From assembly GCF_024170465.1 (NCBI RefSeq), contig NZ_JALJYF010000001.1:124001-188000 (forward strand): DNA of 64,000 nucleotides, read 5' to 3'. The stretch comes from Natronospira proteinivora (GTDB lineage: Bacteria; Pseudomonadota; Gammaproteobacteria; Natronospirales; Natronospiraceae). Under the pieces are notes generated by a model. The model worked only from the letters and a program-made list of their open reading frames with translations. It ran no database searches and was not told where the DNA came from. Below, piece after piece: positions 1 through 64,000 of this stretch (positions are counted from its first letter, which is position 1; every line of letters begins with the position of its first letter). The position numbers and the translations under genes were made by a program.

Positions 1-806
1 CTGAACAGATGAAAGGCCGGCGAGGCATGGCTGCCCGGGTCCAGCAGATAGAAGAAGGTGGCCGGAATCAATACGCCTGCAAGCACGGCCACTGGAATCT
101 GCCAGCGAATGACCTTTTTGTAGATCAGCCAGATGCCGCCCAGCAGCACGCCATTGCCGATCCATTCCCAGCCATAGCCGCCCAGGTCTCCGAAGCGGGG
201 ATCGGCGGTGATTTCGGCGATGGTACGGGCCTGGCCCAGCTCCGTGCGCATCACATCCAGTGGTGTGGCCCGACTGATGGCATCCAGGCTGGCTCCGGGC
301 AGCTCGCCGGTGAGGATGGCCACCAGCTGGGCCCAGGCGGTGGGGAACTGGCCGTCTTCCATCAGTTGGCGGGGCGGCAGCCACTGGGTCATCTCCACGG
401 GGAAGGAGATCAGCAAAACCACATAACCGGCCATGGCCGGATTGAAGGGATTGTGCCCCAAGCCCCCGTAAAGGTGTTTGGCGAAGATGATGGCAAAGGC
501 CACGCCGGTGACCGTGATCCACCAGGGCGTGGTGGGGGGCAGACAGAAGGCCAGCAGGACGGCGGTGACAATCGCGCTCAGGTCCAGCAGATGGGCCCGG
601 ATGGCCTTACCCCGAAGATAGAGCATCATCACTTCGGCCAACAGGGCGGTGGCCGAGGCAATGACAATATTGAAGACGATCCCCCAGCCGAAGAACCAAA
701 CCCAGACCAGCAGTGCCGGTACCAGGGCCAGCAGCACCCGCAGCATCATGGTGGTGATGGAGTTCTGCGGCGCCAGGTGGGGCGCCGGCCCGGTGGGGAA
801 TCGCAT
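1..806 (-). CDS. rnfD: Ion-translocating oxidoreductase complex subunit RnfD (3' part missing)
   Basis: Membrane subunit of the Rnf (Rsx) complex, which couples electron flow between ferredoxin and NAD to ion movement across the inner membrane. The frame opens with an ATG at 806, immediately after the rnfC stop (807-809), and stays open to the left edge, so about 268 codons are visible and the C-terminus lies outside. Several hydrophobic helices are evident. The motif DAISRATPLD, translated from about 250-285, corresponds to the site where a Thr covalently carries FMN in RnfD/NqrB. The usual Gly before the Ala is Arg here. It is the fourth gene of rnfABCD, transcribed leftward; rnfG and rnfE should follow outside the window. 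Confidence 0.93.
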   Translation of the reverse strand, partial: MRFPTGPAPHLAPQNSITTMMLRVLLALVPALLVWVWFFGWGIVFNIVIASATALLAEVMMLYLRGKAIRAHLLDLSAIVTAVLLAFCLPPTTPWWITVTGVAFAIIFAKHLYGGLGHNPFNPAMAGYVVLLISFPVEMTQWLPPRQLMEDGQFPTAWAQLVAILTGELPGASLDAISRATPLDVMRTELGQARTIAEITADPRFGDLGGYGWEWIGNGVLLGGIWLIYKKVIRWQIPVAVLAGVLIPATFFYLLDPGSHASPAFHLF

Positions 807-2339
807 TTAATTGTCGCCCTTTTTGCGCTGCTTGACCCGGGACATGATGGCGTCGAGCTCGGACTTCACCTTATCATCCCCCTTCTTTCGACCAGCCAGG
901 GCCTTTTTCTTTTCTTCATGCCGACGTTTCTTTTCCTCGGCTTCCCGCGCCAGTCGGGCCTGACGTTGTTCATATCGGGCTCGGGCAATGTCCGATTTCT
1001 CCCGATCCCGTTGCCGGGCCCAGATTTCGGTCTTGGCCGCCCGAAAATACTGAACCAGGGGGATATGGCTGGGGCAGACCACGTCGCAGCAGCCACATTC
1101 AATGCAATCGAAGAGGTGGAAATTCTCCACGCCTTCCCAGTCTCGCTCATGGGCATGCCAGTAGAGCTGTTGGGGCAGCAGCCCCGCGGGACAGGTCTCG
1201 GCACATTCACCACAGCGGATGCAGGGCATCGACTGCTTCTCCAACAGGATTTCACTGTTGTCGGCGGCCAGGATACAGGTGGTCCCCTTGACCACCGAAA
1301 CCTCATCCGAGCCCAGGGCAAAGCCCATCATGGGCCCACCCATGATCAGACGCGCCACCGAATCGGTATAGCCACCGCAGAAGGCCACCAGATCCGCCAC
1401 GGGGGTGCCTAGGCGGGCAATCACATTGCGAGGGGCAGTGACCCCATTGCCAGTCACCGTCACCACCCGTTCAGTCAGGGCCTCCCCGTGGTGGATGGCC
1501 CGCCAAGCGGCGCGCGCCGTACCCACGTTGTGGCAGATGACGCCAATATCGGCCGGCAGGCCCCGGCTGGGAACTTCCCGCCCGGTGAGGGTCTGGATCA
1601 GCTGGCGTTCCCCCCCTTCGGGATAGATGGTAGGGACCGCCACCCGGCGAATGCGATCATCACTGTAGCGGGCCAGGGCCTCGTCCACCGCGGCCATGGC
1701 CTGGGGGGTGTCGTTTTCGATGGCGATCAGGGCCTGGGAGGCATGCAGGGCGGTAAGCATGACCGCCGTACCCGCCACCACTTCATCCGCCTTTTCCCGC
1801 AGCAAACGATCATCACAGCTGATATAGGGTTCGCACTGGGCGCCATTGATGATCAAGGTCTCAATGGGGCGCTCGGCGGTGGGATTGAGTTTCACATGGG
1901 TGGGGAAGGCCGCCCCGCCCAGGCCCGCCACCCCGCACTCTCGCAGGCGATTGCGCAGGCGCGAGGGGTGCACGGCGGCAGGGTCTTCAATAGGCGCCTT
2001 GGTTTCGGCCGCCTCATCCAGACCATCGGCTTCAATGACGATGCATTCGGCCAAAAGCCCCGAGGGGTGGGGGATGGGTCGGGGAAGAATGCCGGTGACC
2101 GTTCCCGAAGTGGGGGCATGGATGGGCAGGCTGAGATAGCCTTCCGCCCGGGCGATGACCTGCCCGCGAAGCACCCGATCACCCACGCTGACTCGGGCCT
2201 GGGCTGGATCCCCCTCGTGCTGCAACAGGGGCAGCACATATTCAAAGCCCAGGGGCACACGCGCCAGGGGCTTGGCCGTGGACTGGTCCTTGCGCGCCTC
2301 CAGCGCCAGACCGCCGGGAAATCCGTGTAATGTCTGCAT
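807..2339 (-). CDS. rnfC: Ion-translocating oxidoreductase complex subunit RnfC
   Basis: Peripheral Fe-S and flavin subunit of the Rnf complex, thought to be the NADH-contacting component at the cytoplasmic face. The 510-residue protein has the N-terminal barrel-sandwich segment, a Rossmann-type NADH/FMN-binding region in the middle and two ferredoxin-type 4Fe-4S clusters (CIRCGECAETCP and CIECGCCDVVCP) near residues 370-420. The tail after the clusters is a short, Lys/Arg/Glu-rich, Ala-poor helix; E. coli RsxC has a long Ala-rich repeat tail there, so this is the short form. The gene lies 64 bp after rnfB, and its stop directly abuts the rnfD start. Confidence 0.96.
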   Translation of the reverse strand: MQTLHGFPGGLALEARKDQSTAKPLARVPLGFEYVLPLLQHEGDPAQARVSVGDRVLRGQVIARAEGYLSLPIHAPTSGTVTGILPRPIPHPSGLLAECIVIEADGLDEAAETKAPIEDPAAVHPSRLRNRLRECGVAGLGGAAFPTHVKLNPTAERPIETLIINGAQCEPYISCDDRLLREKADEVVAGTAVMLTALHASQALIAIENDTPQAMAAVDEALARYSDDRIRRVAVPTIYPEGGERQLIQTLTGREVPSRGLPADIGVICHNVGTARAAWRAIHHGEALTERVVTVTGNGVTAPRNVIARLGTPVADLVAFCGGYTDSVARLIMGGPMMGFALGSDEVSVVKGTTCILAADNSEILLEKQSMPCIRCGECAETCPAGLLPQQLYWHAHERDWEGVENFHLFDCIECGCCDVVCPSHIPLVQYFRAAKTEIWARQRDREKSDIARARYEQRQARLAREAEEKKRRHEEKKKALAGRKKGDDKVKSELDAIMSRVKQRKKGDN

Positions 2340-2403
2340 GCTTGCCGGTCCTGGAGAATCCCTGAAAGCCTCGGGAAGGCACAGAGGTTGCTGTGACTAA
2401 GGG

Positions 2404-2943
2404 CTATTGTAGCTTGTCCGGGAAGGGCGGCCGCCAGTCACTGATAGCGTGGCGCCGCGGCACCATGTCGATGCAATCCACCGGGCAGGGCTCGATGCAA
2501 AGGTCGCAGCCGGTGCACTCGTCTTCGATCACCGTGTGCATCTGCTTGGCCGCGCCCAGGATGGCATCCACCGGACAGGCCTGAATGCACTTGGTGCAGC
2601 CTATGCAGACGTCTTCGTCAATCACCGCCACCTTGGGGACATCCTCTTCCCCGTTTTCCGGGTTCAGAGGCTTGGGGTCCCGGTCCAACAAATCCGCCAG
2701 GGCCACAATGGTGGATTCCCCGCCGGGCGGACATTGATTGATATCGGCTTCCCCCTTGGCAATGGCCTCGGCATAGGGGCGGCAGCCCGGAAAGCCGCAT
2801 TGGCCACACTGGGTCTGGGGCAGCAGAGCATCCACCTGGTCCGCCACCGGGTCCCCCGCCACCTTGAAGCGCACGGCCGCAAAGCCCAGCACCAGGCCAA
2901 AGGCGCCCGCCAATCCCGATAATGTGAGAACCGCTTCAATCAT
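2404..2943 (-). CDS. rnfB: Ion-translocating oxidoreductase complex subunit RnfB
   Basis: Electron-entry subunit of the Rnf complex. The 179-residue protein begins with one membrane helix (about residues 5-25). A cysteine-rich 4Fe-4S domain follows (CGQCGFPGC, with a further Cys in NQCPPGG). Two ferredoxin motifs come next, [12 protein letters not shown] and [12 protein letters not shown]. Length and layout match the proteobacterial family. It is preceded by a 138-bp gap holding a REP-like palindrome, which separates it from rnfA and is an unusual position inside an operon. It is transcribed leftward with rnfC and rnfD. Confidence 0.96.
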
Positions 2944-2999
2944 GGTTTTTCTGTTCTATCTCCGTACGACGGAATGACACTAAAAAAGGTGGCCTTTGT

Positions 3000-3070
3000 T
3001 GTGGGAGCGGCATTCTTGCCGCGATTAAGGCCTCAAGATGCCCTGTCGCGGCAGGAATGCCGCTCCCACA
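3000..3070. repeat. REP-like palindrome between rnfA and rnfB
   Basis: Two 25-nt arms (3000-3024 and 3046-3070) are reverse complements with a single mismatch and are separated by a 21-nt loop. The outer end reads TGTGGGAGCGGC and the inner end GCCGCGA. This is the architecture of repetitive extragenic palindromes (REPs) known from pseudomonads and xanthomonads. It lies in the only sizeable gap between rnfA and rnfB, so the rnf mRNA would carry a strong hairpin there. Confidence 0.85.
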
Positions 3071-3081
3071 GATCGATTTCC

Positions 3082-3663
3082 TTACCCCGTCACCAGACCG
3101 GAGAAGCCCATGAAGGCCAAAGACATCATGCCGGCGGTGATCAGGCCGATGGCGGCCCCCCGGAAGGGGGTGGGGATGTCGGCCCCGGCCATCCGTTCAC
3201 GCAGGCCAGCGAAGAGGATCAGCACCAGACAAAAGCCCACGGCGGCGCCAAAGCCGAACACCAGGGACTCGAAAAAGCCGTGGGCCTCCTGCACATTGAG
3301 CAGGGCGACCCCCAGTACGGCACAGTTCGAGGTGATCAGGGGCAGGAAGATGCCCAATACCTGGTACAGCAATGGACTGGTTTTCTTCACCACCAGTTCC
3401 GTGAACTGGACCACCCCGGCGATGGCCAGAATAAAGGCAATGGTGCGCAGGTATTCCAGCCCCAGGGGCGCCAGCAGATAGGCATTGATCAAATACCCGG
3501 CCATGGAGGCAATGGTCAGTACGAAGGCCGTGGCCAGGGCCATGCCGGCCGCCGTTTCCAGCTTGCGCGAGACCCCCATGAAGGGGCACAGCCCCAGAAA
3601 CTGCACCAGCACGAAGTTGTTGACCAGTACCGTTGCCAGGAGGATGAGCGCAAGCTCGGTCAT
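3082..3663 (-). CDS. rnfA: Ion-translocating oxidoreductase complex subunit RnfA
   Basis: Integral membrane subunit of the Rnf complex; with RnfE it forms the membrane core that carries an intramembrane Fe-S centre. The 193-residue protein has about six hydrophobic helices and keeps the family signature segments, including [16 protein letters not shown] near residue 15 and [12 protein letters not shown] near residue 112, each with a conserved Cys. It is the first gene of rnfABCD, and the start is the usual MTEL form. It follows metG on the same strand, but a 103-bp gap with a perfect REP palindrome separates them. Confidence 0.97.
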
Positions 3664-3687
3664 GGCCTCACCTCTATATGACCTCGC

Positions 3688-3755
3688 CGTAGGAGCGAAT
3701 TTATTCGCGATCTGCGCTTGCCGCCGGTTGAATCGCGAATAAATTCGCTCCTACG
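3688..3755. repeat. Perfect REP-like palindrome between metG and rnfA
   Basis: Two 24-nt arms (3688-3711 and 3732-3755) are exact reverse complements around a 20-nt loop. The outer end reads GTAGGAGCG and the inner end CGCGAT, the same plan as the repeats at 3000 and 6104 but with an AT-rich middle (AATTTATT). It sits between the metG stop and the rnfA start, where a strong RNA hairpin could limit read-through or protect the metG 3' end. Confidence 0.87.
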
Positions 3756-3766
3756 GGGGCGTTGAT

Positions 3767-5839
3767 TTATTTCACCCGCATCCCGGGTGTTGCACCGGAA
3801 TCCGGTTCCAGAATGTGCAGGCTTTCTCCGTCGCCGGCGGCCAGCACCATGCCTTCGGAGACCCCGAATCGCATCTTGCGGGGCTTGAGATTGGCCACCA
3901 TGACGGTGAGCTTGCCTTCCAGCTGTTCCGGGGCATAGGCGGACTTGATGCCGGCAAAGACCTGGCGGGTCTCTCCGCCGATGTCCAGTTGCAGGCGCAG
4001 CAGCTTGTCCGCACCTTCCACGTGTTCGGCCTGTGCGATCTTCGCCACGCGAAGATCGACTTTCATGAAGTCATCAATGGTGCATTCCGGGGCCAGCTCA
4101 TCCACGGCGGTCTTCTCCTGTTGACTGTTCTTTTTGCCGGCATCGGCGGCGGTCTGCGCTTCCAGGTTTTCCTTGGAGGCCTCCAGCAGCTTGTCGATCT
4201 GCTCGGGCTCCACCCGGGTGAGCAGGGGCTTGAACTTGCGAATCCGGTGATTCACCAGGGGTTCGGCCAGCTGATCCCATTGGGGGGCGTCGATGTTGAG
4301 GAAGTGTTCGGCCCGTTCGGCCAGGGCCGGGACTACCGGGCGCAGATAGCCCACCAATACCCGGAAACTGTTCAGGGCCGCGGTGCAGATGGCCTGAACT
4401 TCGGCCAGCCGGGCTTCTTCCTTGGCCAGGGTCCAGGGCGCCTTCTCGCTGACGTACTGGTTGACCCGGTCGGCCAGGGCCATGATCTTGCGCATGGCCT
4501 GGGAAAAGGCCCGTCGCTCGAAGTCGGCGGCGATCTCATCGGAGGCGGCCACGATGTCCTGGTAAAGCGCCTCACCTTCCGGCTCCATCTCGCTACCCAG
4601 GCGGTTATCGAATTTCTTGCGCACAAAGCCGGCGGTGCGACTGGCGATATTCACCAGCTTGCCTACCAAGTCCGAGTTCACCCGGTTGGTGAAATCGGAC
4701 AGGCTCAGATCGATGTCTTCGACCCGGTCGGAGAGCTTGGCGGCGAAGTAATAGCGCAGGTATTCCCCGTCCAGGTGATCCAGCCAGGTCCGGGCCTGGA
4801 TGAAGGTGCCCCGGGATTTGGACATCTTCTGCCCGTCCACGGTGAGAAAGCCGTGGGCCCAGACCGCGGTGGGGCGGCGGAAACCGGCCCCGTGCAGAAT
4901 GGCCGGCCAGAACAGGGCATGGAAGTAGATGATGTCCTTGCCGATGAAGTGATAGACCTCGGTCTGATCTTCCTGTCCGGCGGCCCAGAAATCATCGAAA
5001 TTCAGGCCGCTGCGCTCGCAAAGTTGGCGGAAGCTGGCCATATAGCCCATGGGGGCATCCAGCCAGACATAGAAGAACTTGCCCGGGGCATCGGGGATCT
5101 CGAAGCCGAAGTAGGGCGCATCCCGGGAGATATCCCAGTCCTGCAGGCCGGCGTCGAACCATTCCTGGAGCTTGGCCGAAACCGCTTCCTGGAGGTTGTT
5201 TTGCGCCTTGCCGTCGGCCCCGGTCCATTCCCGCAGCATGGCTTCGAAGTCGGCCAGGCGGAAGAAGTAATGCTCCGATTCCCGTTCCACCGGCGTGCTG
5301 CCGGAGACCACCGAGACCGGGTTTTTCAGCTCGGCCGGGGAATAGGTGGCACCACAGACCTCGCAGGAGTCGCCGTACTGGTCCTCGGCGCCACACTTGG
5401 GGCATTCCCCGCGGATGAAGCGGTCGGGCAGGAACATGCCTTCCTGTTCATCGTAAGCCTGTCGAATGGTCCGGGAATCAATATGACCGGCCTCACGCAG
5501 CCGTACATAGATGGTCTCGGCCAGCACCCGGTTCTCTTCGGAATGGGTGCTGTGATAATTATCGAAGCCGATGCGAAACTCGTCGAAATCCCGCTTGTGG
5601 CTGTCCGCCAGTTTCCGGATCAGTTCCTCAGGGGAAATGCCTTCCTGGCGGGCCTTGAGCATGATGGGGGTGCCATGGGCATCCTCGGCGCAGACGTAAT
5701 GGCATTCATGGCCGCGCATTTTCTGGAAGCGCACCCAGATATCGGTCTGGATGTATTCCAGCATGTGACCCAGGTGCAGATGACCATTGGCGTAGGGCAG
5801 GGCGCTGGTAACGAGGATCCGGCGTCGCTTCTCGCTCAT
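3767..5839 (-). CDS. metG: Methionyl-tRNA synthetase
   Basis: Class I aminoacyl-tRNA synthetase that charges tRNA-Met. The 690-residue protein has the HIGH-type motif HLGH at residues 22-25. A zinc-binding insert follows with CPKC and CEVC pairs near residues 145-165, then the KMSKS motif near residue 335. An anticodon-binding helical domain comes next, and a C-terminal tRNA-binding (Trbp111/EMAP-like) domain occupies about the last 105 residues, starting near the [14 protein letters not shown] segment. Length matches the E. coli form with the dimerising C-terminal domain. It is divergent from mrp, as is usual in gammaproteobacteria, but here the two are separated by a 564-bp repeat-rich island. 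Confidence 0.98.
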
Positions 5840-6011
5840 GAGCGTATCGGGCTCCGGTGAAAATGGGAAAAGGTCGGAAAAACAAGCCCCTTATTATGCC
5901 ACAAGCACCCTGTCTCTAGCAGACGAAGGCGCTTGGGCGCCCCAAATCTATCGCCAGCGCCTTCAAGCCAAGAAGATCGCCTCCTGTGCCCGTCTTTTCA
6001 CTCTAAAATTA

Positions 6012-6081
6012 GACACGAAGGACACGAAGGGTGGAGTTGGGTTGAGACTATTTCACGCGGAGATCACGGAGAACACAGAGG
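6012..6081. repeat. ACACGAAGG / CACGGAGAACAC repeat units
   Basis: Two blocks of short, purine-rich, roughly 9-nt units: GACACGAAGGACACGAAGG (6012-6030) and CACGCGGAGATCACGGAGAA followed by CACAGAGG (6054-6081). The same ACGAAGG unit returns in both arms of the inverted repeat at 6198-6297, and AAGGGTGGA follows it at both 6026 and 6293. The origin is unknown. The units resemble dispersed intergenic repeats seen in many environmental proteobacterial genomes (recollection, not tested). Confidence 0.6.
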
Positions 6082-6103
6082 AATGCAATGGGGGTGGCAG
6101 CTG

Positions 6104-6167
6104 TGGGAGCGGCGTCCGCCGCGATTTCCAGACAGCTCGCTATTGATCGCGGCGGACGCCGCTCCCA
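6104..6167. repeat. Perfect REP-like palindrome upstream of mrp
   Basis: The 22-nt arms at 6104-6125 and 6146-6167 are exact reverse complements with a 20-nt loop. The outer TGGGAGCGGC and inner GCCGCGAT are shared with the palindrome at 3000-3070; only the middle bases differ (GTCC here, ATTC there). This is the third element of the same family within 3.2 kb. Confidence 0.87.
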
Positions 6168-6197
6168 TAAGGGAATGCTACCTCCCAACAATAATCC

Positions 6198-6297
6198 CCC
6201 TTCGTGTCCTCCTGCCTTTCTTCGTGCCCTTCGTGTTCGTTTTTCTCTTTAAAATCAATCACGAAGAACGCGAAGAAAGGCAGAAGGATACGAAGGG
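6198..6297. repeat. Long imperfect inverted repeat built from ACGAAG units
   Basis: The 38-nt arms (6198-6235 and 6260-6297) are reverse complements with about five mismatches, around a 24-nt AT-rich loop. Each arm is itself made of ACGAAGG-like units about 9-10 nt apart plus a shared GAAAGGCAG core. If transcribed it would form a long hairpin. It carries no coding frame of its own and no T-tract typical of an intrinsic terminator. Confidence 0.75.
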
Positions 6298-6362
6298 TGG
6301 ATAAGCGACTGGCGGAATCGCGGATGAATCCGCTGCCATGGTCATTATCCGGGCCGGCATTT

Positions 6363-6370
6363 GCTAGAAT
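6363..6370 (+). promoter_or_regulatory. Possible extended -10 promoter of mrp
   Basis: TGCTAGAAT at 6362-6370 fits an extended -10 element (TG-N-TATAAT with one mismatch), about 34 bp before the mrp ATG. No good -35 is visible 17 bp upstream (TCATTA), consistent with an extended -10 type. Assigned by eye only. Confidence 0.35.
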
Positions 6371-6403
6371 GCGGCCTCATTTTATGGACAAGCTCGGAGC
6401 CCC

Positions 6404-7483
6404 ATGAGCAACGAGATTCTTGAGCGCATCGAAACCCTGATTGGGGATTTTGACGATCCCGTGCTGGGTCGGGTCCTGCAGGGGGCCCGTGTCACCGTGG
6501 ATACGGAGTCGCCGCTGTCTTTGCGGCTCACCCTGGGTTGGCCGGCGGCTGGCATCCGTGAATCGTTAGCCGAGTCGGTGGCCGAGTGGTTGGCTGCGCG
6601 TTTGGATGAGACGCCTGCGGTCTCCATCGATTGGGAGATCGCCAGCCATGCCGTGCAGGGTTCGCTCAAGCCCATGGCGGGGGTGAAGAATATTATCGCC
6701 GTGGCCTCCGGCAAGGGTGGCGTGGGCAAGTCCACAACGGCTGCCAATCTGGCCCTGGCCCTGGCCGCCGAGGGGGCCTCGGCGGCCGTCCTGGATGCCG
6801 ATATCTACGGCCCCAGCCAGCCCCGCATGCTGGGGGCCGAAGGCCGCCCCACCACCCGGGACGGCAAGACCATGCAGCCCCTTCAGGCCCATGGCATCGG
6901 GGTAATGTCGGTGGGCTTCCTGATGGATCCGGAACAGCCCATGGTCTGGCGGGGCCCCATGGTGACCCAGGCTCTGAACCAGTTGATTTCCGATACCGAC
7001 TGGGGGGATCTGGATTATCTGATCGTGGACATGCCGCCTGGTACCGGGGATATTCAGCTGACCCTGGCCCAGCGGGTGCCGGTGAGTGGCGCGGTCATTG
7101 TCACCACGCCCCAGGAAATTTCCTTGCTGGACGCCCGCAAGGGCCTGAAGATGTTCCAGAAGGTGGATGTGCGGGTATTGGGTATCGTGGAAAACATGGG
7201 GACCCATGTCTGCAGCCAATGCGGACATGAAGATCACATTTTCGGTGAAGGCGGGGGCCAGCGATTGGCTCAACAGTTCGACACCCCGCTACTGGCCAGC
7301 CTGCCTCTGGACCCCAAGATCCGCGAAGAGGTGGACGGCGGCCGACCTTCAGTGATCAGTGATCCCGATGGGGCCATCGCCCACCGCTATCGGGACATGG
7401 CCCGCCGCATGGCCCGGGAGCTGGCCATCCAGGGTGGCGAAGCCGAGGCGGCGTTTCCGAACATCTCAGTCGTGGATGATTGA
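6404..7483 (+). CDS. apbC: Iron-sulfur cluster carrier protein Mrp/ApbC
   Basis: P-loop ATPase that binds and transfers Fe-S clusters. The 359-residue protein has an N-terminal MIP18/DUF59-like domain (about residues 1-80) and a ParA/MinD-type ATPase domain with the deviant Walker A GKGGVGKSTTAANLA near residues 103-117. The DMPPGTGD segment follows, and then a C-terminal CSQCGHEDHIFG motif with the CxxC pair that holds the bridging cluster in this family. It is divergent from metG and precedes dcd on the same strand, a conserved gammaproteobacterial order. Confidence 0.96.
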   Translation: MSNEILERIETLIGDFDDPVLGRVLQGARVTVDTESPLSLRLTLGWPAAGIRESLAESVAEWLAARLDETPAVSIDWEIASHAVQGSLKPMAGVKNIIAVASGKGGVGKSTTAANLALALAAEGASAAVLDADIYGPSQPRMLGAEGRPTTRDGKTMQPLQAHGIGVMSVGFLMDPEQPMVWRGPMVTQALNQLISDTDWGDLDYLIVDMPPGTGDIQLTLAQRVPVSGAVIVTTPQEISLLDARKGLKMFQKVDVRVLGIVENMGTHVCSQCGHEDHIFGEGGGQRLAQQFDTPLLASLPLDPKIREEVDGGRPSVISDPDGAIAHRYRDMARRMARELAIQGGEAEAAFPNISVVDD

Positions 7484-7576
7484 GATGCAGCTACAAGCTT
7501 CAAACCCGAAAGACCAACACAGACGCAAGGCCAACACCCCTGTGTGTTGAAACCGATAAAGCAGAGGGAGACCAAC

Positions 7577-8143
7577 GTGAGCATCAAGTCCGATCGCTGG
7601 ATTCGGCGCATGGCCGAGCAGGAAGGGATGATCGAGCCTTTTGAAGCGGGACAGGTCAAGACCCGCGACGGGGAGCGGCTGATTTCCTATGGGACATCCA
7701 GCTATGGCTATGATGTTCGCTGCTCGCGACACTTCAAGATATTCACGAACATTAATTCGGCCATCGTCGATCCCAAGGGTTTTGACGACAAGAGCTTCGT
7801 GGATGTGGAATCGGATGTCTGTATTATCCCACCCAACTCCTTTGCCTTGGCCAGCACGGTGGAATACTTCCGCATTCCCCGCAGTGTGCTGACCATCTGC
7901 CTGGGCAAGTCCACCTATGCCCGCTGCGGCATCATCGTCAACGTGACCCCGCTGGAGCCGGAATGGGAAGGCCATGTGACCCTGGAGTTTTCCAACACCA
8001 CGCCCCTGCCGGCCAAGATCTATGCCAATGAAGGGGTGGCCCAGATGCTGTTTCTGGAGTCGGACGAGATCTGCGAAGTGTCCTACAAGGATCGGGGCGG
8101 CAAGTACCAGGGGCAGCGCGGGGTCACTCTGCCCAAAGCCTAG
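7577..8143 (+). CDS. dcd: dCTP deaminase
   Basis: Converts dCTP to dUTP, feeding dUMP and thymidylate synthesis. I chose the GTG at 7577: it gives 188 residues beginning [13 protein letters not shown], the family N-terminus, with GGGAG at 7566-7570 as ribosome site. An upstream in-frame start at 7544 would add 11 residues not typical of the family. Family segments are present: SYGYDVRC near residue 40, [10 protein letters not shown] near residue 115 and [16 protein letters not shown] near residue 130, with the catalytic Glu in the latter. It follows mrp by 93 bp. Confidence 0.96.
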
Positions 8144-8164
8144 TTTTACGGTCTGGCCCTGTTG

Positions 8165-8899
8165 CTATTGCCCGGGGTGGTCGGTGTCTTCGAGTTCCAT
8201 GCGGACGGTGCGCTCCCCCGGTTCCCGCTGCTCCAGTTGTACCGGCAGATAACCCAGTTCCGGTGCCATCCAGACGGCCAGCACCCGGTCCGAGTCCTTG
8301 TCTTCCATGTCCACCCGCAGGGTGGTGAATCGTCCAGCCCGTGTCCGGATTCCTTCCTCGCCGCGATAGCGCAATCGCTGCTCGAAGTGCTCATCCCGAT
8401 CCACGATCAGATACTGCTCCGGGCGTTCTCCCCGCGCCAGGTCCCGCATCAGGGCGTACTGGGCCAGGAAGCGATCCAGGCTGCCGGGGCGGGCATCCAT
8501 TTCACCCTGATTACCGTCGTCATCGTAGCGGACCGTACCCCGGTCCCAGTCCACGTCCAGCAGCCGCTCCCGGCGGGGCTCGTCGCCCTCCAGGTGCAGG
8601 TAGTGATAACTGTGCAGGACCAGACCTTCATCGCCGATGCTGAAACGGGATTCCTCTGTGATCACGTCATCACGGAACATGGCCACCATGCCGGCGGGCT
8701 CGCTGATGGATCGCCATAGCCATTGGTCATTTTCATGGGATTCCAGCTGGAAGCGGGTGGCGGCTCCGCGCATGGAACCGTAAAAGGCCCGGTATTCCGC
8801 TTCAAAGGCCTGGGGCTCGGGCTGGTCCGCCACGGCGGGGGTGGTGATGACGGCCAGCACCAGGGTGATGAGCCAGGTCCAGTTGGCGCGATGGGTCAT
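8165..8899 (-). CDS. DUF3108 family periplasmic protein
   Basis: Function not established. The 244-residue protein starts with a signal peptide (helix to about residue 22, cleavage likely after VADQ or nearby Ala) and continues as a beta-rich secreted domain typical of DUF3108. It is translationally coupled to purN: its ATG (8897-8899) overlaps the purN stop. The purM-purN-DUF3108 order is common in gammaproteobacteria, though a link to purine synthesis is not evident. The mature protein is rich in Asp and Glu. Confidence 0.85.
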   Translation of the reverse strand: MTHRANWTWLITLVLAVITTPAVADQPEPQAFEAEYRAFYGSMRGAATRFQLESHENDQWLWRSISEPAGMVAMFRDDVITEESRFSIGDEGLVLHSYHYLHLEGDEPRRERLLDVDWDRGTVRYDDDGNQGEMDARPGSLDRFLAQYALMRDLARGERPEQYLIVDRDEHFEQRLRYRGEEGIRTRAGRFTTLRVDMEDKDSDRVLAVWMAPELGYLPVQLEQREPGERTVRMELEDTDHPGQ

Positions 8900-9573
8900 T
8901 CCAGTGTCTCCTTGTCCCAGGCCAGCTTGAGCGGGGCCTTTAAGGGGGTGTTATCCAGAAGGACGGCTTCGTCCCGCATGCTCAGCCGGCCTTCCACGGC
9001 CAGCTTGATAACCATCGGGTAGAGCATACGTTCTCTGGCACGGGTGCGGGCCTCAAGTTCCTCTGCCGTATCCCCCGGGTAAACCGGCACCTCGGCCTGG
9101 GCAATCACCGGGCCGCCGTCCAGGGCTTCGGTAACAAAATGAATACTGCAGCCGTGAAGGCTTTCCCCGGCCTCCAGGGCCCGTTGATAGGTGTTCAGAC
9201 CCCGGTAGGCCGGGAGCAGGGAAGGGTGGGTGTTGAGCATGCGGCCCTGGTAACGCTCTACGAAAGCCTTGCCCAGAATGCGCATGTAGCCGGCCAGGAT
9301 GATCCAGTCGGGTTGGTAACGATCAATGGCTTCGGCCATGGCCTGTTCATGGCTTTCGCGATCCGGGTGATCCCGGCGGGGAACCGCCACCGCTGCATAA
9401 CCGTGCTCCCGGGCCAGGGTCAGACCATGGGCCTTGGGCCGATCACTGACAACCGCGGCGATCTGGGCCGGCATCCGACCCCGGCCGCAGGCCGTTTCCA
9501 GCGCCTGATAAGTGCTGCCCCGGCCGGAGAGCAGCACCACCAGGGAGGCATTCTCGGGCGAGCGGGGGGTCAC
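8896..9573 (-). CDS. purN: Phosphoribosylglycinamide formyltransferase (PurN)
   Basis: Transfers the formyl group from 10-formyltetrahydrofolate to GAR, the third step of purine synthesis. The 225-residue protein has the catalytic Asn and His in [14 protein letters not shown] (N114, H116) and the Asp in EALDGGPVI (D152). The N-terminal phosphate loop reads [10 protein letters not shown]; most homologues have Asn where Thr stands here. The start overlaps the end of purM by 4 bp, indicating an operon purM-purN-DUF3108. Confidence 0.96.
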
Positions 9574-10598
9574 CGGTATTCAACACCGTCGACGCCGTTC
9601 TTGACCCGGCCAATGCGATAGACCTGTTCACCCTGGGCGGTGAGGCGTTGCAGGGCGGCATCGGCTTCCTCGGCCGGCACGATGACCACCATGCCGATCC
9701 CGCAGTTGAAGGTTCGGCGCATCTCCGCTATTTCAATATCCCCGGCTTCCTGCAGCCACTGGAACAGCGGCGGCAGGGGCCAGGCATTGCCGTCCAGCTC
9801 CACACCCAGGCCTTTTGGCAGAACCCGGGGAATATTCTCGGTGAGACCGCCACCGGTGATGTGGGCGGCGCCATGGACCCGGCCATTTCGGAATAGATCC
9901 AGCAGGGCGCGGACATAGATGCGGGTGGGGGCCAAAAGCGCCTCTTTCAGGGGCCGGCCGTCGATCTCCACCGAATCGGCATCGTCTGATTGCTCAAGAA
10001 TCTTGCGAACCAGGGAGTAGCCGTTGGAGTGCACCCCGCTGGAACCCAGGCCGAGGACCACATCCCCGTCCTGGATCCGGCTACCATCGATGATCTCATC
10101 CTTCTCTACGATGCCCACGGTGAAACCGGCCAGATCGTAGTCGCCGTCCTGGTACATGCCGGGCATTTCCGCCGTTTCACCCCCGATCAGGCCGGCCCCG
10201 GCCTGACGGCAGCCCTCGGCAATGCCCTTGACCACCGATTCGGCCACATCAACGTCCAGCTTGCCGGTGGCGTAGTAGTCCAGGAAAAACAGGGGTTCGG
10301 CGCCCAGGACCACGATGTCGTTGACGCACATGGCGACAAGATCAATGCCCACCGTATCGTGCCGGCCTGTTTCCAGGGCCAGGCGCAGTTTGGTGCCCAC
10401 CCCGTCGGTGCCCGAGACCAGGACGGGCTTGCGATAGCCCTCCGGCAACTCGAACAGGCCGCCGAAGCCGCCCAGGCCGGTTACCACCCCGTCCCGGCGG
10501 GTGGCGGCCACGGCCGGGCCAATGCGTTTTACCAGCTCTTCCCCGGCATCGATGTCGACACCGGCATTACGGTAGGTCAAGGGGCGTTTGCTGCTCAT
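9570..10598 (-). CDS. purM: Phosphoribosylformylglycinamidine cyclo-ligase (AIR synthetase)
   Basis: ATP-dependent closure of FGAM to AIR, the fifth step of purine synthesis. I chose the ATG at 10598 (342 residues, [16 protein letters not shown]) because GGAAG stands 8 nt upstream; an ATG six codons earlier (10616) has no clear ribosome site. The family signatures [10 protein letters not shown] and [13 protein letters not shown] are present, and the length matches E. coli PurM (345). It heads the leftward purM-purN operon and is divergent from the DUF2066 gene. Confidence 0.96.
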
Positions 10599-10748
10599 GA
10601 ATGCTTCCAGTTTCATCGCTTTAGGTGGCCGCCGGGCGGTCTGCCTGGGCGCGCGGCTGTGGTATTGTACATGAGCTTGGGTGGGGCCCGGCAGGGCCGG
10701 AACACGTCATTACCGCCCCTAATGGACTGCGAGTACGGAAATAGCCTG

Positions 10749-11843
10749 ATGAATCGATATATTGCCTTCCAATGGATGGGCCTGCTGATGCTGGCCCTGT
10801 TTTGGCTATCGGCGCCTGTTCAGGCCGCCGGGGTCAGCGGGGATGCCTTGTACGAGGCGGAAGTGACGGTGCCTGACCGGAGCGATGCCAGTCGGCAGGA
10901 AGGGACCCGCCAAGCCGGACAGCGGGTGCTGACCCGAATTACCGGGGAGCGTGACCCCGAGTCGCAGGAATCCCTGGCCACGCTGGTGGAAGCCATGCCG
11001 CGGCTGGTGGAGCGCTTCAGCATTCAGTCCCGCGAGGATGAACTGATTCTGTCGGTCAGCTTTGACGCCGAGGCCGTGGATCGCCTGGTGCGTCAGGCCG
11101 ATGCGCCATTGTGGGGGCGGGAACGCCCGCGCGCCCTGGTGTGGCTGGCGGTCAGGGATGGCCGGGATCGTGACCTGCTGACCGAAGATGAGGTTCGTGA
11201 GCAGGCCGGTTCAGTGCTGGATGCCGCGCAAGAGCGGGGTTTGCCCCTACTGTTTCCCATCATGGACCTGGAAGACCGGGCCGCAGTGGATTTTGCCGAT
11301 ATCTGGGGCGGCTTTGATGAGCGGGCGCTGGAGGCCTCCGCTCGTTATGGGCCCAATGCCATCCTGATTGGCCGGGTGGATCGGGCTTCCGGTGATCGCT
11401 GGGAAGGCCGCTGGACGCTTTACCAGCCGGATGGTTCGGTGCGTTGGCGCGGCAGCCTGGCAGACCGAGAGGAAGTCCTTGGAGATGGCATCCACGAGAT
11501 GGCCGATCGTCTGGCCCGGCGCTTTGCCGTTCGTGGCGGGGTTGGTAGTGATGATGAGGTTCGCTTGCGGATTCAGGGCCTGGGCGAGCTGGAGGATTAT
11601 GTCCGAGTGGAACGGCATTTGCGGGGGCTGACCCCGGTGGAGCAGATTCGTCTGGAGTCCCTGCAAAGCGATACGGCCATTTTTCGGATTCAGGCCCGGG
11701 GTGGTCGCCAGAGCCTGGAACAGGCAATTGAGCTGGGTGATCGCCTCGCGCGGGTCGACGGCAGCGCCGCGACGGATGAAGATCAAGTCACCGCTGGCCT
11801 GATCCCGGTGGAAGCCATGCCAACCTACCGGGTGCGACCATGA
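10749..11843 (+). CDS. DUF2066 domain-containing secreted protein
   Basis: Family of unknown function, widespread in gammaproteobacteria beside purM and hda. I took the ATG at 10749, giving 364 residues with a signal peptide (hydrophobic residues 8-22, cleavage likely after VQAA). The same frame is open much further upstream, but that part is antisense to purM and not coding-like. The mature part is rich in Arg, Asp and Glu, with no membrane segment. It overlaps the next gene by 4 bp (ATGA), so it forms an operon with the phosphatidyltransferase and hda. Confidence 0.85.
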   Translation: MNRYIAFQWMGLLMLALFWLSAPVQAAGVSGDALYEAEVTVPDRSDASRQEGTRQAGQRVLTRITGERDPESQESLATLVEAMPRLVERFSIQSREDELILSVSFDAEAVDRLVRQADAPLWGRERPRALVWLAVRDGRDRDLLTEDEVREQAGSVLDAAQERGLPLLFPIMDLEDRAAVDFADIWGGFDERALEASARYGPNAILIGRVDRASGDRWEGRWTLYQPDGSVRWRGSLADREEVLGDGIHEMADRLARRFAVRGGVGSDDEVRLRIQGLGELEDYVRVERHLRGLTPVEQIRLESLQSDTAIFRIQARGGRQSLEQAIELGDRLARVDGSAATDEDQVTAGLIPVEAMPTYRVRP

Positions 11844-12400
11844 GTTTGCGCTGGCTGCCTAATGCCTTGAGCCTCCTGCGCTTGCTGTTGATCCCGCCCA
11901 TGATCGGGCTACTGCTTAATGATGCCTATTTCTGGACCCTGGTGCTGTTCGCCCTGGCCGGCATCTCCGATGGTGTGGATGGCTGGCTGGCCAAGCGTTT
12001 TGGCTGGCAGAGCCGTCTTGGTGCGCTGTTGGATGCTGCGGCCGACAAGCTCTTGATGGCCTCGGTGTTCATTACGCTGGGCTGGATCGGCTTGGTTCCG
12101 GTCTGGTTGGTGGCCCTGGTCTTTGTCCGTGACCTGTGGATTGTCCTGGGAGCCTGGTATAACCGGCATCATTTGGCCAACTTTCGGGTCACCCCGCGGT
12201 TGACCAGCAAGATCAATACGGCCGTGCAGGTGGGTTTTGTGCTGGTGGTGATTGCGGATGCCGCCTGGAACCTGCTCAATGAATCCTTGATGGCCGGTGC
12301 GGTGACCGTGGCCACCCTCTCCGTGGTGGTCAGCGGCCTGGATTACCTTCAGGACTGGCTGCGTCGCATTGGCCGGGCCGGCCGCCGGGAGCAGGCATGA
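11840..12400 (+). CDS. CDP-alcohol phosphatidyltransferase family protein (PgsA-like)
   Basis: Membrane enzyme that moves a phosphatidyl group from CDP-diacylglycerol to an alcohol. The 186-residue protein has several helices and the family motif near residues 43-71 (DGVDGWLAKR, then GALLDAAAD). The usual DGxxAR is DGWLAK, and LDPxAD is LDAAAD, variants seen in this subfamily. The acceptor alcohol cannot be told from sequence: glycerol-3-phosphate (PgsA) or phosphatidylglycerol (cardiolipin synthase) are options. It overlaps neighbours by 4 bp on both sides. Confidence 0.88.
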   Translation: MSLRWLPNALSLLRLLLIPPMIGLLLNDAYFWTLVLFALAGISDGVDGWLAKRFGWQSRLGALLDAAADKLLMASVFITLGWIGLVPVWLVALVFVRDLWIVLGAWYNRHHLANFRVTPRLTSKINTAVQVGFVLVVIADAAWNLLNESLMAGAVTVATLSVVVSGLDYLQDWLRRIGRAGRREQA

Positions 12401-13110
12401 GTCCAGCCGCCATGGGTACTCAGCTGCCTCTGGGCGTCACCCTGCCACTGGAGACCCGATTGCGGGATTTTGTTCCGGGCAGTAACGGCGAGGCATTGGC
12501 CGCCGCCGAGGCCGTGGCGGAAGGCCGGCTCAGTGGTTGTTTGTATTTTGCCGGGTCGGCGGCCAGCGGCAAGTCCCACCTGCTGCAGGGGATTTGCCGG
12601 CAAGCCCATGGCGCCGGCCAGATGACCGCCTATCTGCCGCTCTCGGACAAGGCCCTCAGGGACCCGGAGTTGCTCCAGGGCTGGGACGGTTTTGACCTGG
12701 TCTGCATCGATGACCTGGACGCCATGGTGGGGGATTTCGCCTGGGAGCGGGCGCTGTTTCGCCTCTACGAGGGGATTAAGGAGCAGGCCGGCAGCCTAGT
12801 GGTGACGGCCAAGGACCTACCGGGCAATCTGGGCCTGGATCTGCCCGACCTGGCCTCCCGCTTGGCATCCGGGCCGGTCTATCAGCTGAGTCCGCCCGAT
12901 GATCAGACCCTGGCGGTTGCCTTGACACAGCGCATGGAACGCCAGGGGTTGGTTCTGCCCGAGGAGAGCGCCCGCTGGTTGCTACGCCGCGCCCGGCGAG
13001 ACATGCATACCCTGATGGCGCTGGCCGATCGCCTGGATCGCCTCTCCCTCAGTGCTCAGCGGCGCCTGACCATCCCCTTCCTGCGGGAGGCCCTGGACCC
13101 CGAACTCTAG
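12397..13110 (+). CDS. hda: DnaA regulatory inactivator Hda
   Basis: DnaA-like AAA+ protein that, bound to the sliding clamp, stimulates ATP hydrolysis by DnaA after initiation. The N-terminus TQLPLGVTL (residues 8-16) matches the clamp-binding motif of the family. Walker A reads GSAASGKSH near residues 53-61 and a Walker B-like CIDDLDAM lies near residue 107. The C-terminal DNA-binding domain of DnaA is absent, as expected, and the 237-residue length fits. It is the last gene of the DUF2066 operon and converges on the DUF2069 gene. Confidence 0.94.
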   Translation: MSPAAMGTQLPLGVTLPLETRLRDFVPGSNGEALAAAEAVAEGRLSGCLYFAGSAASGKSHLLQGICRQAHGAGQMTAYLPLSDKALRDPELLQGWDGFDLVCIDDLDAMVGDFAWERALFRLYEGIKEQAGSLVVTAKDLPGNLGLDLPDLASRLASGPVYQLSPPDDQTLAVALTQRMERQGLVLPEESARWLLRRARRDMHTLMALADRLDRLSLSAQRRLTIPFLREALDPEL

Positions 13111-13140
13111 CCTCGATTTTCGGGGTATCACCAAGCCGCC

Positions 13141-14102
<962 letters not shown>

Positions 14103-14447
14103 TTACTCCAAAATTTCCAGGACATCTTCGGGAGGGCGTCCGAGCCGGGCCCGCTGGCCCCGGACCACGATGGGGCGTTGAATCAGGCGGGGTTCTCGAG
14201 ACATGGCCTCAATCAGAGTCCGTTCATCGGCCTGATCAAGACCGGCTCCCTTGAAGGCGGTTTCGTTTCGGCGTACCAGGTCCTTGGCTTGCATGCCCAG
14301 TTTCTGAAGCAACACTTCCAGGGTTTCGGGGGCGGGAGGGTGTTTCATATAGTCGATAATTTCCGCCTGAAACCCGGCTTCTTCGATCAGTTTCAGAGTA
14401 GCCCGGGACTTGGAACAACGGGTGTTATGGTAAATTGTAACCGGCAT
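14103..14447 (-). CDS. arsC: Arsenate reductase family protein (glutaredoxin-dependent, ArsC)
   Basis: A 114-residue thioredoxin-fold protein of the ArsC/YffB family. I chose the ATG at 14447 with GAGGA just upstream; nine upstream codons in the same frame are unlikely to be translated. The catalytic Cys lies in HNTRCSKSR near residue 11, and the C-terminal QRPIVVRGQRARLGRP supplies the conserved arginines. Placement in the conserved housekeeping order arsC-wrbA-DUF2069, not with arsR or arsB, leaves the true substrate open. Confidence 0.9.
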   Translation of the reverse strand: MPVTIYHNTRCSKSRATLKLIEEAGFQAEIIDYMKHPPAPETLEVLLQKLGMQAKDLVRRNETAFKGAGLDQADERTLIEAMSREPRLIQRPIVVRGQRARLGRPPEDVLEILE

Positions 14448-14747
14448 TATCCATTCCTCGCCAAAAAACACCAAAAAATACTGGCTTGACCACGGCTTAG
14501 GCCGCTGCTAGTTTTCTAAAACAGGTGCATAATAGGCACTCATCACCTGGGGCTCAATGTACGGACTGCTGATTCTTCAGAAAGTACACCAAGGGATGGA
14601 TTCCAAGATCCTGAAATGGTTTGGCTTAACCGCGCCATTTTCTTGACTTGGGAAAAATGGCGATGCTACTTTCGCACCCGTATGGACGTTAAAATTTTGG
14701 TTCCTTAGAACGGACAGAATAACAAGCGCACTCAGGAGTTGTTCCAA
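14448..14747. other. Non-coding interval between arsC and the LysM lipoprotein gene
   Basis: This 300-bp gap between divergent genes is more AT-rich than its surroundings, as expected for a double promoter region. I see one plausible rightward promoter (14643-14672) and no conserved RNA structure or gene. Confidence 0.6.
14643..14672 (+). promoter_or_regulatory. Possible sigma-70 promoter of the LysM lipoprotein gene
   Basis: TTGACT (14643-14648) and TGC-TACTTT (-10 at 14667-14672, with an extended TG) are separated by 18 bp, about 75 bp before the ATG. Assigned by eye; the -10 matches four of six consensus bases. Confidence 0.35.
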
Positions 14748-15497
14748 ATGATCAAGCTTTCCCGCAAACACGCAGTAATTCTGGCGCTTGCCGCCGGTAT
14801 GGCGGTGGGTTGTCAGACCGCACCCGACGAGCCTGAAATCGACGAGGAAGCTCGCGATATGGCCCGTCAGGCCATCGAAGATGCCCGTTCGGTCATCGGT
14901 TCTGCTGAAGAGCCCTGCACGGACACCGGCAATGCCACCACTTATCTGGAGCGTGCCGAAGAAGCCAAGACCGACGAAGAGTTCGAGCAGGCTCAGGAAT
15001 ATGCCGAGCGTGCCTCCCAGGAAGCACGCAGCGCGATGGACGAGTGCTATGCCGACAAGGCAGGTGAGTACATTGAGAAGGCCAAGACCTTCACCAATCT
15101 GAGTTCCGATCAGCGTGATCGTCTGAGTCGTGCTGAACGGGATTACGACCAGGGCAACTACCGGGATGCCTACGAGCGTGCCCGCTCCCTGGTGTCCGAG
15201 CTGAAGGCCGCCACCATGAACTACACCGTGGAACGTGGTGACAGCCTGTGGCGGATCTCCGGCCATTCCGACGTCTATGACGATCCCTACCAGTGGCCGC
15301 TGATCTATCGTGCCAACAGCGACAAGATCGACGATGCTGATCTGATCCATCCGGACCAGGAGTTCAAGATCTACAAGCATCCCACCGAGTCCGCCCGTGA
15401 CCACGCTGTGGATCATGCCCGCAACCGTGGCGAGTGGCAGATTGGTCGAGTGGAAGATTCCGATCGTGACTATCTGCGCGAAGCCGACGACCGTTAA
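14748..15497 (+). CDS. LysM domain lipoprotein (DUF4398-like)
   Basis: Predicted envelope lipoprotein that binds peptidoglycan. I chose the ATG at 14748 with CAGGAG 9 nt upstream, giving 249 residues. The signal peptide ends in the lipobox AVGC with the lipidated Cys at about residue 22. A helical, acidic, Ala/Glu-rich region resembling DUF4398 follows (about residues 30-155). A LysM domain comes next (YTVERGDSLWRISG to HPDQEFKI, about residues 160-208), and the tail is charged. It is a single gene with its own promoter candidate and a strong terminator 27 bp after the stop. Composition is very rich in Asp, Glu and Arg. Confidence 0.88.
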   Translation: MIKLSRKHAVILALAAGMAVGCQTAPDEPEIDEEARDMARQAIEDARSVIGSAEEPCTDTGNATTYLERAEEAKTDEEFEQAQEYAERASQEARSAMDECYADKAGEYIEKAKTFTNLSSDQRDRLSRAERDYDQGNYRDAYERARSLVSELKAATMNYTVERGDSLWRISGHSDVYDDPYQWPLIYRANSDKIDDADLIHPDQEFKIYKHPTESARDHAVDHARNRGEWQIGRVEDSDRDYLREADDR

Positions 15498-15523
15498 TCG
15501 GACGCTTCAATCGGAAGTAGTGG

Positions 15524-15551
15524 AAAAGGGCCCTTCGGGGCCCTTTTCTTT
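15524..15551 (+). terminator. Rho-independent terminator
   Basis: A 10-bp perfect stem (15524-15533 with 15538-15547) is closed by a TTCG tetraloop and followed by a T-rich tract. It lies 27 bp after the LysM lipoprotein stop. Because the stem ends in four A-T pairs it could also work in the other direction. Confidence 0.92.
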
Positions 15552-15651
15552 TGCCGGTCTCATCGCCATGATTTTCTTATCAGGGCCGCAAGCTGGCTTG
15601 ACGTAATGGGGTTTGCAGCAGCGTGAACCAAATGAGTGAGAGGGCAAGGCA

Positions 15652-15927
15652 ATGGCTGACATCGTGAGCAAACGATTTCTGGTCTCCGGCAAGGTGCAAG
15701 GCGTGTTTTTCAGGGCCAGTACCCGGGAGCAGGCCAATCAGCTCGGGGTCTCGGGCTGGGCCAGGAATCTGCCGGATGGCCGGGTGGAAGTGGTCGCGGC
15801 CGGTGATCCCGGGGCGGTTTCGGCCCTGGAGGAGTGGCTGTGGCAGGGCTCACCCGCAGCGGACGTGGATAATGTCGAAGCCCAGCACAGCGATGAGCAG
15901 CCATCGGGCCGCTTTTCCATTGCCTGA
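15652..15927 (+). CDS. acyP: Acylphosphatase
   Basis: Small enzyme hydrolysing carboxyl-phosphate bonds. The 91-residue protein has the signature GKVQGVFFRAST with catalytic Arg at residue 21 and the second motif GWARNLPDGRVEV with catalytic Asn at residue 39. Full length for the family. It converges on the lytic transglycosylase gene, with only four bases between the stops. Confidence 0.95.
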   Translation: MADIVSKRFLVSGKVQGVFFRASTREQANQLGVSGWARNLPDGRVEVVAAGDPGAVSALEEWLWQGSPAADVDNVEAQHSDEQPSGRFSIA

Positions 15928-15931
15928 TGCT

Positions 15932-16507
15932 CTATTTGTGCCAGCGTTCGGCCAAGGCGGTGTAGACCAGGCTGGGGTAACGCATGCTGCCCAGGCTGCC
16001 GTTGTAGCGCGCCAAGGCCCGGGTCAGATTGCCGTCTTCCTTGTCCAGATAATGGCGCAGAATGGTGCAGCCGAAGCGCAGGTTGGTGGCGATATCAAAA
16101 AGATTGTCGTCAGGTCGCCCGATCTCCTCCAGCCAGAAGGGCATGATCTGCATTAACCCCCGGGCGCCCACCACCGAGATGGCAAAGCGATCGAAATTGC
16201 TTTCCACCTGGATCACCGCCAGAACCAGCTCCGGGTCCAGATCCACGCGGGCGGCTTCGGCGTGAACTTTCCTCAGTATTCGTAGACGTTTTTCTTCATT
16301 GGAAATGATGGGCGCCAGGCGATCGGACATGTCCATCAGCCAGACTTGGGCCTCGAAGCGATCTTCGAAGCTGCTGCTTTCTTCCACCGCTTCCTTGAGG
16401 GCCTGTCTCAGGTCTTCATCCACGTCCTGTTGGTTGCCGGCCTGGACCGTACACCAGCCGCCAAGCAGGCAGAGCAGCAGCACGACTCGGCGCAGCACGG
16501 ATGACAT
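15932..16507 (-). CDS. SLT-family lytic transglycosylase
   Basis: Cleaves peptidoglycan glycan strands with formation of 1,6-anhydro ends. I took the ATG at 16507 (191 residues): the protein then opens with a signal peptide (MSSVLRRVVLLLCLLGG, cleavage near VQAG), and the start lies just after the proS stop. The catalytic Glu is in VIQVESNFD (about E102), followed by GARGLMQIMP and ARYNGSLG, the SLT motifs. It is a minimal form with little beyond the catalytic domain, co-transcribed behind proS. Confidence 0.9.
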   Translation of the reverse strand: MSSVLRRVVLLLCLLGGWCTVQAGNQQDVDEDLRQALKEAVEESSSFEDRFEAQVWLMDMSDRLAPIISNEEKRLRILRKVHAEAARVDLDPELVLAVIQVESNFDRFAISVVGARGLMQIMPFWLEEIGRPDDNLFDIATNLRFGCTILRHYLDKEDGNLTRALARYNGSLGSMRYPSLVYTALAERWHK

Positions 16508-16511
16508 GATC

Positions 16512-18218
16512 CTAGTCTCCGAGTTTTCCCACCAGGGTGTCCACAATCCCAGCATAGTCCAGTTCCCGGTTCTCGCTATCCCGCCGGCCGCGGTATTCCA
16601 CCTTGCCATTGGCCAGGGATTTCTTGCCGATCACCAGTCGATGGGGAATGCCGATCAGCTCCGCATCGGCGAATTTCACCCCGGGACGGGCATCCCGGTC
16701 ATCCAGCAGTGCCTCCACGCCGGCACCCTGGAAGGCATCGTGGAGTGATTCGGCCGCTTCACGGACGGCCTCATCCCGATCCATGCCGATGCCGATGATT
16801 ACCACCTGGAAGGGGGCGATGGGTTGCGGCCAGATAATGCCCTGTTCATCGTGATTCTGTTCGATGGCGGCGGCCACGATGCGACTGACGCCGATCCCGT
16901 AACAACCCATGTGCATGGGCACGTCCTTGCCGGATTCATCCAGCACGGTGGCGTTCATGGAGTCGCTGTACTTGGTGCCCAGCTGGAAGATGTGTCCCAC
17001 CTCAATGCCCCGGCTGGAGCGTAGGGTGCCCTGGCCCTCGGGGGCCGGTTCTCCGGCCCGGGCCAGCCGCAGATCGGCGGTGGCCGGCAGGGCCACGTCC
17101 CGGTCCCAGTTGAGATTGATCCAGTGCATATCCTTCTCATTGGCACCGGAGGAGAAGTTGCTGGCCGTGGCTGCACGATGATCCACTCGCACGGCAAGAC
17201 CCTCCGGCAGGCCGATGGGGCCGATGAAGCCCTTGGGCACGCCGGTGGCTTTGAGCGCCTCTTCCCCCGTGGCCAGGCGGACGTCTTCGGCATCCAGGGC
17301 CCGGGCGGCCTTGATCAGGTTGAGCTCGTCGTCGCCGCTGATGAATAGCACGGCCGGTTCCTCGTCGGCCATCACCACCACGGATTTCACAATCCGGTCC
17401 AGGGGCAGGTTCAGATGCTTGGCCTGGGCCGCCACGGTTTCGGTATCCGGGGTGGCCTGCTTGCTGGCCTCGGCCGGAGCCTGTGGCTCGATGACCGGAC
17501 CGGGGCTGGTGGCCAGTTCGGTGTTGGCGGCGTAATCCCCCTGGTCGGCGGAGAGGATTTCATCCTCACCGGAGTCGGCCAATACATGGAATTCGCGGGA
17601 GACACTGCCACCAATGCTGCCGCTGTCGGCATCCACCGAGCGAAAGCTCAGGCCCAGGCGTTCGAAAATGCGGTTATAGGCATCGAACATGGCCTGATAG
17701 CCCTCGGCCAGGGAGGCCTGGTCGATGTGGAAGGAATAAGCATCCTTCATGAGGAATTCCCGGGCCCGCATCACACCGAAGCGCGGCCGAATCTCGTCGC
17801 GGAACTTGGTCTGGATCTGATAGAAATTCACCGGCAGCTGGCGGTAGCTTCGCAACTCATTTCGGGCCATGTCGGTGATGACTTCTTCATGGGTCGGGCC
17901 GAAGCAGAACTCCCGCTCATGGCGGTCCTTGAGGCGCAGCAGTTCCGGCCCATAGGCCTCCCAGCGGTCGGATTCCCGCCACAATTCGGCCGGCTGGACG
18001 GCGGGCATCATCAGCTCCACGGCGCCTGCGCGGTTCATTTCCTCTCGCACCACTTGCTCTACACGCCGCAATACCTTCAACCCCAAGGGCAGCCAGGTAT
18101 ACAGGCCCGAGGCCAGGCGGCGGATCATGCCCGAGCGCAGCATCAGCTGGTGGGAGATGATTTCGGCGTCGGCCGGAGTTTCCTTCAGGGTAAACAGGGG
18201 AAATTGGGAAACGCGCAT
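16512..18218 (-). CDS. proS: Prolyl-tRNA synthetase
   Basis: Class II synthetase charging tRNA-Pro. I chose the ATG at 18218 (568 residues, MRVSQFPLFTLKET), the canonical bacterial N-terminus; the frame continues 54 codons further upstream without family similarity. Motif 2 (RDEIRPRFGVMRAREFLMKDAY broadly near residues 145-165), the long editing (INS) insertion between motifs 2 and 3, motif 3 (GCYGIGVSR near residue 445) and the C-terminal anticodon-binding domain are all in order. It is divergent from the KARI-like gene. Confidence 0.97.
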   Translation of the reverse strand: MRVSQFPLFTLKETPADAEIISHQLMLRSGMIRRLASGLYTWLPLGLKVLRRVEQVVREEMNRAGAVELMMPAVQPAELWRESDRWEAYGPELLRLKDRHEREFCFGPTHEEVITDMARNELRSYRQLPVNFYQIQTKFRDEIRPRFGVMRAREFLMKDAYSFHIDQASLAEGYQAMFDAYNRIFERLGLSFRSVDADSGSIGGSVSREFHVLADSGEDEILSADQGDYAANTELATSPGPVIEPQAPAEASKQATPDTETVAAQAKHLNLPLDRIVKSVVVMADEEPAVLFISGDDELNLIKAARALDAEDVRLATGEEALKATGVPKGFIGPIGLPEGLAVRVDHRAATASNFSSGANEKDMHWINLNWDRDVALPATADLRLARAGEPAPEGQGTLRSSRGIEVGHIFQLGTKYSDSMNATVLDESGKDVPMHMGCYGIGVSRIVAAAIEQNHDEQGIIWPQPIAPFQVVIIGIGMDRDEAVREAAESLHDAFQGAGVEALLDDRDARPGVKFADAELIGIPHRLVIGKKSLANGKVEYRGRRDSENRELDYAGIVDTLVGKLGD

Positions 18219-18372
18219 TACTGCCCCTTTGATTGCGGCGATGGATGAATTCTTGGGAAAGCCACCGCATTTTAACGCCCTGGGGCGGTCGGGGACAGTC
18301 CCGAGGCTTGATTCGGGTCCAATGGCGCAGTAGCTTACCTCGCCTTCCCCTTGGCGATGGAGCCAGGCAAGC

Positions 18373-19365
18373 ATGAGCACTTGGTACGATCAGGATCTGG
18401 ACCGGAGTCCCTTGGCGGATTGCGCCATTGCCGTCTTCGGTTACGGGGCCCAGGGCCGGGCCCAGGCCCGCAATCTTCTTGATGCCGGCTTCAATGTCCG
18501 CGTGGCCCTGAGAGCCGACTCCTCAAGCCGTGAACGGGCCGAAGCCGATGGTCTCTCGGTGCTGTCGCTGGAAGCGGCCGCTGAGTGGGCGGATATGGCG
18601 GTGATGCTGGTGCCGGACGGCGAGCAGCCGGCCCTGTACCAATCGGTGCTGGCGCCAGCCCTGAAACCCGGGGCGGCGCTGATCTTCGCCCATGGCTACG
18701 CCGTCCACCACGGTCATATCCGGGCCCGGGAGGACCTGGATGTGCTGATGGTGGCCCCGCTGGGCATTGGCGAGCAGGTCCGGGCCACGTTCGAGAAGGG
18801 GGCCGGGGTGCCGGCCCTGGTGGCGGTGGCTCAGGACGGCAGTGGGCAGGCCTGGTCTCGCGTCCTGGCCTATGCCGGTGCCGGTGGCCATGGTCGTGCC
18901 GGGGTGATTGAAACCACCTTTGCCGAGGAAACCGAAACCGATCTCTTCGCCGAGCAGGCGGTGCTGGTGGGGGGCATGAGCGAGTTGATCCGCAATGCCT
19001 TTGAAACACTGGTGGAAGCGGGTTACAGCGAGGAAGTGGCCTATTTCTGCTGCCTGCATGAGGTCAAGCTGATCGCCGATCTCATCCATACCCGCGGGAT
19101 TGCGAGTATGCGGGAATCCATCTCCGAGGTTGCGGATTACGGCGCCATGCGTCAGGGCCCCCGGATTATCGGCGAGGCTTCCCGTCAGGCCATGCGCCAG
19201 GCCTTGCAAGAGATCCGCAGTGGCGAGTTTGATCGCCGCTTGCAGGAGGAACAGGGTGCGGGCTTTACTATTTTGAATGAAAGCCGTGTCGCAGCCCGTT
19301 CCCATCCCATCGAAACCGTTGGTCGTCGTTTGCGCGCCAACATGCCCTGGATGAAGGAAAAATAG
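18373..19365 (+). CDS. Ketol-acid reductoisomerase (IlvC) family protein with altered active site
   Basis: A full-length (330 residues) class I KARI homologue: a Rossmann domain with GYGAQG (23-28) and an NADPH-type LRADSSS loop, then the knotted helical domain. Its numbering runs collinear with class I KARIs, so catalytic positions can be read directly. H107, D190, E194, E230 and S251 are kept. Position 130, normally Lys in APKGPGH, is Leu (APLGIGE), and metal ligand Glu226 in AYFECLHE is Cys (AYFCCLHE). Standard isomeroreductase activity therefore looks unlikely (inference). ilvI and ilvH, the usual upstream partners, are absent. The gene is one base from the PSD-like gene. Routine annotation would probably call it ilvC. 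Confidence 0.85.
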   Translation: MSTWYDQDLDRSPLADCAIAVFGYGAQGRAQARNLLDAGFNVRVALRADSSSRERAEADGLSVLSLEAAAEWADMAVMLVPDGEQPALYQSVLAPALKPGAALIFAHGYAVHHGHIRAREDLDVLMVAPLGIGEQVRATFEKGAGVPALVAVAQDGSGQAWSRVLAYAGAGGHGRAGVIETTFAEETETDLFAEQAVLVGGMSELIRNAFETLVEAGYSEEVAYFCCLHEVKLIADLIHTRGIASMRESISEVADYGAMRQGPRIIGEASRQAMRQALQEIRSGEFDRRLQEEQGAGFTILNESRVAARSHPIETVGRRLRANMPWMKEK

Positions 19366-19366
19366 C

Positions 19367-19984
19367 ATGGCGCGTAATGGTTCTCTGATTGCCGGCGAGG
19401 CCTGGTGGCCCATTGCCTTTTTGCTGCTGATGTCCGGCCTGGCCTTGTTGTTGCCTTTTCCCTGGATTGCCTTGCTGGGCCTGTTGCTGACGGTATTCCT
19501 CATCTTTATTTTCCGTGATCCGGCCCGGGATATTCCTGCCCTTCCCTTGGCTGTCGTTAGCCCGGTGGATGGCGTAATTGAGGTTATTGAACAGCCAAAA
19601 GCCCCCGAAGGGGAGCCCCAGGATACGGTGATCGTGATTCGTATTGCCCCCTTGGCTGCCTGGTCCATCCGAGCCCCTGTGGAAGGCAAGGTCATGGGCC
19701 TGCGAGGGTTGAAGGAGGGTCCGACGCGCGGTCTTTGGCTGCAGACCGATGAAGGTGATGATGTAGTCACGGAATTGACGGGGCGATCGCGTCCTTACTG
19801 GTCTCGACCAGTGGCCTTCGTACGCACTGGGGAGCGCTTGGGGCAGGGGTGGCGTTTTGGCTATCGTCGCCTGGCCCGTGAAGCCCGTGTCCATGTTTAT
19901 GGAAAGCTTAAGCTGGAAGTCAAGGCAGGACAGCGGGTAAGGGCGGGCAGTGACTTGCTGGCAACCCTGGTTCACGATGACTGA
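19367..19984 (+). CDS. Phosphatidylserine decarboxylase-like protein lacking the pyruvoyl serine
   Basis: A 205-residue homologue of the short (PSD-A, archaetidylserine decarboxylase-like) decarboxylases: two N-terminal membrane helices (about 14-30 and 34-49), FRDP at 49-52 and SPVDG at 65-69 with the triad Asp. The segment that should read like CHVNRAP is AAWSIRAP, so the triad His is lost. The self-processing site FGS is FGY (Y166). Without Ser the pyruvoyl group cannot form by the known mechanism. The frame is intact, starts one base after the KARI-like stop with AAGGA upstream, and precedes pssA. It may be a structural or regulatory partner in phospholipid synthesis (inference), with an active PSD elsewhere. 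Confidence 0.8.
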   Translation: MARNGSLIAGEAWWPIAFLLLMSGLALLLPFPWIALLGLLLTVFLIFIFRDPARDIPALPLAVVSPVDGVIEVIEQPKAPEGEPQDTVIVIRIAPLAAWSIRAPVEGKVMGLRGLKEGPTRGLWLQTDEGDDVVTELTGRSRPYWSRPVAFVRTGERLGQGWRFGYRRLAREARVHVYGKLKLEVKAGQRVRAGSDLLATLVHDD

Positions 19985-20106
19985 TGGTTGCCTGGCCACG
20001 GTTTCGATAGGATTGTGATCCGAGGGGGGTGCAGGGCGCCTCCCTTATCTCGCTTTGCCAGTCGTGGCAACATACACTTCAGCCATCCATTCCCGAGGAT
20101 TCCATC

Positions 20107-20931
20107 GTGGCGGCCAAGAAACGGAAACAGCGTGAGCAAGGCAGTGCCCGCTCCATTCGGCGCGGCATCTATCTGCTGCCCAATCTGTTCACCACGGCGG
20201 CCATGTTTGCCGGCTTCTTTGCCATGATCTCGGCCATGGATGGCCGATTCCAGGCGGCCGGAGTGGCGGTGTTGGTGGCCTTTTTGCTGGATGGGGTGGA
20301 TGGTCGGGTGGCACGGCTGACCGGTACCGAAAGTGAATTCGGCCGGGAATATGACAGCCTGTCCGATCTGGTCTCCTTTGGTCTGGCACCGGCCATGATT
20401 GTCTATAACTGGGGCCTGGGTGTGCTGGGGGACGAGCCCTGGTGGTGGTGGATACAGATTTCCTGGCTGGTGGCCTTCTTTTTTGCCGTAGCCGCGGCTC
20501 TGCGCCTGGCCCGCTTCAACACCCGCGCCGGCAGCAGCGATAAGCGTTTCTTCCAGGGCCTGCCCAGTCCGTCGGCCGCTGCCTGCGTGGCGGTGGGGGC
20601 CTGGCTTCTGGCGAGTCTGGACCTTCAGAATGCTGTGATGTTGCCCTTCGTCTACGGCATGACCGTGGCGGTGGCGGCCCTGATGGTCAGCAATATCAGC
20701 TATTACAGTTTCAAGGACCTCAATCTGGCCGGCGGCCGGGTACCGTTTACCTATGTAATTGCCATTCCTGTGTTATTCATCCTGATTGCCCTGGCGCCCT
20801 CCAAGGTGCTGTTCGCAGGCTTTTTCCTATATGCCCTGTCCGGACCTGTTCTGTCCCTCTGGCGGCGCCGCAGGCGAGCTTTGAAGTTTGCCAATAAGGA
20901 GCGTGAAGGAGGAGGTGATCACGGTGGGTAA
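20107..20931 (+). CDS. pssA: CDP-diacylglycerol--serine O-phosphatidyltransferase
   Basis: Makes phosphatidylserine from CDP-diacylglycerol and serine, the first step toward phosphatidylethanolamine. I chose the GTG at 20107 with GAGGA upstream, giving 274 residues that open with a basic segment (AAKKRKQRE) and then the first helix; an earlier in-frame ATG at 20029 adds residues unlike the family. The CDP-alcohol motif is complete: DGVDGRVAR then GREYDSLSD, near residues 60-87. About eight membrane helices, with a basic C-terminus. It is 122 bp behind the PSD-like gene, the standard order psd-pssA. Confidence 0.93.
   Translation: MAAKKRKQREQGSARSIRRGIYLLPNLFTTAAMFAGFFAMISAMDGRFQAAGVAVLVAFLLDGVDGRVARLTGTESEFGREYDSLSDLVSFGLAPAMIVYNWGLGVLGDEPWWWWIQISWLVAFFFAVAAALRLARFNTRAGSSDKRFFQGLPSPSAAACVAVGAWLLASLDLQNAVMLPFVYGMTVAVAALMVSNISYYSFKDLNLAGGRVPFTYVIAIPVLFILIALAPSKVLFAGFFLYALSGPVLSLWRRRRRALKFANKEREGGGDHGG
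20909..20920 (+). promoter_or_regulatory. Near-perfect Shine-Dalgarno deciding the UDG start
   Basis: GGAGGTGATC at 20911-20920, preceded by AAGGA, is complementary to almost the whole 3' end of 16S rRNA. It lies inside the last codons of pssA and points to the GTG at 20924 (8 nt spacing from GGAGG), not the GTG at 20915, which is embedded in it. Confidence 0.75.
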
Positions 20932-21685
20932 TGAAGCAAGACGGCGTGCCTATCTGGACGCGCTGGGCATTACCGCCTGGCAGCGCCGTGAGGCAAACGC
21001 CGAGTCTGCCCGGGAGGGAGAGACGGCGCCCGCACAGCCAATGGCCACACCACCCCCGCAAGCCCCAACCTCTCCGGGAACTCAGCCATCGGACCCGTCT
21101 CCTTCCTCACAGCCGGAAGTGGCCGGTCTGGACTGGTCTGCCTTGACCGAACAAGTGGCCCATTGCCAGCGCTGCCGCTTGCATGAGACACGGACCCAGG
21201 GGGTGTTCGGCGTGGGCAATCCCGAGGCCGACTGGCTGTTCATTGGTGAGGCGCCGGGAGCCGAAGAGGATCGCCGGGGTGAGCCCTTCGTGGGCCGGGC
21301 CGGGCAATTGCTGGATGCCATGCTGCACGCGGCAGGCCAGTCCCGGGATTCGGTCTATATCGCCAATATCATCAAATCACGGCCGCCCAAGAACCGGGAT
21401 CCCAAACCGGAAGAAATCGCGGCCTGTCTGCCTTATCTGCGGCGTCAGATTCAGCTGATTCAGCCACGTTTGGTGATGCTGGTGGGCCGGGTTTCGGCCC
21501 AGACACTGTTGGATAGCACTGCTCCGCTGGGACGTTTGCGTGGCCAGGTTCACCGTTTGCCAGGCTTTGGCATTCCGGCAGTGGTGACCTATCACCCGGC
21601 CTATCTGCTGCGTTCGCCACTGGAAAAGCGAAAGGTCTGGGCGGATTTGCGCCTTGCCCGCAAGACCCTGGAGGAGGGGATGTGA
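20924..21685 (+). CDS. Family 4 uracil-DNA glycosylase with one Fe-S cysteine replaced
   Basis: Removes uracil from DNA; the protein belongs to the thermophile-type (family 4) Fe-S UDGs. From the GTG at 20924 it has 253 residues: a short helical start, a Pro/Ser/Ala-rich linker (about 30-68), then the catalytic domain. Motif A is [20 protein letters not shown] (near 108-127) and the late motif is TYHPAYLLR. Fe-S ligands C81 and C84 (CQRC) and C168 are present. The expected third cysteine, in KCRPPxNRDP, is Ser152 ([10 protein letters not shown]), 16 residues before C168 as in the family. The start overlaps pssA by 8 bp and the end overlaps rimI by 4 bp. Confidence 0.9.
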
Positions 21686-22161
21686 GCCAGGTCAGGCAGA
21701 CCGGAGAGGTGGTTCAGCCTCGCCCCATGCAGGAGGCGGATCTGGAGCGGGTGCATGAGATTGAGCGCCGGGGCTATGGTTTCCCCTGGCCGGTGGGTAT
21801 TTTTCGGGACTGCCTGAGAGCGGGCTATCACTGCTGGGTGATGGAGGCCCAGGGCTGTATCGCCGGTTATGCCATTGTCTCGGTGGCGGCGGGTGAGTCC
21901 CATGTACTTAATATCTGCATTGATCCCGCCTGGCAGCGCCTGGGTCTGGGGCGGGAATTGATGAACCATGTGATGGCCGAGGCCCGCGGGGCCGGGGCCC
22001 AGCGCATGTTGCTGGAAGTCCGTCCCTCCAACCGCTCTGCCCGGGAATTGTATGATCAACTGGGTTTCAACGAGATCGGTCTACGTCGGGGCTACTATCC
22101 GAATCATTCCGGCATTCGGGAAGATGCTCTGGTCCTGGCCCGGGAGTTGTTTCTGGATTGA
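21682..22161 (+). CDS. rimI: Ribosomal protein bS18 alanine N-acetyltransferase RimI
   Basis: GNAT acetyltransferase that modifies the N-terminal Ala of ribosomal protein S18. The 159-residue protein, starting at a GTG that overlaps the UDG stop, contains the acetyl-CoA loop QRLGLGRELM near residue 93, the segment LLEVRPSNRSARELYDQLGF and the RimI-like GYYPNHSGIREDALVL at the C-terminus. A UDG-rimI pairing is common in gammaproteobacteria. Confidence 0.92.
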   Translation: MSQVRQTGEVVQPRPMQEADLERVHEIERRGYGFPWPVGIFRDCLRAGYHCWVMEAQGCIAGYAIVSVAAGESHVLNICIDPAWQRLGLGRELMNHVMAEARGAGAQRMLLEVRPSNRSARELYDQLGFNEIGLRRGYYPNHSGIREDALVLARELFLD

Positions 22162-22239
22162 TCGCTGCCTGCCATGGGCCACGCCACCGGCGGCAGTCTG
22201 TTAAAATGCACGGTTTGGTTCTGAATAGAAGTCAAACCC

Positions 22240-23820
22240 ATGCCCCAGGAACATCAGCGGCGGCGCACTTTCGCCATCATCTCCCACCCAGATGCCGGCA
22301 AGACCACGGTCACCGAAAAGCTCTTGCTGTTTGGCGGCGCCATTCAGCTGGCCGGCACCGTCAAGGGGCGCAAGGCGGCCCGCCATGCCACCTCCGACTG
22401 GATGGCCATGGAGAAGGAACGCGGCATCTCGGTGACCTCCTCGGTGATGCAGTTTCCCTTTGACGATTGCATCGTCAATCTGCTGGATACCCCCGGTCAC
22501 GCCGATTTCTCCGAAGACACCTACCGAACTCTGACCGCAGTGGATTCAGCCCTGATGGTGATTGACTGCGCCAAGGGGGTGGAGGAGCGGACCATCAAGC
22601 TGATGGAGGTCTGTCGCCTGCGGGATACCCCGATCTACACCTTTATCAACAAGCTGGACCGGGAAGGCCGGGATCCCATGGAGTTGATGGACGAGGTGGA
22701 ACGGGTGCTGGGCATTCAGTGTACGCCCGTGACTTGGCCCATTGGCATGGGCAAGCGCCTCAAGGGGATTTATCACCTGCTGGAAGACCGCATCTATATC
22801 TACGAAGAAGCCGAGGGCGGGGCTCGAGGGGTGCATCGCACCATTGATGGTCTGGCCTCGGACGAGGCCCGGGAATTTTTGGGCGATGAGGCCGAGGAAT
22901 ATGCCGATGAAGTGGAACTGGTACGCGAGGCAACCCCGGATTTTGACCTGGAGGCCTATCTGGCCGGGCGGATGAGCCCGGTCTTTTTCGGTTCGGCCAT
23001 TGCCAACTTCGGGATCCAGGAGCTGTTGGAAAGCTTTGTGCGTACCGCGCCTTCGCCCAAGCCCGCCAAGACCACGGTGCGGGAAATTCAGCCGGAGGAA
23101 GACAAGCTCACTGGTTTTGTCTTCAAGGTGCAGGCCAATATGGATCCGGCCCACCGGGATCGGGTGGCCTTCATGCGCATCTGCTCCGGTCGTTTCAAGC
23201 CCGGCATGAAGCTCAAGCATGTGCGTATCGGCAAGGATGTGAAGATCAGCAAGGCCCTGACCTTCATGGCCTCTGACCGGGAGCACACCGAAGAAGCTTA
23301 CGCCGGCGACATCATCGGCGTGCATAATCACGGCACCATTCGCATTGGCGATACCTTTACCGAAGGTGAGGAATTGCAGTTCACCGGGATTCCCAACTTT
23401 GCCCCGGAACTGTTCCGCCGGGCAGTGCTGGCGGATCCGCTGCGCATGAAGCAGCTGCAGAAAGGCTTGGACCAGCTCTGTGAGGAAGGGGCCACTCAGT
23501 TGTTTCGTCCCCTGCGCAACAATGATCTGATCCTCGGGGCGGTGGGCCAGTTGCAGTTCGATGTGGTGGCCGAGCGTCTCAAGACCGAGTACGGCGTGGA
23601 CTGCAAGTTCGAGCCGATCAATGTGGCCACCGCCCGCTGGACCTATGCCGAAGACGAGAAAGAGCTGGAACGTTTCCGTCGTCGGGCGGAGGATAATCTG
23701 GCCATCGACCACAGCGGGGCGTTGGTTTATATCGCCCCCACCCGGGTCAATCTGGACCTGGCCCAGGAACGCAATCCCGAAATCGAGTTTCGCGCCACCC
23801 GCGACCACTTGGCGGCTTGA
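22240..23820 (+). CDS. prfC: Peptide chain release factor 3
   Basis: Translational GTPase that recycles RF1 and RF2 from the ribosome after peptide release. The 526-residue protein has G1 SHPDAGKTT (near residue 15), [12 protein letters not shown] (G3) and NKLDRE (G4), then domain II and the RF3-type C-terminal domain. Length agrees with E. coli RF3 (529). It is 78 bp after rimI and converges on tgpA. The translated start [20 protein letters not shown] fits the family. Confidence 0.97.
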
Positions 23821-23843
23821 TCAGTCTTATCCGTTAGCTACGG

Positions 23844-25853
23844 CTAGTGCCGGGACCGGTCCAGGCGGGCCAACCTTTTCAAGCGCCGGGCCGGCCAGGC
23901 CGACAGGGCCTGCTCCAGCTGCTTGCCTTGCGGGCTGGTACCCGCGTAGCGGGCACTGCGGAAGCGGTTGATCAGGGGACGGAGTTGTTCCGCTACGCCG
24001 GGGACCTCCCGTTCCAGTCTTTGCAACCAGGCCGCGGGGCCTTCCTGGGGCTGGCGGGCCAGCCCGGCTCGGCGCATACGCCCTTCAAAACGTTGCCAGC
24101 TACGTTCCACGGGATCCCGGGGACGCGGGGGACGTTGTTTGAGGGACAGGATCAGCCATAGCAGCAAGGCAAAGATGGTTACCAGCCCCACCATGATCAG
24201 GGCCAGTCGCATGGCGTCCTTGCCGGGCAGGCCCAGGCGTTCCAGAAAGTCCCGTTGTTGTTCCGGCCCGTAGGCCAGAAACCAGCCATCCCAGCGGGCC
24301 TGGATGGTATCCCAGATCATCTCCAGCTGCAGACCCAGATTCTCCCAGTTGAATCCCCCCTCCCAGTCCTCGCCCTCGGTTCCGGACGCCATGCCGCCAG
24401 CCTGAGTTTCCACGCGGGAGGGATCAATGGCCGTGGTGGGGTCTACTCGGACCCAGCCTTCTTCCGGTAACCAGATTTCCGACCAGGCATGGGCATTGGA
24501 TTGCAGGACGCGGAAATGGCCCGCCATGGGATTGTATTCGCCCCCCACATAGCCGGTCACCACCCGGCTGGGAATGTCCGCTGCCCGCATGAGAACCGTG
24601 AAGGCCGCGGCATAGTGCTCGCAGAAGCCACGCTGGCTGTCGAAGAGAAAATCATCCATGCCGTGTCTGCCCAGGGTGGGAGGCTCCAGGGTGTAATAGA
24701 AGCTTTCCTCGTTAAAGTGACTCATGGCGCGGTCTACCAGGGCGTGTGGATCACCGTCCACCTCGGCCAGCCATTCCCGGGCCAGTTCCCGGGTTTGTGG
24801 ATTGCTGTCATCGGGAAGCCGGGTTAATCGCTCTTGCCAGCCCTCGGGCAGTTCCGGGTCCAGAGCGTAGTTGGGCCAGGATTGGATCTGATACCGGAGG
24901 CGCTCACTGACCGGCTCATCGGCTTGCAGTCGCATGTCGGCGCGTAGCTGACTGTCATTCGGGAGTTCACCGCCGGGCATGTCCAGGGCGATCAGCCAGT
25001 CCTGGCCATGGGCCTCCAGGGTGATTTCCTGGGTCACCCCTTCGCCCAGGGGCAGCAGGGTGGCTTCCCGGTCGGGCATGCGTCCTTCCCGCCATTCCTG
25101 TCCGTCAAAGGCATGAAAGACCGGGCCCCGCCAATATCGCTGGCCGGATTCGGGGGCTTCATGCTCCGGGAAGCTCACCCGAAAGGCCAGGGCATTGGAC
25201 TGGGCCAACTGACTGATGGAGCCGGGCGACATGCGGTCGGACAGGCCGGTGGTGGCCCGGGGCTCGGGGGTGGGGGTGCCCCAGAGGGGGCCCGGCACCC
25301 GCGGGAAGAGCACGAACAGGATGATGGCAATGGGCAGGGCCTGGAGCAGCAGCTTTCCGGCAGTCACCAGGCTGGGACGGAGCGGGCCAGGCTCCCCCAG
25401 GCGAGTCAGGCGCAGCAGAATGGCGGTCTGGAAACAGCAGATGGCACTGAGCCAGAGTGCGGCCAGCAGGCTCTGGTTGCCGAGAAAGACCGCCAGCATC
25501 AAGATATAGGCCAGCAGGACCAGCACCAGACCGTCCCGCGGTTTCCAGGTTTCAAGCAGCTTCAGGCCCAGCATCAGTACCAGCAGCGCCGTGCCTGGTT
25601 CGATACCGTTAAGGTTGCCGAATTCCAGGTAGATGCCGCCAAAACAAAGCAGACCCAGGGGTAGGCGCAGGAAGGCCAGAGGGGCCCGCTGGCGACCCAG
25701 CCATCCGGGGAGCAGCCGCCACACGGCGAACAGGGCGCCCAGAAACGGCACCCAATAGGGAAGGGTGGTGATAATAGGGATCAGGGTGGCGCCCATGGCA
25801 AGGGTGAGCCAGCGCAGCTCCCGTTCCCGTAATGGGGGGCGGAGATCAGTCAT
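23844..25853 (-). CDS. Transglutaminase-like membrane protein (TgpA family)
   Basis: An inner-membrane protein with a periplasmic transglutaminase core, of the DUF3488/TgpA type; in Pseudomonas TgpA is essential, but its substrate is unclear. I chose the ATG at 25853 (669 residues), since the 74 upstream codons overlap the DUF58 gene and are not family-like. The first ~185 residues hold about five or six helices. The triad is C411 (RGFCEHYA), H455 (SNAHAWSE) and D471 (VRVDPTT). A further membrane helix lies near 550-570 before a basic DUF4129-like tail. It is the last gene of moxR-DUF58-tgpA, overlapping DUF58 by 8 bp. Confidence 0.92.
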   Translation of the reverse strand: MTDLRPPLRERELRWLTLAMGATLIPIITTLPYWVPFLGALFAVWRLLPGWLGRQRAPLAFLRLPLGLLCFGGIYLEFGNLNGIEPGTALLVLMLGLKLLETWKPRDGLVLVLLAYILMLAVFLGNQSLLAALWLSAICCFQTAILLRLTRLGEPGPLRPSLVTAGKLLLQALPIAIILFVLFPRVPGPLWGTPTPEPRATTGLSDRMSPGSISQLAQSNALAFRVSFPEHEAPESGQRYWRGPVFHAFDGQEWREGRMPDREATLLPLGEGVTQEITLEAHGQDWLIALDMPGGELPNDSQLRADMRLQADEPVSERLRYQIQSWPNYALDPELPEGWQERLTRLPDDSNPQTRELAREWLAEVDGDPHALVDRAMSHFNEESFYYTLEPPTLGRHGMDDFLFDSQRGFCEHYAAAFTVLMRAADIPSRVVTGYVGGEYNPMAGHFRVLQSNAHAWSEIWLPEEGWVRVDPTTAIDPSRVETQAGGMASGTEGEDWEGGFNWENLGLQLEMIWDTIQARWDGWFLAYGPEQQRDFLERLGLPGKDAMRLALIMVGLVTIFALLLWLILSLKQRPPRPRDPVERSWQRFEGRMRRAGLARQPQEGPAAWLQRLEREVPGVAEQLRPLINRFRSARYAGTSPQGKQLEQALSAWPARRLKRLARLDRSRH

Positions 25854-26835
25854 GGCCGGCGCCCCCTCCGTCCTCGCCAAAGCGGGCCAGGGCATCCAGT
25901 GCCCGCCGGGTCTGGTGTTCCCCCCGCCCCGGCCCGATGGTCTCATCCGGCAGGCGCAGGCCCCAGGGGCCGGTGGCGGCTTCGGCCTGCAGCACCCAGT
26001 GACAGAGGCGTGCCAGGCGGCTTTCCTGATCGCCGCCCCCGCTGTGATCCCAGTCCAGCCAGACCGGGCTTTCACCGGCCGGACTGGCGAACTCCTTGAC
26101 GATCAGCTCTCCTCGAGCCAGGTAATGGCGCCAGGCGATCCGGCGGGTGGGGTCGCCCTTGGCATAATCTCGGAGCTGGGAGAAATCCTCGGTCCCGCTT
26201 TGTTGCCGTTTGCCGGATTCCGCTTCCGGGTCTGGTGCCCGTTGCATGGGGCTGGCCAGGGGCTTGGGCCAGGCCAATCCCTCCAGGGGCATGTCCAGCC
26301 AGCACCAGGCCCGGAACAGGCCCATGGGGTAAGCGGTGGCGAGTCCAAAGCGTTGGATACGGACGCTGCCCCGACGCTCGGGGGTGCAGGGTAATTGCAA
26401 ACGAGCATGGCCATGGGGGAAGAGATCGGTGAAATCCAGGATGTTGCCGCTCTCGTCGGTGAGCAGAATATCCCGGCGGGCAATGGGTGCCGGGTTTTCA
26501 AGCTGCACCTCAAGGTGCTGGCGTTCCCCGGCGAAGCCCCGGCCCGTTTTGCCCGGCCGGACAACCAGCCGGTTCAGTCCCCGGTGGGCATGGTGCATGC
26601 AGACCACGCCCAGTCCGGCCAGGGTGAAGCTCAGGGCAAAGCCCATGCTGTTGGCGTAGTTCATGGCGGCCAGGATCATGGCCATGACCAGCAAGGCCAG
26701 CCCCATGCCAAAGCGTGTTGGCAGGATGTAGATTCGACGTCGGTGCAGGGTCAGGGGCGGGTGATCCCGCCCCTGACGACGGTAGGCCCAGCGTCGAGCC
26801 AGGCCGGTAACCGAACTGAACAAGCGACGAATCAT
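25846..26835 (-). CDS. DUF58 domain-containing protein
   Basis: Membrane-linked protein of the DUF58 family (vWA-like), almost always found between moxR and a transglutaminase gene. I chose the ATG at 26835 (329 residues) with GAGGG upstream; the frame can be extended to a TTG at 26874 inside moxR. Two helices lie near residues 38-75. The DUF58 core reads TEDFSQLRDYAKGDPTRRIAWR near residue 220, followed by LARGELIVKEF. It is probably the adaptor on which the MoxR ATPase acts (inference from family context). Confidence 0.9.
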   Translation of the reverse strand: MIRRLFSSVTGLARRWAYRRQGRDHPPLTLHRRRIYILPTRFGMGLALLVMAMILAAMNYANSMGFALSFTLAGLGVVCMHHAHRGLNRLVVRPGKTGRGFAGERQHLEVQLENPAPIARRDILLTDESGNILDFTDLFPHGHARLQLPCTPERRGSVRIQRFGLATAYPMGLFRAWCWLDMPLEGLAWPKPLASPMQRAPDPEAESGKRQQSGTEDFSQLRDYAKGDPTRRIAWRHYLARGELIVKEFASPAGESPVWLDWDHSGGGDQESRLARLCHWVLQAEAATGPWGLRLPDETIGPGRGEHQTRRALDALARFGEDGGGAGHD

Positions 26836-26851
26836 GAACCGGCCCTCGCCA

Positions 26852-27802
26852 CTAGGGTACGGGGGTGTCGTCAAGCAGGCGGCGGGTAATGGCCGCGATC
26901 TGGCCCCGGTGTTCGGGCAGGGCTTGCAGGCGGTGACTGGTGACCGCCGTGAACACGGCCTGTACGTCTTCCGGTTCTACTCCTCGGCGCCGATGCAGCA
27001 GCGCCCAGGCCTGGGCGGCCTGACGCAAGGCCAGGGCACCGCGCGGTGAGAGGCCGGTAATCAGTTCCGGCGCGTCTCGGCTGGCTTGTACCAGGGCCTG
27101 GAGGTAGTCCATCAGTGAGTCGGAGACATGAACGTTGCGGGTATGAACCCGCAGGGCCCCCAGATCGTCCGGTCGCAGGACCGGACTCAAGTCCGCCAAC
27201 AGTTCACGCCGCTCCCGCCCCATCAGCAAGGCTCGCTCGGCTCTCGGATCCGGGTATCCCAGGCTCAGGCGCATGAGAAAACGGTCCAGTTGAGATTCCG
27301 GCAGGGGGAATGTCCCGACCTGTTCCTGGGGGTTCTGGGTGGCGATGACGAAGAAGGGACGGGGAAGCGGTCTGGTTTCGGTCTCGGTGGTGACCTGATA
27401 CTCCTCCATCGCTTCCAGCAGCGCACTTTGCGTCTTGGGTGTGGCCCGGTTGACCTCATCCGCCAGAACCATCTGGGCAAAGATCGGACCCGGGCGAAAC
27501 TGCATATCCCCCCGGTGCCGGTCGAAAACCGAGGCGCCCAGAATGTCGGCCGGTAGCAGATCACTGGTAAACTGAATCCGCTGATAGCTCAGCCCCAAGC
27601 TGCGGGCCATGGCGTGGGCCAGGGTGGTCTTGCCCACGCCGGGGATGTCTTCAATCAGAAGATGCCCCCCGGCCAGAAGGCAGCTGAGGGCCATGCGAAT
27701 GGCCTGATCCTTGCCGAGGATGATGTCGTTGAGCTGCTTGAGCGCACGCTCCACACCATCTACGGCCACATCCACATCGTTTCGTGAGGCAATGTCATTC
27801 AT
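26852..27802 (-). CDS. MoxR family AAA+ ATPase
   Basis: AAA+ chaperone-like ATPase of the MoxR group. I chose the ATG at 27802 (316 residues, MNDIASRNDV); 41 further upstream codons are open but lie inside the divergent lipoprotein gene. Walker A is GVGKTT (residues 55-60), Walker B VLADEVNRA (D115, E116), sensor 1 ATQNPQEQ near residue 165 and the sensor 2 region GLSPRGALAL near residue 265. It heads the operon moxR-DUF58-tgpA. Its start codon shares the CATG at 27800-27803 with the start of the lipoprotein gene on the other strand. Confidence 0.93.
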   Translation of the reverse strand: MNDIASRNDVDVAVDGVERALKQLNDIILGKDQAIRMALSCLLAGGHLLIEDIPGVGKTTLAHAMARSLGLSYQRIQFTSDLLPADILGASVFDRHRGDMQFRPGPIFAQMVLADEVNRATPKTQSALLEAMEEYQVTTETETRPLPRPFFVIATQNPQEQVGTFPLPESQLDRFLMRLSLGYPDPRAERALLMGRERRELLADLSPVLRPDDLGALRVHTRNVHVSDSLMDYLQALVQASRDAPELITGLSPRGALALRQAAQAWALLHRRRGVEPEDVQAVFTAVTSHRLQALPEHRGQIAAITRRLLDDTPVP

Positions 27803-29327
27803 GTCCGCCAGATTAAGAGAAGGTCGTCTCTCTGTCCATGCTTGCTTTTCTTTGCTGATTGTTTTGGCCGCCTTGCTGGTGGGCTGCGATACCGGGACAG
27901 ACGTCGATGAGCAGGATGCAGCCACGCCTCAAGCCTCCCGGGATGAGCTTGTGGCCCAGCCCAGCGGGCTTCGTGTGGCGGCCTCCATTCCGGCGGAGGC
28001 CGAACAAGCGGAATTCCTTCGCCACCAGGAAGCCGCCCATCTTCTGGATGCTGCCCATGCCGTATTCATGCACGCGGCCCGCGCCCGTGACAGCGAAATG
28101 GGGCATGAGGCCTATCGGCCCGAGCTTCAGGAGGACTTTATGGAAGCCCGGGCCTGGCTCTGGCTACAGTTGGTGGAGGCTGTCCAGTCACGCCATGGCG
28201 ATGGCATCGCCATGCAGCCGGAATCCCGATGGGATGGCAATGACTGGGTGGCTGAAGGTGAGCCCCGTCCGGCGGATCTCGTCTGGGGTGTTTATCTCTA
28301 TCACATGCATCACCGGGAAGGCTGGTTTGAGGATGAGACCCTGCGGGACAGCATTACCCGTTACCCACTGGGTTTACTCACGGGGTTGTCTCGCCACGTT
28401 TACGATGGTTTCTATCACGACGGTCGTTTTCATGACGGCAGTGATGCCCAGGCAGTCAGTCTTGAGAGCATGATGGAAGGCCTGGCTGCTGCCCATGCCA
28501 TGGCCTATGCCTGGATTCGCTGGCAGAAGCCCGGCGGTGCAGAGGATATGGGGGGATTGGAACGTGAGCGTCTGGCCGGTTGGCTGGGACGGGATCCAGA
28601 TCAATTGCTGGAAAAGGCAAGGGCCATTTCCGAGGTGTTGGATGAAGCCTGGCAGGAAGACAGGGGGTATTACCATTTCGATTCCGATGAGATGTCACTG
28701 AAGACCCTGGGGTCCTTGATCCGTGGTCACAAGGGACTTTACGAAACCCTTTATATTTTTGGAGATGAATCCGATCGGGCGGTGGCCAGGACTCTGTTTG
28801 AACGTAGCGCTCGGATGCTCGAGGATGCGATCTCCCTGAGTGCCGATTGGGGCTTACCCAGTCGTTTCCGGCTGGGGGATGCGGGTCTGGAAGTGGCCAG
28901 CGAGGTGGTGGATGTGGCTGCCCACTGGAATCTCATCGCCCATATCAGCGGCGGCTTTTCATTCGACCGGGAACGGGAGGGAACCGCCCGTTTGATGAGC
29001 CGTCATCGATCGGAGTTCTCGCAACTGCTGGGACGGTGGATCGATGAGCAGATTCAGGGGGCGATGGATTATCAGATGCCGGACGGCATTCTGGTGAGCC
29101 GTCTGGATTTCGAGAGTGGAGACGTGCTGGATGCGGATCACGCGCTGCGAGCCATTAGCCGCTTTATGATCGGCGCCGGTGAAGGATATGGTTCAGGCGA
29201 TCATTTTGCGTCCCCGGCGGACTGGTCGGATGATCCGGACAAGGAGGCCGCCACCCGTCAGCTCTATCAGGTATTGCTCGATCACGGTCGTTTTGTGGAA
29301 GAGCGTCTGATTACAGGCGCACGCTGA
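27801..29327 (+). CDS. Large predicted lipoprotein of unknown function
   Basis: I do not recognise this 508-residue protein. From the ATG at 27801 (GAGG 11 nt upstream) a signal peptide ends in the lipobox LVGC with Cys29, followed by an Asp-rich linker. The rest is helical and acidic, rich in Trp, Tyr and His, with segments such as GVYLYHMHHREGWF (near 166) and GHKGLYETLYIFGDES (near 320). The pattern is reminiscent of an alpha/alpha-barrel, as in glycoside hydrolases, but I see no catalytic signature. It is divergent from moxR with no intergenic space, and converges on a serine hydrolase. A later start would lose the signal peptide. Confidence 0.75.
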   Translation: MSARLREGRLSVHACFSLLIVLAALLVGCDTGTDVDEQDAATPQASRDELVAQPSGLRVAASIPAEAEQAEFLRHQEAAHLLDAAHAVFMHAARARDSEMGHEAYRPELQEDFMEARAWLWLQLVEAVQSRHGDGIAMQPESRWDGNDWVAEGEPRPADLVWGVYLYHMHHREGWFEDETLRDSITRYPLGLLTGLSRHVYDGFYHDGRFHDGSDAQAVSLESMMEGLAAAHAMAYAWIRWQKPGGAEDMGGLERERLAGWLGRDPDQLLEKARAISEVLDEAWQEDRGYYHFDSDEMSLKTLGSLIRGHKGLYETLYIFGDESDRAVARTLFERSARMLEDAISLSADWGLPSRFRLGDAGLEVASEVVDVAAHWNLIAHISGGFSFDREREGTARLMSRHRSEFSQLLGRWIDEQIQGAMDYQMPDGILVSRLDFESGDVLDADHALRAISRFMIGAGEGYGSGDHFASPADWSDDPDKEAATRQLYQVLLDHGRFVEERLITGAR

Positions 29328-29348
29328 TACGATCTTCCACCAGGCAGA

Positions 29349-29384
29349 GCACCCGCAGGGCCCTGGCAAGGCGCCTGCGGGTGC
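29349..29384. terminator. Hairpin between convergent genes (possible terminator)
   Basis: A perfect 11-bp GC-rich stem (29349-29359 with 29374-29384) with a 14-nt loop lies between the stops of the lipoprotein and the serine hydrolase genes. No T-tract follows on either strand, so it may block read-through only weakly or act with Rho. Confidence 0.45.
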
Positions 29385-29398
29385 CGGGTAGGAATGAC

Positions 29399-30958
29399 TT
29401 ATTCAATCCGTTCAAAATGGACTGTTCTTTGGTAATCGGCGGGGTAGGTGCCGATCTGCAGTACATGCGGCCGGAGGGTAAAGGTCACCTTGAGTGTATC
29501 CACCTGACCGTCGCCGTCCAGGGTGAAGTGAGCAAAATTCTCCCGGCGGGCCGGGTTCCGCCAGTGATAGCGGAAGCGGTCATGGTGCCAGTGCTCCAGA
29601 TCGGCGATTTGCTCCTCGTCATCCCAGAAGCGTAATGCCAGGCGGCCATCCCCTGGGGAAAATACCTCCACTTCGCCGTAGAGATCATCCTGGTAGCGGC
29701 CCACAAATTCCTCCAGAGCCACCGAGGGGGTGGTATCTTCCTGGCGGGCATCATGGATGGCTTGGCGATTTTTCCGGGCCTCTTGCTTCTCGGCCTGGTA
29801 ATCATCCAGATACTGTTGATGCCAGTCTTTTTCCTCCAGCCCGGCCACTCGATCGATCACCGTGTTGGCCAGGGCCATGCGGAAATGATTGAACAGGTTG
29901 CTAACCACCACCACGCCCAGGTCCAGCTCCGGGACCAGGACCAGCTGGGTATTCATGCCGTCGGTGGCGCCGCCATGACGGGCGATGCTCATGCCGCGAT
30001 ACTGAGCCAGTCCCCAGCCCAGGCCGTAGGCTTCGACGGGAGACTGATGATCGTCCCGACCGGTGGCGATCTGGGCTTGATGCATTTCGGCCATGGTCTC
30101 GGCACTGATCAGACGCTGCTCTCCATGCACGCCGGGCTCGCCCAGTTGCAGCCGCATCCATTGGGCCATGTCATGAACACTGCTGTTCACCGATGCTGAG
30201 GGACCCACATTGTCGAAGTTTCGGCGGGGAATCCGCTCCACCTCGCCATGAATCTCCTGATGGGGCCAGGCGACATTATTGTCGCCTTCCAGATGACGGA
30301 TGCTGGTGTTGCTGCGATCCATGCCCAGGGGCTCAAACAGGCGCTCGGCCAGAAAATCATCCCAGCTTTGTCCGGTGATGGCGGGGATGAGTTCTCCAGC
30401 GACTGAATACATTACATTGGAATAGACATAACTAGAACGGAAAGGTTGCTCGAAGTCGTGATAGCGCATCTGATGAATGATTTTTCCCCGGGGACTGGCA
30501 TTCATGAACTGCAGGCGATTGCCCGTCATCCGGCCCACGCCTACGCGATGGGTGAGCAGGTCACGAACCCGGACTTCATGGGTGACCCAGGGATCCGAGA
30601 GGCGAAACTCGGGCATGTGATCCACGACCCGGTCGTCCCAGTCCAGCTTGCCTTCGTCCACCAGCATGCCCAGGGCAGCGACCGTCATGGCCTTGGTGGT
30701 GGAGGCGACACCAAACAGGGTATGGGCATCCACCCTTGAGGCTTCATCCATGTCCAGGCGTCCGAAGCCCTTTTGGTAGATGATTTCATCTTCATGGACC
30801 ACGGCAATGGCCAGGCCGGGAATCTCCCAGTCCGCCATGCCCTTCTTGATCCATTCATCCAGATCCCCCAAGGGCGATTCGGACGGTTCGGCGAGTGAAA
30901 GACTTGGCAGGAGCAGGCTGAGGAGGAGCCCTGTCAGGGCAAAGCGTCGAAACGGCAT
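29399..30958 (-). CDS. Serine hydrolase, beta-lactamase/esterase class C family
   Basis: Secreted serine hydrolase of the class C beta-lactamase/DD-peptidase/esterase fold. I chose the ATG at 30958 (519 residues, signal peptide MPFRRFALTGLLLSLLL with cleavage near SLAE); the open frame upstream covers the divergent rhomboid gene and is not coding-like. The nucleophile motif STTK is at 86-89, YSN at 179-181, and RHGG stands in the place of KTG near residue 335. A beta-rich C-terminal domain (about 410-519) resembles DUF3471. Substrate unknown: peptidase, esterase or lactamase. Divergent from the rhomboid gene. Confidence 0.9.
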   Translation of the reverse strand: MPFRRFALTGLLLSLLLPSLSLAEPSESPLGDLDEWIKKGMADWEIPGLAIAVVHEDEIIYQKGFGRLDMDEASRVDAHTLFGVASTTKAMTVAALGMLVDEGKLDWDDRVVDHMPEFRLSDPWVTHEVRVRDLLTHRVGVGRMTGNRLQFMNASPRGKIIHQMRYHDFEQPFRSSYVYSNVMYSVAGELIPAITGQSWDDFLAERLFEPLGMDRSNTSIRHLEGDNNVAWPHQEIHGEVERIPRRNFDNVGPSASVNSSVHDMAQWMRLQLGEPGVHGEQRLISAETMAEMHQAQIATGRDDHQSPVEAYGLGWGLAQYRGMSIARHGGATDGMNTQLVLVPELDLGVVVVSNLFNHFRMALANTVIDRVAGLEEKDWHQQYLDDYQAEKQEARKNRQAIHDARQEDTTPSVALEEFVGRYQDDLYGEVEVFSPGDGRLALRFWDDEEQIADLEHWHHDRFRYHWRNPARRENFAHFTLDGDGQVDTLKVTFTLRPHVLQIGTYPADYQRTVHFERIE

Positions 30959-31084
30959 GTTGTGGCTCCATTGCGTTTCAGGGAAATCTGGAAAGTCTAC
31001 ATGATTGCCCAAATCCGGCTTGCAGGCAAAACCCCATCGGGATAGCGTAGTCACCCGTAAACCCGATTCTTCAGGTGAGAGCCC

Positions 31085-31720
31085 ATGGCAAGCACCCCCA
31101 GACCCTGGTCCAATTTCCCACCGGTGGTCACCGGTCTGATGGCCAGCGCCATCATCGTCTTCCTGATGCAGGAGATGAATTGGGAATTCATGCTGACCCA
31201 TTTTGCCCTTTGGCCGGTGTCGGATGCGCGGGCTCCGGATTTCGCCATCTGGCAGTTGGTCAGCTCGGCCTTTTTGCACGGCGGCTACTTCCATCTTTTT
31301 GTGAACATGCTTGCCCTGTGGATGTTCGGGGTTCAGATCGAGAATCTCTGGGGCTCGGGGCGTTTTCTTTTTTACTATTTTTTCTGTGTAGTCGGTGCGT
31401 CCCTGGTGCAGTTGCTGGTAGCCACTGCGGCGGCCATGGAAGGTACGATTTATCCCACGGTGGGGGCTTCGGGCGGTGTCTTCGGGATTCTGCTGGCTTT
31501 CGGTCTGCTGTTCCCCAATCAGCGGGTGGTGCTGCTGATTCCGCCCATCCCCATGAAGGCCAAGTGGTTCGTGGTGCTGTTTGGTGCCTTCTCCCTGTTT
31601 GCGGGTTTCACCGGTACCCTGGGCAATATTGCGCATTTTGCCCATCTGGGTGGAATGGTGTTTGGCCTGATCCTGATGATCTGGTGGGGCTGGCGGCCGG
31701 GTCGCCCTTCACGCTGGTGA
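31085..31720 (+). CDS. Rhomboid family intramembrane serine protease
   Basis: Six-helix intramembrane protease. The 211-residue protein has HLFVN near residues 70-74 (oxyanion region), the catalytic Ser in GASGGVFG (S129) and the catalytic His in HFAHLGG (H187). AGGTGAG lies upstream of the ATG. The stop at 31720 is directly next to the stop of the convergent GGDEF-EAL gene (31721), with no room for a terminator between them. Substrates cannot be predicted. Confidence 0.93.
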   Translation: MASTPRPWSNFPPVVTGLMASAIIVFLMQEMNWEFMLTHFALWPVSDARAPDFAIWQLVSSAFLHGGYFHLFVNMLALWMFGVQIENLWGSGRFLFYYFFCVVGASLVQLLVATAAAMEGTIYPTVGASGGVFGILLAFGLLFPNQRVVLLIPPIPMKAKWFVVLFGAFSLFAGFTGTLGNIAHFAHLGGMVFGLILMIWWGWRPGRPSRW

Positions 31721-34700
31721 TTATTGACCTGAACTCGCCTGTCCGGGAAGATTCGGGGGCGGGTCCAGTTCATGCAATGGTTGGGGTTTGTGCAGAGCAA
31801 AACCCTGGGCCATATCCACGCCCATTTCCTGTAGTACGCGCAGGATGTTTTCGTCCTCCACAAATTCCGCCACGGTGACAAGCCGCATGGCTCGGCCCAC
31901 GTCGTGCATGGCGCGCACCATGCTGTGGCTAACCTGGTCGTCGGTAATATGCCGGACAAAGCTGCCATCGATCTTCAGGGCATCCAGCTCGATTTGACGT
32001 AGATAGGCGAAAGACGACAAACCACTGCCAAAATCATCCAGCCCAACCCGGCATCCCAACGTTCTCAAGCGTTTGAACATCATCTGGGCTTCATCAAAGT
32101 TGGTAATGGCTGCTGTTTCGGTGAGCTCGAAGCAGAACTGGCTCGGGTCGACATCGTATTCCGCGAAGCGGCCTTCAATGAAAGTCGTCAATCCACCGCC
32201 ATCCATGGAAGAGCCGGAGAGATTGATGGAGCAGCGCTGGGGGCGTACGGCATCGGGCATGTGGGCGGCCATGGCCACCACCTTGTCGATCACGTGACGG
32301 TCGATACGGCCCATTAAGTTGTATCGTTCGGCCGCCGGAATGAATTCTGCCGGTAACACCATCTCTCCATTTTCATCACGCAGCCGAAGTAGTATCTCCA
32401 ATGTGGGCGGGCGGGCGGTTTCCGGATTGATGGAAATAATCCATTGGCCGTAGAGCTCAAATCGATTTTCGGTCAAAGCCCGGTCCAGGCGGGGGACCCA
32501 GCCCATTTCTCCATGGCGGGCCTGGATATGAACATTGTCACGCTGATAGACCTGAACGCGGTTACGGCCTAGATCCTTGGCCGCATAACAGGCCAGGTCG
32601 GCCTGTGCCAGAAGATCGCTACGATCGACGATGGCCTCTCGGGTATGAGTGATACCGATACTGGCGCCCACGGAAAAGACTCGCCCTTCCCAAGTGAACT
32701 GGAAATGCCGGACTGTCTCCAATAATGTCTCGGCAATGTCCATGCTGCGTTCCAGGGGGCAGTCCGCCAGTAAGAGGCCAAATTCATCTCCGCCCAGTCG
32801 GGCAAGCATATCGGTCTTTCTAAGCCGTGCGTTCATGTTTTTTGAGAGTTGCCGAAGCAACTCATCACCTGCCATGTGGCCACAGGTGTCGTTGATCACC
32901 TTGAACTGATCCAGGTCCATGTAGATCAGGGTATGGACGCGACCGCCTTCCGGCGGTTGGGCCAGCATGTGGCGCAGATGGTCATCGAAGGCCCGGCGGT
33001 TGAGCATGCCGGTCAGGGAATCGTGTCGGGCCTCCCAACTCAGATTTGCCTGGGCCTGGTTGCGGTCCAGTTCCAGGGAGATGCGCGAGGAAAATACATC
33101 CAGAATGGGCTCCACCCGGGAAGCGCGCACCCGGGACAGGGGTTTGGCGTCCAGGGCAATTAGGTAGCCCCAGGTACTGTCATCCGCCAGCCGGATCACA
33201 CTGGCAAACAGGCTGCGGGCGTCCATGGCCTCCACCAGTGGGTCCCTGGGGAACTGTTCATTGGCCCCTTGACGAAGGACCAGCCGCCCCTGTCGGTGGA
33301 GTTCACGAAGCAGGGTGTTCGGCAGGGGAGGTTCACGTCGACTGCCCCGGTCATCGTGATAGGCGCGCAATCGGTGGCGTTCTTCGCCGGTCTCCTGAAT
33401 CAACAGAGACAGCTGCATCCCCAGGGCTCGACAGAGATTACGGGTGGTCAGCTGGAAGAACTCCAGCTCCGTTTCCCGCCCCGTGAGCAGGGCCAGGGTA
33501 CGAAGGGCCTCTTCCAGGCGTTTGCGTTCGGTGATGTCCCGGTCAATGCCCCGGTAACCCCGGAATTTGCCGTCTTCGTCAAAGATGGGGGTGCCGCTGG
33601 TTTCCAGGACTACTTCATGTCCTTCCTTGTGGACATTACGGTTCTCCAGCAGATGGAACGGTTCGCGGGATTCAATAATGCTGTGGTAGATATCGGTGAG
33701 CCGATCCTGCTCCCGGGGGGTCATGGGATCATAGGGGCGCATGCCCATGACTTCTTCCGGCTTGTAGCCCATGATTTCCTCGACCTGAGGGCTGGAGTAA
33801 ACGTTATAGCCGTCCTCATCCATCTCCCAGACATAATCCGTGGTGGACTCGATCAGGCTTCGAAAACGGGATTCACTCTCCCGCAGTTTTCTCTGAGCAC
33901 GCTCGCCCTTTTGCATTTCCCGCCAGAGCAGCCAGAGGCCGAATATCAGCAGCAGGGAAATCCCGGCACCCATCAACAGGTGTCCGATTACCGTGGTCCG
34001 CCATTCGCCCAGCACGGCATGGGTATCCACCGTCACCACCTGGCTCAAGGGGAAATCCCCCACCGGACGGTGAATCACGAAGTAGTCATCGCTGAATGCG
34101 GCCTTCCTGGAACGCCCGGCTTCTTGTAGTTGTCCATCGCTTTCAAATTTGGCGAGTAGCCCATCCGGTAGCTCACCCACCGATGTGACAATGGCCCCCC
34201 GGTGATCCACCAGGGCGATGGTGGCCGGCAGGGACTGACTGGCCTGCTGGAACAGGGAACGATAGTGATTGGGATCGAGAATGGCGGCGATGACACCGAG
34301 AAATCGGCCTTGTTCATCGGTCAGCGCTCGACTGGCGGCCGAGAACGACATGCCGCTGGTTTGGGCCTCGGCGGGTTGTCCCAGAAAGAGTCCGTCATCC
34401 GGCATGAGGCGGTGGGTGTGGAAATAATCCCGGTCCGCCAGGTTGGATTCCAGGTTGGCCGGACCTACGGCCGAATTGACCCAGCGGCCCGTGGAATTGA
34501 TGACAATCAGGTTGGCGACCACCGGCCCCTGAACCGCCTCGTTCAGGATGTCGCTAATGTCTGAATGCTCCAGCGCGATGGGCCCATGGGCGTCGCTGAC
34601 TTGTTTGGACAGGTTGTCCAGAAGGGCGCTGATGGAGTCCAAGGAGCGATTCGTGTACTGGGTCAGTCCAACGGTGATCAGGTCGGCTGACTCCATGGCA

Positions 34701-34840
34701 TTGTTCAAAGTTGCCGAACGTTGCCGATACAGGTCGCCCGCCAATAGAGCATTGATCGTAAGGATCGCAATAATGCCGAAGGCAATCAGCCCCTTACGCA
34801 GTTCTCCCGTTGGCGCCGGCGCCTCAGTCATAATGATCAT
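31721..34840 (-). CDS. Membrane sensor GGDEF-EAL protein with PAS and GAF domains
   Basis: A 1039-residue cyclic-di-GMP enzyme. Layout: membrane helix (about 16-36), periplasmic Cache-like sensor (45-275), second helix (284-306), PAS (322-440), GAF-like (450-595), GGDEF (605-765) and EAL (785-1025). The GGDEF site is intact (683-687) with an RxxD inhibitory site five residues upstream (R674-D677), so synthesis with product inhibition is likely. In EAL the signature is EILLRL (E815). Metal and catalytic residues in LTE, DDFGSG, LKID and AEFVE look kept, though AEG is AEF and GYSS is GLSS, so phosphodiesterase activity is uncertain. GGAG lies upstream of the start. Confidence 0.94.
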   Translation of the reverse strand: MIIMTEAPAPTGELRKGLIAFGIIAILTINALLAGDLYRQRSATLNNAMESADLITVGLTQYTNRSLDSISALLDNLSKQVSDAHGPIALEHSDISDILNEAVQGPVVANLIVINSTGRWVNSAVGPANLESNLADRDYFHTHRLMPDDGLFLGQPAEAQTSGMSFSAASRALTDEQGRFLGVIAAILDPNHYRSLFQQASQSLPATIALVDHRGAIVTSVGELPDGLLAKFESDGQLQEAGRSRKAAFSDDYFVIHRPVGDFPLSQVVTVDTHAVLGEWRTTVIGHLLMGAGISLLLIFGLWLLWREMQKGERAQRKLRESESRFRSLIESTTDYVWEMDEDGYNVYSSPQVEEIMGYKPEEVMGMRPYDPMTPREQDRLTDIYHSIIESREPFHLLENRNVHKEGHEVVLETSGTPIFDEDGKFRGYRGIDRDITERKRLEEALRTLALLTGRETELEFFQLTTRNLCRALGMQLSLLIQETGEERHRLRAYHDDRGSRREPPLPNTLLRELHRQGRLVLRQGANEQFPRDPLVEAMDARSLFASVIRLADDSTWGYLIALDAKPLSRVRASRVEPILDVFSSRISLELDRNQAQANLSWEARHDSLTGMLNRRAFDDHLRHMLAQPPEGGRVHTLIYMDLDQFKVINDTCGHMAGDELLRQLSKNMNARLRKTDMLARLGGDEFGLLLADCPLERSMDIAETLLETVRHFQFTWEGRVFSVGASIGITHTREAIVDRSDLLAQADLACYAAKDLGRNRVQVYQRDNVHIQARHGEMGWVPRLDRALTENRFELYGQWIISINPETARPPTLEILLRLRDENGEMVLPAEFIPAAERYNLMGRIDRHVIDKVVAMAAHMPDAVRPQRCSINLSGSSMDGGGLTTFIEGRFAEYDVDPSQFCFELTETAAITNFDEAQMMFKRLRTLGCRVGLDDFGSGLSSFAYLRQIELDALKIDGSFVRHITDDQVSHSMVRAMHDVGRAMRLVTVAEFVEDENILRVLQEMGVDMAQGFALHKPQPLHELDPPPNLPGQASSGQ

Positions 34841-34989
34841 TTCTCATCTCCCCAGCCGATCATTCTTGACGGGGAGGCGGCTGCTTTGCAAGCGCTGTCG
34901 CCGGTGTACGGGGTGCGATTGCAGTTTATTGCCTTATCGGGATAAAGGGTGTGATTGCTTGGTCAAAGCCGGATAGGGAGGTGGTGACC

Positions 34990-35562
34990 ATGAAGCGCCT
35001 GTTCTGTCTGCTGGTCTTCTGCCTGGGAAGCGGCCCGCTGTCAGCCGGTGATTGGTCTGTGGGAGCCTATTGGGCCAAAAACAGCCCCGATCGCCTGATT
35101 GATATTCTGCGCAGCCTTGATCCCGAGATGCGCGCTTCCTATCTGAATGCCTTGGTCCTGAACAGGCAGTGGCACGAAGGGGATTGGCTGCGCTGGGAGT
35201 GGGAAGCCCAGCTGGTACGCCACCACGGCATGCAGAACCATTGGGAAAGCAATGCCGTGTTGGTGGCCCGATGGATGCATTTTCCCTGGGATCAATGGGT
35301 GGATACCCGCTTTGCCCTTGGGCAGGGCCTGTCCTATGCCGTTGAGGTGCCGCCCCTGGAGCCCCGTTCGGACCCGGAAGACGGGGAGTCCGCCCGATGG
35401 CTTAACTACCTGCTGTTGGAGTTGGAGCTGGCCCCGCCCCGGCCTGAAGCCCGGTGGAGCAGCTTCATCCGGGTCCATCACCGCTCCGGTGTATTCGGCA
35501 CCTTCAGTGGCGTGGAGGGGGGCTCCAATTTCATCGGTCTGGGCTTGCGTTACCGATTTTAG
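34990..35562 (+). CDS. Outer-membrane beta-barrel protein, PagL-like (lipid A deacylase-like)
   Basis: From the ATG at 34990 (GGGAGGTGG upstream) the protein has 190 residues, a signal peptide (cleavage near LSAG) and a beta-rich body ending in Phe (GLRYRF), typical of outer-membrane barrels. The C-terminal segment VHHRSGVFGTFSGVEGGSN contains H164-x-S166 and E176. PagL, which removes the 3-acyl chain of lipid A, uses H-x-S and a Glu about 12-14 residues later at the same place near the C-terminus. Assignment as an acyloxyacyl hydrolase-like protein is inference. It overlaps the end of the convergent glycosyltransferase gene by 32 bp. Confidence 0.65.
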   Translation: MKRLFCLLVFCLGSGPLSAGDWSVGAYWAKNSPDRLIDILRSLDPEMRASYLNALVLNRQWHEGDWLRWEWEAQLVRHHGMQNHWESNAVLVARWMHFPWDQWVDTRFALGQGLSYAVEVPPLEPRSDPEDGESARWLNYLLLELELAPPRPEARWSSFIRVHHRSGVFGTFSGVEGGSNFIGLGLRYRF

Positions 35563-36670
35563 GCTCAGGCGTAACTTCTTGCATGGCCGTGTCACCCGGC
35601 GTGAGCCCATCGCTTTCGGGCTGGTCCAGGAAATGCAGCCATTCCCGGGTGACGGTGCTAGGCAGAAAAAGCGGAGAGAGGCTGACTCGGGGCCGGCTGC
35701 CTTCACGCCACTGTTTGAGACGCCTGATTACAGCCTGTTGGTCCTTTGCATTTACCAGCTGCTCCGGGCTGGACAGGACCTCCCGGGCGGAACCGAAATC
35801 GTGGGCCAGGACCGGCGTGCCCACCGCATTGGCTTCGGCATAGATCAAGCCGAAGGTTTCTGCCCGCACGGTTTGGGGATAAAAGACGCAGAGTGAACGG
35901 CGAATGTGCTCCAGCAATTGTGAATGGGGCAGTCGGCCCAGCAGCTTGACGCCCTCCTGCTTGACGGCATCCACAAGCCAGGGGAATCTCCTGGCCAATC
36001 CTTCCTCATCGATCCCGGCGACATTCAGCTTGAGAGAAGGCATCACCTGGCGACAGGCCCGGAAATGGTGCAGTACCTGATTGAGGCCCTTGCTGGGGAC
36101 ACTGAAGAAGATCAGTTGATCTGGATCATAATCGTGGTGATCGGGCGTCAGACCAACAAAATCCTCGCTGACCGGATTGTAGATTCGGTGGGTGGGGATC
36201 CGGCCGGGTTTGCCGCAGAGCATGGCCAGGCCACGGGCAAAGGCATTGTTCACCATGCGATCGGCTTGTTGCCGATGGGCATCGGAGACGGTGATCAGGG
36301 ATGCCCCGGCACCGGAGAGCCAAGCCCGTTGAACCGGCGCACTCTTTCGCTGCCAGTTGTGGATCCAGCAGTACAGCCGGGTATTGGGGAAATGGGTCCG
36401 GACCTGCGGGATGGCGCGGTACTTGCGAAGGACAATGGCCGCATCCGGCTCTGGCCCTTCCCGAAGGGCGTCATCCATTGGCAGATAGTGCACGCCCCGA
36501 TTGATTGAGGCCGTTTGCCGGGCATCCTGGGCCACACCGACCCAGTGATGCTCAGCCAGCCCTTCGGCAACCCGAACCAGACTTCCCTGTGTTCCCCGAA
36601 TGCCAAGACGGCGAACCTTGTCCCCGTCATAGGCATGATTGGTCTTGGGGTCAATAAAAAGGACCCGCAT
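35531..36670 (-). CDS. Glycosyltransferase, GT-B fold (family 4-like)
   Basis: A 379-residue glycosyltransferase probably acting on an envelope or secreted glycan. The C-terminal domain has the retaining GT signature E-x7-E (RAETFGLIYAEANA, near residue 270), then GTPVLAHDFGSAREVL for nucleotide-sugar binding. The N-terminal half is Rossmann-like. No membrane segment. It follows valS by 10 bp, an unusual partner. Sugar donor and acceptor are unknown, and the context offers no polysaccharide locus. Its 3' end overlaps the PagL-like gene. Confidence 0.85.
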   Translation of the reverse strand: MRVLFIDPKTNHAYDGDKVRRLGIRGTQGSLVRVAEGLAEHHWVGVAQDARQTASINRGVHYLPMDDALREGPEPDAAIVLRKYRAIPQVRTHFPNTRLYCWIHNWQRKSAPVQRAWLSGAGASLITVSDAHRQQADRMVNNAFARGLAMLCGKPGRIPTHRIYNPVSEDFVGLTPDHHDYDPDQLIFFSVPSKGLNQVLHHFRACRQVMPSLKLNVAGIDEEGLARRFPWLVDAVKQEGVKLLGRLPHSQLLEHIRRSLCVFYPQTVRAETFGLIYAEANAVGTPVLAHDFGSAREVLSSPEQLVNAKDQQAVIRRLKQWREGSRPRVSLSPLFLPSTVTREWLHFLDQPESDGLTPGDTAMQEVTPEPKIGNASPDR

Positions 36671-36680
36671 TGTCGCGCCT

Positions 36681-39524
36681 CTAGATTTGTTGAATCCGTT
36701 CCTGCTTGCCCTTGAGCTGTTCCCGGGCGGCTCTCATTTCCTCGGCCTTGCGGCGTTCCTTATCCACCACTTCTGCCGGGGCATTATTGACGAATTTTTC
36801 ATTGGCCAGCTTGCCCTCAGCCTGATTCAGCCCTTTCTCCAATTTGGCCAATTCCTTTTCCAGCCTGGACAGTTCCGCATCCTTGTCGATCAGCCCGGCC
36901 ATGGGCACCAGAATCTCCATCTCGCCTAGCAGGGCGGTGGCCGATTCCGGCGGGTTGGCATCGTCTTCCAGCACGGTGACATGCTCCAGGCGGGCCAGGG
37001 TGGAAAGAAAATGGCCGTGGCGGTCCAGGCGTTCCCGGTCCCGGGCGCTGCTGTTGGCCAGCAGCACATCCAGGGATTTGTTGGGGGAGATGTCCATCTC
37101 CCCCCGGATGCGGCGAACGCCCAAAATGAAACCTTGCAACCAGGCCATCTCGGCCTCAATGGTTTCATCCACATGGCCGCTTGGCTCGGGCCAGGGGGCC
37201 AGCATGATGGTCTCGCCCTTGCTGTCGCTCTTGGTTCCGGCCAGGGGGGCGACCCGCTGCCAGATTTCTTCACTGATGAAAGGCATGATGGGGTGCATCA
37301 GTCGCAGCAGGGTTTCCAGCACCCGCACCAGGGTCTGGCGGGTGCCGCGCCGGGCCGCTTCACTACTGGCCTCGGATTGCAGTACCGGCTTGGATAATTC
37401 CAGATACCAGTCGCAGTATTCACTCCAGGTAAATTCATACAAGGCCTTGGCAGCCAGATCCAGGCGGTACTCGTTCAGGCGGGTGGTGACTTCTTCCACC
37501 GTGGCGTCCAGGCGGGACAGGATCCAGCGATCCGGCAGGCTCAGTTCCACCTCGCCCGTGATACCGGTGTCCTTGCCCTCGGTGTTCATCAGTACATAGC
37601 GTGCGGCATTCCAGAGCTTGTTGCAGAAGTTGCGATAGCCCTCAATGCGGCCCAGATCAAAACGGATGTCCCGCCCGGTGGTGGCCAAGGCCGCGAAAGT
37701 GAAGCGCAGGGCATCGGTGCCGAAGGCGGGAATGCCCTCGGGGAATTCCTTGCGGGTGGCCTTCTCGATCTTCTTGGCTTTCTTCGGCTGCATCAAGCCC
37801 TGGGTGCGCTTGGCCACCAGATCATCCAGCTCGATGCCCTCGATCAAATCCAGGGGGTCCAGCACATTGCCCTTGGACTTGGACATCTTCTGGCCTTCCC
37901 CGTCCCGGATCAGGCCATGCACATAGACTTCATGGAAGGGCACTTCATCCATGAACTTCAGGCCCATCATGATCATCCGGGCCACCCAGAAGAAGATGAT
38001 GTCAAAACCGGTGACCAGCACATTCGTGGGGTAGAAATGTTTGAGCTCTGGCGTCTCGTCCGGCCAGCCCAGGGTGGAGAAGGGCCAGAGTGCCGAGGAG
38101 AACCAGGTGTCCAGTACATCCTCGTCCTGGCTCAGGGCCAGATCATCGGCCAGGCCATGCTTTTCCCGGACTTCTGTTTCATTCCGGCCCACATAGATAT
38201 TGCCATCCTCGTCATACCAGGCGGGGATGCGATGGCCCCACCAGAGCTGGCGGCTGATGCACCAGTCCTGGATATTGTGCATCCACTCGAAATAGGTGCG
38301 ATCCCAGTTGCCCGGCACGAATCGGATACGGCCGTCTTCCACTGCCTTGATGGCGGGGCCGGCCAGGGGCTCGGCACGCACAAACCACTGGTCGGTGAGC
38401 CAGGGTTCGACGATCTCATTACTGCGATCGCCCCGGGGCACCATCAATTTGTGATCGTCGATCTTCTCCAGCAGGCCCTCATTATCCAGCCAGTCCACCA
38501 CGGCCTTGCGGGCGGCCTTGCGGTCCAGGCCCTGCAATTCGGTGGGGATCTCGCTCAGCGTTTTCTGCTCGGACTGGACCCGCTCGCCATCGCTGAGGCC
38601 TGGCTCCCGGGCGGTATCGGCGCTGATGATGCGGGCATTGGCATCGATCACATTGATCAGGGTCAGATCATGGCGCTCGCCGATGGCATAGTCGTTAAAG
38701 TCATGGGCCGGGGTGATCTTCACACAGCCGGAGCCGAATTCCGGATCCACATAGTCATCGGCCACCACCGGGATTTCCCGCCCGGTGATGGGCAGGCGGA
38801 TGGTCTTGCCGATCAGGGACTGATAACGCTCATCCTCGGGGTGCACGGCCACGGCGGTATCACCCAACATGGTTTCCGGTCGGGTGGTGGCCACCGAAAC
38901 ATGGCCGCTGCCGTCACTCAGGGGATATTTGAAGTGCCAGAGGTGGCCGGATTCCTCTTCTGATTCCACTTCCAGATCCGACAGGGCGGTATGCAGCACC
39001 GGGTCCCAGTTCACCAGGCGTTTGCCCCGGTAGATCAGCCCCTCTGAATGCAGGCGGACAAAAACTTCCCGCACGGCCTTGGACAGGCCCTCGTCCATGG
39101 TGAAGCGTTCCCGGGACCAGTCCAGGGAGGCGCCCATTCGGCGCAGCTGATTCTGGATGGTGCCTCCGGATTTTTCCTTCCATTCCCAGATCCGCTCAAC
39201 AAAGGCTTCCCGGCCCAGGTCATGGCGGGTCTTGTCCTCGGCATTGAGCTGGCGTTCCACCACCATCTGGGTGGCGATCCCGGCGTGGTCACTGCCCGGC
39301 TGCCAGAGGGTGTCCTTGCCCTGCATCCGTTTGTGGCGGGTCAGGGCATCCATGATGGTGTCCTGGAAGGCATGGCCCATGTGCAGGCTGCCGGTCACAT
39401 TGGGCGGCGGGATCATGATGCAGTAGGGATCCCCATCCAGGCCGGTGGGGGCGAAATAGCCTTTCTCTTCCCATTCCTGATAGCGGGCCTGTTCGATATT
39501 GCGGGGATCGTAGGTCTTGTCCAT
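36681..39524 (-). CDS. valS: Valyl-tRNA synthetase
   Basis: Class I synthetase charging tRNA-Val, with an editing domain. The 947-residue protein has the HIGH region [15 protein letters not shown] near residue 40, the CP1 editing insertion and [12 protein letters not shown] near residue 550. The anticodon-binding domain and a C-terminal coiled coil follow ([20 protein letters not shown] near residue 880). Full length for the family. Transcribed leftward behind holC and a small conserved gene, the standard gammaproteobacterial order. Confidence 0.98.
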
Positions 39525-39650
39525 GCCGGGCTGCCTTGGATTGCTTCGCGCGGAAAGCAGCCAATTATAACGTCAACTGCCATTCAATTGGCAGTCTCTG
39601 AACCGGCGTTGACCAACTGGGAGGGGATATATCCGCGGCTGTCTTGCCGT

Positions 39651-39971
39651 TTATCGCTTTTGTTCCTGGGCGATGTTGCGGATCTCTCGCTTGAGGGTTT
39701 TCATCACATCTTCGGCCAGGGCATCGGCCAGTCGCTGGACCCGGGAGCGGACCAGGTTTTCCACCCGGCGGTCCAGTTCTTCCATGAAGGCGGCCTGCAG
39801 CCGTTCGTTTTCCGTGGGGGCATCGGGGTTTTCTTCCCCATTGCCGGCAGGCGGGTCCTCGAACAGATCCAGATTGGGCGGATTCTGCTGGGCGGCGCCG
39901 GGGCGGACCACTTCCCGCAGGGTGGGAATGGTGTCCTTGCTGCCGCCGGCTTTGTTGTCACGTCCGCGCAT
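39651..39971 (-). CDS. Small conserved hypothetical protein between holC and valS
   Basis: A 106-residue soluble protein with a disordered, Pro/Asn/Gly-rich first half (about 1-55) and a charged amphipathic helix in the second (RLQAAFMEELDRRVENLV to the end). A small protein of this kind often lies between holC and valS. The function is unknown and no catalytic motif is seen. It starts 11 bp after the holC stop, so it is co-translated or co-transcribed. Confidence 0.75.
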   Translation of the reverse strand: MRGRDNKAGGSKDTIPTLREVVRPGAAQQNPPNLDLFEDPPAGNGEENPDAPTENERLQAAFMEELDRRVENLVRSRVQRLADALAEDVMKTLKREIRNIAQEQKR

Positions 39972-39982
39972 GAGGCTGCCTG

Positions 39983-40411
39983 CTAGAGTTCATGGGTCTC
40001 CAGGGGATAGCCCCGATCCCGATAAAAACGGTAGCGGCCCCGGCCCTTGGACTTGGCCTGGTCATTATTGGGGATGGTTTCTGCCACCCGTTCAAAACGG
40101 CTGAAAAACTCCGGAATGGTCTCGGCGCAATTGATCAGCAACTGGTAATCGCCCCGGGGGGGCTCGCCACTGCCCACCACAACCGGAAAGTCCGGGTCCG
40201 CGTCCACCTCGCGGGCCAGGCCATGGGGAATGAAGCTGCGGTCACGGAAGGTCCATAGCATCTCATCCAGCCGTTTGGCGTGACCAGGGTTGTCACTATG
40301 GAGAAAGATACGGTGACCGAGTCGGAAAGCCTTCTCGGTGAGGCGGCAGGCGAACAGATCTCTCGCCGTTGGCTGGTCCTGTGAAAGCAGGTAGAAGTCC
40401 ACTCGGGTCAT
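39983..40411 (-). CDS. holC: DNA polymerase III chi subunit
   Basis: Chi subunit of the clamp-loader complex, linking it to single-strand binding protein. I chose the ATG at 40411 (142 residues, MTRVDFYLLSQ), matching the family N-terminus; a GTG four codons upstream is possible. Conserved parts include KAFRLGHRIFLHSDN, LWTFRDRSFIPHG and the late FSRFERVAE. Length is close to E. coli HolC (147). Separated from pepA upstream by a strong terminator. Confidence 0.93.
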   Translation of the reverse strand: MTRVDFYLLSQDQPTARDLFACRLTEKAFRLGHRIFLHSDNPGHAKRLDEMLWTFRDRSFIPHGLAREVDADPDFPVVVGSGEPPRGDYQLLINCAETIPEFFSRFERVAETIPNNDQAKSKGRGRYRFYRDRGYPLETHEL

Positions 40412-40450
40412 GGGGCCCTGCACATCAGTGGTTTAAGGAAGTCTGGTTGG

Positions 40451-40481
40451 AAAAGGGGAGCTTGTCAAACAAGCTCCCCTT
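40451..40481 (-). terminator. Rho-independent terminator after pepA
   Basis: A perfect 13-bp stem (40453-40465 with 40469-40481) has a 3-nt loop. On the minus strand it is followed by TTTT, 35 bp after the pepA stop. It should end pepA transcripts ahead of holC. Confidence 0.9.
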
Positions 40482-40515
40482 CCTCCTGGCGGTATGGCTG
40501 ACGGTCCCTGCCGGA

Positions 40516-42009
40516 TCAGTTCTGATCGATCAGGTACTGGGTCAGCAAGGGCACCGGTCGGCCGGTGGCGCCTTTCTGGGGGCCGTTGCCGCTGATCCAG
40601 GCCGAGCCGGCCACATCGATATGGGCCCAGCGCTGGCCTTCGGTGTAGCGCGACAGGAAGCAGCCGGCGGTGACCGAGCCGGCCTCCTTGCCGCCCACAT
40701 TGGCCATGTCGGCAAACTTGCTCTTGAGCTGGTCCTGGTACTCATCCCAGAGGGGCAGACGCCAGGCCCGGTCCCAGGCCTTGTTGCCCGCCGCCAGGAT
40801 ATCCTCGGCCAGCTCATCGTCTTTGCTCATCAGGCCGGAGGCGTGTTGCCCCAGAGCAATGACACAGGCTCCGGTGAGGGTGGCGATGTCAATCAGGGAC
40901 TGGGGTTTGTAGCGCTTGGCATAGGTCAGGGCGTCGTTGAGGATCAGACGGCCTTCAGCATCGGTGTTTAGGATCTCGATGGTCTGGCCGGATAGGCTGG
41001 TGACCACATCGCCGGGTTTGTTGGCCTTGCCATTGATGTGGTTTTCGGTGGCCGGAACAATGCCCACCACATGGGTCGGCAGTTGCATGTTGGACACGGC
41101 GGCCAGGGTGCCGAAGACCGACGCGCCCCCGCACATATCATATTTCATCTCATCCATGCCCGGGGCGGGCTTGAGGGAGATGCCGCCGGTATCAAAGGTC
41201 AGGCCCTTGCCCACCAGCACATGGGGGCGGGTCTTGCCCTTGGTGTTCTTGTATTCCATGACGATGAACTTGCAGGGTTCATCGCTGCCCTTGGCCACGG
41301 AGAGAAAGGAGCCCATGCCGAGCTTCTTGCAATCCGCTTCATTGAGTATGGTGGTCTTGAACTGCTTGTCATTGCGGGCCAGCTTGCGCGCCTGGTTGGC
41401 CAGATGACTGGGGGTGCAGACATTGGCCGGCAAATCGCCCAGCTCGCGAGCCAGGGCTGTACCTTCGGCCACACCCTGGCCATGGTGCAGGCCCTTTTCG
41501 GCGGCGGCCTTGCCACCCCGGCCCTGATACCAGGCATCCACGCTTTTCAGACTGCCGGCCGGGGCCTTTTGGGACACGGTGGTGTCGAAACGATAGGCGG
41601 CATAATCCGCGGCTTCCACCAAGTGACGCACGCCCCAGTAAAGGGCATCTTCCTCGCTGGGGAATTCCATGGTCGTCAGGAACAGGGCATCCTTGATGCC
41701 GCCTTCGTCCAGGGCCTTGACCGCCGCCTGAACCGCTTCCCGGTAGGCGCGATGCCCATACTGTTCTTCATCACCCAGCCCCACCAGCAAGACGGATTTG
41801 GCCGCGATGCCTTTCACATCAAACAACAGCCGGGTCTGGCCCCGGTCTCCCTGCAGGGCGCCGGCCTTGAGCAGCGCTTTAAGGCGGCCGCCCGAGGCGG
41901 AGTCCAGGGTGGCGGCGGCTTCACTCAGCTTGCCCTTGCTGAAAATGCCGGCCACCACACATTGGCTGCGTTGCTTTTCCGGAGCACCGGTTTTGATCTG
42001 GTATTTCAT
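40516..42009 (-). CDS. pepA: Leucyl aminopeptidase (PepA)
   Basis: Two-metal cytosolic aminopeptidase of family M17; in E. coli also a DNA-binding regulator. I chose the ATG at 42009 (497 residues, MKYQIKTGAPEKQRS); 21 further upstream codons are open but not family-like. The signature NTDAEGRL and the metal-binding GKGLTFDTGGISLKP are present, and length matches E. coli PepA (503). It is divergent from lptF, the usual arrangement, and has a candidate promoter at 42071-42099. Confidence 0.97.
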   Translation of the reverse strand: MKYQIKTGAPEKQRSQCVVAGIFSKGKLSEAAATLDSASGGRLKALLKAGALQGDRGQTRLLFDVKGIAAKSVLLVGLGDEEQYGHRAYREAVQAAVKALDEGGIKDALFLTTMEFPSEEDALYWGVRHLVEAADYAAYRFDTTVSQKAPAGSLKSVDAWYQGRGGKAAAEKGLHHGQGVAEGTALARELGDLPANVCTPSHLANQARKLARNDKQFKTTILNEADCKKLGMGSFLSVAKGSDEPCKFIVMEYKNTKGKTRPHVLVGKGLTFDTGGISLKPAPGMDEMKYDMCGGASVFGTLAAVSNMQLPTHVVGIVPATENHINGKANKPGDVVTSLSGQTIEILNTDAEGRLILNDALTYAKRYKPQSLIDIATLTGACVIALGQHASGLMSKDDELAEDILAAGNKAWDRAWRLPLWDEYQDQLKSKFADMANVGGKEAGSVTAGCFLSRYTEGQRWAHIDVAGSAWISGNGPQKGATGRPVPLLTQYLIDQN

Positions 42010-42070
42010 GCAATCTCCTCGCTGCCCCTCCCTTGCAGAGGGTCCGTGATGGTTGCTTGGGAATGCCCTC

Positions 42071-42099
42071 ATTGTACGTCAAGCGAGAAGGCTTGGTAA
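42071..42099 (-). promoter_or_regulatory. Candidate pepA promoter
   Basis: Read on the minus strand, TTACCA (42094-42099) and TACAAT (42071-42076) are spaced by 17 bp, with the likely transcription start near 42064, about 55 bp before the pepA ATG. The -35 matches four and the -10 five consensus bases. Confidence 0.5.
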
Positions 42100-42165
42100 T
42101 CCGGGCAATGAAAGTCACGGTGGGACTGGTAAACTGCCAACACCTTATTGTCGGGGGAAGTGACG

Positions 42166-43260
42166 GTGCGGACGCTGATTGGCCGCTATATCAATCGAGA
42201 AATCCTGCTGAGCTGGCTGGGAGTGACCGCCGCGCTGATGGTCATCCTGATGAGCCATCGCTTTGCCGGTTTTCTTGGCAGTGCCGCCAGCGGTGATATT
42301 CCACCGGATGCCATCTGGTCCCTGATGGGGCTCTCCAGCGTCCAGTATCTGGTCATCATTATTCCCATCGCCTTCTTTCTAGCTGTTCTGTTGGCGCTTG
42401 GGCGCTTTTACAAGGACAGCGAGATGTCGGCCATGATGGCCTGTGGCGTTGGTCCCCTGCATATCTACAAGGCCTTGTTCTGGCTGGTGGTGCCGGTGAT
42501 GGCCGGTGTGGCCTGGCTCAGCCTGTTTGCCTCGCCCATGGCCAATGAAGCCATTGACCGGGTGCAGCAGGAAGCCCAGGCGGATGCCCGCCTGGGGATT
42601 TTCGAGCCCGGTGCGTTTCGGCGTTTGCCCGGCGGTGATGGCGTCTTTTATGCCGAGCGTCGTGAGAACGGCTATCTCAATCGTGTCTTTATCCAGGGCA
42701 TGGAGGGCGATGAGCATGTGGTGATTCGTGCGGACCGGGCCCGAGTGGAGGAAGGTTCCCAGGGGCAACGCTATCTGGTGCTTGAGGATGGCTATCGCAA
42801 TGAGCTGATCCCCGGGCAGGCGGAGCTGCAGCGCACCCGATTTGAGCGGCATGGCCTGGAACTGCCGCCGGCCAGCGCACCGGCACCGGTGGATGATCGT
42901 GAGGCCCGTTCCGTTTCGGCTTTGCTGAGCTCGGGGGAGGCGGCGGATATGGCGGAGTTCCACTGGCGCCTGAGCATGCCCTTGGGCGGTCTGGTCCTGG
43001 CTCTGCTGGCTGTTCCCCTGTCCAAGAGTTCACCCCGGCAGGGGCGCTATGGCCGGCTGTTCGCCGGTATTCTTGTTTACCTGGTCTATTCAAACCTGCT
43101 GGCAACCGGTCAGGTCTGGCTGGAGCGTGAGCAATTGCCGATGGTGTTCGGTCTCTGGTGGGTTCACGCCCTGTTTGCCGGTTTCGCCATGGCCCTGTTG
43201 TTCTGGCAGAACGGTGGTGTTCGCCGTTGGTTGCTGCCTCGGAGGGAGTCGGCGGCATGA
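42166..43260 (+). CDS. lptF: LPS export ABC transporter permease LptF
   Basis: Inner-membrane permease of LptB2FG, which extracts lipopolysaccharide and feeds it to LptC and LptA. I chose the GTG at 42166, six bases after GGGGGAAG (364 residues, MRTLIGRYINREI); the GTG at 42160 touches the ribosome site. Layout: three helices at the N-terminus, a periplasmic beta-jellyroll (about 130-260) and three helices at the C-terminus. Its stop overlaps the lptG start (ATGA). Divergent from pepA. Confidence 0.94.
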   Translation: MRTLIGRYINREILLSWLGVTAALMVILMSHRFAGFLGSAASGDIPPDAIWSLMGLSSVQYLVIIIPIAFFLAVLLALGRFYKDSEMSAMMACGVGPLHIYKALFWLVVPVMAGVAWLSLFASPMANEAIDRVQQEAQADARLGIFEPGAFRRLPGGDGVFYAERRENGYLNRVFIQGMEGDEHVVIRADRARVEEGSQGQRYLVLEDGYRNELIPGQAELQRTRFERHGLELPPASAPAPVDDREARSVSALLSSGEAADMAEFHWRLSMPLGGLVLALLAVPLSKSSPRQGRYGRLFAGILVYLVYSNLLATGQVWLEREQLPMVFGLWWVHALFAGFAMALLFWQNGGVRRWLLPRRESAA

Positions 43261-44318
43261 AGATCCTGGATCGCTATCTGGCCCTGGCGGTGATTGCGGG
43301 CAGCCTCATGGTGCTGGCGGTACTCATGGCCCTGACACTGTTCGTGGGAGTGGTGGGGCAGTTCGGTAATCTGGGTACCGGTGACTATGGTCTGAGTGAA
43401 GCGGTGAGCTATGTCCTGTTGGGGCTCCCCGGTCAGGCCGTGGACTTGATGCCCGTTGCGGTATTGATCGGGACGCTGTTGGGGTTGGGTACCCTGGCCA
43501 GCCAGAATGAATTGACGGTCATGCGGGCGGCGGGCATGCCTATTGCCCGGGTGGCACGCGGTGCCCTGTATGGCGGAGTGCTCCTGGCCCTGGGCTGTGC
43601 CGTGTTGGCTGAGTGGGTGGCGCCCCCGGCCGAGCGTCATGCCGACCATATGCGGGCCACGGCGCTGTATGAAAATGTGAATATCCTGGGGCGCAGTGGC
43701 GCCTGGCTGAGAGATGGTGAGCAATTCATCAATGCCCGCCAGGCCCGGGAGGCCTCACACCTGGAAGGTCTCTATTTGTATGAATTCGACGACGATAATC
43801 GTTTGATTCGTGCTGCCCATGCCCGCCAGGCTCGTTTCGAGGACGGTCAGTGGCAGCTGGAGAGTGTCAGCGAGACCCGGTTGGGCTTGGAGGAGGTCCG
43901 GGCTGACCAGCAGGATCAAGAAGACTGGGAGACGGGGATTGGCCCGGCCTTGCTGACCCTGGTGAGTGTCAGTCCGGACATGCTCAGTGCCCGGGGCTTG
44001 TGGCAGTACATCCAGTATCTGGAATCCAGCAATCTGGATGCGGATCAGTATCGGGTCGCCTTCTGGTTCAAGCTGGTGATTCCCGCCGCTCTGCCGGTGA
44101 TGGTCTTGCTGGCCATGCCCTTTCTGTTTGGATCCTTGCGCTCGTCCGGTGCGGGTCAGCGCTTGATGGTGGGGCTGGTTATTGGGATCGCCTTTTACCT
44201 GGTGAATATCACCCTGGCCAATGTGGGGGCCATCGTGCCCCTGGCGCCATTCTTCGTGGCCTGGCTGCCTACCTTGACGCTGTTGCTGGTCAGTGTGCTG
44301 GTGCTCCGCCGGCTCTGA
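43257..44318 (+). CDS. lptG: LPS export ABC transporter permease LptG
   Basis: Second permease of LptB2FG. The 353-residue protein starts at the ATG at 43257 (MKILDRYLALAVIAGSLMV), the canonical LptG N-terminus including the conserved basic residue before helix 1. It has three helices, a periplasmic jellyroll (about 115-270) and three C-terminal helices. LASQNELTVMRAAGMP is the cytoplasmic coupling region that contacts LptB. A 4-bp overlap with lptF implies coupled translation. It converges on the RDD gene with 10 bp between stops. Confidence 0.95.
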   Translation: MKILDRYLALAVIAGSLMVLAVLMALTLFVGVVGQFGNLGTGDYGLSEAVSYVLLGLPGQAVDLMPVAVLIGTLLGLGTLASQNELTVMRAAGMPIARVARGALYGGVLLALGCAVLAEWVAPPAERHADHMRATALYENVNILGRSGAWLRDGEQFINARQAREASHLEGLYLYEFDDDNRLIRAAHARQARFEDGQWQLESVSETRLGLEEVRADQQDQEDWETGIGPALLTLVSVSPDMLSARGLWQYIQYLESSNLDADQYRVAFWFKLVIPAALPVMVLLAMPFLFGSLRSSGAGQRLMVGLVIGIAFYLVNITLANVGAIVPLAPFFVAWLPTLTLLLVSVLVLRRL

Positions 44319-44328
44319 GGTCGGGTTT

Positions 44329-44829
44329 TCAGGTCTTTGGAATATGAATGACGCGGGTGCGGGAGAGAATGTCGTGCAGACAGCGCTGTTCGGCATCCAC
44401 CAGCGACCAGCTCATGGACAAGAGCAGGGGAAACAGGGCAATGGCACCCCACCAGTCAGGCCAAGTGTCCATCACCAGAAATACCAGGCCATACAGTCCG
44501 GAGACAATCAGGCCCAGGACCAGGGCCACCCGGATCAGAATATTGGGGGGCGGGGCCTGGGCCTCTTCCGGGGAGACCACCTGTAAGCGCCAGGCCCGCA
44601 TGCCCAGGGTCTGTCCGCTTCGCCACCAGAACCAGCCAAAAAACAGCCCCGTGAGTAGTAGCAGATACAGCAGAAAAAGCGGGTTTTCCGCGTCGAAGCT
44701 TTCACCCCGGGCGAATGGCAGTATGATCAATGTGCCCAGGAACCAGATTGCCAGTACCAGAAGGCTGTCGTAGAAGGCGGCGGCCAGACGTCGGATCAGG
44801 CTGGCCGGCGGAAAACGGTGTGTCGACAT
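44329..44829 (-). CDS. RDD family membrane protein
   Basis: Small membrane protein of the RDD family, function unknown. I prefer the ATG at 44829 (166 residues, MSTHRFPPASLIRRLAAAFYD) with GGA eight bases upstream; an ATG two codons earlier (44835) is also possible. The N-terminal RRLAAAFYD carries the family Arg and Asp, and TLGMRAWRLQVV is the second conserved motif. Three to four helices (about 15-40, 52-72, 103-124 and 130-145). Confidence 0.87.
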   Translation of the reverse strand: MSTHRFPPASLIRRLAAAFYDSLLVLAIWFLGTLIILPFARGESFDAENPLFLLYLLLLTGLFFGWFWWRSGQTLGMRAWRLQVVSPEEAQAPPPNILIRVALVLGLIVSGLYGLVFLVMDTWPDWWGAIALFPLLLSMSWSLVDAEQRCLHDILSRTRVIHIPKT

Positions 44830-45017
44830 GGTCATGATCCAGGGCTTGTACCTATTAGGCGTTCGGGACCGCGGGAATGGTATCATGTGGGAGTGTTTCA
44901 GTCTGACGCCCCCGGAGGGTGGGGTAACTGGAGTGGCTGCATGCAAGGTTTTACAGGCGGCTCCTCCAGCTACCCCTGCCCGGCCGGGACGTCTGTTGTT
45001 CTGGCAGAAGGGTAGGG

Positions 45018-46325
45018 ATTGCCATTAGTAAACCGACGATTATTCCTCGCCCGGAACACAACGTGTCCCGGGACAATATTTCCGACAATGCCCTGAAGGT
45101 CCTATACCGTCTCAAGAAGGGCGGTTTCGAGGCCCATATCGTGGGCGGCGGGGTGCGCGATCTGCTCCTGGGCGGTCAGCCCAAGGACTTCGATGTGGCC
45201 ACCGATGCCAAGCCGGAAGAAGTCCGGGACCTGTTTCGAAACTGCCGTCTGATTGGGCGGCGTTTTCGTCTGGCCCATATCCTGTTCGGCCGCGAGATCA
45301 TCGAAGTGGCTACCTTCCGCGCCATGAACGTGGAACAGGACAATGGTGACAGCCGGGATGTGGACGACAGCGGCATGATCCTCCGGGACAATGTCTATGG
45401 CAATATGGAAGAGGACGCCTTCCGCCGGGATTTCACCATCAACGCTCTTTATTACAGCATCCACGATTTCTCCATCATCGATTATGTGGGCGGCATGCAG
45501 GATATCCGGCGGCGCCAGATCCGTCTGATCGGGGATCCCGAATCCCGTTATCGAGAGGATCCGGTGCGCATGCTGCGGGCGGTGCGCTTTGCCGTGAAAC
45601 TGGGATTTGATATTGCCCCCACCACGGAAACGCCCATGACCTTCATGGGGGACCGTCTGGAGGACATTCCCCCCGCCCGCCTGTTCGACGAATACCTCAA
45701 GCTGTTTCTGGCCGGCCGGGCGCTGGATAATTTCGACATGCTGCGCCGTTACCATCTTTTCGGTGTGCTGTTTCCCCAGGCTGAGGCCAGTTTTCAGGGC
45801 CCCAATGGGGACACCATGCTGGCTTTTGTACGCTCCGCTTTGGCCAACACCGATCGCCGAGTGTCCCAGGACAAGCCGGTGACGCCGGCCTTTTTGCTGG
45901 CGGCCTTTCTCTGGGGGGCGGTGGTGCACCATGCCGATCGCTTTGAAGCCGATGGCAACAGCCCGGCGGAATCCCTGCAGATGGCCACCAGCATCGTGTT
46001 TGATGCCCAACAGGCCCGGGTGGCCATTCCCCGGCGTTTTTCCATGGTGATGCGGGACATCATTCATATGCAGCGCCGTTTGCCCAAACGGCGAGGCAAG
46101 CGGGCCCTGCGTCTGTTGAGTCATCCTCGCTTCCGGGCTGCCTACGACTTTTTAGTACTGCGTGCCGAAGCGGGGGATGCCCCGAAGGAATTGGCCGATT
46201 TCTGGACTGAAGTCCAGACCCTGGAGCCCAAGGCGCAGGAAAAAGCCTTTCTTTCCCAAGGGGGTGGCAGGGGCCAGGGTGGCAAGCAAGGCCGCCGGAA
46301 AGGTAGTAAGCCGGACCCCTCATGA
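45018..46325 (+). CDS. pcnB: Poly(A) polymerase I, probable AUU start
   Basis: Adds poly(A) tails to RNA and so promotes decay; CCA-adding enzyme fold. The conserved core has GGGVRDLLLGGQPKDFDVATD (near residue 43), RRFRLAHILFG and RRDFTINALYY, with a basic tail at the end. The first standard start in frame is the GTG at 45063. Fifteen codons before it already read like homologues (PTIIPRPEHNVSRDNIS), and no ATG, GTG or TTG occurs back to the stop at 44925. The ATT at 45018, 5 bases after AAGGG (45008-45012), is the best start and gives 435 residues. E. coli pcnB is known to start at AUU. The end overlaps folK by 4 bp. Confidence 0.93.
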   Translation: MAISKPTIIPRPEHNVSRDNISDNALKVLYRLKKGGFEAHIVGGGVRDLLLGGQPKDFDVATDAKPEEVRDLFRNCRLIGRRFRLAHILFGREIIEVATFRAMNVEQDNGDSRDVDDSGMILRDNVYGNMEEDAFRRDFTINALYYSIHDFSIIDYVGGMQDIRRRQIRLIGDPESRYREDPVRMLRAVRFAVKLGFDIAPTTETPMTFMGDRLEDIPPARLFDEYLKLFLAGRALDNFDMLRRYHLFGVLFPQAEASFQGPNGDTMLAFVRSALANTDRRVSQDKPVTPAFLLAAFLWGAVVHHADRFEADGNSPAESLQMATSIVFDAQQARVAIPRRFSMVMRDIIHMQRRLPKRRGKRALRLLSHPRFRAAYDFLVLRAEAGDAPKELADFWTEVQTLEPKAQEKAFLSQGGGRGQGGKQGRRKGSKPDPS

Positions 46326-46816
46326 ATGATTCGGCCAACGCTTGGATCGGATTGGGGGCCAATCTCGGTGAGCCTCGGACCCAGTTGGAGGCGGCGCTGG
46401 CGGCCATTGATGCTCTGGACGACACCCGTGTGGTCCTGAAATCCTCCTTTTATCAGACACCGCCCATGGGGGGGGCCGAGCAGCCGGATTATCTCAATGC
46501 GGTGGCCGGGATCCGGACCATGCTGACGCCGGAGGCCTTGCTGGAGGGGCTGCTGTCTATCGAGACGCGCCTGGGTCGTCGTCGGGACGGACAGCTTTGG
46601 GGCCCGCGGGTGATTGATCTGGACCTGCTTTGCTACGGTGATCAGCGCCGCGATACCGCCTTTCTCCGCCTGCCGCATCCCGGCATGGCGAAAAGGGCTT
46701 TCGTGCTCAAGCCGTTGGCCGAGGTGGCACCGGATCTGGATATCCCGGGGCAGGGCCGGGTGGCATCCTTGTGCCGGGCCGTGGATGATGACGGCATCGT
46801 GAAGATGGAGGAATGA
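46322..46816 (+). CDS. folK: 2-amino-4-hydroxy-6-hydroxymethyldihydropteridine pyrophosphokinase
   Basis: Transfers pyrophosphate from ATP to hydroxymethyldihydropterin in folate synthesis. The 164-residue protein has AWIGLGANLGEPR at the start and the signature WGPRVIDLDLLCYGD (near residue 93) with the two magnesium-binding Asp. Its start overlaps the pcnB stop and its stop overlaps the next gene (4 bp each), so pcnB-folK-dNK are translationally coupled. Confidence 0.96.
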   Translation: MNDSANAWIGLGANLGEPRTQLEAALAAIDALDDTRVVLKSSFYQTPPMGGAEQPDYLNAVAGIRTMLTPEALLEGLLSIETRLGRRRDGQLWGPRVIDLDLLCYGDQRRDTAFLRLPHPGMAKRAFVLKPLAEVAPDLDIPGQGRVASLCRAVDDDGIVKMEE

Positions 46817-47469
46817 GCCGGGTGGATGTCGAACATCGCTATATCGTGGTGGAAGGACCCATCGGGGTCGGCAAGACCAGTTTCGCCCGTCGTCTGGCCG
46901 AGGATTGGGGGGCGGAGCTGATGCTGGAGGGGGCCGAGGCCAATCCCTTTCTGGAACGCTTTTACGAAGACCCGCGAGGCGCGGCGCTACCCACGCAATT
47001 GTTCTTCCTCTATCAACGTGCCCAGCAAATCCAGCAAATGCGCCAGTCGGATCTGTTTCAGGCCGAGCGTCGTGTATCGGATTTTCTGCTGGAAAAGGAC
47101 AAGCTGTTCGCTGAACTGAATCTGGATGAAAATGAGTTCCAGCTCTATGAGCAGGCTTATGGCCATCTATCCCTGGATGCCCCCCAGCCGGACCTGGTGG
47201 TGTATCTTCAGGCGCCGGTGCCGGTGTTGATGGAACGGATTCGCCGCCGGGGTATTGCTTATGAACAGCAGATCACGGCGGATTACCTGGAACGGCTGGT
47301 GGATGCCTACACCCGTTTTTTCCACCATTACGAGCAGGCCCCCCTGCTAATCGTCAATACGGCGGATATCAATCCGGTGGACAGGGAAGCGGATTACAAG
47401 TTGCTGCTGGAGCAACTCAGGCAAGTGCGCAGCGGACGCCATTTCTTCAATCCCAGCCCCATCGCCTGA
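46813..47469 (+). CDS. Deoxynucleoside kinase family protein
   Basis: P-loop kinase of the dCK/dGK type, expected to phosphorylate deoxynucleosides (salvage). The 218-residue protein has the P-loop EGPIGVGKTSFARRL (near residue 14), an ERRVSDFLLEKDKLFA segment corresponding to the family ERS region (near residue 85), and a lid with arginines (MERIRRRGIAYEQ, near 140). A gene of this family between folK and panB is typical of gammaproteobacteria. The base specificity cannot be told. Confidence 0.9.
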   Translation: MSRVDVEHRYIVVEGPIGVGKTSFARRLAEDWGAELMLEGAEANPFLERFYEDPRGAALPTQLFFLYQRAQQIQQMRQSDLFQAERRVSDFLLEKDKLFAELNLDENEFQLYEQAYGHLSLDAPQPDLVVYLQAPVPVLMERIRRRGIAYEQQITADYLERLVDAYTRFFHHYEQAPLLIVNTADINPVDREADYKLLLEQLRQVRSGRHFFNPSPIA

Positions 47470-47503
47470 GGGGCACGGTTCAGAGCAGAGAGGTGCCTCG
47501 CGC

Positions 47504-48319
47504 ATGTATGGCAATCAGGAAACGGCCCGCAAGCCGGTGAGCTTGAGACGGTTGGCCAAGATGAAGGCCGAGGGTGAGAAGATCGCCTGCCTTACCGTCT
47601 ACGATGCCACCTTTGCTCGTGTTCAGGATGCTGTCGGCGTGGATCTGGCCCTGGTGGGGGATTCCCTGGGCAATGTCATCCAGGGGCATGGCACTACCGT
47701 GCCGGTCACTATGGAGGACATGGTCTATCACACCCGTTGCGCCGCTGCCGGTCTGCAATCGCCATTGTTGGTGGCGGATCTGCCCTTCGCCAGCTGCCCC
47801 GGCCCCGAGCAGGCCATTCACAACGCTGCTCGCCTGATGCGGGCAGGGGCGGCCATGGTCAAGCTGGAAACGAGCCGGGCCCAGATCGAGATTGTCACCG
47901 CCCTTGCCGGGCAGGGCATACCGGTCTGCGCCCATTTGGGCTTGTTGCCCCAGCTTGTGCATAAACAAGGTTTTCGGGTGCAGGGTCGGGATGAAGCCGC
48001 AGCCCGCGAACTCCTTGAGACGGCCCGGGCACTGGTGGAGGCCGGCGCTGACCAGTTATTGCTGGAATGTGTGCCCCGGGAGCTGGCCGCTGACATCACC
48101 CAGGCCGCACCCGTGCCCGTGATTGGCATCGGGGCCGGAGCGGGCGTGGATGGCCAGATCCTGGTGCTTCACGACATGCTGGGCATTCCCCCCGGCAAGA
48201 AGCCCCGCTTCGTGCACGATTTCATGGCCGATGCCGGGGACATTCCCGCCGCCATTGCTGCCTACGTGGAGGCGGTGAAGTCAGGACGCTATCCGCAGCC
48301 GGAACACGGGTTTGACTGA
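47504..48319 (+). CDS. panB: 3-methyl-2-oxobutanoate hydroxymethyltransferase
   Basis: First committed step of pantothenate synthesis: adds a hydroxymethyl group to alpha-ketoisovalerate. The 271-residue protein has LTVYDATFARV near residue 27, LVGDSLGNVIQGH near residue 45 and KLETSRAQIEIV near 120, the TIM-barrel substrate and metal sites. The ketoisovalerate comes from the valine pathway. That is notable because the only IlvC homologue in this window has a changed active site. Its stop overlaps the panC ATG by one base. Confidence 0.97.
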   Translation: MYGNQETARKPVSLRRLAKMKAEGEKIACLTVYDATFARVQDAVGVDLALVGDSLGNVIQGHGTTVPVTMEDMVYHTRCAAAGLQSPLLVADLPFASCPGPEQAIHNAARLMRAGAAMVKLETSRAQIEIVTALAGQGIPVCAHLGLLPQLVHKQGFRVQGRDEAAARELLETARALVEAGADQLLLECVPRELAADITQAAPVPVIGIGAGAGVDGQILVLHDMLGIPPGKKPRFVHDFMADAGDIPAAIAAYVEAVKSGRYPQPEHGFD

Positions 48320-49158
48320 TGCACACCGTTGATACCATTGAGGCCCTTCGCCGGCAGATTCAGACCTGGCGGCGCCGTCAGGAGACGGTGGGATTTGTGC
48401 CTACCATGGGCAACCTGCATGCGGGGCATCTGGCATTGGTGAGCGATGCTCAGGCCCGCGCTGACCGGGTAGTGGTCAGTATCTTCGTCAATCCCATGCA
48501 GTTTGGTCCTGGGGAAGATCTGGACAGCTATCCCCGTACCCTGCGGGACGACCAGGCTCGCCTGTTGGATGCGGGAGTGGATCTGCTGTTTGCCCCGCGG
48601 GTGGAGACCGTCTATCCCCGGGGTGAGGCGCATACTTCGGCGGTGATCGTGCCGGACGGGCTCACCGATATCCTCTGCGGCGCCAGCCGACCCGGCCATT
48701 TCCGGGGAGTGGCAACGGTGGTGGCCAAGCTGTTCAATATGGTGCAGCCGGATCTGGCGGTATTCGGTGAGAAGGATTTGCAGCAGCTGCGCGTCATTCA
48801 GCGAATGGCCGAAGACCTGGATCTGCCCGTCCGGGTCCACGGCTCCCCGACCATGCGGGAAGCCGATGGCCTGGCCACCAGCTCCCGCAATCAGTATCTC
48901 AGCGAGGCCGAGCGTCGGCGTGCCCCTATCCTCCACCAGACCCTGCAGCAGGTGGCCGAGATCGTCAGCCGCGATCGCGGGGCCATTGAGACCGCCCTCC
49001 ATGAAGGCCGTCAGGCCCTGGAGAAGGCCGGGTTTCAGGTGGATTATCTGGAAGTCCGGGATTGGGAGAGCCTGGGCCCGCCGGGTCAGGGACCACTGGT
49101 GGTGCTGGGGGCGGCCTGGTTGGGTCAGGCTCGGCTTATTGATAACCTCGGGATTTGA
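48319..49158 (+). CDS. panC: Pantothenate synthetase
   Basis: ATP-dependent condensation of pantoate with beta-alanine. The 279-residue protein carries the HIGH-like VPTMGNLHAGHLALV near residue 27, FVNPMQFGPGEDLDSYPR near residue 57, FGEKDLQQL near residue 148 and the KMSKS-like TSSRNQYLS near 185. Directly coupled to panB. About 100 bp separate it from panD. Confidence 0.97.
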   Translation: MHTVDTIEALRRQIQTWRRRQETVGFVPTMGNLHAGHLALVSDAQARADRVVVSIFVNPMQFGPGEDLDSYPRTLRDDQARLLDAGVDLLFAPRVETVYPRGEAHTSAVIVPDGLTDILCGASRPGHFRGVATVVAKLFNMVQPDLAVFGEKDLQQLRVIQRMAEDLDLPVRVHGSPTMREADGLATSSRNQYLSEAERRRAPILHQTLQQVAEIVSRDRGAIETALHEGRQALEKAGFQVDYLEVRDWESLGPPGQGPLVVLGAAWLGQARLIDNLGI

Positions 49159-49255
49159 GCCCCAACGGCGCTACAAGGCGCCTGCTTGAGCCTGTCGCCG
49201 GGGTGGATTAAAATTGACAGGCTAAACTTCTCCGTTACAGGTAAGACGATTCGCC

Positions 49256-49636
49256 ATGTTTGTGACATTGCTGAAAGCCAAGCTTCACCGGGCCTGCGTA
49301 ACCCACGCCGAAGTGGATTACGAAGGTTCCTGCGCCATTGACGGACAGCTGCTGGATGCGGCCGGGATCCACGATTACGAGCAGATCGAGATCTACAACG
49401 TCACCAACGGCGAACGTTTATCCACCTACGCCATTCGCGGCGAGGAAGGATCCCGGATCATTTCCGTGAACGGTGCGGCGGCCCACAAGGCCAGCCCCGG
49501 AGACCGGGTGATTATCTGTGCCTATGGCAGCATGGATGAGGCGGAGGTAGCTCGCCACAAGCCTCGCCTGCTGTACATGGACGAGCATAACCAGGTTAAG
49601 AACAGCCGGAATGCGATTCCGGTGCAGGCTGCCTGA
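49256..49636 (+). CDS. panD: Aspartate 1-decarboxylase
   Basis: Pyruvoyl enzyme making beta-alanine from aspartate for pantothenate. The 126-residue proenzyme keeps the self-cleavage site YEGSCAID: Gly24-Ser25, with Ser25 becoming the pyruvoyl group. Lys9 (KAKLHRA), the gate Tyr in ITAYG-like IICAYGS and the remaining core agree with the family. It completes panBCD and is followed by a clear terminator. Confidence 0.97.
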
Positions 49637-49670
49637 TTGGCCTGCCCGCCGACAAAACAGCTGACATCGT

Positions 49671-49703
49671 AACTGCCGGGTTCTCCACCCGGCAGTTTTG
49701 TTT
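49671..49703 (+). terminator. Rho-independent terminator after panD
   Basis: A perfect 11-bp stem (49671-49681 with 49687-49697) with a 5-nt loop is followed by TTGTTT. It lies 35 bp after the panD stop and ends the pan operon ahead of pgi. Confidence 0.92.
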
Positions 49704-49738
49704 ACGGGGCAGTGTGCCTGCTCCAGATTGGGGTTGAT

Positions 49739-51373
49739 ATGCAGGAAAAATGGGATGCCCTGCGCCGCCATTGGGAAGGCGCCCGTCTGAGTGAGCTTTT
49801 TGCCCGTGATCCGGACCGCGCTAAGCGCCATTGCGTGGAAGTGGCCGGGCTGCGAATCGACTGGTCCCGCCAGTTTCTGGATTCCACCACCCAACAGCAG
49901 CTTTTAGCCCTGGCCGGGGAATGCGGTTTCGGGGCCCAGCGCCAGGCCCTGTTCCAGGGCGAGGTGGTCAATGCCAGCGAAGGACGTGCCGCTTTGCATA
50001 TGGCCCTGCGAGGGCCGGCGAATCGGGATTGGCGGGTTGCGGGGTCGTCGGTATCCCTGGCGGTGGAGGCCGAGCTGGCGCATATGGAGGCCTTCGTGGC
50101 GGCCGTGCACGCTGGCCAGGTGAAAGGTGCCACGGGGGCCCCGATCCGCGATGTAGTCAATATCGGTATCGGCGGCTCCCATCTGGGCCCTGAAATGCTG
50201 GCAACCGCCTTGCCCGCCGCGAAAAAAGCCCCGCGGCTGCATTTTCTGTCCAATGTGGACCCGGCCCAGTCCGAGCGTATTCTCGGCTCGCTGGATCCGG
50301 CAGAGACCCTGTTCATTGTGGTGTCCAAGAGCTTTACCAGCCGGGAAACAATGATCAATGCTGGCGAGGCCCGGGGATGGATTGCCCGCGCCCTGGGTGA
50401 GACGGCGGTGGTGGATCACTTCGCGGCGGTGTCCACCAATGAGGACAAAGTCCGGGCATTCGGTATTTGTGCCGAACGCCAGTTCCGCTTCTGGGATTGG
50501 GTAGGTGGTCGCTACTCCCTGTGGTCCAGCGCCGGTCTGGCGGCCGCGGTCCATCTCGGCATGCCCCGCTTTCATGAGCTGCTGGACGGAGCGGCGGCCA
50601 TGGACCGGCATTTTGAATCCGCGCCGGATGCCGAGAATGCGCCCCTGATGATGGGCCTGCTGGATCTGCAGTCCATCATGGCCTTCGGCTGGCCGGCCTG
50701 GGCGGTGGTGCCCTATGCTGATTCCCTGCGTCTGCTGCCGGACTACTTCCAGCAGCTGGTGATGGAGAGCAATGGCAAGGGCGTAACGCAAACGGGGGGC
50801 GCCCTGATCCGGCAAAGCGGCCCCCTGCTGCTGGGTGGGATTGGAACGGATGCCCAGCATGCCTTTTTTCAGTTGCTGCACCAGGGGCCGCTGCCGGTGC
50901 CGGTGGATTTTATTGCTGCCGCCCGATCCGGCAGTCAGAATGAATCCGCCACCCGCCGTCACCAAGTGCTGTTGGCCAATTGTCTCGCACAGGCGCAGGC
51001 GCTGGCCGAAGGTCGCTCCGAGGCCGCGGTCAGACAGGCGATGGAGCAGGCCGGCCTGGATGCTGCTACCATCAAAAGTCTTGCGCCCCAGAAGCGTTTT
51101 CCGGGAAATAGGCCCAGTAATTTATTGCTGATGCGCGAGCTATGCCCCCAATCCCTGGGTGCCTTGATCGCCCTGTATGAGCATCGGGTATTCGTCCAGG
51201 CTTGTCTGCTGGGGATTAACCCCTTCGATCAGATGGGGGTGGAGTTGGGCAAACAGTTGGCCAGAGAGATGGAAAAACGGCTTGGAGCGGAGGGCCGAGA
51301 AGGATCAGGGGATTCAGCTGTGGCCGAGACCATCACCTGGTTGCAACAGCAATGGAGGGAGCAGACATCGTGA
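49739..51373 (+). CDS. pgi: Glucose-6-phosphate isomerase
   Basis: Interconverts glucose 6-phosphate and fructose 6-phosphate. I chose the ATG at 49739 (544 residues, MQEKWDALRRHWEG) with GGGG just upstream; a GTG at 49712 would add nine residues. Signatures: NIGIGGSHLGPEML near residue 148, VSKSFTSRETM near residue 205, GGRYSLWSSAGL near 260 and the late catalytic region near SNGKGV and KRFPGNRPSN. Its stop overlaps the next start (GTGA). Confidence 0.97.
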   Translation: MQEKWDALRRHWEGARLSELFARDPDRAKRHCVEVAGLRIDWSRQFLDSTTQQQLLALAGECGFGAQRQALFQGEVVNASEGRAALHMALRGPANRDWRVAGSSVSLAVEAELAHMEAFVAAVHAGQVKGATGAPIRDVVNIGIGGSHLGPEMLATALPAAKKAPRLHFLSNVDPAQSERILGSLDPAETLFIVVSKSFTSRETMINAGEARGWIARALGETAVVDHFAAVSTNEDKVRAFGICAERQFRFWDWVGGRYSLWSSAGLAAAVHLGMPRFHELLDGAAAMDRHFESAPDAENAPLMMGLLDLQSIMAFGWPAWAVVPYADSLRLLPDYFQQLVMESNGKGVTQTGGALIRQSGPLLLGGIGTDAQHAFFQLLHQGPLPVPVDFIAAARSGSQNESATRRHQVLLANCLAQAQALAEGRSEAAVRQAMEQAGLDAATIKSLAPQKRFPGNRPSNLLLMRELCPQSLGALIALYEHRVFVQACLLGINPFDQMGVELGKQLAREMEKRLGAEGREGSGDSAVAETITWLQQQWREQTS

Positions 51374-52107
51374 GCCAGGGGCCTGATCTCGCCTATCTTA
51401 TCGCCGTTGGCCACCGCCGTTATCGCATGGCGGCCCGGGCGGCGGTGGAGAGCTTGTTGGGGCCGGGTGGTTTCGATGGTGATGTGGTGCTCTTCTCGGA
51501 CCGCCCCATGCGGGTGCCGGAAGGCGTTCGGCTGGTGACAGTGAGCGATCCGGTGATGCTGGCCCAACCCAAACGCCTGAAATTCCAGATTGGCCGTTAT
51601 GTGGATTTGGCCGGCTATCGGCATGTGATGTTTTTTGATGCCGATTTGGTCAGTCGTGGTCCGGTTCTCGAGCGGGTGGCGGAACCTTTGGCCGAAGGCG
51701 CGTTGATCTGCACCGATGACATTGAGCAGACCGTGGATCAAGGCCTGTGCTGCCGTTGCCTGAGCGAGGAAGAGTTAAAAATCCACGGTGGAAGTAGCCT
51801 GGGGGTGAATAGCGGCTTTTTCGCGGCCCGGGGTGAGCTGATTCAGGATTATCTCTCCACTTGGGAGGCGCTGGTGGATGCTTGCTCGGACCGGCCGGGT
51901 CCGGGCTTTGACCAACCGGGTCTCAATGCCGCCATGTTACGGGCGGAGCTGCCGGTCTGTGTGGTCCGTGGATTGATGTGGTTTCCCCGCCGCGACCCGG
52001 ACCAGCGGCTTTGTCTGTCCGATGCGCCCCTGGTGCATTTTCATGGGGCTGGTCGCCGCTGGGGGCGCACCTTTCGCATGCGGGCTTTCGCCCGTCAGCT
52101 GGCTTGA
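51370..52107 (+). CDS. Glycosyltransferase-like protein with DxD motif (GT8-like)
   Basis: Predicted nucleotide-diphospho-sugar transferase of 245 residues. I chose the GTG at 51370, eight bases after GGAGGGAG and overlapping the pgi stop; an ATG at 51352 lies inside pgi. HVMFFDADLVSRG near residue 90 carries the DxD metal motif, and SSLGVNSGFFAARGE near residue 145 resembles the acceptor-side region of GT8 enzymes. VHFHGAGRRWG near the end supplies the late His. Six Cys residues, several adjacent (CCRC), are unusual for the family. Acceptor unknown; coupling to pgi suggests hexose-phosphate metabolism or glycan making (inference). Confidence 0.75.
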   Translation: MSQGPDLAYLIAVGHRRYRMAARAAVESLLGPGGFDGDVVLFSDRPMRVPEGVRLVTVSDPVMLAQPKRLKFQIGRYVDLAGYRHVMFFDADLVSRGPVLERVAEPLAEGALICTDDIEQTVDQGLCCRCLSEEELKIHGGSSLGVNSGFFAARGELIQDYLSTWEALVDACSDRPGPGFDQPGLNAAMLRAELPVCVVRGLMWFPRRDPDQRLCLSDAPLVHFHGAGRRWGRTFRMRAFARQLA

Positions 52108-52123
52108 GGGCGAGCAAAGCGGA

Positions 52124-53212
52124 CTAGGGTCGCAGGGCATAGACGTTTCCCGAGCGGGTGGCGATATAGAGATGTTCGCCACGGGGCAGGGGCGAGGCGG
52201 AAATGGCCCCCTCTCCCTGCCAGCGCCAGAGTACAGCGCCATCACTGCGGGCAAGTGCGGTGACACCGCCGTCATGATCGGCAATGATCACCGAGCGACG
52301 GGTCAGGCTGGGCCCGGCGGTGATCCATTCCTCACTGACCCGGCGCTGCCAGACACGCAGTCCCAGATCCTCCCGCAGGGCATAGACCCGCCCGCTGCGA
52401 TCGGCGACATAGACCTGGTCACCGTCAAATGCGGCCGGCGCAGAGACGGGCTCTTCGGTTTCGAATTTCCAGTTCTCTACTCCCACGCTCAGAAACAGGG
52501 AATGGGTCTGGCCGTCCATGACTCCCAGATAGCCGAATTGCCCCGCTGCCGCCAGGCCGCCATACACCGCATCACCTACCTGAAATTCCCAACGTTCCTC
52601 GCCGGACATCAGATCCAGGCCCGCCACCTTGCCCCGGCTGGTGCCGACAAATACCCGGCTATTGAGCTCGGCCGCAGCTGCATTGATGGAGCCATCCAGC
52701 TCCGTGGTCCAGAAGCGGTAGCCATCGGTCGGATCCAGCAGGCTGACCCGTCCACGGCCATCGGCGCTGACCAGTCCCAGATGAGTGGATTGCAGCCCGG
52801 CAGCGTAGGCGGCGTCGGATTGATCGCGCCAGCGACGCTCACCGTTGCCCAGTGACACGGCATGAATGCCACCGCCCATGTCGGCGAAATAGACGGTATC
52901 GCCGTGGACCACCGGTGCCCCGCGTACGGCCCCATCCCCCTGGTAACGCCAGTTGATGTCCCCGTCCCGGCGATTCAGGGCAATGAGTTCGCCGCCTTCG
53001 GTGCCAAAGATAAGCTGATCTGATGTGGTCGCCATGCCGCCGCGAATGGGGGATTCGGCCTGAAAATGCCAGTCGGTATCGGGGCGCTCGACAAAACCTC
53101 GCTGGGAGAACTGTCCAATGCGGCTGCTGTCGGCTCGATCGTGAACCGGACCACTGCTGCCGCAGGCCGTGAGCAGGGCCGTGAACAGGAACGCAATTAG
53201 GAAACGAATCAC
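52124..53212 (-). CDS. PQQ-like beta-propeller lipoprotein (BamB-like)
   Basis: Lipoprotein of 362 residues: signal peptide with lipobox LTAC (Cys17) and then an eight-bladed propeller built from PQQ-type repeats (GELIALNRRDGDINW, GRVYALREDLGLRVW, GGVTALARSDGAVLW, GNVYALRP). BamB, the outer-membrane assembly lipoprotein, has this architecture, but bamB normally sits between hisS/yfgM and der. Here it lies behind queG, overlapping it by 4 bp, so this may be a paralogue and I give no gene symbol. Confidence 0.8.
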   Translation of the reverse strand: MIRFLIAFLFTALLTACGSSGPVHDRADSSRIGQFSQRGFVERPDTDWHFQAESPIRGGMATTSDQLIFGTEGGELIALNRRDGDINWRYQGDGAVRGAPVVHGDTVYFADMGGGIHAVSLGNGERRWRDQSDAAYAAGLQSTHLGLVSADGRGRVSLLDPTDGYRFWTTELDGSINAAAAELNSRVFVGTSRGKVAGLDLMSGEERWEFQVGDAVYGGLAAAGQFGYLGVMDGQTHSLFLSVGVENWKFETEEPVSAPAAFDGDQVYVADRSGRVYALREDLGLRVWQRRVSEEWITAGPSLTRRSVIIADHDGGVTALARSDGAVLWRWQGEGAISASPLPRGEHLYIATRSGNVYALRP

Positions 53213-54312
53213 CGGGTGCTTCCCCCTTCTTGTCGATGGTCATGCTGGGCGAGTGCCCAGCGCACATGTTCCCGAACCAGGGCGGAAGGGTGATCCCGGC
53301 GACGGTTCAGGGCTTGGATGACATTGGGTCGGCTGGGTGCATTGCCCAGTGCGACCGCGATATTGCGAAGCCAGCGTTCATGGCCGATTCGCCGTATGGG
53401 GCTGCCGGCCAGACGATCCAGAAAGTCCTGTTCGCTCCAGTCGAACAGGGCCACCAGTTCGGGCGTGTCCAGCTCATGTCGGGGCGAGAAGTCCACCTCC
53501 TCGCTGTTTTGGGCAAATTTATTCCAGGGGCAGACCAGTTGGCAATCATCACAGCCATAGATGCGGTTGCCCATGGCCCGGCGATAGCGTTCCGGGATGG
53601 GGCCGTCATGCTCGATGGTGAGGTAGGAGATGCACTTTCGGGCATCCAGGCGGTAGGGGCCGGTAATGGCCCCGGTAGGGCAGGCATCGATGCAGCGACG
53701 ACAGCTGCCGCAGTGATCCTGGCCGGCCTCGTCCACCGGCAGGGGCAGATCCGTGTAAAGCTCCCCCAGAAAGAACCAGGACCCGGCCTGCTGGTGGAGC
53801 AGATTGGTGTGTTTGCCCTGCCATCCCAGGCCGGCCTTGGCCGCCAGGGGTTTTTCCATGACCGGGGCGCTGTCCACCAGTGCCCGGTAGCCGAATTCCC
53901 CCACTTCCGACTGGATTTTTTCAGCCAGCTTCTGCAGGCGTTTGCGCATCAACTTGTGATAATCCCGGCCCAGGGCATAGCGGGAGACAAAGGCCTTCTC
54001 GCCGTCGGCCATGACCGACCAGCTGTCGGCCACCTCGGCCGGGCGGTAGTCCAGTCGTACCGAGATCACTCGCAGGGTTCCGGGCACCAAGTCCTCCGGC
54101 CGGCTGCGTTTGTTCCCGTGTCGGGCCATCCATTCCATGGTGCCGTGGCGATCGGAAGCCAGCCACTGCTGCAGGCGGTGTTCCTGTCCCTGCAAGTCGG
54201 TGTCCGTGATGCCCACTGCCTGAAAGCCCAGGGCGAGCCCCCAGCCCCGAATGCGTTCGGCCAGGGCCTGATAATCCACCGGATGGTCACTTTGTTGGCT
54301 GTGCGCATTCAT
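53209..54312 (-). CDS. queG: Epoxyqueuosine reductase QueG
   Basis: Cobalamin and Fe-S enzyme that reduces epoxyqueuosine to queuosine in tRNA. The 367-residue protein has VSRYALGRDYHKLMRKRL (near residue 108), the cobalamin-side segment DSAPVMEKPLAAKAGLGW (near 147), and two ferredoxin-type clusters from CGSCRRCIDACP (near 201) and CDDCQLVCPWN (near 253). A C-terminal HEAT-like part follows (RWLRNIAVALGNA). Divergent from nnr, as in most gammaproteobacteria. MNAHSQQSD is the likely start. Confidence 0.96.
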   Translation of the reverse strand: MNAHSQQSDHPVDYQALAERIRGWGLALGFQAVGITDTDLQGQEHRLQQWLASDRHGTMEWMARHGNKRSRPEDLVPGTLRVISVRLDYRPAEVADSWSVMADGEKAFVSRYALGRDYHKLMRKRLQKLAEKIQSEVGEFGYRALVDSAPVMEKPLAAKAGLGWQGKHTNLLHQQAGSWFFLGELYTDLPLPVDEAGQDHCGSCRRCIDACPTGAITGPYRLDARKCISYLTIEHDGPIPERYRRAMGNRIYGCDDCQLVCPWNKFAQNSEEVDFSPRHELDTPELVALFDWSEQDFLDRLAGSPIRRIGHERWLRNIAVALGNAPSRPNVIQALNRRRDHPSALVREHVRWALAQHDHRQEGGSTR

Positions 54313-54376
54313 GGTTGGAATATTGTCTCATTAACCGTTGTTCCTGTGGCGCTTATCGGGCCAGTCAGGCCGGGCA

Positions 54377-54405
54377 GGGACAAGTACGCTCTGGGCCCGT
54401 ATAAT
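54377..54405 (+). promoter_or_regulatory. Candidate nnr promoter with consensus -10
   Basis: TATAAT at 54400-54405 lies 17 bp after GGGACA (54377-54382, four of six matches to TTGACA). Transcription would start near 54412, at or one base before the nnr ATG (54413), so an mRNA from this promoter would be nearly leaderless. No Shine-Dalgarno is visible before that ATG. Confidence 0.55.
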
Positions 54406-54412
54406 TTCAGCC

Positions 54413-55918
54413 ATGACTCAAGTACCCGAACAGGCCCTTTATACCGCCGCCCAGGTTCGCGAACTGGACCGTCTGGCCATAGAGGAAGCCGGCATCGGTG
54501 GCTATCCCCTGATGTGTCGTGCTGGAGAGGCCGCTTTCCAGCGCCTGCGCTTCTTCTGGCCCGGCGGCAGTGGTCGACTGTTGGTGTTGACTGGGCCCGG
54601 CAACAATGGGGGCGATGGTTATGTGATTGCCCGCCTGGCCCTGGAAGCCGGATTGATGGTCAGTCTGATACCGGCCGGCGATCCGGAAAAACTGAAGGGG
54701 GATGCCGCCCGGGCTCGCTCCGATTGGCTGGCCGCCGGTGGTGAGGAATTTCGCTTCGAGGGGCGTTTGCCCGAAGACACCGGCTTGATCGTGGACGCCC
54801 TGCTGGGCACTGGGCTGACCCGCGCGCCGGAAGGCCTGATTGCCGAGTTGATTGAGCTCGCCAACAGTCATCCGGCCCCGGTATTCGCCGTGGATTGCCC
54901 CACGGGGCTGGATGCCGATGGTGGCCAGATTCTGGGAACGGCCATGCAGGCGGCCCACACCTCCACCTTTGTGGGCCGCAAACAGGGTTTGTATACCGGT
55001 CAGGCACGGGCTGTCACCGGTCGCATCCATTTCGAACGCCTCGCGGTGCCCGATTCGGTCTATCAGGGCACCACGCCGTCGGCCTTTCTGATTGAGCGCC
55101 GCGAAGTGGCGGAGATGTTGCCGCCCCGACAGTCCACCGCTCACAAGGGGCAGCACGGGCATGTGGTGGTGATGGGGGGAGATCACGGCATGGGCGGGGC
55201 GGCCTTGCTGGCGGCGGAGTCGGCCTTGCGTGGCGGCGCCGGCCGGGTCAGCCTGCTCACCCGGCCGGGGCATGTGTCGGCCGCCTTGAGTCGTGCGCCG
55301 TCTCTGCTGGTGCGAGGTATTCGCCGCCCCGGCCAGGCGCGTCCGCTGCTGGCCGACGCCGATGTCATTGTGCTCGGACCCGGCCTTGGCCAATCCCGCT
55401 GGGGACGCGGGCTTTGGCGGCTGGCCCTGGAGAGTGGCCGGGCCCTGGTGCTGGATGCCGATGCCCTCAATTTGAGTGCCGGCCAGACAGATCCGCTGCC
55501 GCCTGGTTCAGTGATCACTCCGCACCCCGGCGAAGCCGCCCGTCTGATGGGTTGCAGCATCCCCGAGCTTGAGCGCAATCGCTTTGATAGCGCCACGGCG
55601 CTGGCGGGGCGCTGGCGGGCGACGGTGATTCTCAAGGGCGCCGGCAGCCTGGTGGCGGCTCCTGACTGGCCGCTTCGTGTTTGTGATGCCGGCAATGCCG
55701 GCATGGCGGTGGCCGGCATGGGGGATGTCCTGGCCGGCTTGGTGGGTGCCCTGCGTGCCCAGGGACTGGAGGCGCGAGAAGCCGCCACGGCCGCGGTCTG
55801 GCTGCATGCGGCCGCCGGCGATCTGGCGGCCCGTGAACTGGGCCCCCGTGGGCTTCAGCCCATGGACTTGTTCGCACCCATCATGCGATTGGCCAATCCC
55901 CCCGAGGCCCGGCGATGA
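54413..55918 (+). CDS. nnr: Bifunctional NAD(P)H-hydrate repair enzyme Nnr
   Basis: Repairs hydrated NADH/NADPH: N-terminal epimerase (YjeF-N, about residues 1-220) and C-terminal ADP/ATP-dependent dehydratase (YjeF-C, about 225-500). I chose the ATG at 54413 (501 residues, [19 protein letters not shown]); the open 25 codons before it run through the promoter. Key motifs are [14 protein letters not shown] near residue 62 in the epimerase, and [10 protein letters not shown] and [13 protein letters not shown] in the dehydratase. First gene of nnr-tsaE-amiC-mutL-miaA-hfq-hflX-hflK; overlaps tsaE by 4 bp. Confidence 0.95.
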
Positions 55919-56415
55919 ACTGGAACCTGCCGGATGAATCCGCCAGCCAGTATTTCGGCGCTGCCCTGGCCCGGGCAATGATGGATAGTGATCCCCGCGC
56001 CGGCGCGGTGATATGGCTGCAGGGCGATCTGGGGGCCGGGAAGACCTTTCTGGTTCGTGCATTATTGCGAGCTTTGGGCGAAACCGGGCCGGTACGCAGT
56101 CCCACCTATACCCTGATGGAACCCTATGAGTTGGCCGGCCGGTGCATCTGGCATATGGATCTGTATCGCCTGGCCGATCCCGAAGAGCTGGAGTTTCTCG
56201 GGATTCGCGAACTGGATGAATCGGATCAGTTTCTGCTGGTGGAATGGCCCGAGCGGGGCCGGGATTACTTGCCGGCCCCGGATCTCAAGCTCCAGATGCA
56301 GCACCGCGATGCGGGGCGGGCCGTGGCGGCGACGGCCTCCAGTCCACGGGGTCAGCAGTTACTGGACCGTTTGCGGGTCGAGCAAGAGGCGAGTGGAACA
56401 GGCGCCCCAGGCTGA
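55915..56415 (+). CDS. tsaE: tRNA threonylcarbamoyladenosine biosynthesis ATPase TsaE
   Basis: ATPase required with TsaB and TsaD for t6A at position 37 of tRNAs. The 166-residue protein has Walker A GDLGAGKTFLVRALL (K43), SPTYTLMEPY near residue 64, HMDLYRL near residue 79 and LVEWPERG near residue 107, the full set of family motifs. Translationally coupled to nnr. The last ~30 residues are variable. Confidence 0.95.
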   Translation: MNWNLPDESASQYFGAALARAMMDSDPRAGAVIWLQGDLGAGKTFLVRALLRALGETGPVRSPTYTLMEPYELAGRCIWHMDLYRLADPEELEFLGIRELDESDQFLLVEWPERGRDYLPAPDLKLQMQHRDAGRAVAATASSPRGQQLLDRLRVEQEASGTGAPG

Positions 56416-56563
56416 AGTATCATGGCAAGAAGTCCTCGTATCTCGCTATATTTTCTGAAAAAACTTGATTTTATCCCCCCCTGTTGTATACATTCACCCT
56501 AGAACAGCCCTTTTCCAATGCGACCGGCGCATTGAAACCCCGCCGGCAAGGGAGTGGCCCACA

Positions 56564-57880
56564 ATGCGTTCCGCTCTGACATTCCTTCTCTTGATCCTGG
56601 TCCTGTTTGCACCCAACCCGGTGCAGGCAACGGATGTGGAAGGGGTTCGTCTGTGGGATTCGCCGGAACGCACCCGGGTGGTTTTCGATCTCAGCGGCCC
56701 GGTGGAGCATCGCCTGTTCAGCCTTTCCGAGCCGGATCGAATTGTTATTGATTTGAGCGATGCCCGCCTGGCCGATGGTTTCCGGCCGGATGGGGATGGG
56801 GTGGTGGAAAGTATCCGCAGCGGTACTCGCGAGGAGAATGATCTTCGCGTGGTGCTGGATCTGGCCGAGGAGGCCCGGCCACGCAGTTTCGTGGTGGAGC
56901 CCAATGAACAGTATGGGCACCGCCTGGTGGTGGATCTGGATCGGGTTCAGGGGCAGGAACGGGCCCGGGAGGCGGTTCGCCAGTTGCCAAGCGGAGAGGA
57001 TCGGCCGGTGGTGATCGCCATTGATCCCGGCCATGGCGGCGAAGACCCGGGCGCCATCGGTCCCCAGGGGACCCGGGAGAAGGACGTGGTGATGCAGATC
57101 GCCCGCCGCCTGGAGCGCTTGCTGGAGGAAGAGCCGGGCATGGAACCCTTTATGATCCGTACCGGGGATTATTTTGTCTCTCTCCGTGATCGGGTTCAGC
57201 GAGCGCGGGATGCCGAGGCGGATCTGTTTGTCTCCATTCATGCCGATGCTTTCAAGGACCCCCGGGCCCGCGGTGCGTCGGTGTACACCCTCTCGGAACA
57301 GGGCGCCAGTCACGAAGCTGCCCAATGGTTGGCGGACCGGGAGAACTCGGCGGACTTGATTGGCGGGGTGAAACTTTCGGACAAGGATGACACCGTGGCC
57401 TCGGTGCTCATGGATCTCTCCCAGTCGGCTTCCATCAGTGCGAGTCTGGAACTGGGGGACAGAATGGTGCAGCAGATGAGCGGCAATCTGAGAATGCACA
57501 AGCGCGAGGTGATGCAGGCTGGCTTTGCCGTGCTCAAGGCGCCGGATATTCCCTCCATCCTGGTGGAGAGCGCTTTCATTTCCAATCCCCAGGAGGAGCA
57601 GCTGCTGAATCAACAGGAATACCAGGAGAATGTGGCCCGCTACATGCTGAAAGGGGTTCGGGATTATTTCTGGGAGAACCCAGTGCCGGGTACCCGAATA
57701 GCCCAGATGGTTCGTGATGGCGACAGCGCCGAGCGGGAGCATCGCATTAGCCGGGGCGAGACCCTCTCCGCCATCGCACGCAAGTATGATGTCAGCGTAC
57801 AGAAGATCCGTCAGGCCAATAGCCTTAACGGCGACCAGATTCGTGTTGGTCAGGTCCTCCGGATTCCCACTTCCAGCTAG
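56564..57880 (+). CDS. amiC: N-acetylmuramoyl-L-alanine amidase (AmiC/AmiB type) with LysM
   Basis: Periplasmic zinc amidase that removes stem peptides from peptidoglycan at division. I chose the ATG at 56564 with GGGAG upstream (438 residues); it opens with a signal peptide (cleavage near VQAT). An AMIN domain follows (about 25-130), then Amidase_3 (about 155-380) with zinc ligands in DPGHGGEDPGAIG, REKDV and SIHADAFKD and the catalytic Glu in LVESAFISN. A C-terminal LysM domain completes the protein (HRISRGETLSAIARKYDV to RVGQVLRIP). Standard neighbour of tsaE and mutL. AmiB is an alternative name. Confidence 0.93.
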   Translation: MRSALTFLLLILVLFAPNPVQATDVEGVRLWDSPERTRVVFDLSGPVEHRLFSLSEPDRIVIDLSDARLADGFRPDGDGVVESIRSGTREENDLRVVLDLAEEARPRSFVVEPNEQYGHRLVVDLDRVQGQERAREAVRQLPSGEDRPVVIAIDPGHGGEDPGAIGPQGTREKDVVMQIARRLERLLEEEPGMEPFMIRTGDYFVSLRDRVQRARDAEADLFVSIHADAFKDPRARGASVYTLSEQGASHEAAQWLADRENSADLIGGVKLSDKDDTVASVLMDLSQSASISASLELGDRMVQQMSGNLRMHKREVMQAGFAVLKAPDIPSILVESAFISNPQEEQLLNQQEYQENVARYMLKGVRDYFWENPVPGTRIAQMVRDGDSAEREHRISRGETLSAIARKYDVSVQKIRQANSLNGDQIRVGQVLRIPTSS

Positions 57881-57971
57881 CTCCCTTGCTCCTGAAATCT
57901 GATCAGGCCCTGTCAGGAGATGGCAGGGCCGTTACAATGGCGTTTTCTGGTCACGGTTTCAGGGACATGCC

Positions 57972-59831
57972 ATGAGCGCCACCGAACCCCGCATTAATCC
58001 ACATCGCCCCATCCGGGCCTTGCCGCCTCAGCTGGTCAATCAGATTGCTGCCGGTGAAGTGGTGGAGCGCCCGGCCTCGGTGGCCAAGGAGTTGCTGGAG
58101 AATAGCCTGGATGCCGGCGCCCGGCGGATTACCATCGAAGTAGAGCAGGGCGGGGTGAAGCTGCTGCGGGTTCGGGACGATGGTCGGGGTATTCCGGCCT
58201 CGGATTTGCCCCTGGCGGTCAGCAGCCACGCCACCAGCAAACTCCAGGATCAAGCGGATCTGGAACGGGTGGCGACCCTGGGTTTTCGTGGCGAGGCCCT
58301 GGCCAGTATTGCCTCGGTGGCGCGGGTGAAGATTCGCTCTCTGGCCGAAGGGGCCGAGCAGGCCCATGAGTTGGCCGGGGATGGGCAGGGCGGCTGGGAA
58401 GGCCCACTGCCCACCGCCCACCCGCAGGGCACCACCGTGGAAGTGCGGGAGCTGTTTTTTAATACGCCGGGGCGGCGCAAGTTTCTGCGGACCGAGCGGA
58501 CCGAGTTTGGTCATCTGGAGACCGTGGTCCGTCGCATTGGGCTCAGTCGCAATGATGTGGAGCTGCGTCTGATTCATAACGGTAAGCCGGTCTTTACCCT
58601 CCCGGCCGGTGAGGATCAAGGCGTTCGCGAGCGCCGGGTGGGGGCGCTCTGCGGTCAGCCTTTCCTGGAAGACAGCCTCTATATTGAACACAGTGGTGCG
58701 GGGCTCAGCCTTCACGGTTGGGTGGCCCGGCCCAGCTTCTCCCGCAGTCAGCCGGATCTGCAGCATTTCTTTGTCAACGGGCGCATGGTCCGGGATCGTC
58801 TGGTGGCCCATGCCATTCGCCAGGCCTATCGGGATGTGCTCTTTGGCCAACGTCATCCAGCCTATGTGCTGCACTTGTCTTTGGATCCGGCCCTGGTGGA
58901 TGTCAACGCCCATCCCCAGAAGCATGAAGTGCGGTTCCGGGAGCAGCGCCTGGTCCATGATTTTCTCTTTCGAACCCTGCATGAAGCCCTGGCCCAGACG
59001 CGTGCCGGCGCGGATCCCGCTGTTTCAGGTGAAGCGGACAGCCGGGCGCCTGATGCCTTGCCCGGTCTGGCGCACTCCCCGGGGCAGTTTCAATCCGAGC
59101 CGGTTCCGCGCCAGGGCGGGCTGGGCCTGCCAACGGGCGGTGGTCGTGGTAGCAGTAGCAGCCTGAGCCCCGGGCGAACCGCCTACCCGGAACCGCCGCC
59201 CTTTGAGCACAGCCACCGCATTCAGGAGCCGGAAGACGGGGCGGAGGTACCGCCCCTGGGTTTTGCCCTGGCTCAGCTGCACGGGGTGTATATCCTGTCC
59301 CAGTCCGCCGAGGGCCTGGTGGTGGTGGACATGCACGCCGCCCATGAGCGTATCGTCTATGAACGCATGAAGCGGGAGTTTGACCAGGGTGCGGTCCAGA
59401 GCCAGCCCCTGCTGGTGCCAGTGGAGCTGCCGGTCTCGGAGCGGGAAGCGGATTTGGCGGAGGAAGGCGCGGCGGAGTTTGCCGGCCTGGGTCTGGAAGT
59501 AAGTCGGGTGGGGCCGGAAAAGCTCATGATCCGCCAGGTGCCGGTTCATCTTCGCGGCAGCGACCCCATCCAGCTTCTGCGGGATCTGCTTTCGGACCTG
59601 TCGGTTCACGGGCGGACCGCTCGTCTGAGGGAAAGTGTAGACGAGGTGCTATCCACCATGGCCTGCCATGGTTCGGTGCGGGCCAATCGCCGTCTGACGG
59701 TGGAAGAGATGAATACCTTGCTGCGGGACATGGAGCGGACCGACCGCAGTGGTCAGTGTAATCACGGGCGTCCCACCTGGTTCCGACTCAGCATGGACGA
59801 GCTGGACAAGCTTTTCCTGCGGGGGCAGTAA
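57972..59831 (+). CDS. mutL: DNA mismatch repair protein MutL
   Basis: Mismatch-repair matchmaker ATPase. The 619-residue protein has the GHKL motifs: NQIAAGEVVERPASVAKELL near residue 22, DDGRGI near residue 73 and ATSKL with GFRGEALASI near residues 90-110. A Ser/Gly/Pro-rich linker follows (about 345-410), then the C-terminal dimerisation domain. The endonuclease-like motif reads DMHAAHERIVYE, with Met where most endonuclease MutLs have Gln (DQHA), so nicking activity is uncertain. The stop is 3 bp before the miaA GTG. Confidence 0.97.
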   Translation: MSATEPRINPHRPIRALPPQLVNQIAAGEVVERPASVAKELLENSLDAGARRITIEVEQGGVKLLRVRDDGRGIPASDLPLAVSSHATSKLQDQADLERVATLGFRGEALASIASVARVKIRSLAEGAEQAHELAGDGQGGWEGPLPTAHPQGTTVEVRELFFNTPGRRKFLRTERTEFGHLETVVRRIGLSRNDVELRLIHNGKPVFTLPAGEDQGVRERRVGALCGQPFLEDSLYIEHSGAGLSLHGWVARPSFSRSQPDLQHFFVNGRMVRDRLVAHAIRQAYRDVLFGQRHPAYVLHLSLDPALVDVNAHPQKHEVRFREQRLVHDFLFRTLHEALAQTRAGADPAVSGEADSRAPDALPGLAHSPGQFQSEPVPRQGGLGLPTGGGRGSSSSLSPGRTAYPEPPPFEHSHRIQEPEDGAEVPPLGFALAQLHGVYILSQSAEGLVVVDMHAAHERIVYERMKREFDQGAVQSQPLLVPVELPVSEREADLAEEGAAEFAGLGLEVSRVGPEKLMIRQVPVHLRGSDPIQLLRDLLSDLSVHGRTARLRESVDEVLSTMACHGSVRANRRLTVEEMNTLLRDMERTDRSGQCNHGRPTWFRLSMDELDKLFLRGQ

Positions 59832-59834
59832 GCT

Positions 59835-60776
59835 GTGTCCGACGCTTTGCCAGTGGTCTGTCTCATGGGACCAACCGCCAGTGGCAAGACCGATATCGCC
59901 GTGGACCTGACGGCGCGCTGGCCCTTTGAGATCATCAGTGTGGATTCGGCCATGGTCTACAAGGGTATGGATATCGGCACCGCCAAGCCGGATGCCGATA
60001 CCCTGACCCGGGCACCCCACCGCCTGATTGATTTTCTGGATCCGGCCGAACCGTATTCTGCTGCCCGTTTTCGTGACGATGCCATGGCGGCCATTGACGA
60101 GATTCATGCCACTGGTCGTATCCCCCTGCTGGTGGGGGGCACCATGCTCTACTACCGGGCCCTGCTCCAGGGCCTGTCCGATTTGCCGGATGCCGATCCC
60201 ACCATCCGGGCCCGCCTGGAGGCGGAAGCGGAAGTGGAGGGCTGGGAGGCCTTGCACCGGCGTTTGGTAGCAGTGGATCCGGCAGCCGCCCGGCGCATTC
60301 ATCCCAACGACCCGCAACGGATTCAGCGGGCCTTGGAAGTGCATGCATTGACCGGACGCCCCATGACGGAACTTCAACAGGGGCGGAAGGCTCCAAATCT
60401 CCCCTGGCCGGTATGGCGGATCGGATTGATGCCGGCCCAGCGGACTTGGCTGCATGCCCGGATTGCCCGCCGTTTCGAGGCCATGATGGCCGCCGGTCTG
60501 GAAGCGGAAGTGGAGGCACTGATGGTCCGGGGGGATTTGCACCTGGGCCTGCCGGCGCTAAGGGCGGTGGGCTATCGACAGGTCTGGGAATACCTGGCGG
60601 GGGAATACGATCGCGACGAAGCTCAGCGCCGCGGGATTGTCGCCACTCGCCAGCTGGCCAAGCGCCAGATTACCTGGATGCGCTCGGAGCCGGCCTTGAC
60701 CGTGATCGAGTGTGATCGGCCCGCTGTGGCGGATCGGGTGCGGCGCACGGTTGCCGAGCACCTGGGTGGGCTGTGA
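59835..60776 (+). CDS. miaA: tRNA dimethylallyltransferase
   Basis: Adds the isopentenyl group to A37 of tRNAs that read UNN codons. The 313-residue protein starts at a GTG and has the P-loop [14 protein letters not shown] near residue 12, the [16 protein letters not shown] segment near residue 37, [16 protein letters not shown] near 70 and [14 protein letters not shown] near 103. Directly after mutL. The miaA-hfq order is conserved. Confidence 0.97.
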
Positions 60777-60789
60777 TAGACTTTGCTTG

Positions 60790-60819
60790 TTGCCTGTGGG
60801 TGGGACGAGAACAGACAAT
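60790..60819 (+). promoter_or_regulatory. Possible hfq promoter
   Basis: TTGCCT (60790-60795) and GACAAT (60814-60819) with 18 bp between, four of six matches each, lie about 110 bp before the hfq ATG in the miaA-hfq gap. Assigned by eye; hfq often has its own promoters in this position. Confidence 0.35.
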
Positions 60820-60928
60820 GTGGATGCATTCGCGCGCCGCACCCGACACCATTACAGTGCTCGAGCCAGCGTACTGGCCGGGCCTTCTGGCCAACACACT
60901 ATAAAAAGCGCTTGAAGGAGCAGAGAAA

Positions 60929-61177
60929 ATGGCCAAGGGGCAATCGCTTCAGGAACCGTTCCTAAATACACTACGCAAGGAAAAGATTCCCGTCTCCATC
61001 TATCTGGTGAATGGGATCAAGCTGCAGGGACAGATCGATTCCTTTGATCAGTTTGTGATTCTCTTGCGGAACAGCATCAACCAGATGGTTTACAAGCATG
61101 CCATCTCTACTATTGTGCCTGCTCGCAATGTGCGCATGGGTCCTGATGATCCGACGGAAACCCAGTCGGGTGAATGA
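60929..61177 (+). CDS. hfq: RNA chaperone Hfq
   Basis: Sm-like hexameric RNA chaperone that pairs small RNAs with mRNAs. The 82-residue protein is nearly identical in its core to the E. coli protein: [32 protein letters not shown] (Sm1) and [12 protein letters not shown] (Sm2, with the YKH RNA-binding triplet). The C-terminal tail is short (about 15 residues) compared with E. coli. AAGGAGCAGAG precedes the ATG. Followed by hflX after 74 bp. Confidence 0.98.
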
Positions 61178-61251
61178 GTCGGACAGCGTTCAGCTTGATC
61201 ATTGCGGGCTTTGGCCAGCCGGGGTGCCGATCATGCGCCTGATACCCGCCC

Positions 61252-62556
61252 ATGTTTGATCGTCCGGAAGCCGGCCATCGGGCTCTGATCGTTCATGTGG
61301 ATTTGGGCCCCAGTGCGGATACAGATGACCTGTCCGAATTCCGGGAGCTGGCCGCATCGGCGGGGGCCGAGGTACTGGAAACCTTGACTCATTCCCGTTC
61401 CCGGCCGGACCCACGTTATTTCGTGGGTGGCGGCAAGGCGGAGGAAATGGCCGAGGCTGTGGCCTTTCACGAGGCAGATCTGGTGCTGGTCAATCACCAC
61501 CTCTCCCCCAGTCAGGAACGGAATCTGGAAGCCAAGCTCAAGACCCGGGTGCTGGACAGAACCGGTCTGATTCTGGACATCTTCGCCCAGCGGGCCCAGA
61601 CCCATGAGGGCAAGTTGCAGGTGGAGCTGGCCCAGCTGAATCATCTGTCCACCCGCCTGGTTCGGGGCTGGACCCACCTGGAAAGACAGAAGGGCGGGAT
61701 CGGCCTGCGCGGCCCGGGTGAGACCCAGCTGGAAATGGACCGGCGCCTGATCGGGCAACGGATCAAACAGGTCTCGCGGCGCCTGGAAAAGGTGCGCAAG
61801 CAGCGGGACCAGGGCCGACAGGGCCGACAACGGCGGGAAGTCACTACTGCCTCCCTGGTGGGTTATACCAACGCCGGCAAATCCACTCTGTTCAATAGGC
61901 TGACCGAGGCGGAGGTGTATCAGGCGGATCAGCTATTCGCCACCCTGGATCCCACCCTCCGACATTTGCCGGTCCCCGGCGGTTCGGAAACCGTGATTGC
62001 CGATACAGTGGGCTTTATTCGGCATCTGCCCCACGATTTGGTGGCCGCCTTCCGCTCCACCTTGCAGGAGACCCGGGATGCCGATCTGCTCTTGCACGTG
62101 ATCGATGCAGCGGATCCGGAACGCAATGACCGCATTGAGACCGTCAACGAGGTCCTGCGGGAAATTGGTGCTCAAAATGTGCCCCAATTGCTGGTTTACA
62201 ACAAGATCGACCTGACCGAATTCGAGCCTGGTATTGAACGGGATGATGACGGTGACATCGTATCGGTACGCGTCTCGGCCCTGTCCGGGGCGGGGCTGGA
62301 TCTATTGCGGTCGGCAGTGGCCGAGCGGCTTGCCGGGCGGGAACTGGCCGGCTGGATCGTGTTGGCGCCGGCCCAGGGCTGGCTGCGGGCGCGGCTCTAT
62401 GCCCTGGATGCGGTCAAGGACGAACAGACGGGTGAATCTGGAGAGGTCCATCTTTACGTTCGCCTGTCCGATGAGGTCTACCAGCGCCTGGCCCGGGAGG
62501 CGGATCTGCCCCGGCCGGAGCCGGAAAAACCTATGCCGTCGGTCGCCCAGCACTGA
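61252..62556 (+). CDS. hflX: Ribosome-associated GTPase HflX
   Basis: GTPase that splits stalled 70S ribosomes, acting in stress. The 434-residue protein has the HflX N-terminal domain, then KGGIGLRGPGETQLEMDRR (near residue 145). The G domain contains GYTNAGKSTLFNRL (G1, near 204), DTVGFIRHLPHDLV (G3) and NKID (G4). A C-terminal extension ends in a Pro-rich tail. Standard place between hfq and hflK. Confidence 0.97.
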   Translation: MFDRPEAGHRALIVHVDLGPSADTDDLSEFRELAASAGAEVLETLTHSRSRPDPRYFVGGGKAEEMAEAVAFHEADLVLVNHHLSPSQERNLEAKLKTRVLDRTGLILDIFAQRAQTHEGKLQVELAQLNHLSTRLVRGWTHLERQKGGIGLRGPGETQLEMDRRLIGQRIKQVSRRLEKVRKQRDQGRQGRQRREVTTASLVGYTNAGKSTLFNRLTEAEVYQADQLFATLDPTLRHLPVPGGSETVIADTVGFIRHLPHDLVAAFRSTLQETRDADLLLHVIDAADPERNDRIETVNEVLREIGAQNVPQLLVYNKIDLTEFEPGIERDDDGDIVSVRVSALSGAGLDLLRSAVAERLAGRELAGWIVLAPAQGWLRARLYALDAVKDEQTGESGEVHLYVRLSDEVYQRLAREADLPRPEPEKPMPSVAQH

Positions 62557-62648
62557 TCGAGATTGGGTCGGTAATTGGGTCAGTGGCGAGGAAAAAGGCC
62601 GACTTCGCTTGCCCGCCTATGGGCGCCCTCCGTAGAATAGGCTTTTTG

Positions 62649-62669
62649 CCCCGGGCATCACGCCCGGGG
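62649..62669 (+). other. GC-rich hairpin between hflX and hflK
   Basis: An 8-bp perfect stem (62649-62656 with 62662-62669, loop ATCAC) lies in the 142-bp gap. It is preceded, not followed, by a T-run, so as a rightward intrinsic terminator it is poor. It may attenuate or simply punctuate the operon. Confidence 0.4.
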
Positions 62670-62698
62670 TCTGTTGTGTTATCCGAGGACTGGCATCA

Positions 62699-64000
62699 AT
62701 GGCTTGGAATGAACCGGGTAAGAATCGTGACCCCTGGGGCGGCAGCGGCAATGGCTCCGGCAATAACGGCGGTGACCGTGGCCGGGGCGATCAGGGCCCG
62801 CCTGATCTGGACGAGGTCTTTCGCAATCTGAAGGACAAGCTCTTCGGCGGCGGTGGTGGCCGCAGCGGTCGTAGCGGCGGCGGTGGTGCCGGACAGGGGC
62901 CTAGCGCGGCCATGGTGGGTATGATTGCCGGCGCCCTGCTGGTGGTCTGGCTGCTGTCGGGCTTTTATACCGTGGATGATGCTGAACGCGGCGTGGTTCT
63001 GAGGGTGGGGGGCTATGAGCGCACCGAAGGCCCGGGTCTGCACTGGCGGATTCCCTGGCCGGTGGAATCGGTGGAAAAGGTCAACGTCAATGAGATCCGC
63101 CGCTTCAACTACCGCTCCCGGATGCTTACCAAGGACGAGAACATCGTCGATGTGGATGTGAACGTTCAGTACAAGGTGGGTGATTCCGGCCCTCTGAGTG
63201 AATTGGCCGCCCGTCTGCTGGAGTCAGCTGATGTGGAAGACGGTGAGGTTCGCGTTGAGGATGTGGAAGAGTTGGAAGAAGTGGAGCCGGAAGCCGTCGA
63301 TGATGACGAAATCCAGTTCGACTTTGACGATGAAGAGTTGACCGGTAGCGACATGGCCTGTGTCTACCAGTACCCGGATTACGATAACGGCGGCGAAGAA
63401 GCCGAGTTGGCCTCCGAGGCCACCGGGCCCCAGGATGTCGCCGAACCGGCGCACAATTATCTGTTCAATGTGGCGCGCCCGGACGAAACCCTCAACGAGG
63501 TGACCGAGAGTGCCGTGCGTGAGGTGGTGGGTAACACCGTCATGGGCTGCATCCTGATTGGTGAGGGCCGGACTTTTCTGGAACTGTCCACCCGCTTGTC
63601 GGTGCAGGAAACACTGAACCGCTATGGTGCGGGCATCGAGATCACCCAGGTCAACGTGCAGGATGTAAACTTCCCCGAGCCGGTTCAGCCCGCCGTGGAG
63701 GATGCCATCAAGGCGCGTGAGGATCGGGAACGCCTGATGTTGGAAGCCGAAGCCTATCGAAATGATGTGGTGCCACGGGCTCGCGGTGCGGCCGCACGCG
63801 AAATTGAAGAGGCCCGAGGTTATCGGGCCCGGGTGGTGGATCGTTCCGAGGGTGATGCCTCCCGCTTTACCCAACTGGTGGCCGAGTATGAACTGGCCCC
63901 GGAAGTGACCCGGGAACGCCTCTACCTGGAAGCCATGGAGGAAATCCTCGGCCGTACGCCGAAGATCCTCATCGATTCCAGCGAAGGCAGCAACAACCTG
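62699..64000 (+). CDS. hflK: HflK, SPFH membrane protein with an acidic insertion (3' end missing)
   Basis: Subunit of the HflKC complex, which encloses and modulates the FtsH protease. The ATG at 62699 follows GAGGA; 434 codons are visible and the frame runs off the right edge. Layout: Gly/Asn-rich cytoplasmic start (1-66), membrane helix (about 70-90), SPFH domain and the coiled-coil part with ARAYxA-like EEARGYRARVV and PEVTRERLYLEAMEEILG. Between NVQYKV (ends 160) and YLFNVARPDETL (starts 254), contiguous in E. coli apart from a few residues, lies an insertion of about 92 residues (161-252) with 33 Asp/Glu and only 2 Arg. Confidence 0.93.
   Translation, partial: MAWNEPGKNRDPWGGSGNGSGNNGGDRGRGDQGPPDLDEVFRNLKDKLFGGGGGRSGRSGGGGAGQGPSAAMVGMIAGALLVVWLLSGFYTVDDAERGVVLRVGGYERTEGPGLHWRIPWPVESVEKVNVNEIRRFNYRSRMLTKDENIVDVDVNVQYKVGDSGPLSELAARLLESADVEDGEVRVEDVEELEEVEPEAVDDDEIQFDFDDEELTGSDMACVYQYPDYDNGGEEAELASEATGPQDVAEPAHNYLFNVARPDETLNEVTESAVREVVGNTVMGCILIGEGRTFLELSTRLSVQETLNRYGAGIEITQVNVQDVNFPEPVQPAVEDAIKAREDRERLMLEAEAYRNDVVPRARGAAAREIEEARGYRARVVDRSEGDASRFTQLVAEYELAPEVTRERLYLEAMEEILGRTPKILIDSSEGSNNL

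Follow-up and report, generated by a model that had tools for sequence, protein, structure and literature searches.

A short-type phosphatidylserine decarboxylase homologue with one ancient origin in Gammaproteobacteria and without the residues of the known chemistry

Phosphatidylserine decarboxylase (Psd) makes the membrane lipid phosphatidylethanolamine (PE). What does a Psd homologue do when it lacks the residues with which Psd enzymes cleave themselves and decarboxylate? The question is raised by a gene of Natronospira proteinivora that lies in the window analyzed here, a stretch of 64,000 nucleotides. Positions 19367 to 19984 hold a single unbroken frame of 205 amino acids on the plus strand, the strand to which all window coordinates below refer, and we call its product and the apparently non-catalytic family to which it belongs PSDL. 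It is near certain that PSDL is a Psd homologue unable to use the known chemistry and that the family arose once, in the distant past, and has long been retained. Upstream is ilvC, which encodes ketol-acid reductoisomerase (18373 to 19365), and a single base separates its stop codon from the start of the PSDL gene. Downstream is pssA, which encodes a type II CDP-diacylglycerol-serine O-phosphatidyltransferase (20107 to 20931; TIGR00473, 110.8 bits against a cut-off of 107). The gap to pssA is about 44 bp if the first possible start, 20029, is used and about 122 bp to the start at 20107, which is the more likely of the two. A sequence-only reading of this DNA had described an uninterrupted frame in a tight operon with pssA. 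The frame is indeed intact and the gene does lie upstream of pssA, but the close junction is the one with ilvC.

Homology without the catalytic residues

The window protein scored 33.5 bits against PF02666 (gathering cut-off, 22) and is therefore a member of the Psd homology superfamily, and all 25 PSDL members tested matched the same family at an E value of ≤0.001. Scores against PRK05305 and TIGR00164, the models of short-type Psd, were 33 to 71 bits where the NCBIfam cut-offs are 183 to 377, and the window protein reached none of the NCBIfam cut-offs, those of the two equivalogs included (best, 71.4 bits versus 262). A PDB sequence search with the single PSDL protein as the query gave no useful match. 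The Pfam model would call PSDL a decarboxylase, and pathway reconstructions would therefore miscount Psd. We note that three genomes outside the class and within the same phylum have a good short Psd together with a second, weaker Psd-like match, possibly from another divergent paralogue family (G311:C11:67498-68217, G339:C69:23810-24478, and G369:C35:14848-15504).

The catalytic triad of Escherichia coli Psd is D90/D142-H144-S254 (PMC7952604), and the corresponding positions were mapped by aligning the window protein with catalytic short Psds. A170-R171 (19874 to 19879) aligns with the Gly-Ser pair at which catalytic Psds cleave themselves, W99 (19661 to 19663) takes the place of the triad His (E. 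coli His144), and A97 takes that of Asp142. D68 (19568 to 19570) is the retained Asp at the E. coli Asp90 position and is found in 90% of PSDLs. The sequence-only reading correctly reported that the pyruvoyl-forming Ser and the triad His are missing and that FRDP and SPVDG remain, but it misplaced the lost Ser. It had read FGS as changed to FGY, with Y166 in place of the Ser; Y166 aligns to the RFGF(I) stretch ahead of the cleavage pair; the true Ser site is R171. Across the family, Gly-Ser occurs in just 8 of 88 members, and the His occurs in 2, never alongside Gly-Ser. The His position is instead Tyr, Phe, or Trp in 76 of the 88, and the Ser site is unconstrained, being Gly, Arg, or Ala.

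PSDL might still decarboxylate phosphatidylserine (PS) by way of an unconventional site. Asp68 and the SPVDG/FRDP framework are retained, eight members have Gly-Ser without the His, and E. coli His mutants were eventually cleaved to a degree (PMC7952604). The Ser position is unconstrained, however, and is R171 in the window protein, and the genome encodes a complete long-type Psd besides. Moreover, the Gly-Ser pairs that the window protein does have, G5-S6 and G194-S195, are distant from the aligned cleavage site, and no alternative pair aligns with the active center. We consider continued decarboxylation highly improbable and infer that PSDL has lost the activity.

Single origin, gene order, and the long-type Psd

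Homologues were present in 28 of 95 relatives, and a survey of the class, in which 276 genomes were searched with a profile of the family, gave matches in 99 genomes. Two of these (G042 and G067) were read as fragment matches to long Psds and left out, and the other 97 comprised 82 PSDLs and 15 catalytic short forms. The survey plus the earlier matches provided 103 homologues, which were extracted and aligned; 15 had both the His and Gly-Ser, and the 88 that did not are the PSDLs. Their genomes represent 50 family groups and 65 genus groups of Gammaproteobacteria, and no family held both PSDL and the catalytic short form. Searches of the open literature for a Psd pseudoenzyme or a non-catalytic homologue found nothing relevant, most subscription journals being outside their coverage.

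Trees were built with the catalytic columns masked and with 30 alphaproteobacterial short Psds added, all of which have the His plus the Ser. The PSDLs formed one clade of their own (SH-aLRT, 100), outside the catalytic short Psds. With long-branch rows removed, a careful tree supported the clade at 100/100, and 200 of 200 bootstrap trees recovered it. Because all PSDLs fall in one clade, the trees point to a catalytic loss that was single and old, and several independent losses are ruled out. The loss first seen in the window protein, for which like forms in related genomes had been suggested as a check, is common to 88 orthologues and so exceeds what chance would give.

PSDL shares its place in the genome with the true short psd. 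The order ilvC-PSDL-pssA was found in 80 of 88 PSDL genomes, and catalytic short psd was flanked by ilvC and pssA in 10 of 15 genomes, some of the exceptions to this flanking being contig ends. In one genome (G044), a catalytic short Psd occupies the identical position. Because both genes occupy the slot between ilvC and pssA, PSDL is the in-place descendant of the short psd. We envision an ancestral short-type Psd encoded in the ilvC-psd-pssA slot of a gammaproteobacterial lineage that also carried a long (LGST-type) Psd. With the long Psd present, the short copy would have been freed from catalysis, and the residues for self-cleavage and decarboxylation would have been lost from it in a single event. 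Separately, the IlvC proteins of the Natronospira order (18373 to 19365 in the window; L033 to L037 and L053) have mean distances of 0.67 to 0.78 to other gammaproteobacteria, versus about 0.38. As these distances are outliers, they suggest that ilvC was replaced or transferred in that order, with the gene order nonetheless kept.

The long-type Psd accompanies PSDL. The sequence-only reading had advised a search for a second, active psd, and elsewhere in the Natronospira genome there is a gene for a complete long-type Psd of 287 amino acids with intact HxxHMP and MGST motifs (G000:C1:1157192; 215 bits). A long Psd, scored as a strong second PF02666 match, was found in 78 of 82 surveyed PSDL genomes versus 0 of 15 catalytic-short genomes, in which the single match was taken as the short Psd itself. 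Fisher's test gave a P value of 2.5e-14, which is indicative only because the genomes are related and the value overstates their independence. Of the long Psds drawn from PSDL genomes, all 53 had an intact GST cleavage motif, and 51 had HxxHxP. The four PSDL genomes in which no long Psd was found (G104, G198, G219, and G240; L161, L129, L135, and L137) are drafts in 150 to 410 contigs, and relatives of three of the four do have a long Psd. Because these assemblies are drafts, the missing genes are probably assembly gaps. A true absence would bear on how PE is made in those cells.

New conserved residues and predicted fold

PSDLs have conserved residues of their own. When the 88 PSDLs were compared with 45 catalytic short Psds, E106 (19682 to 19684), D128 and E129 in D128-E129-G130-D131 (19748 to 19759), and R157 in R157-L158-G159-Q160 (19835 to 19846) were found in 100% of PSDLs, despite pairwise identities of roughly 35 to 40%, and all four positions vary in catalytic short Psds. 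Nearly as constant in PSDLs, and likewise variable in the enzymes, are D131 (95%), G159 (98%), Q160 (92%), L61 (92%), and H203 (19973 to 19975), which is present in 89% and belongs to a C-terminal LVH motif. Among Natronospira relatives, dN/dS was 0.13 to 0.37 for PSDL, 0.15 to 0.27 for PssA, and 0.12 to 0.19 for IlvC; synonymous sites were close to saturated in these comparisons. PSDL is under purifying selection. It also evolves the fastest of the three proteins, with a mean distance of 1.24 compared to 0.65 for PssA and 0.38 for IlvC.

The lost catalytic residues and the fast evolution relative to PssA and IlvC are what one would expect of a decaying relic. A relic, however, would hardly be retained in 50 families after a single loss, with intact frames, purifying selection, and new invariant residues, and we reject decay, the probability of which is negligible, on the strength of the conservation, the frames, and the dN/dS values. 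The earlier preference for a new function over a dead gene is thus supported, and the single ancient origin and the separate long Psd add to that support.

An AlphaFold2 model of PSDL (67 sequences; mean pLDDT, 90.9; pTM, 0.86) and the hydrophobic sequence predict a membrane hairpin with helices at residues 10 to 26 and 32 to 48 (19394 to 19510). According to the model and to Foldseek, residues 62 to 201 (19550 to 19969) would form a beta domain with a fold of the duplicated-hybrid-motif type. The best solved matches in Foldseek were to EIIA-Glc (E value, 4e-5 to 1.4e-4; target-normalized TM score, 0.59 to 0.67), followed by LytM/M23, and a profile search weakly matched EIIA-Glc (E value, 0.02) and E. 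coli Psd (E value, about 0.5). The EIIA-Glc proteins of the PTS (1gpr and 1f3g) and the LytM/M23 domains have the fold type in common with the PSDL beta domain at about 15% identity, but they do not have the membrane hairpin. One of 25 PSDLs matched the EIIA model TIGR00830 (E value, 3e-4). We rejected an EIIA-like phosphocarrier because the two active-site His positions of EIIA-Glc are R121 and E136 in PSDL, and the likeness is therefore one of fold and not of function. An M23/LytM peptidase was likewise rejected, as the window protein has two His residues only, no HxH, and none of the HxxxD/HxH zinc ligands. We envision that the hairpin and beta domain of the ancestor were kept, that an aromatic residue filled the His position, and that a new polar constellation of E106, D128, E129, D131, R157, Q160, and H203 became fixed. 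The protein would most likely reside at the cytoplasmic face of the inner membrane.

Perhaps the new constellation is itself a working site. To judge from the sequences, it is possible, if on the unlikely side, that the invariant set forms a new active or ligand site and that PSDL is a lipid-acting enzyme or a dedicated lipid sensor on a dead Psd scaffold. Were the new active site real, the scaffold of a pyruvoyl enzyme would have acquired a new function. As for PSDL being a new enzyme outright, with the seven residues serving as a catalytic or metal site for PS or another lipid, four polar residues that are invariant in 88 of 88 members and variable in catalytic Psds show the kind of conservation seen in active sites, and aromatics occupy the old site. 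Nevertheless, invariant acidic and basic residues in turns may be structural or may form an interface, and no known active-site motif matches, those of EIIA-Glc and M23 included. We think a new enzyme decidedly unlikely.

Partners and comparison with known systems

We favor a membrane-attached, non-catalytic accessory of PS and PE synthesis as the likely role, with PssA as the most probable partner, followed by the long Psd. In its full form, the proposal is that PSDL is a pseudoenzyme derived from a short-type Psd that serves PS/PE synthesis by binding PssA and/or PS, and here we judge the arguments for and against to be about evenly balanced. We hypothesize that such binding, to PssA and/or to its product PS, would set PS output or pass PS to the long Psd. 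Pairwise distances of PSDL and PssA were correlated when IlvC and the long Psd were held constant (partial r, 0.46 to 0.49), and the corresponding correlation of PSDL was 0.21 with the long Psd and about 0 with IlvC. The excess for PssA over the long Psd was nonsignificant, with a bootstrap interval that includes 0, and joint transfer of adjacent genes could be the source of the correlation with PssA. In a large part of the Gammaproteobacteria, and from early in the history of the class, one step of central membrane-lipid synthesis seems to have involved a dedicated protein without catalytic activity. If PSDL controls the output or hand-over of PS, the PS-PE balance of bacteria with type II PssA becomes testable.

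Type II PssA was matched in 271 of the 276 genomes of the class, 247 of them above the cut-off, and genomes without PSDL were included. Because the enzyme is near universal and is also found where PSDL is not, PSDL is not an obligatory partner of PssA. Moreover, in Woeseiaceae and their kin, PSDL lies between proS and udg-rimI-prfC with neither ilvC nor pssA at the locus, and PssA is divergent and encoded elsewhere in the genome, which further weakens an obligate partnership. Loci of this kind that keep PSDL include L172, L243, and others of the Woeseiaceae type in the range L170 to L246. A long Psd was present in all eight genomes checked, which were mainly of the Woeseiaceae type.

Retention in Woeseiaceae raises the alternative that PSDL stands alone as a membrane sensor or scaffold for PS, PE, or an anionic lipid and that its gene order is inherited history. 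A predicted membrane hairpin joined to a former lipid-binding domain would suit a sensor, as would the many genomes in which both enzymes occur without PSDL. Inherited history does not readily account for the order ilvC-PSDL-pssA persisting in 80 of the 88 genomes, which span 50 families, however, or for PSDL and PssA distances that covary. We regard a stand-alone sensor as unlikely.

Alternatively, PSDL could assist the long Psd allosterically or in its maturation, by analogy with the prozyme of Trypanosoma brucei (PMC5201418), a precedent that concerns a pyruvoyl enzyme. An intact long Psd nearly always co-occurs with PSDL, even in Woeseiaceae without an adjacent pssA, and the E. coli enzyme assembles as a dimer of heterodimers (PMC7952604). 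Most members of the class carry a long Psd without PSDL, however, and thus the long Psd needs no PSDL in general. The two genes are far apart in the Natronospira genome, the distance correlation is below that with PssA, and the short and long types are distant enough that heterodimerization is not a given. A partnership with the long Psd is fairly unlikely.

The closest relative of PSDL is the short-type Psd/archaetidylserine decarboxylase of alphaproteobacteria and some gammaproteobacteria (PRK05305 and TIGR00164), to which it is homologous over its full length. The two have in common the layout of hairpin plus beta domain, the ilvC-psd-pssA slot, FRDP, SPVDG, and the Asp. PSDL differs in the loss of the cleavage Ser, the triad His, and Asn101, in its new invariant residues, and in forming a clade of its own. 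The long-type Psd (LGST type, as in E. coli) belongs with PSDL to the PF02666 superfamily but keeps the GST motif and mostly HxxHxP, and PSDL is without both. In T. brucei, the pyruvoyl enzyme AdoMetDC is activated by the prozyme, its own dead paralogue (PMC5201418). In both cases, an active pyruvoyl-dependent decarboxylase is accompanied by a dead homologue, an arrangement found for PSDL in the Natronospira genome itself and in 78 of the 82 surveyed genomes. The fold family of the prozyme is unrelated to that of PSDL, and activation of a partner is proven for the prozyme alone. The prozyme may be taken as the nearest precedent for a mode of action, and as a precedent rather than as evidence.
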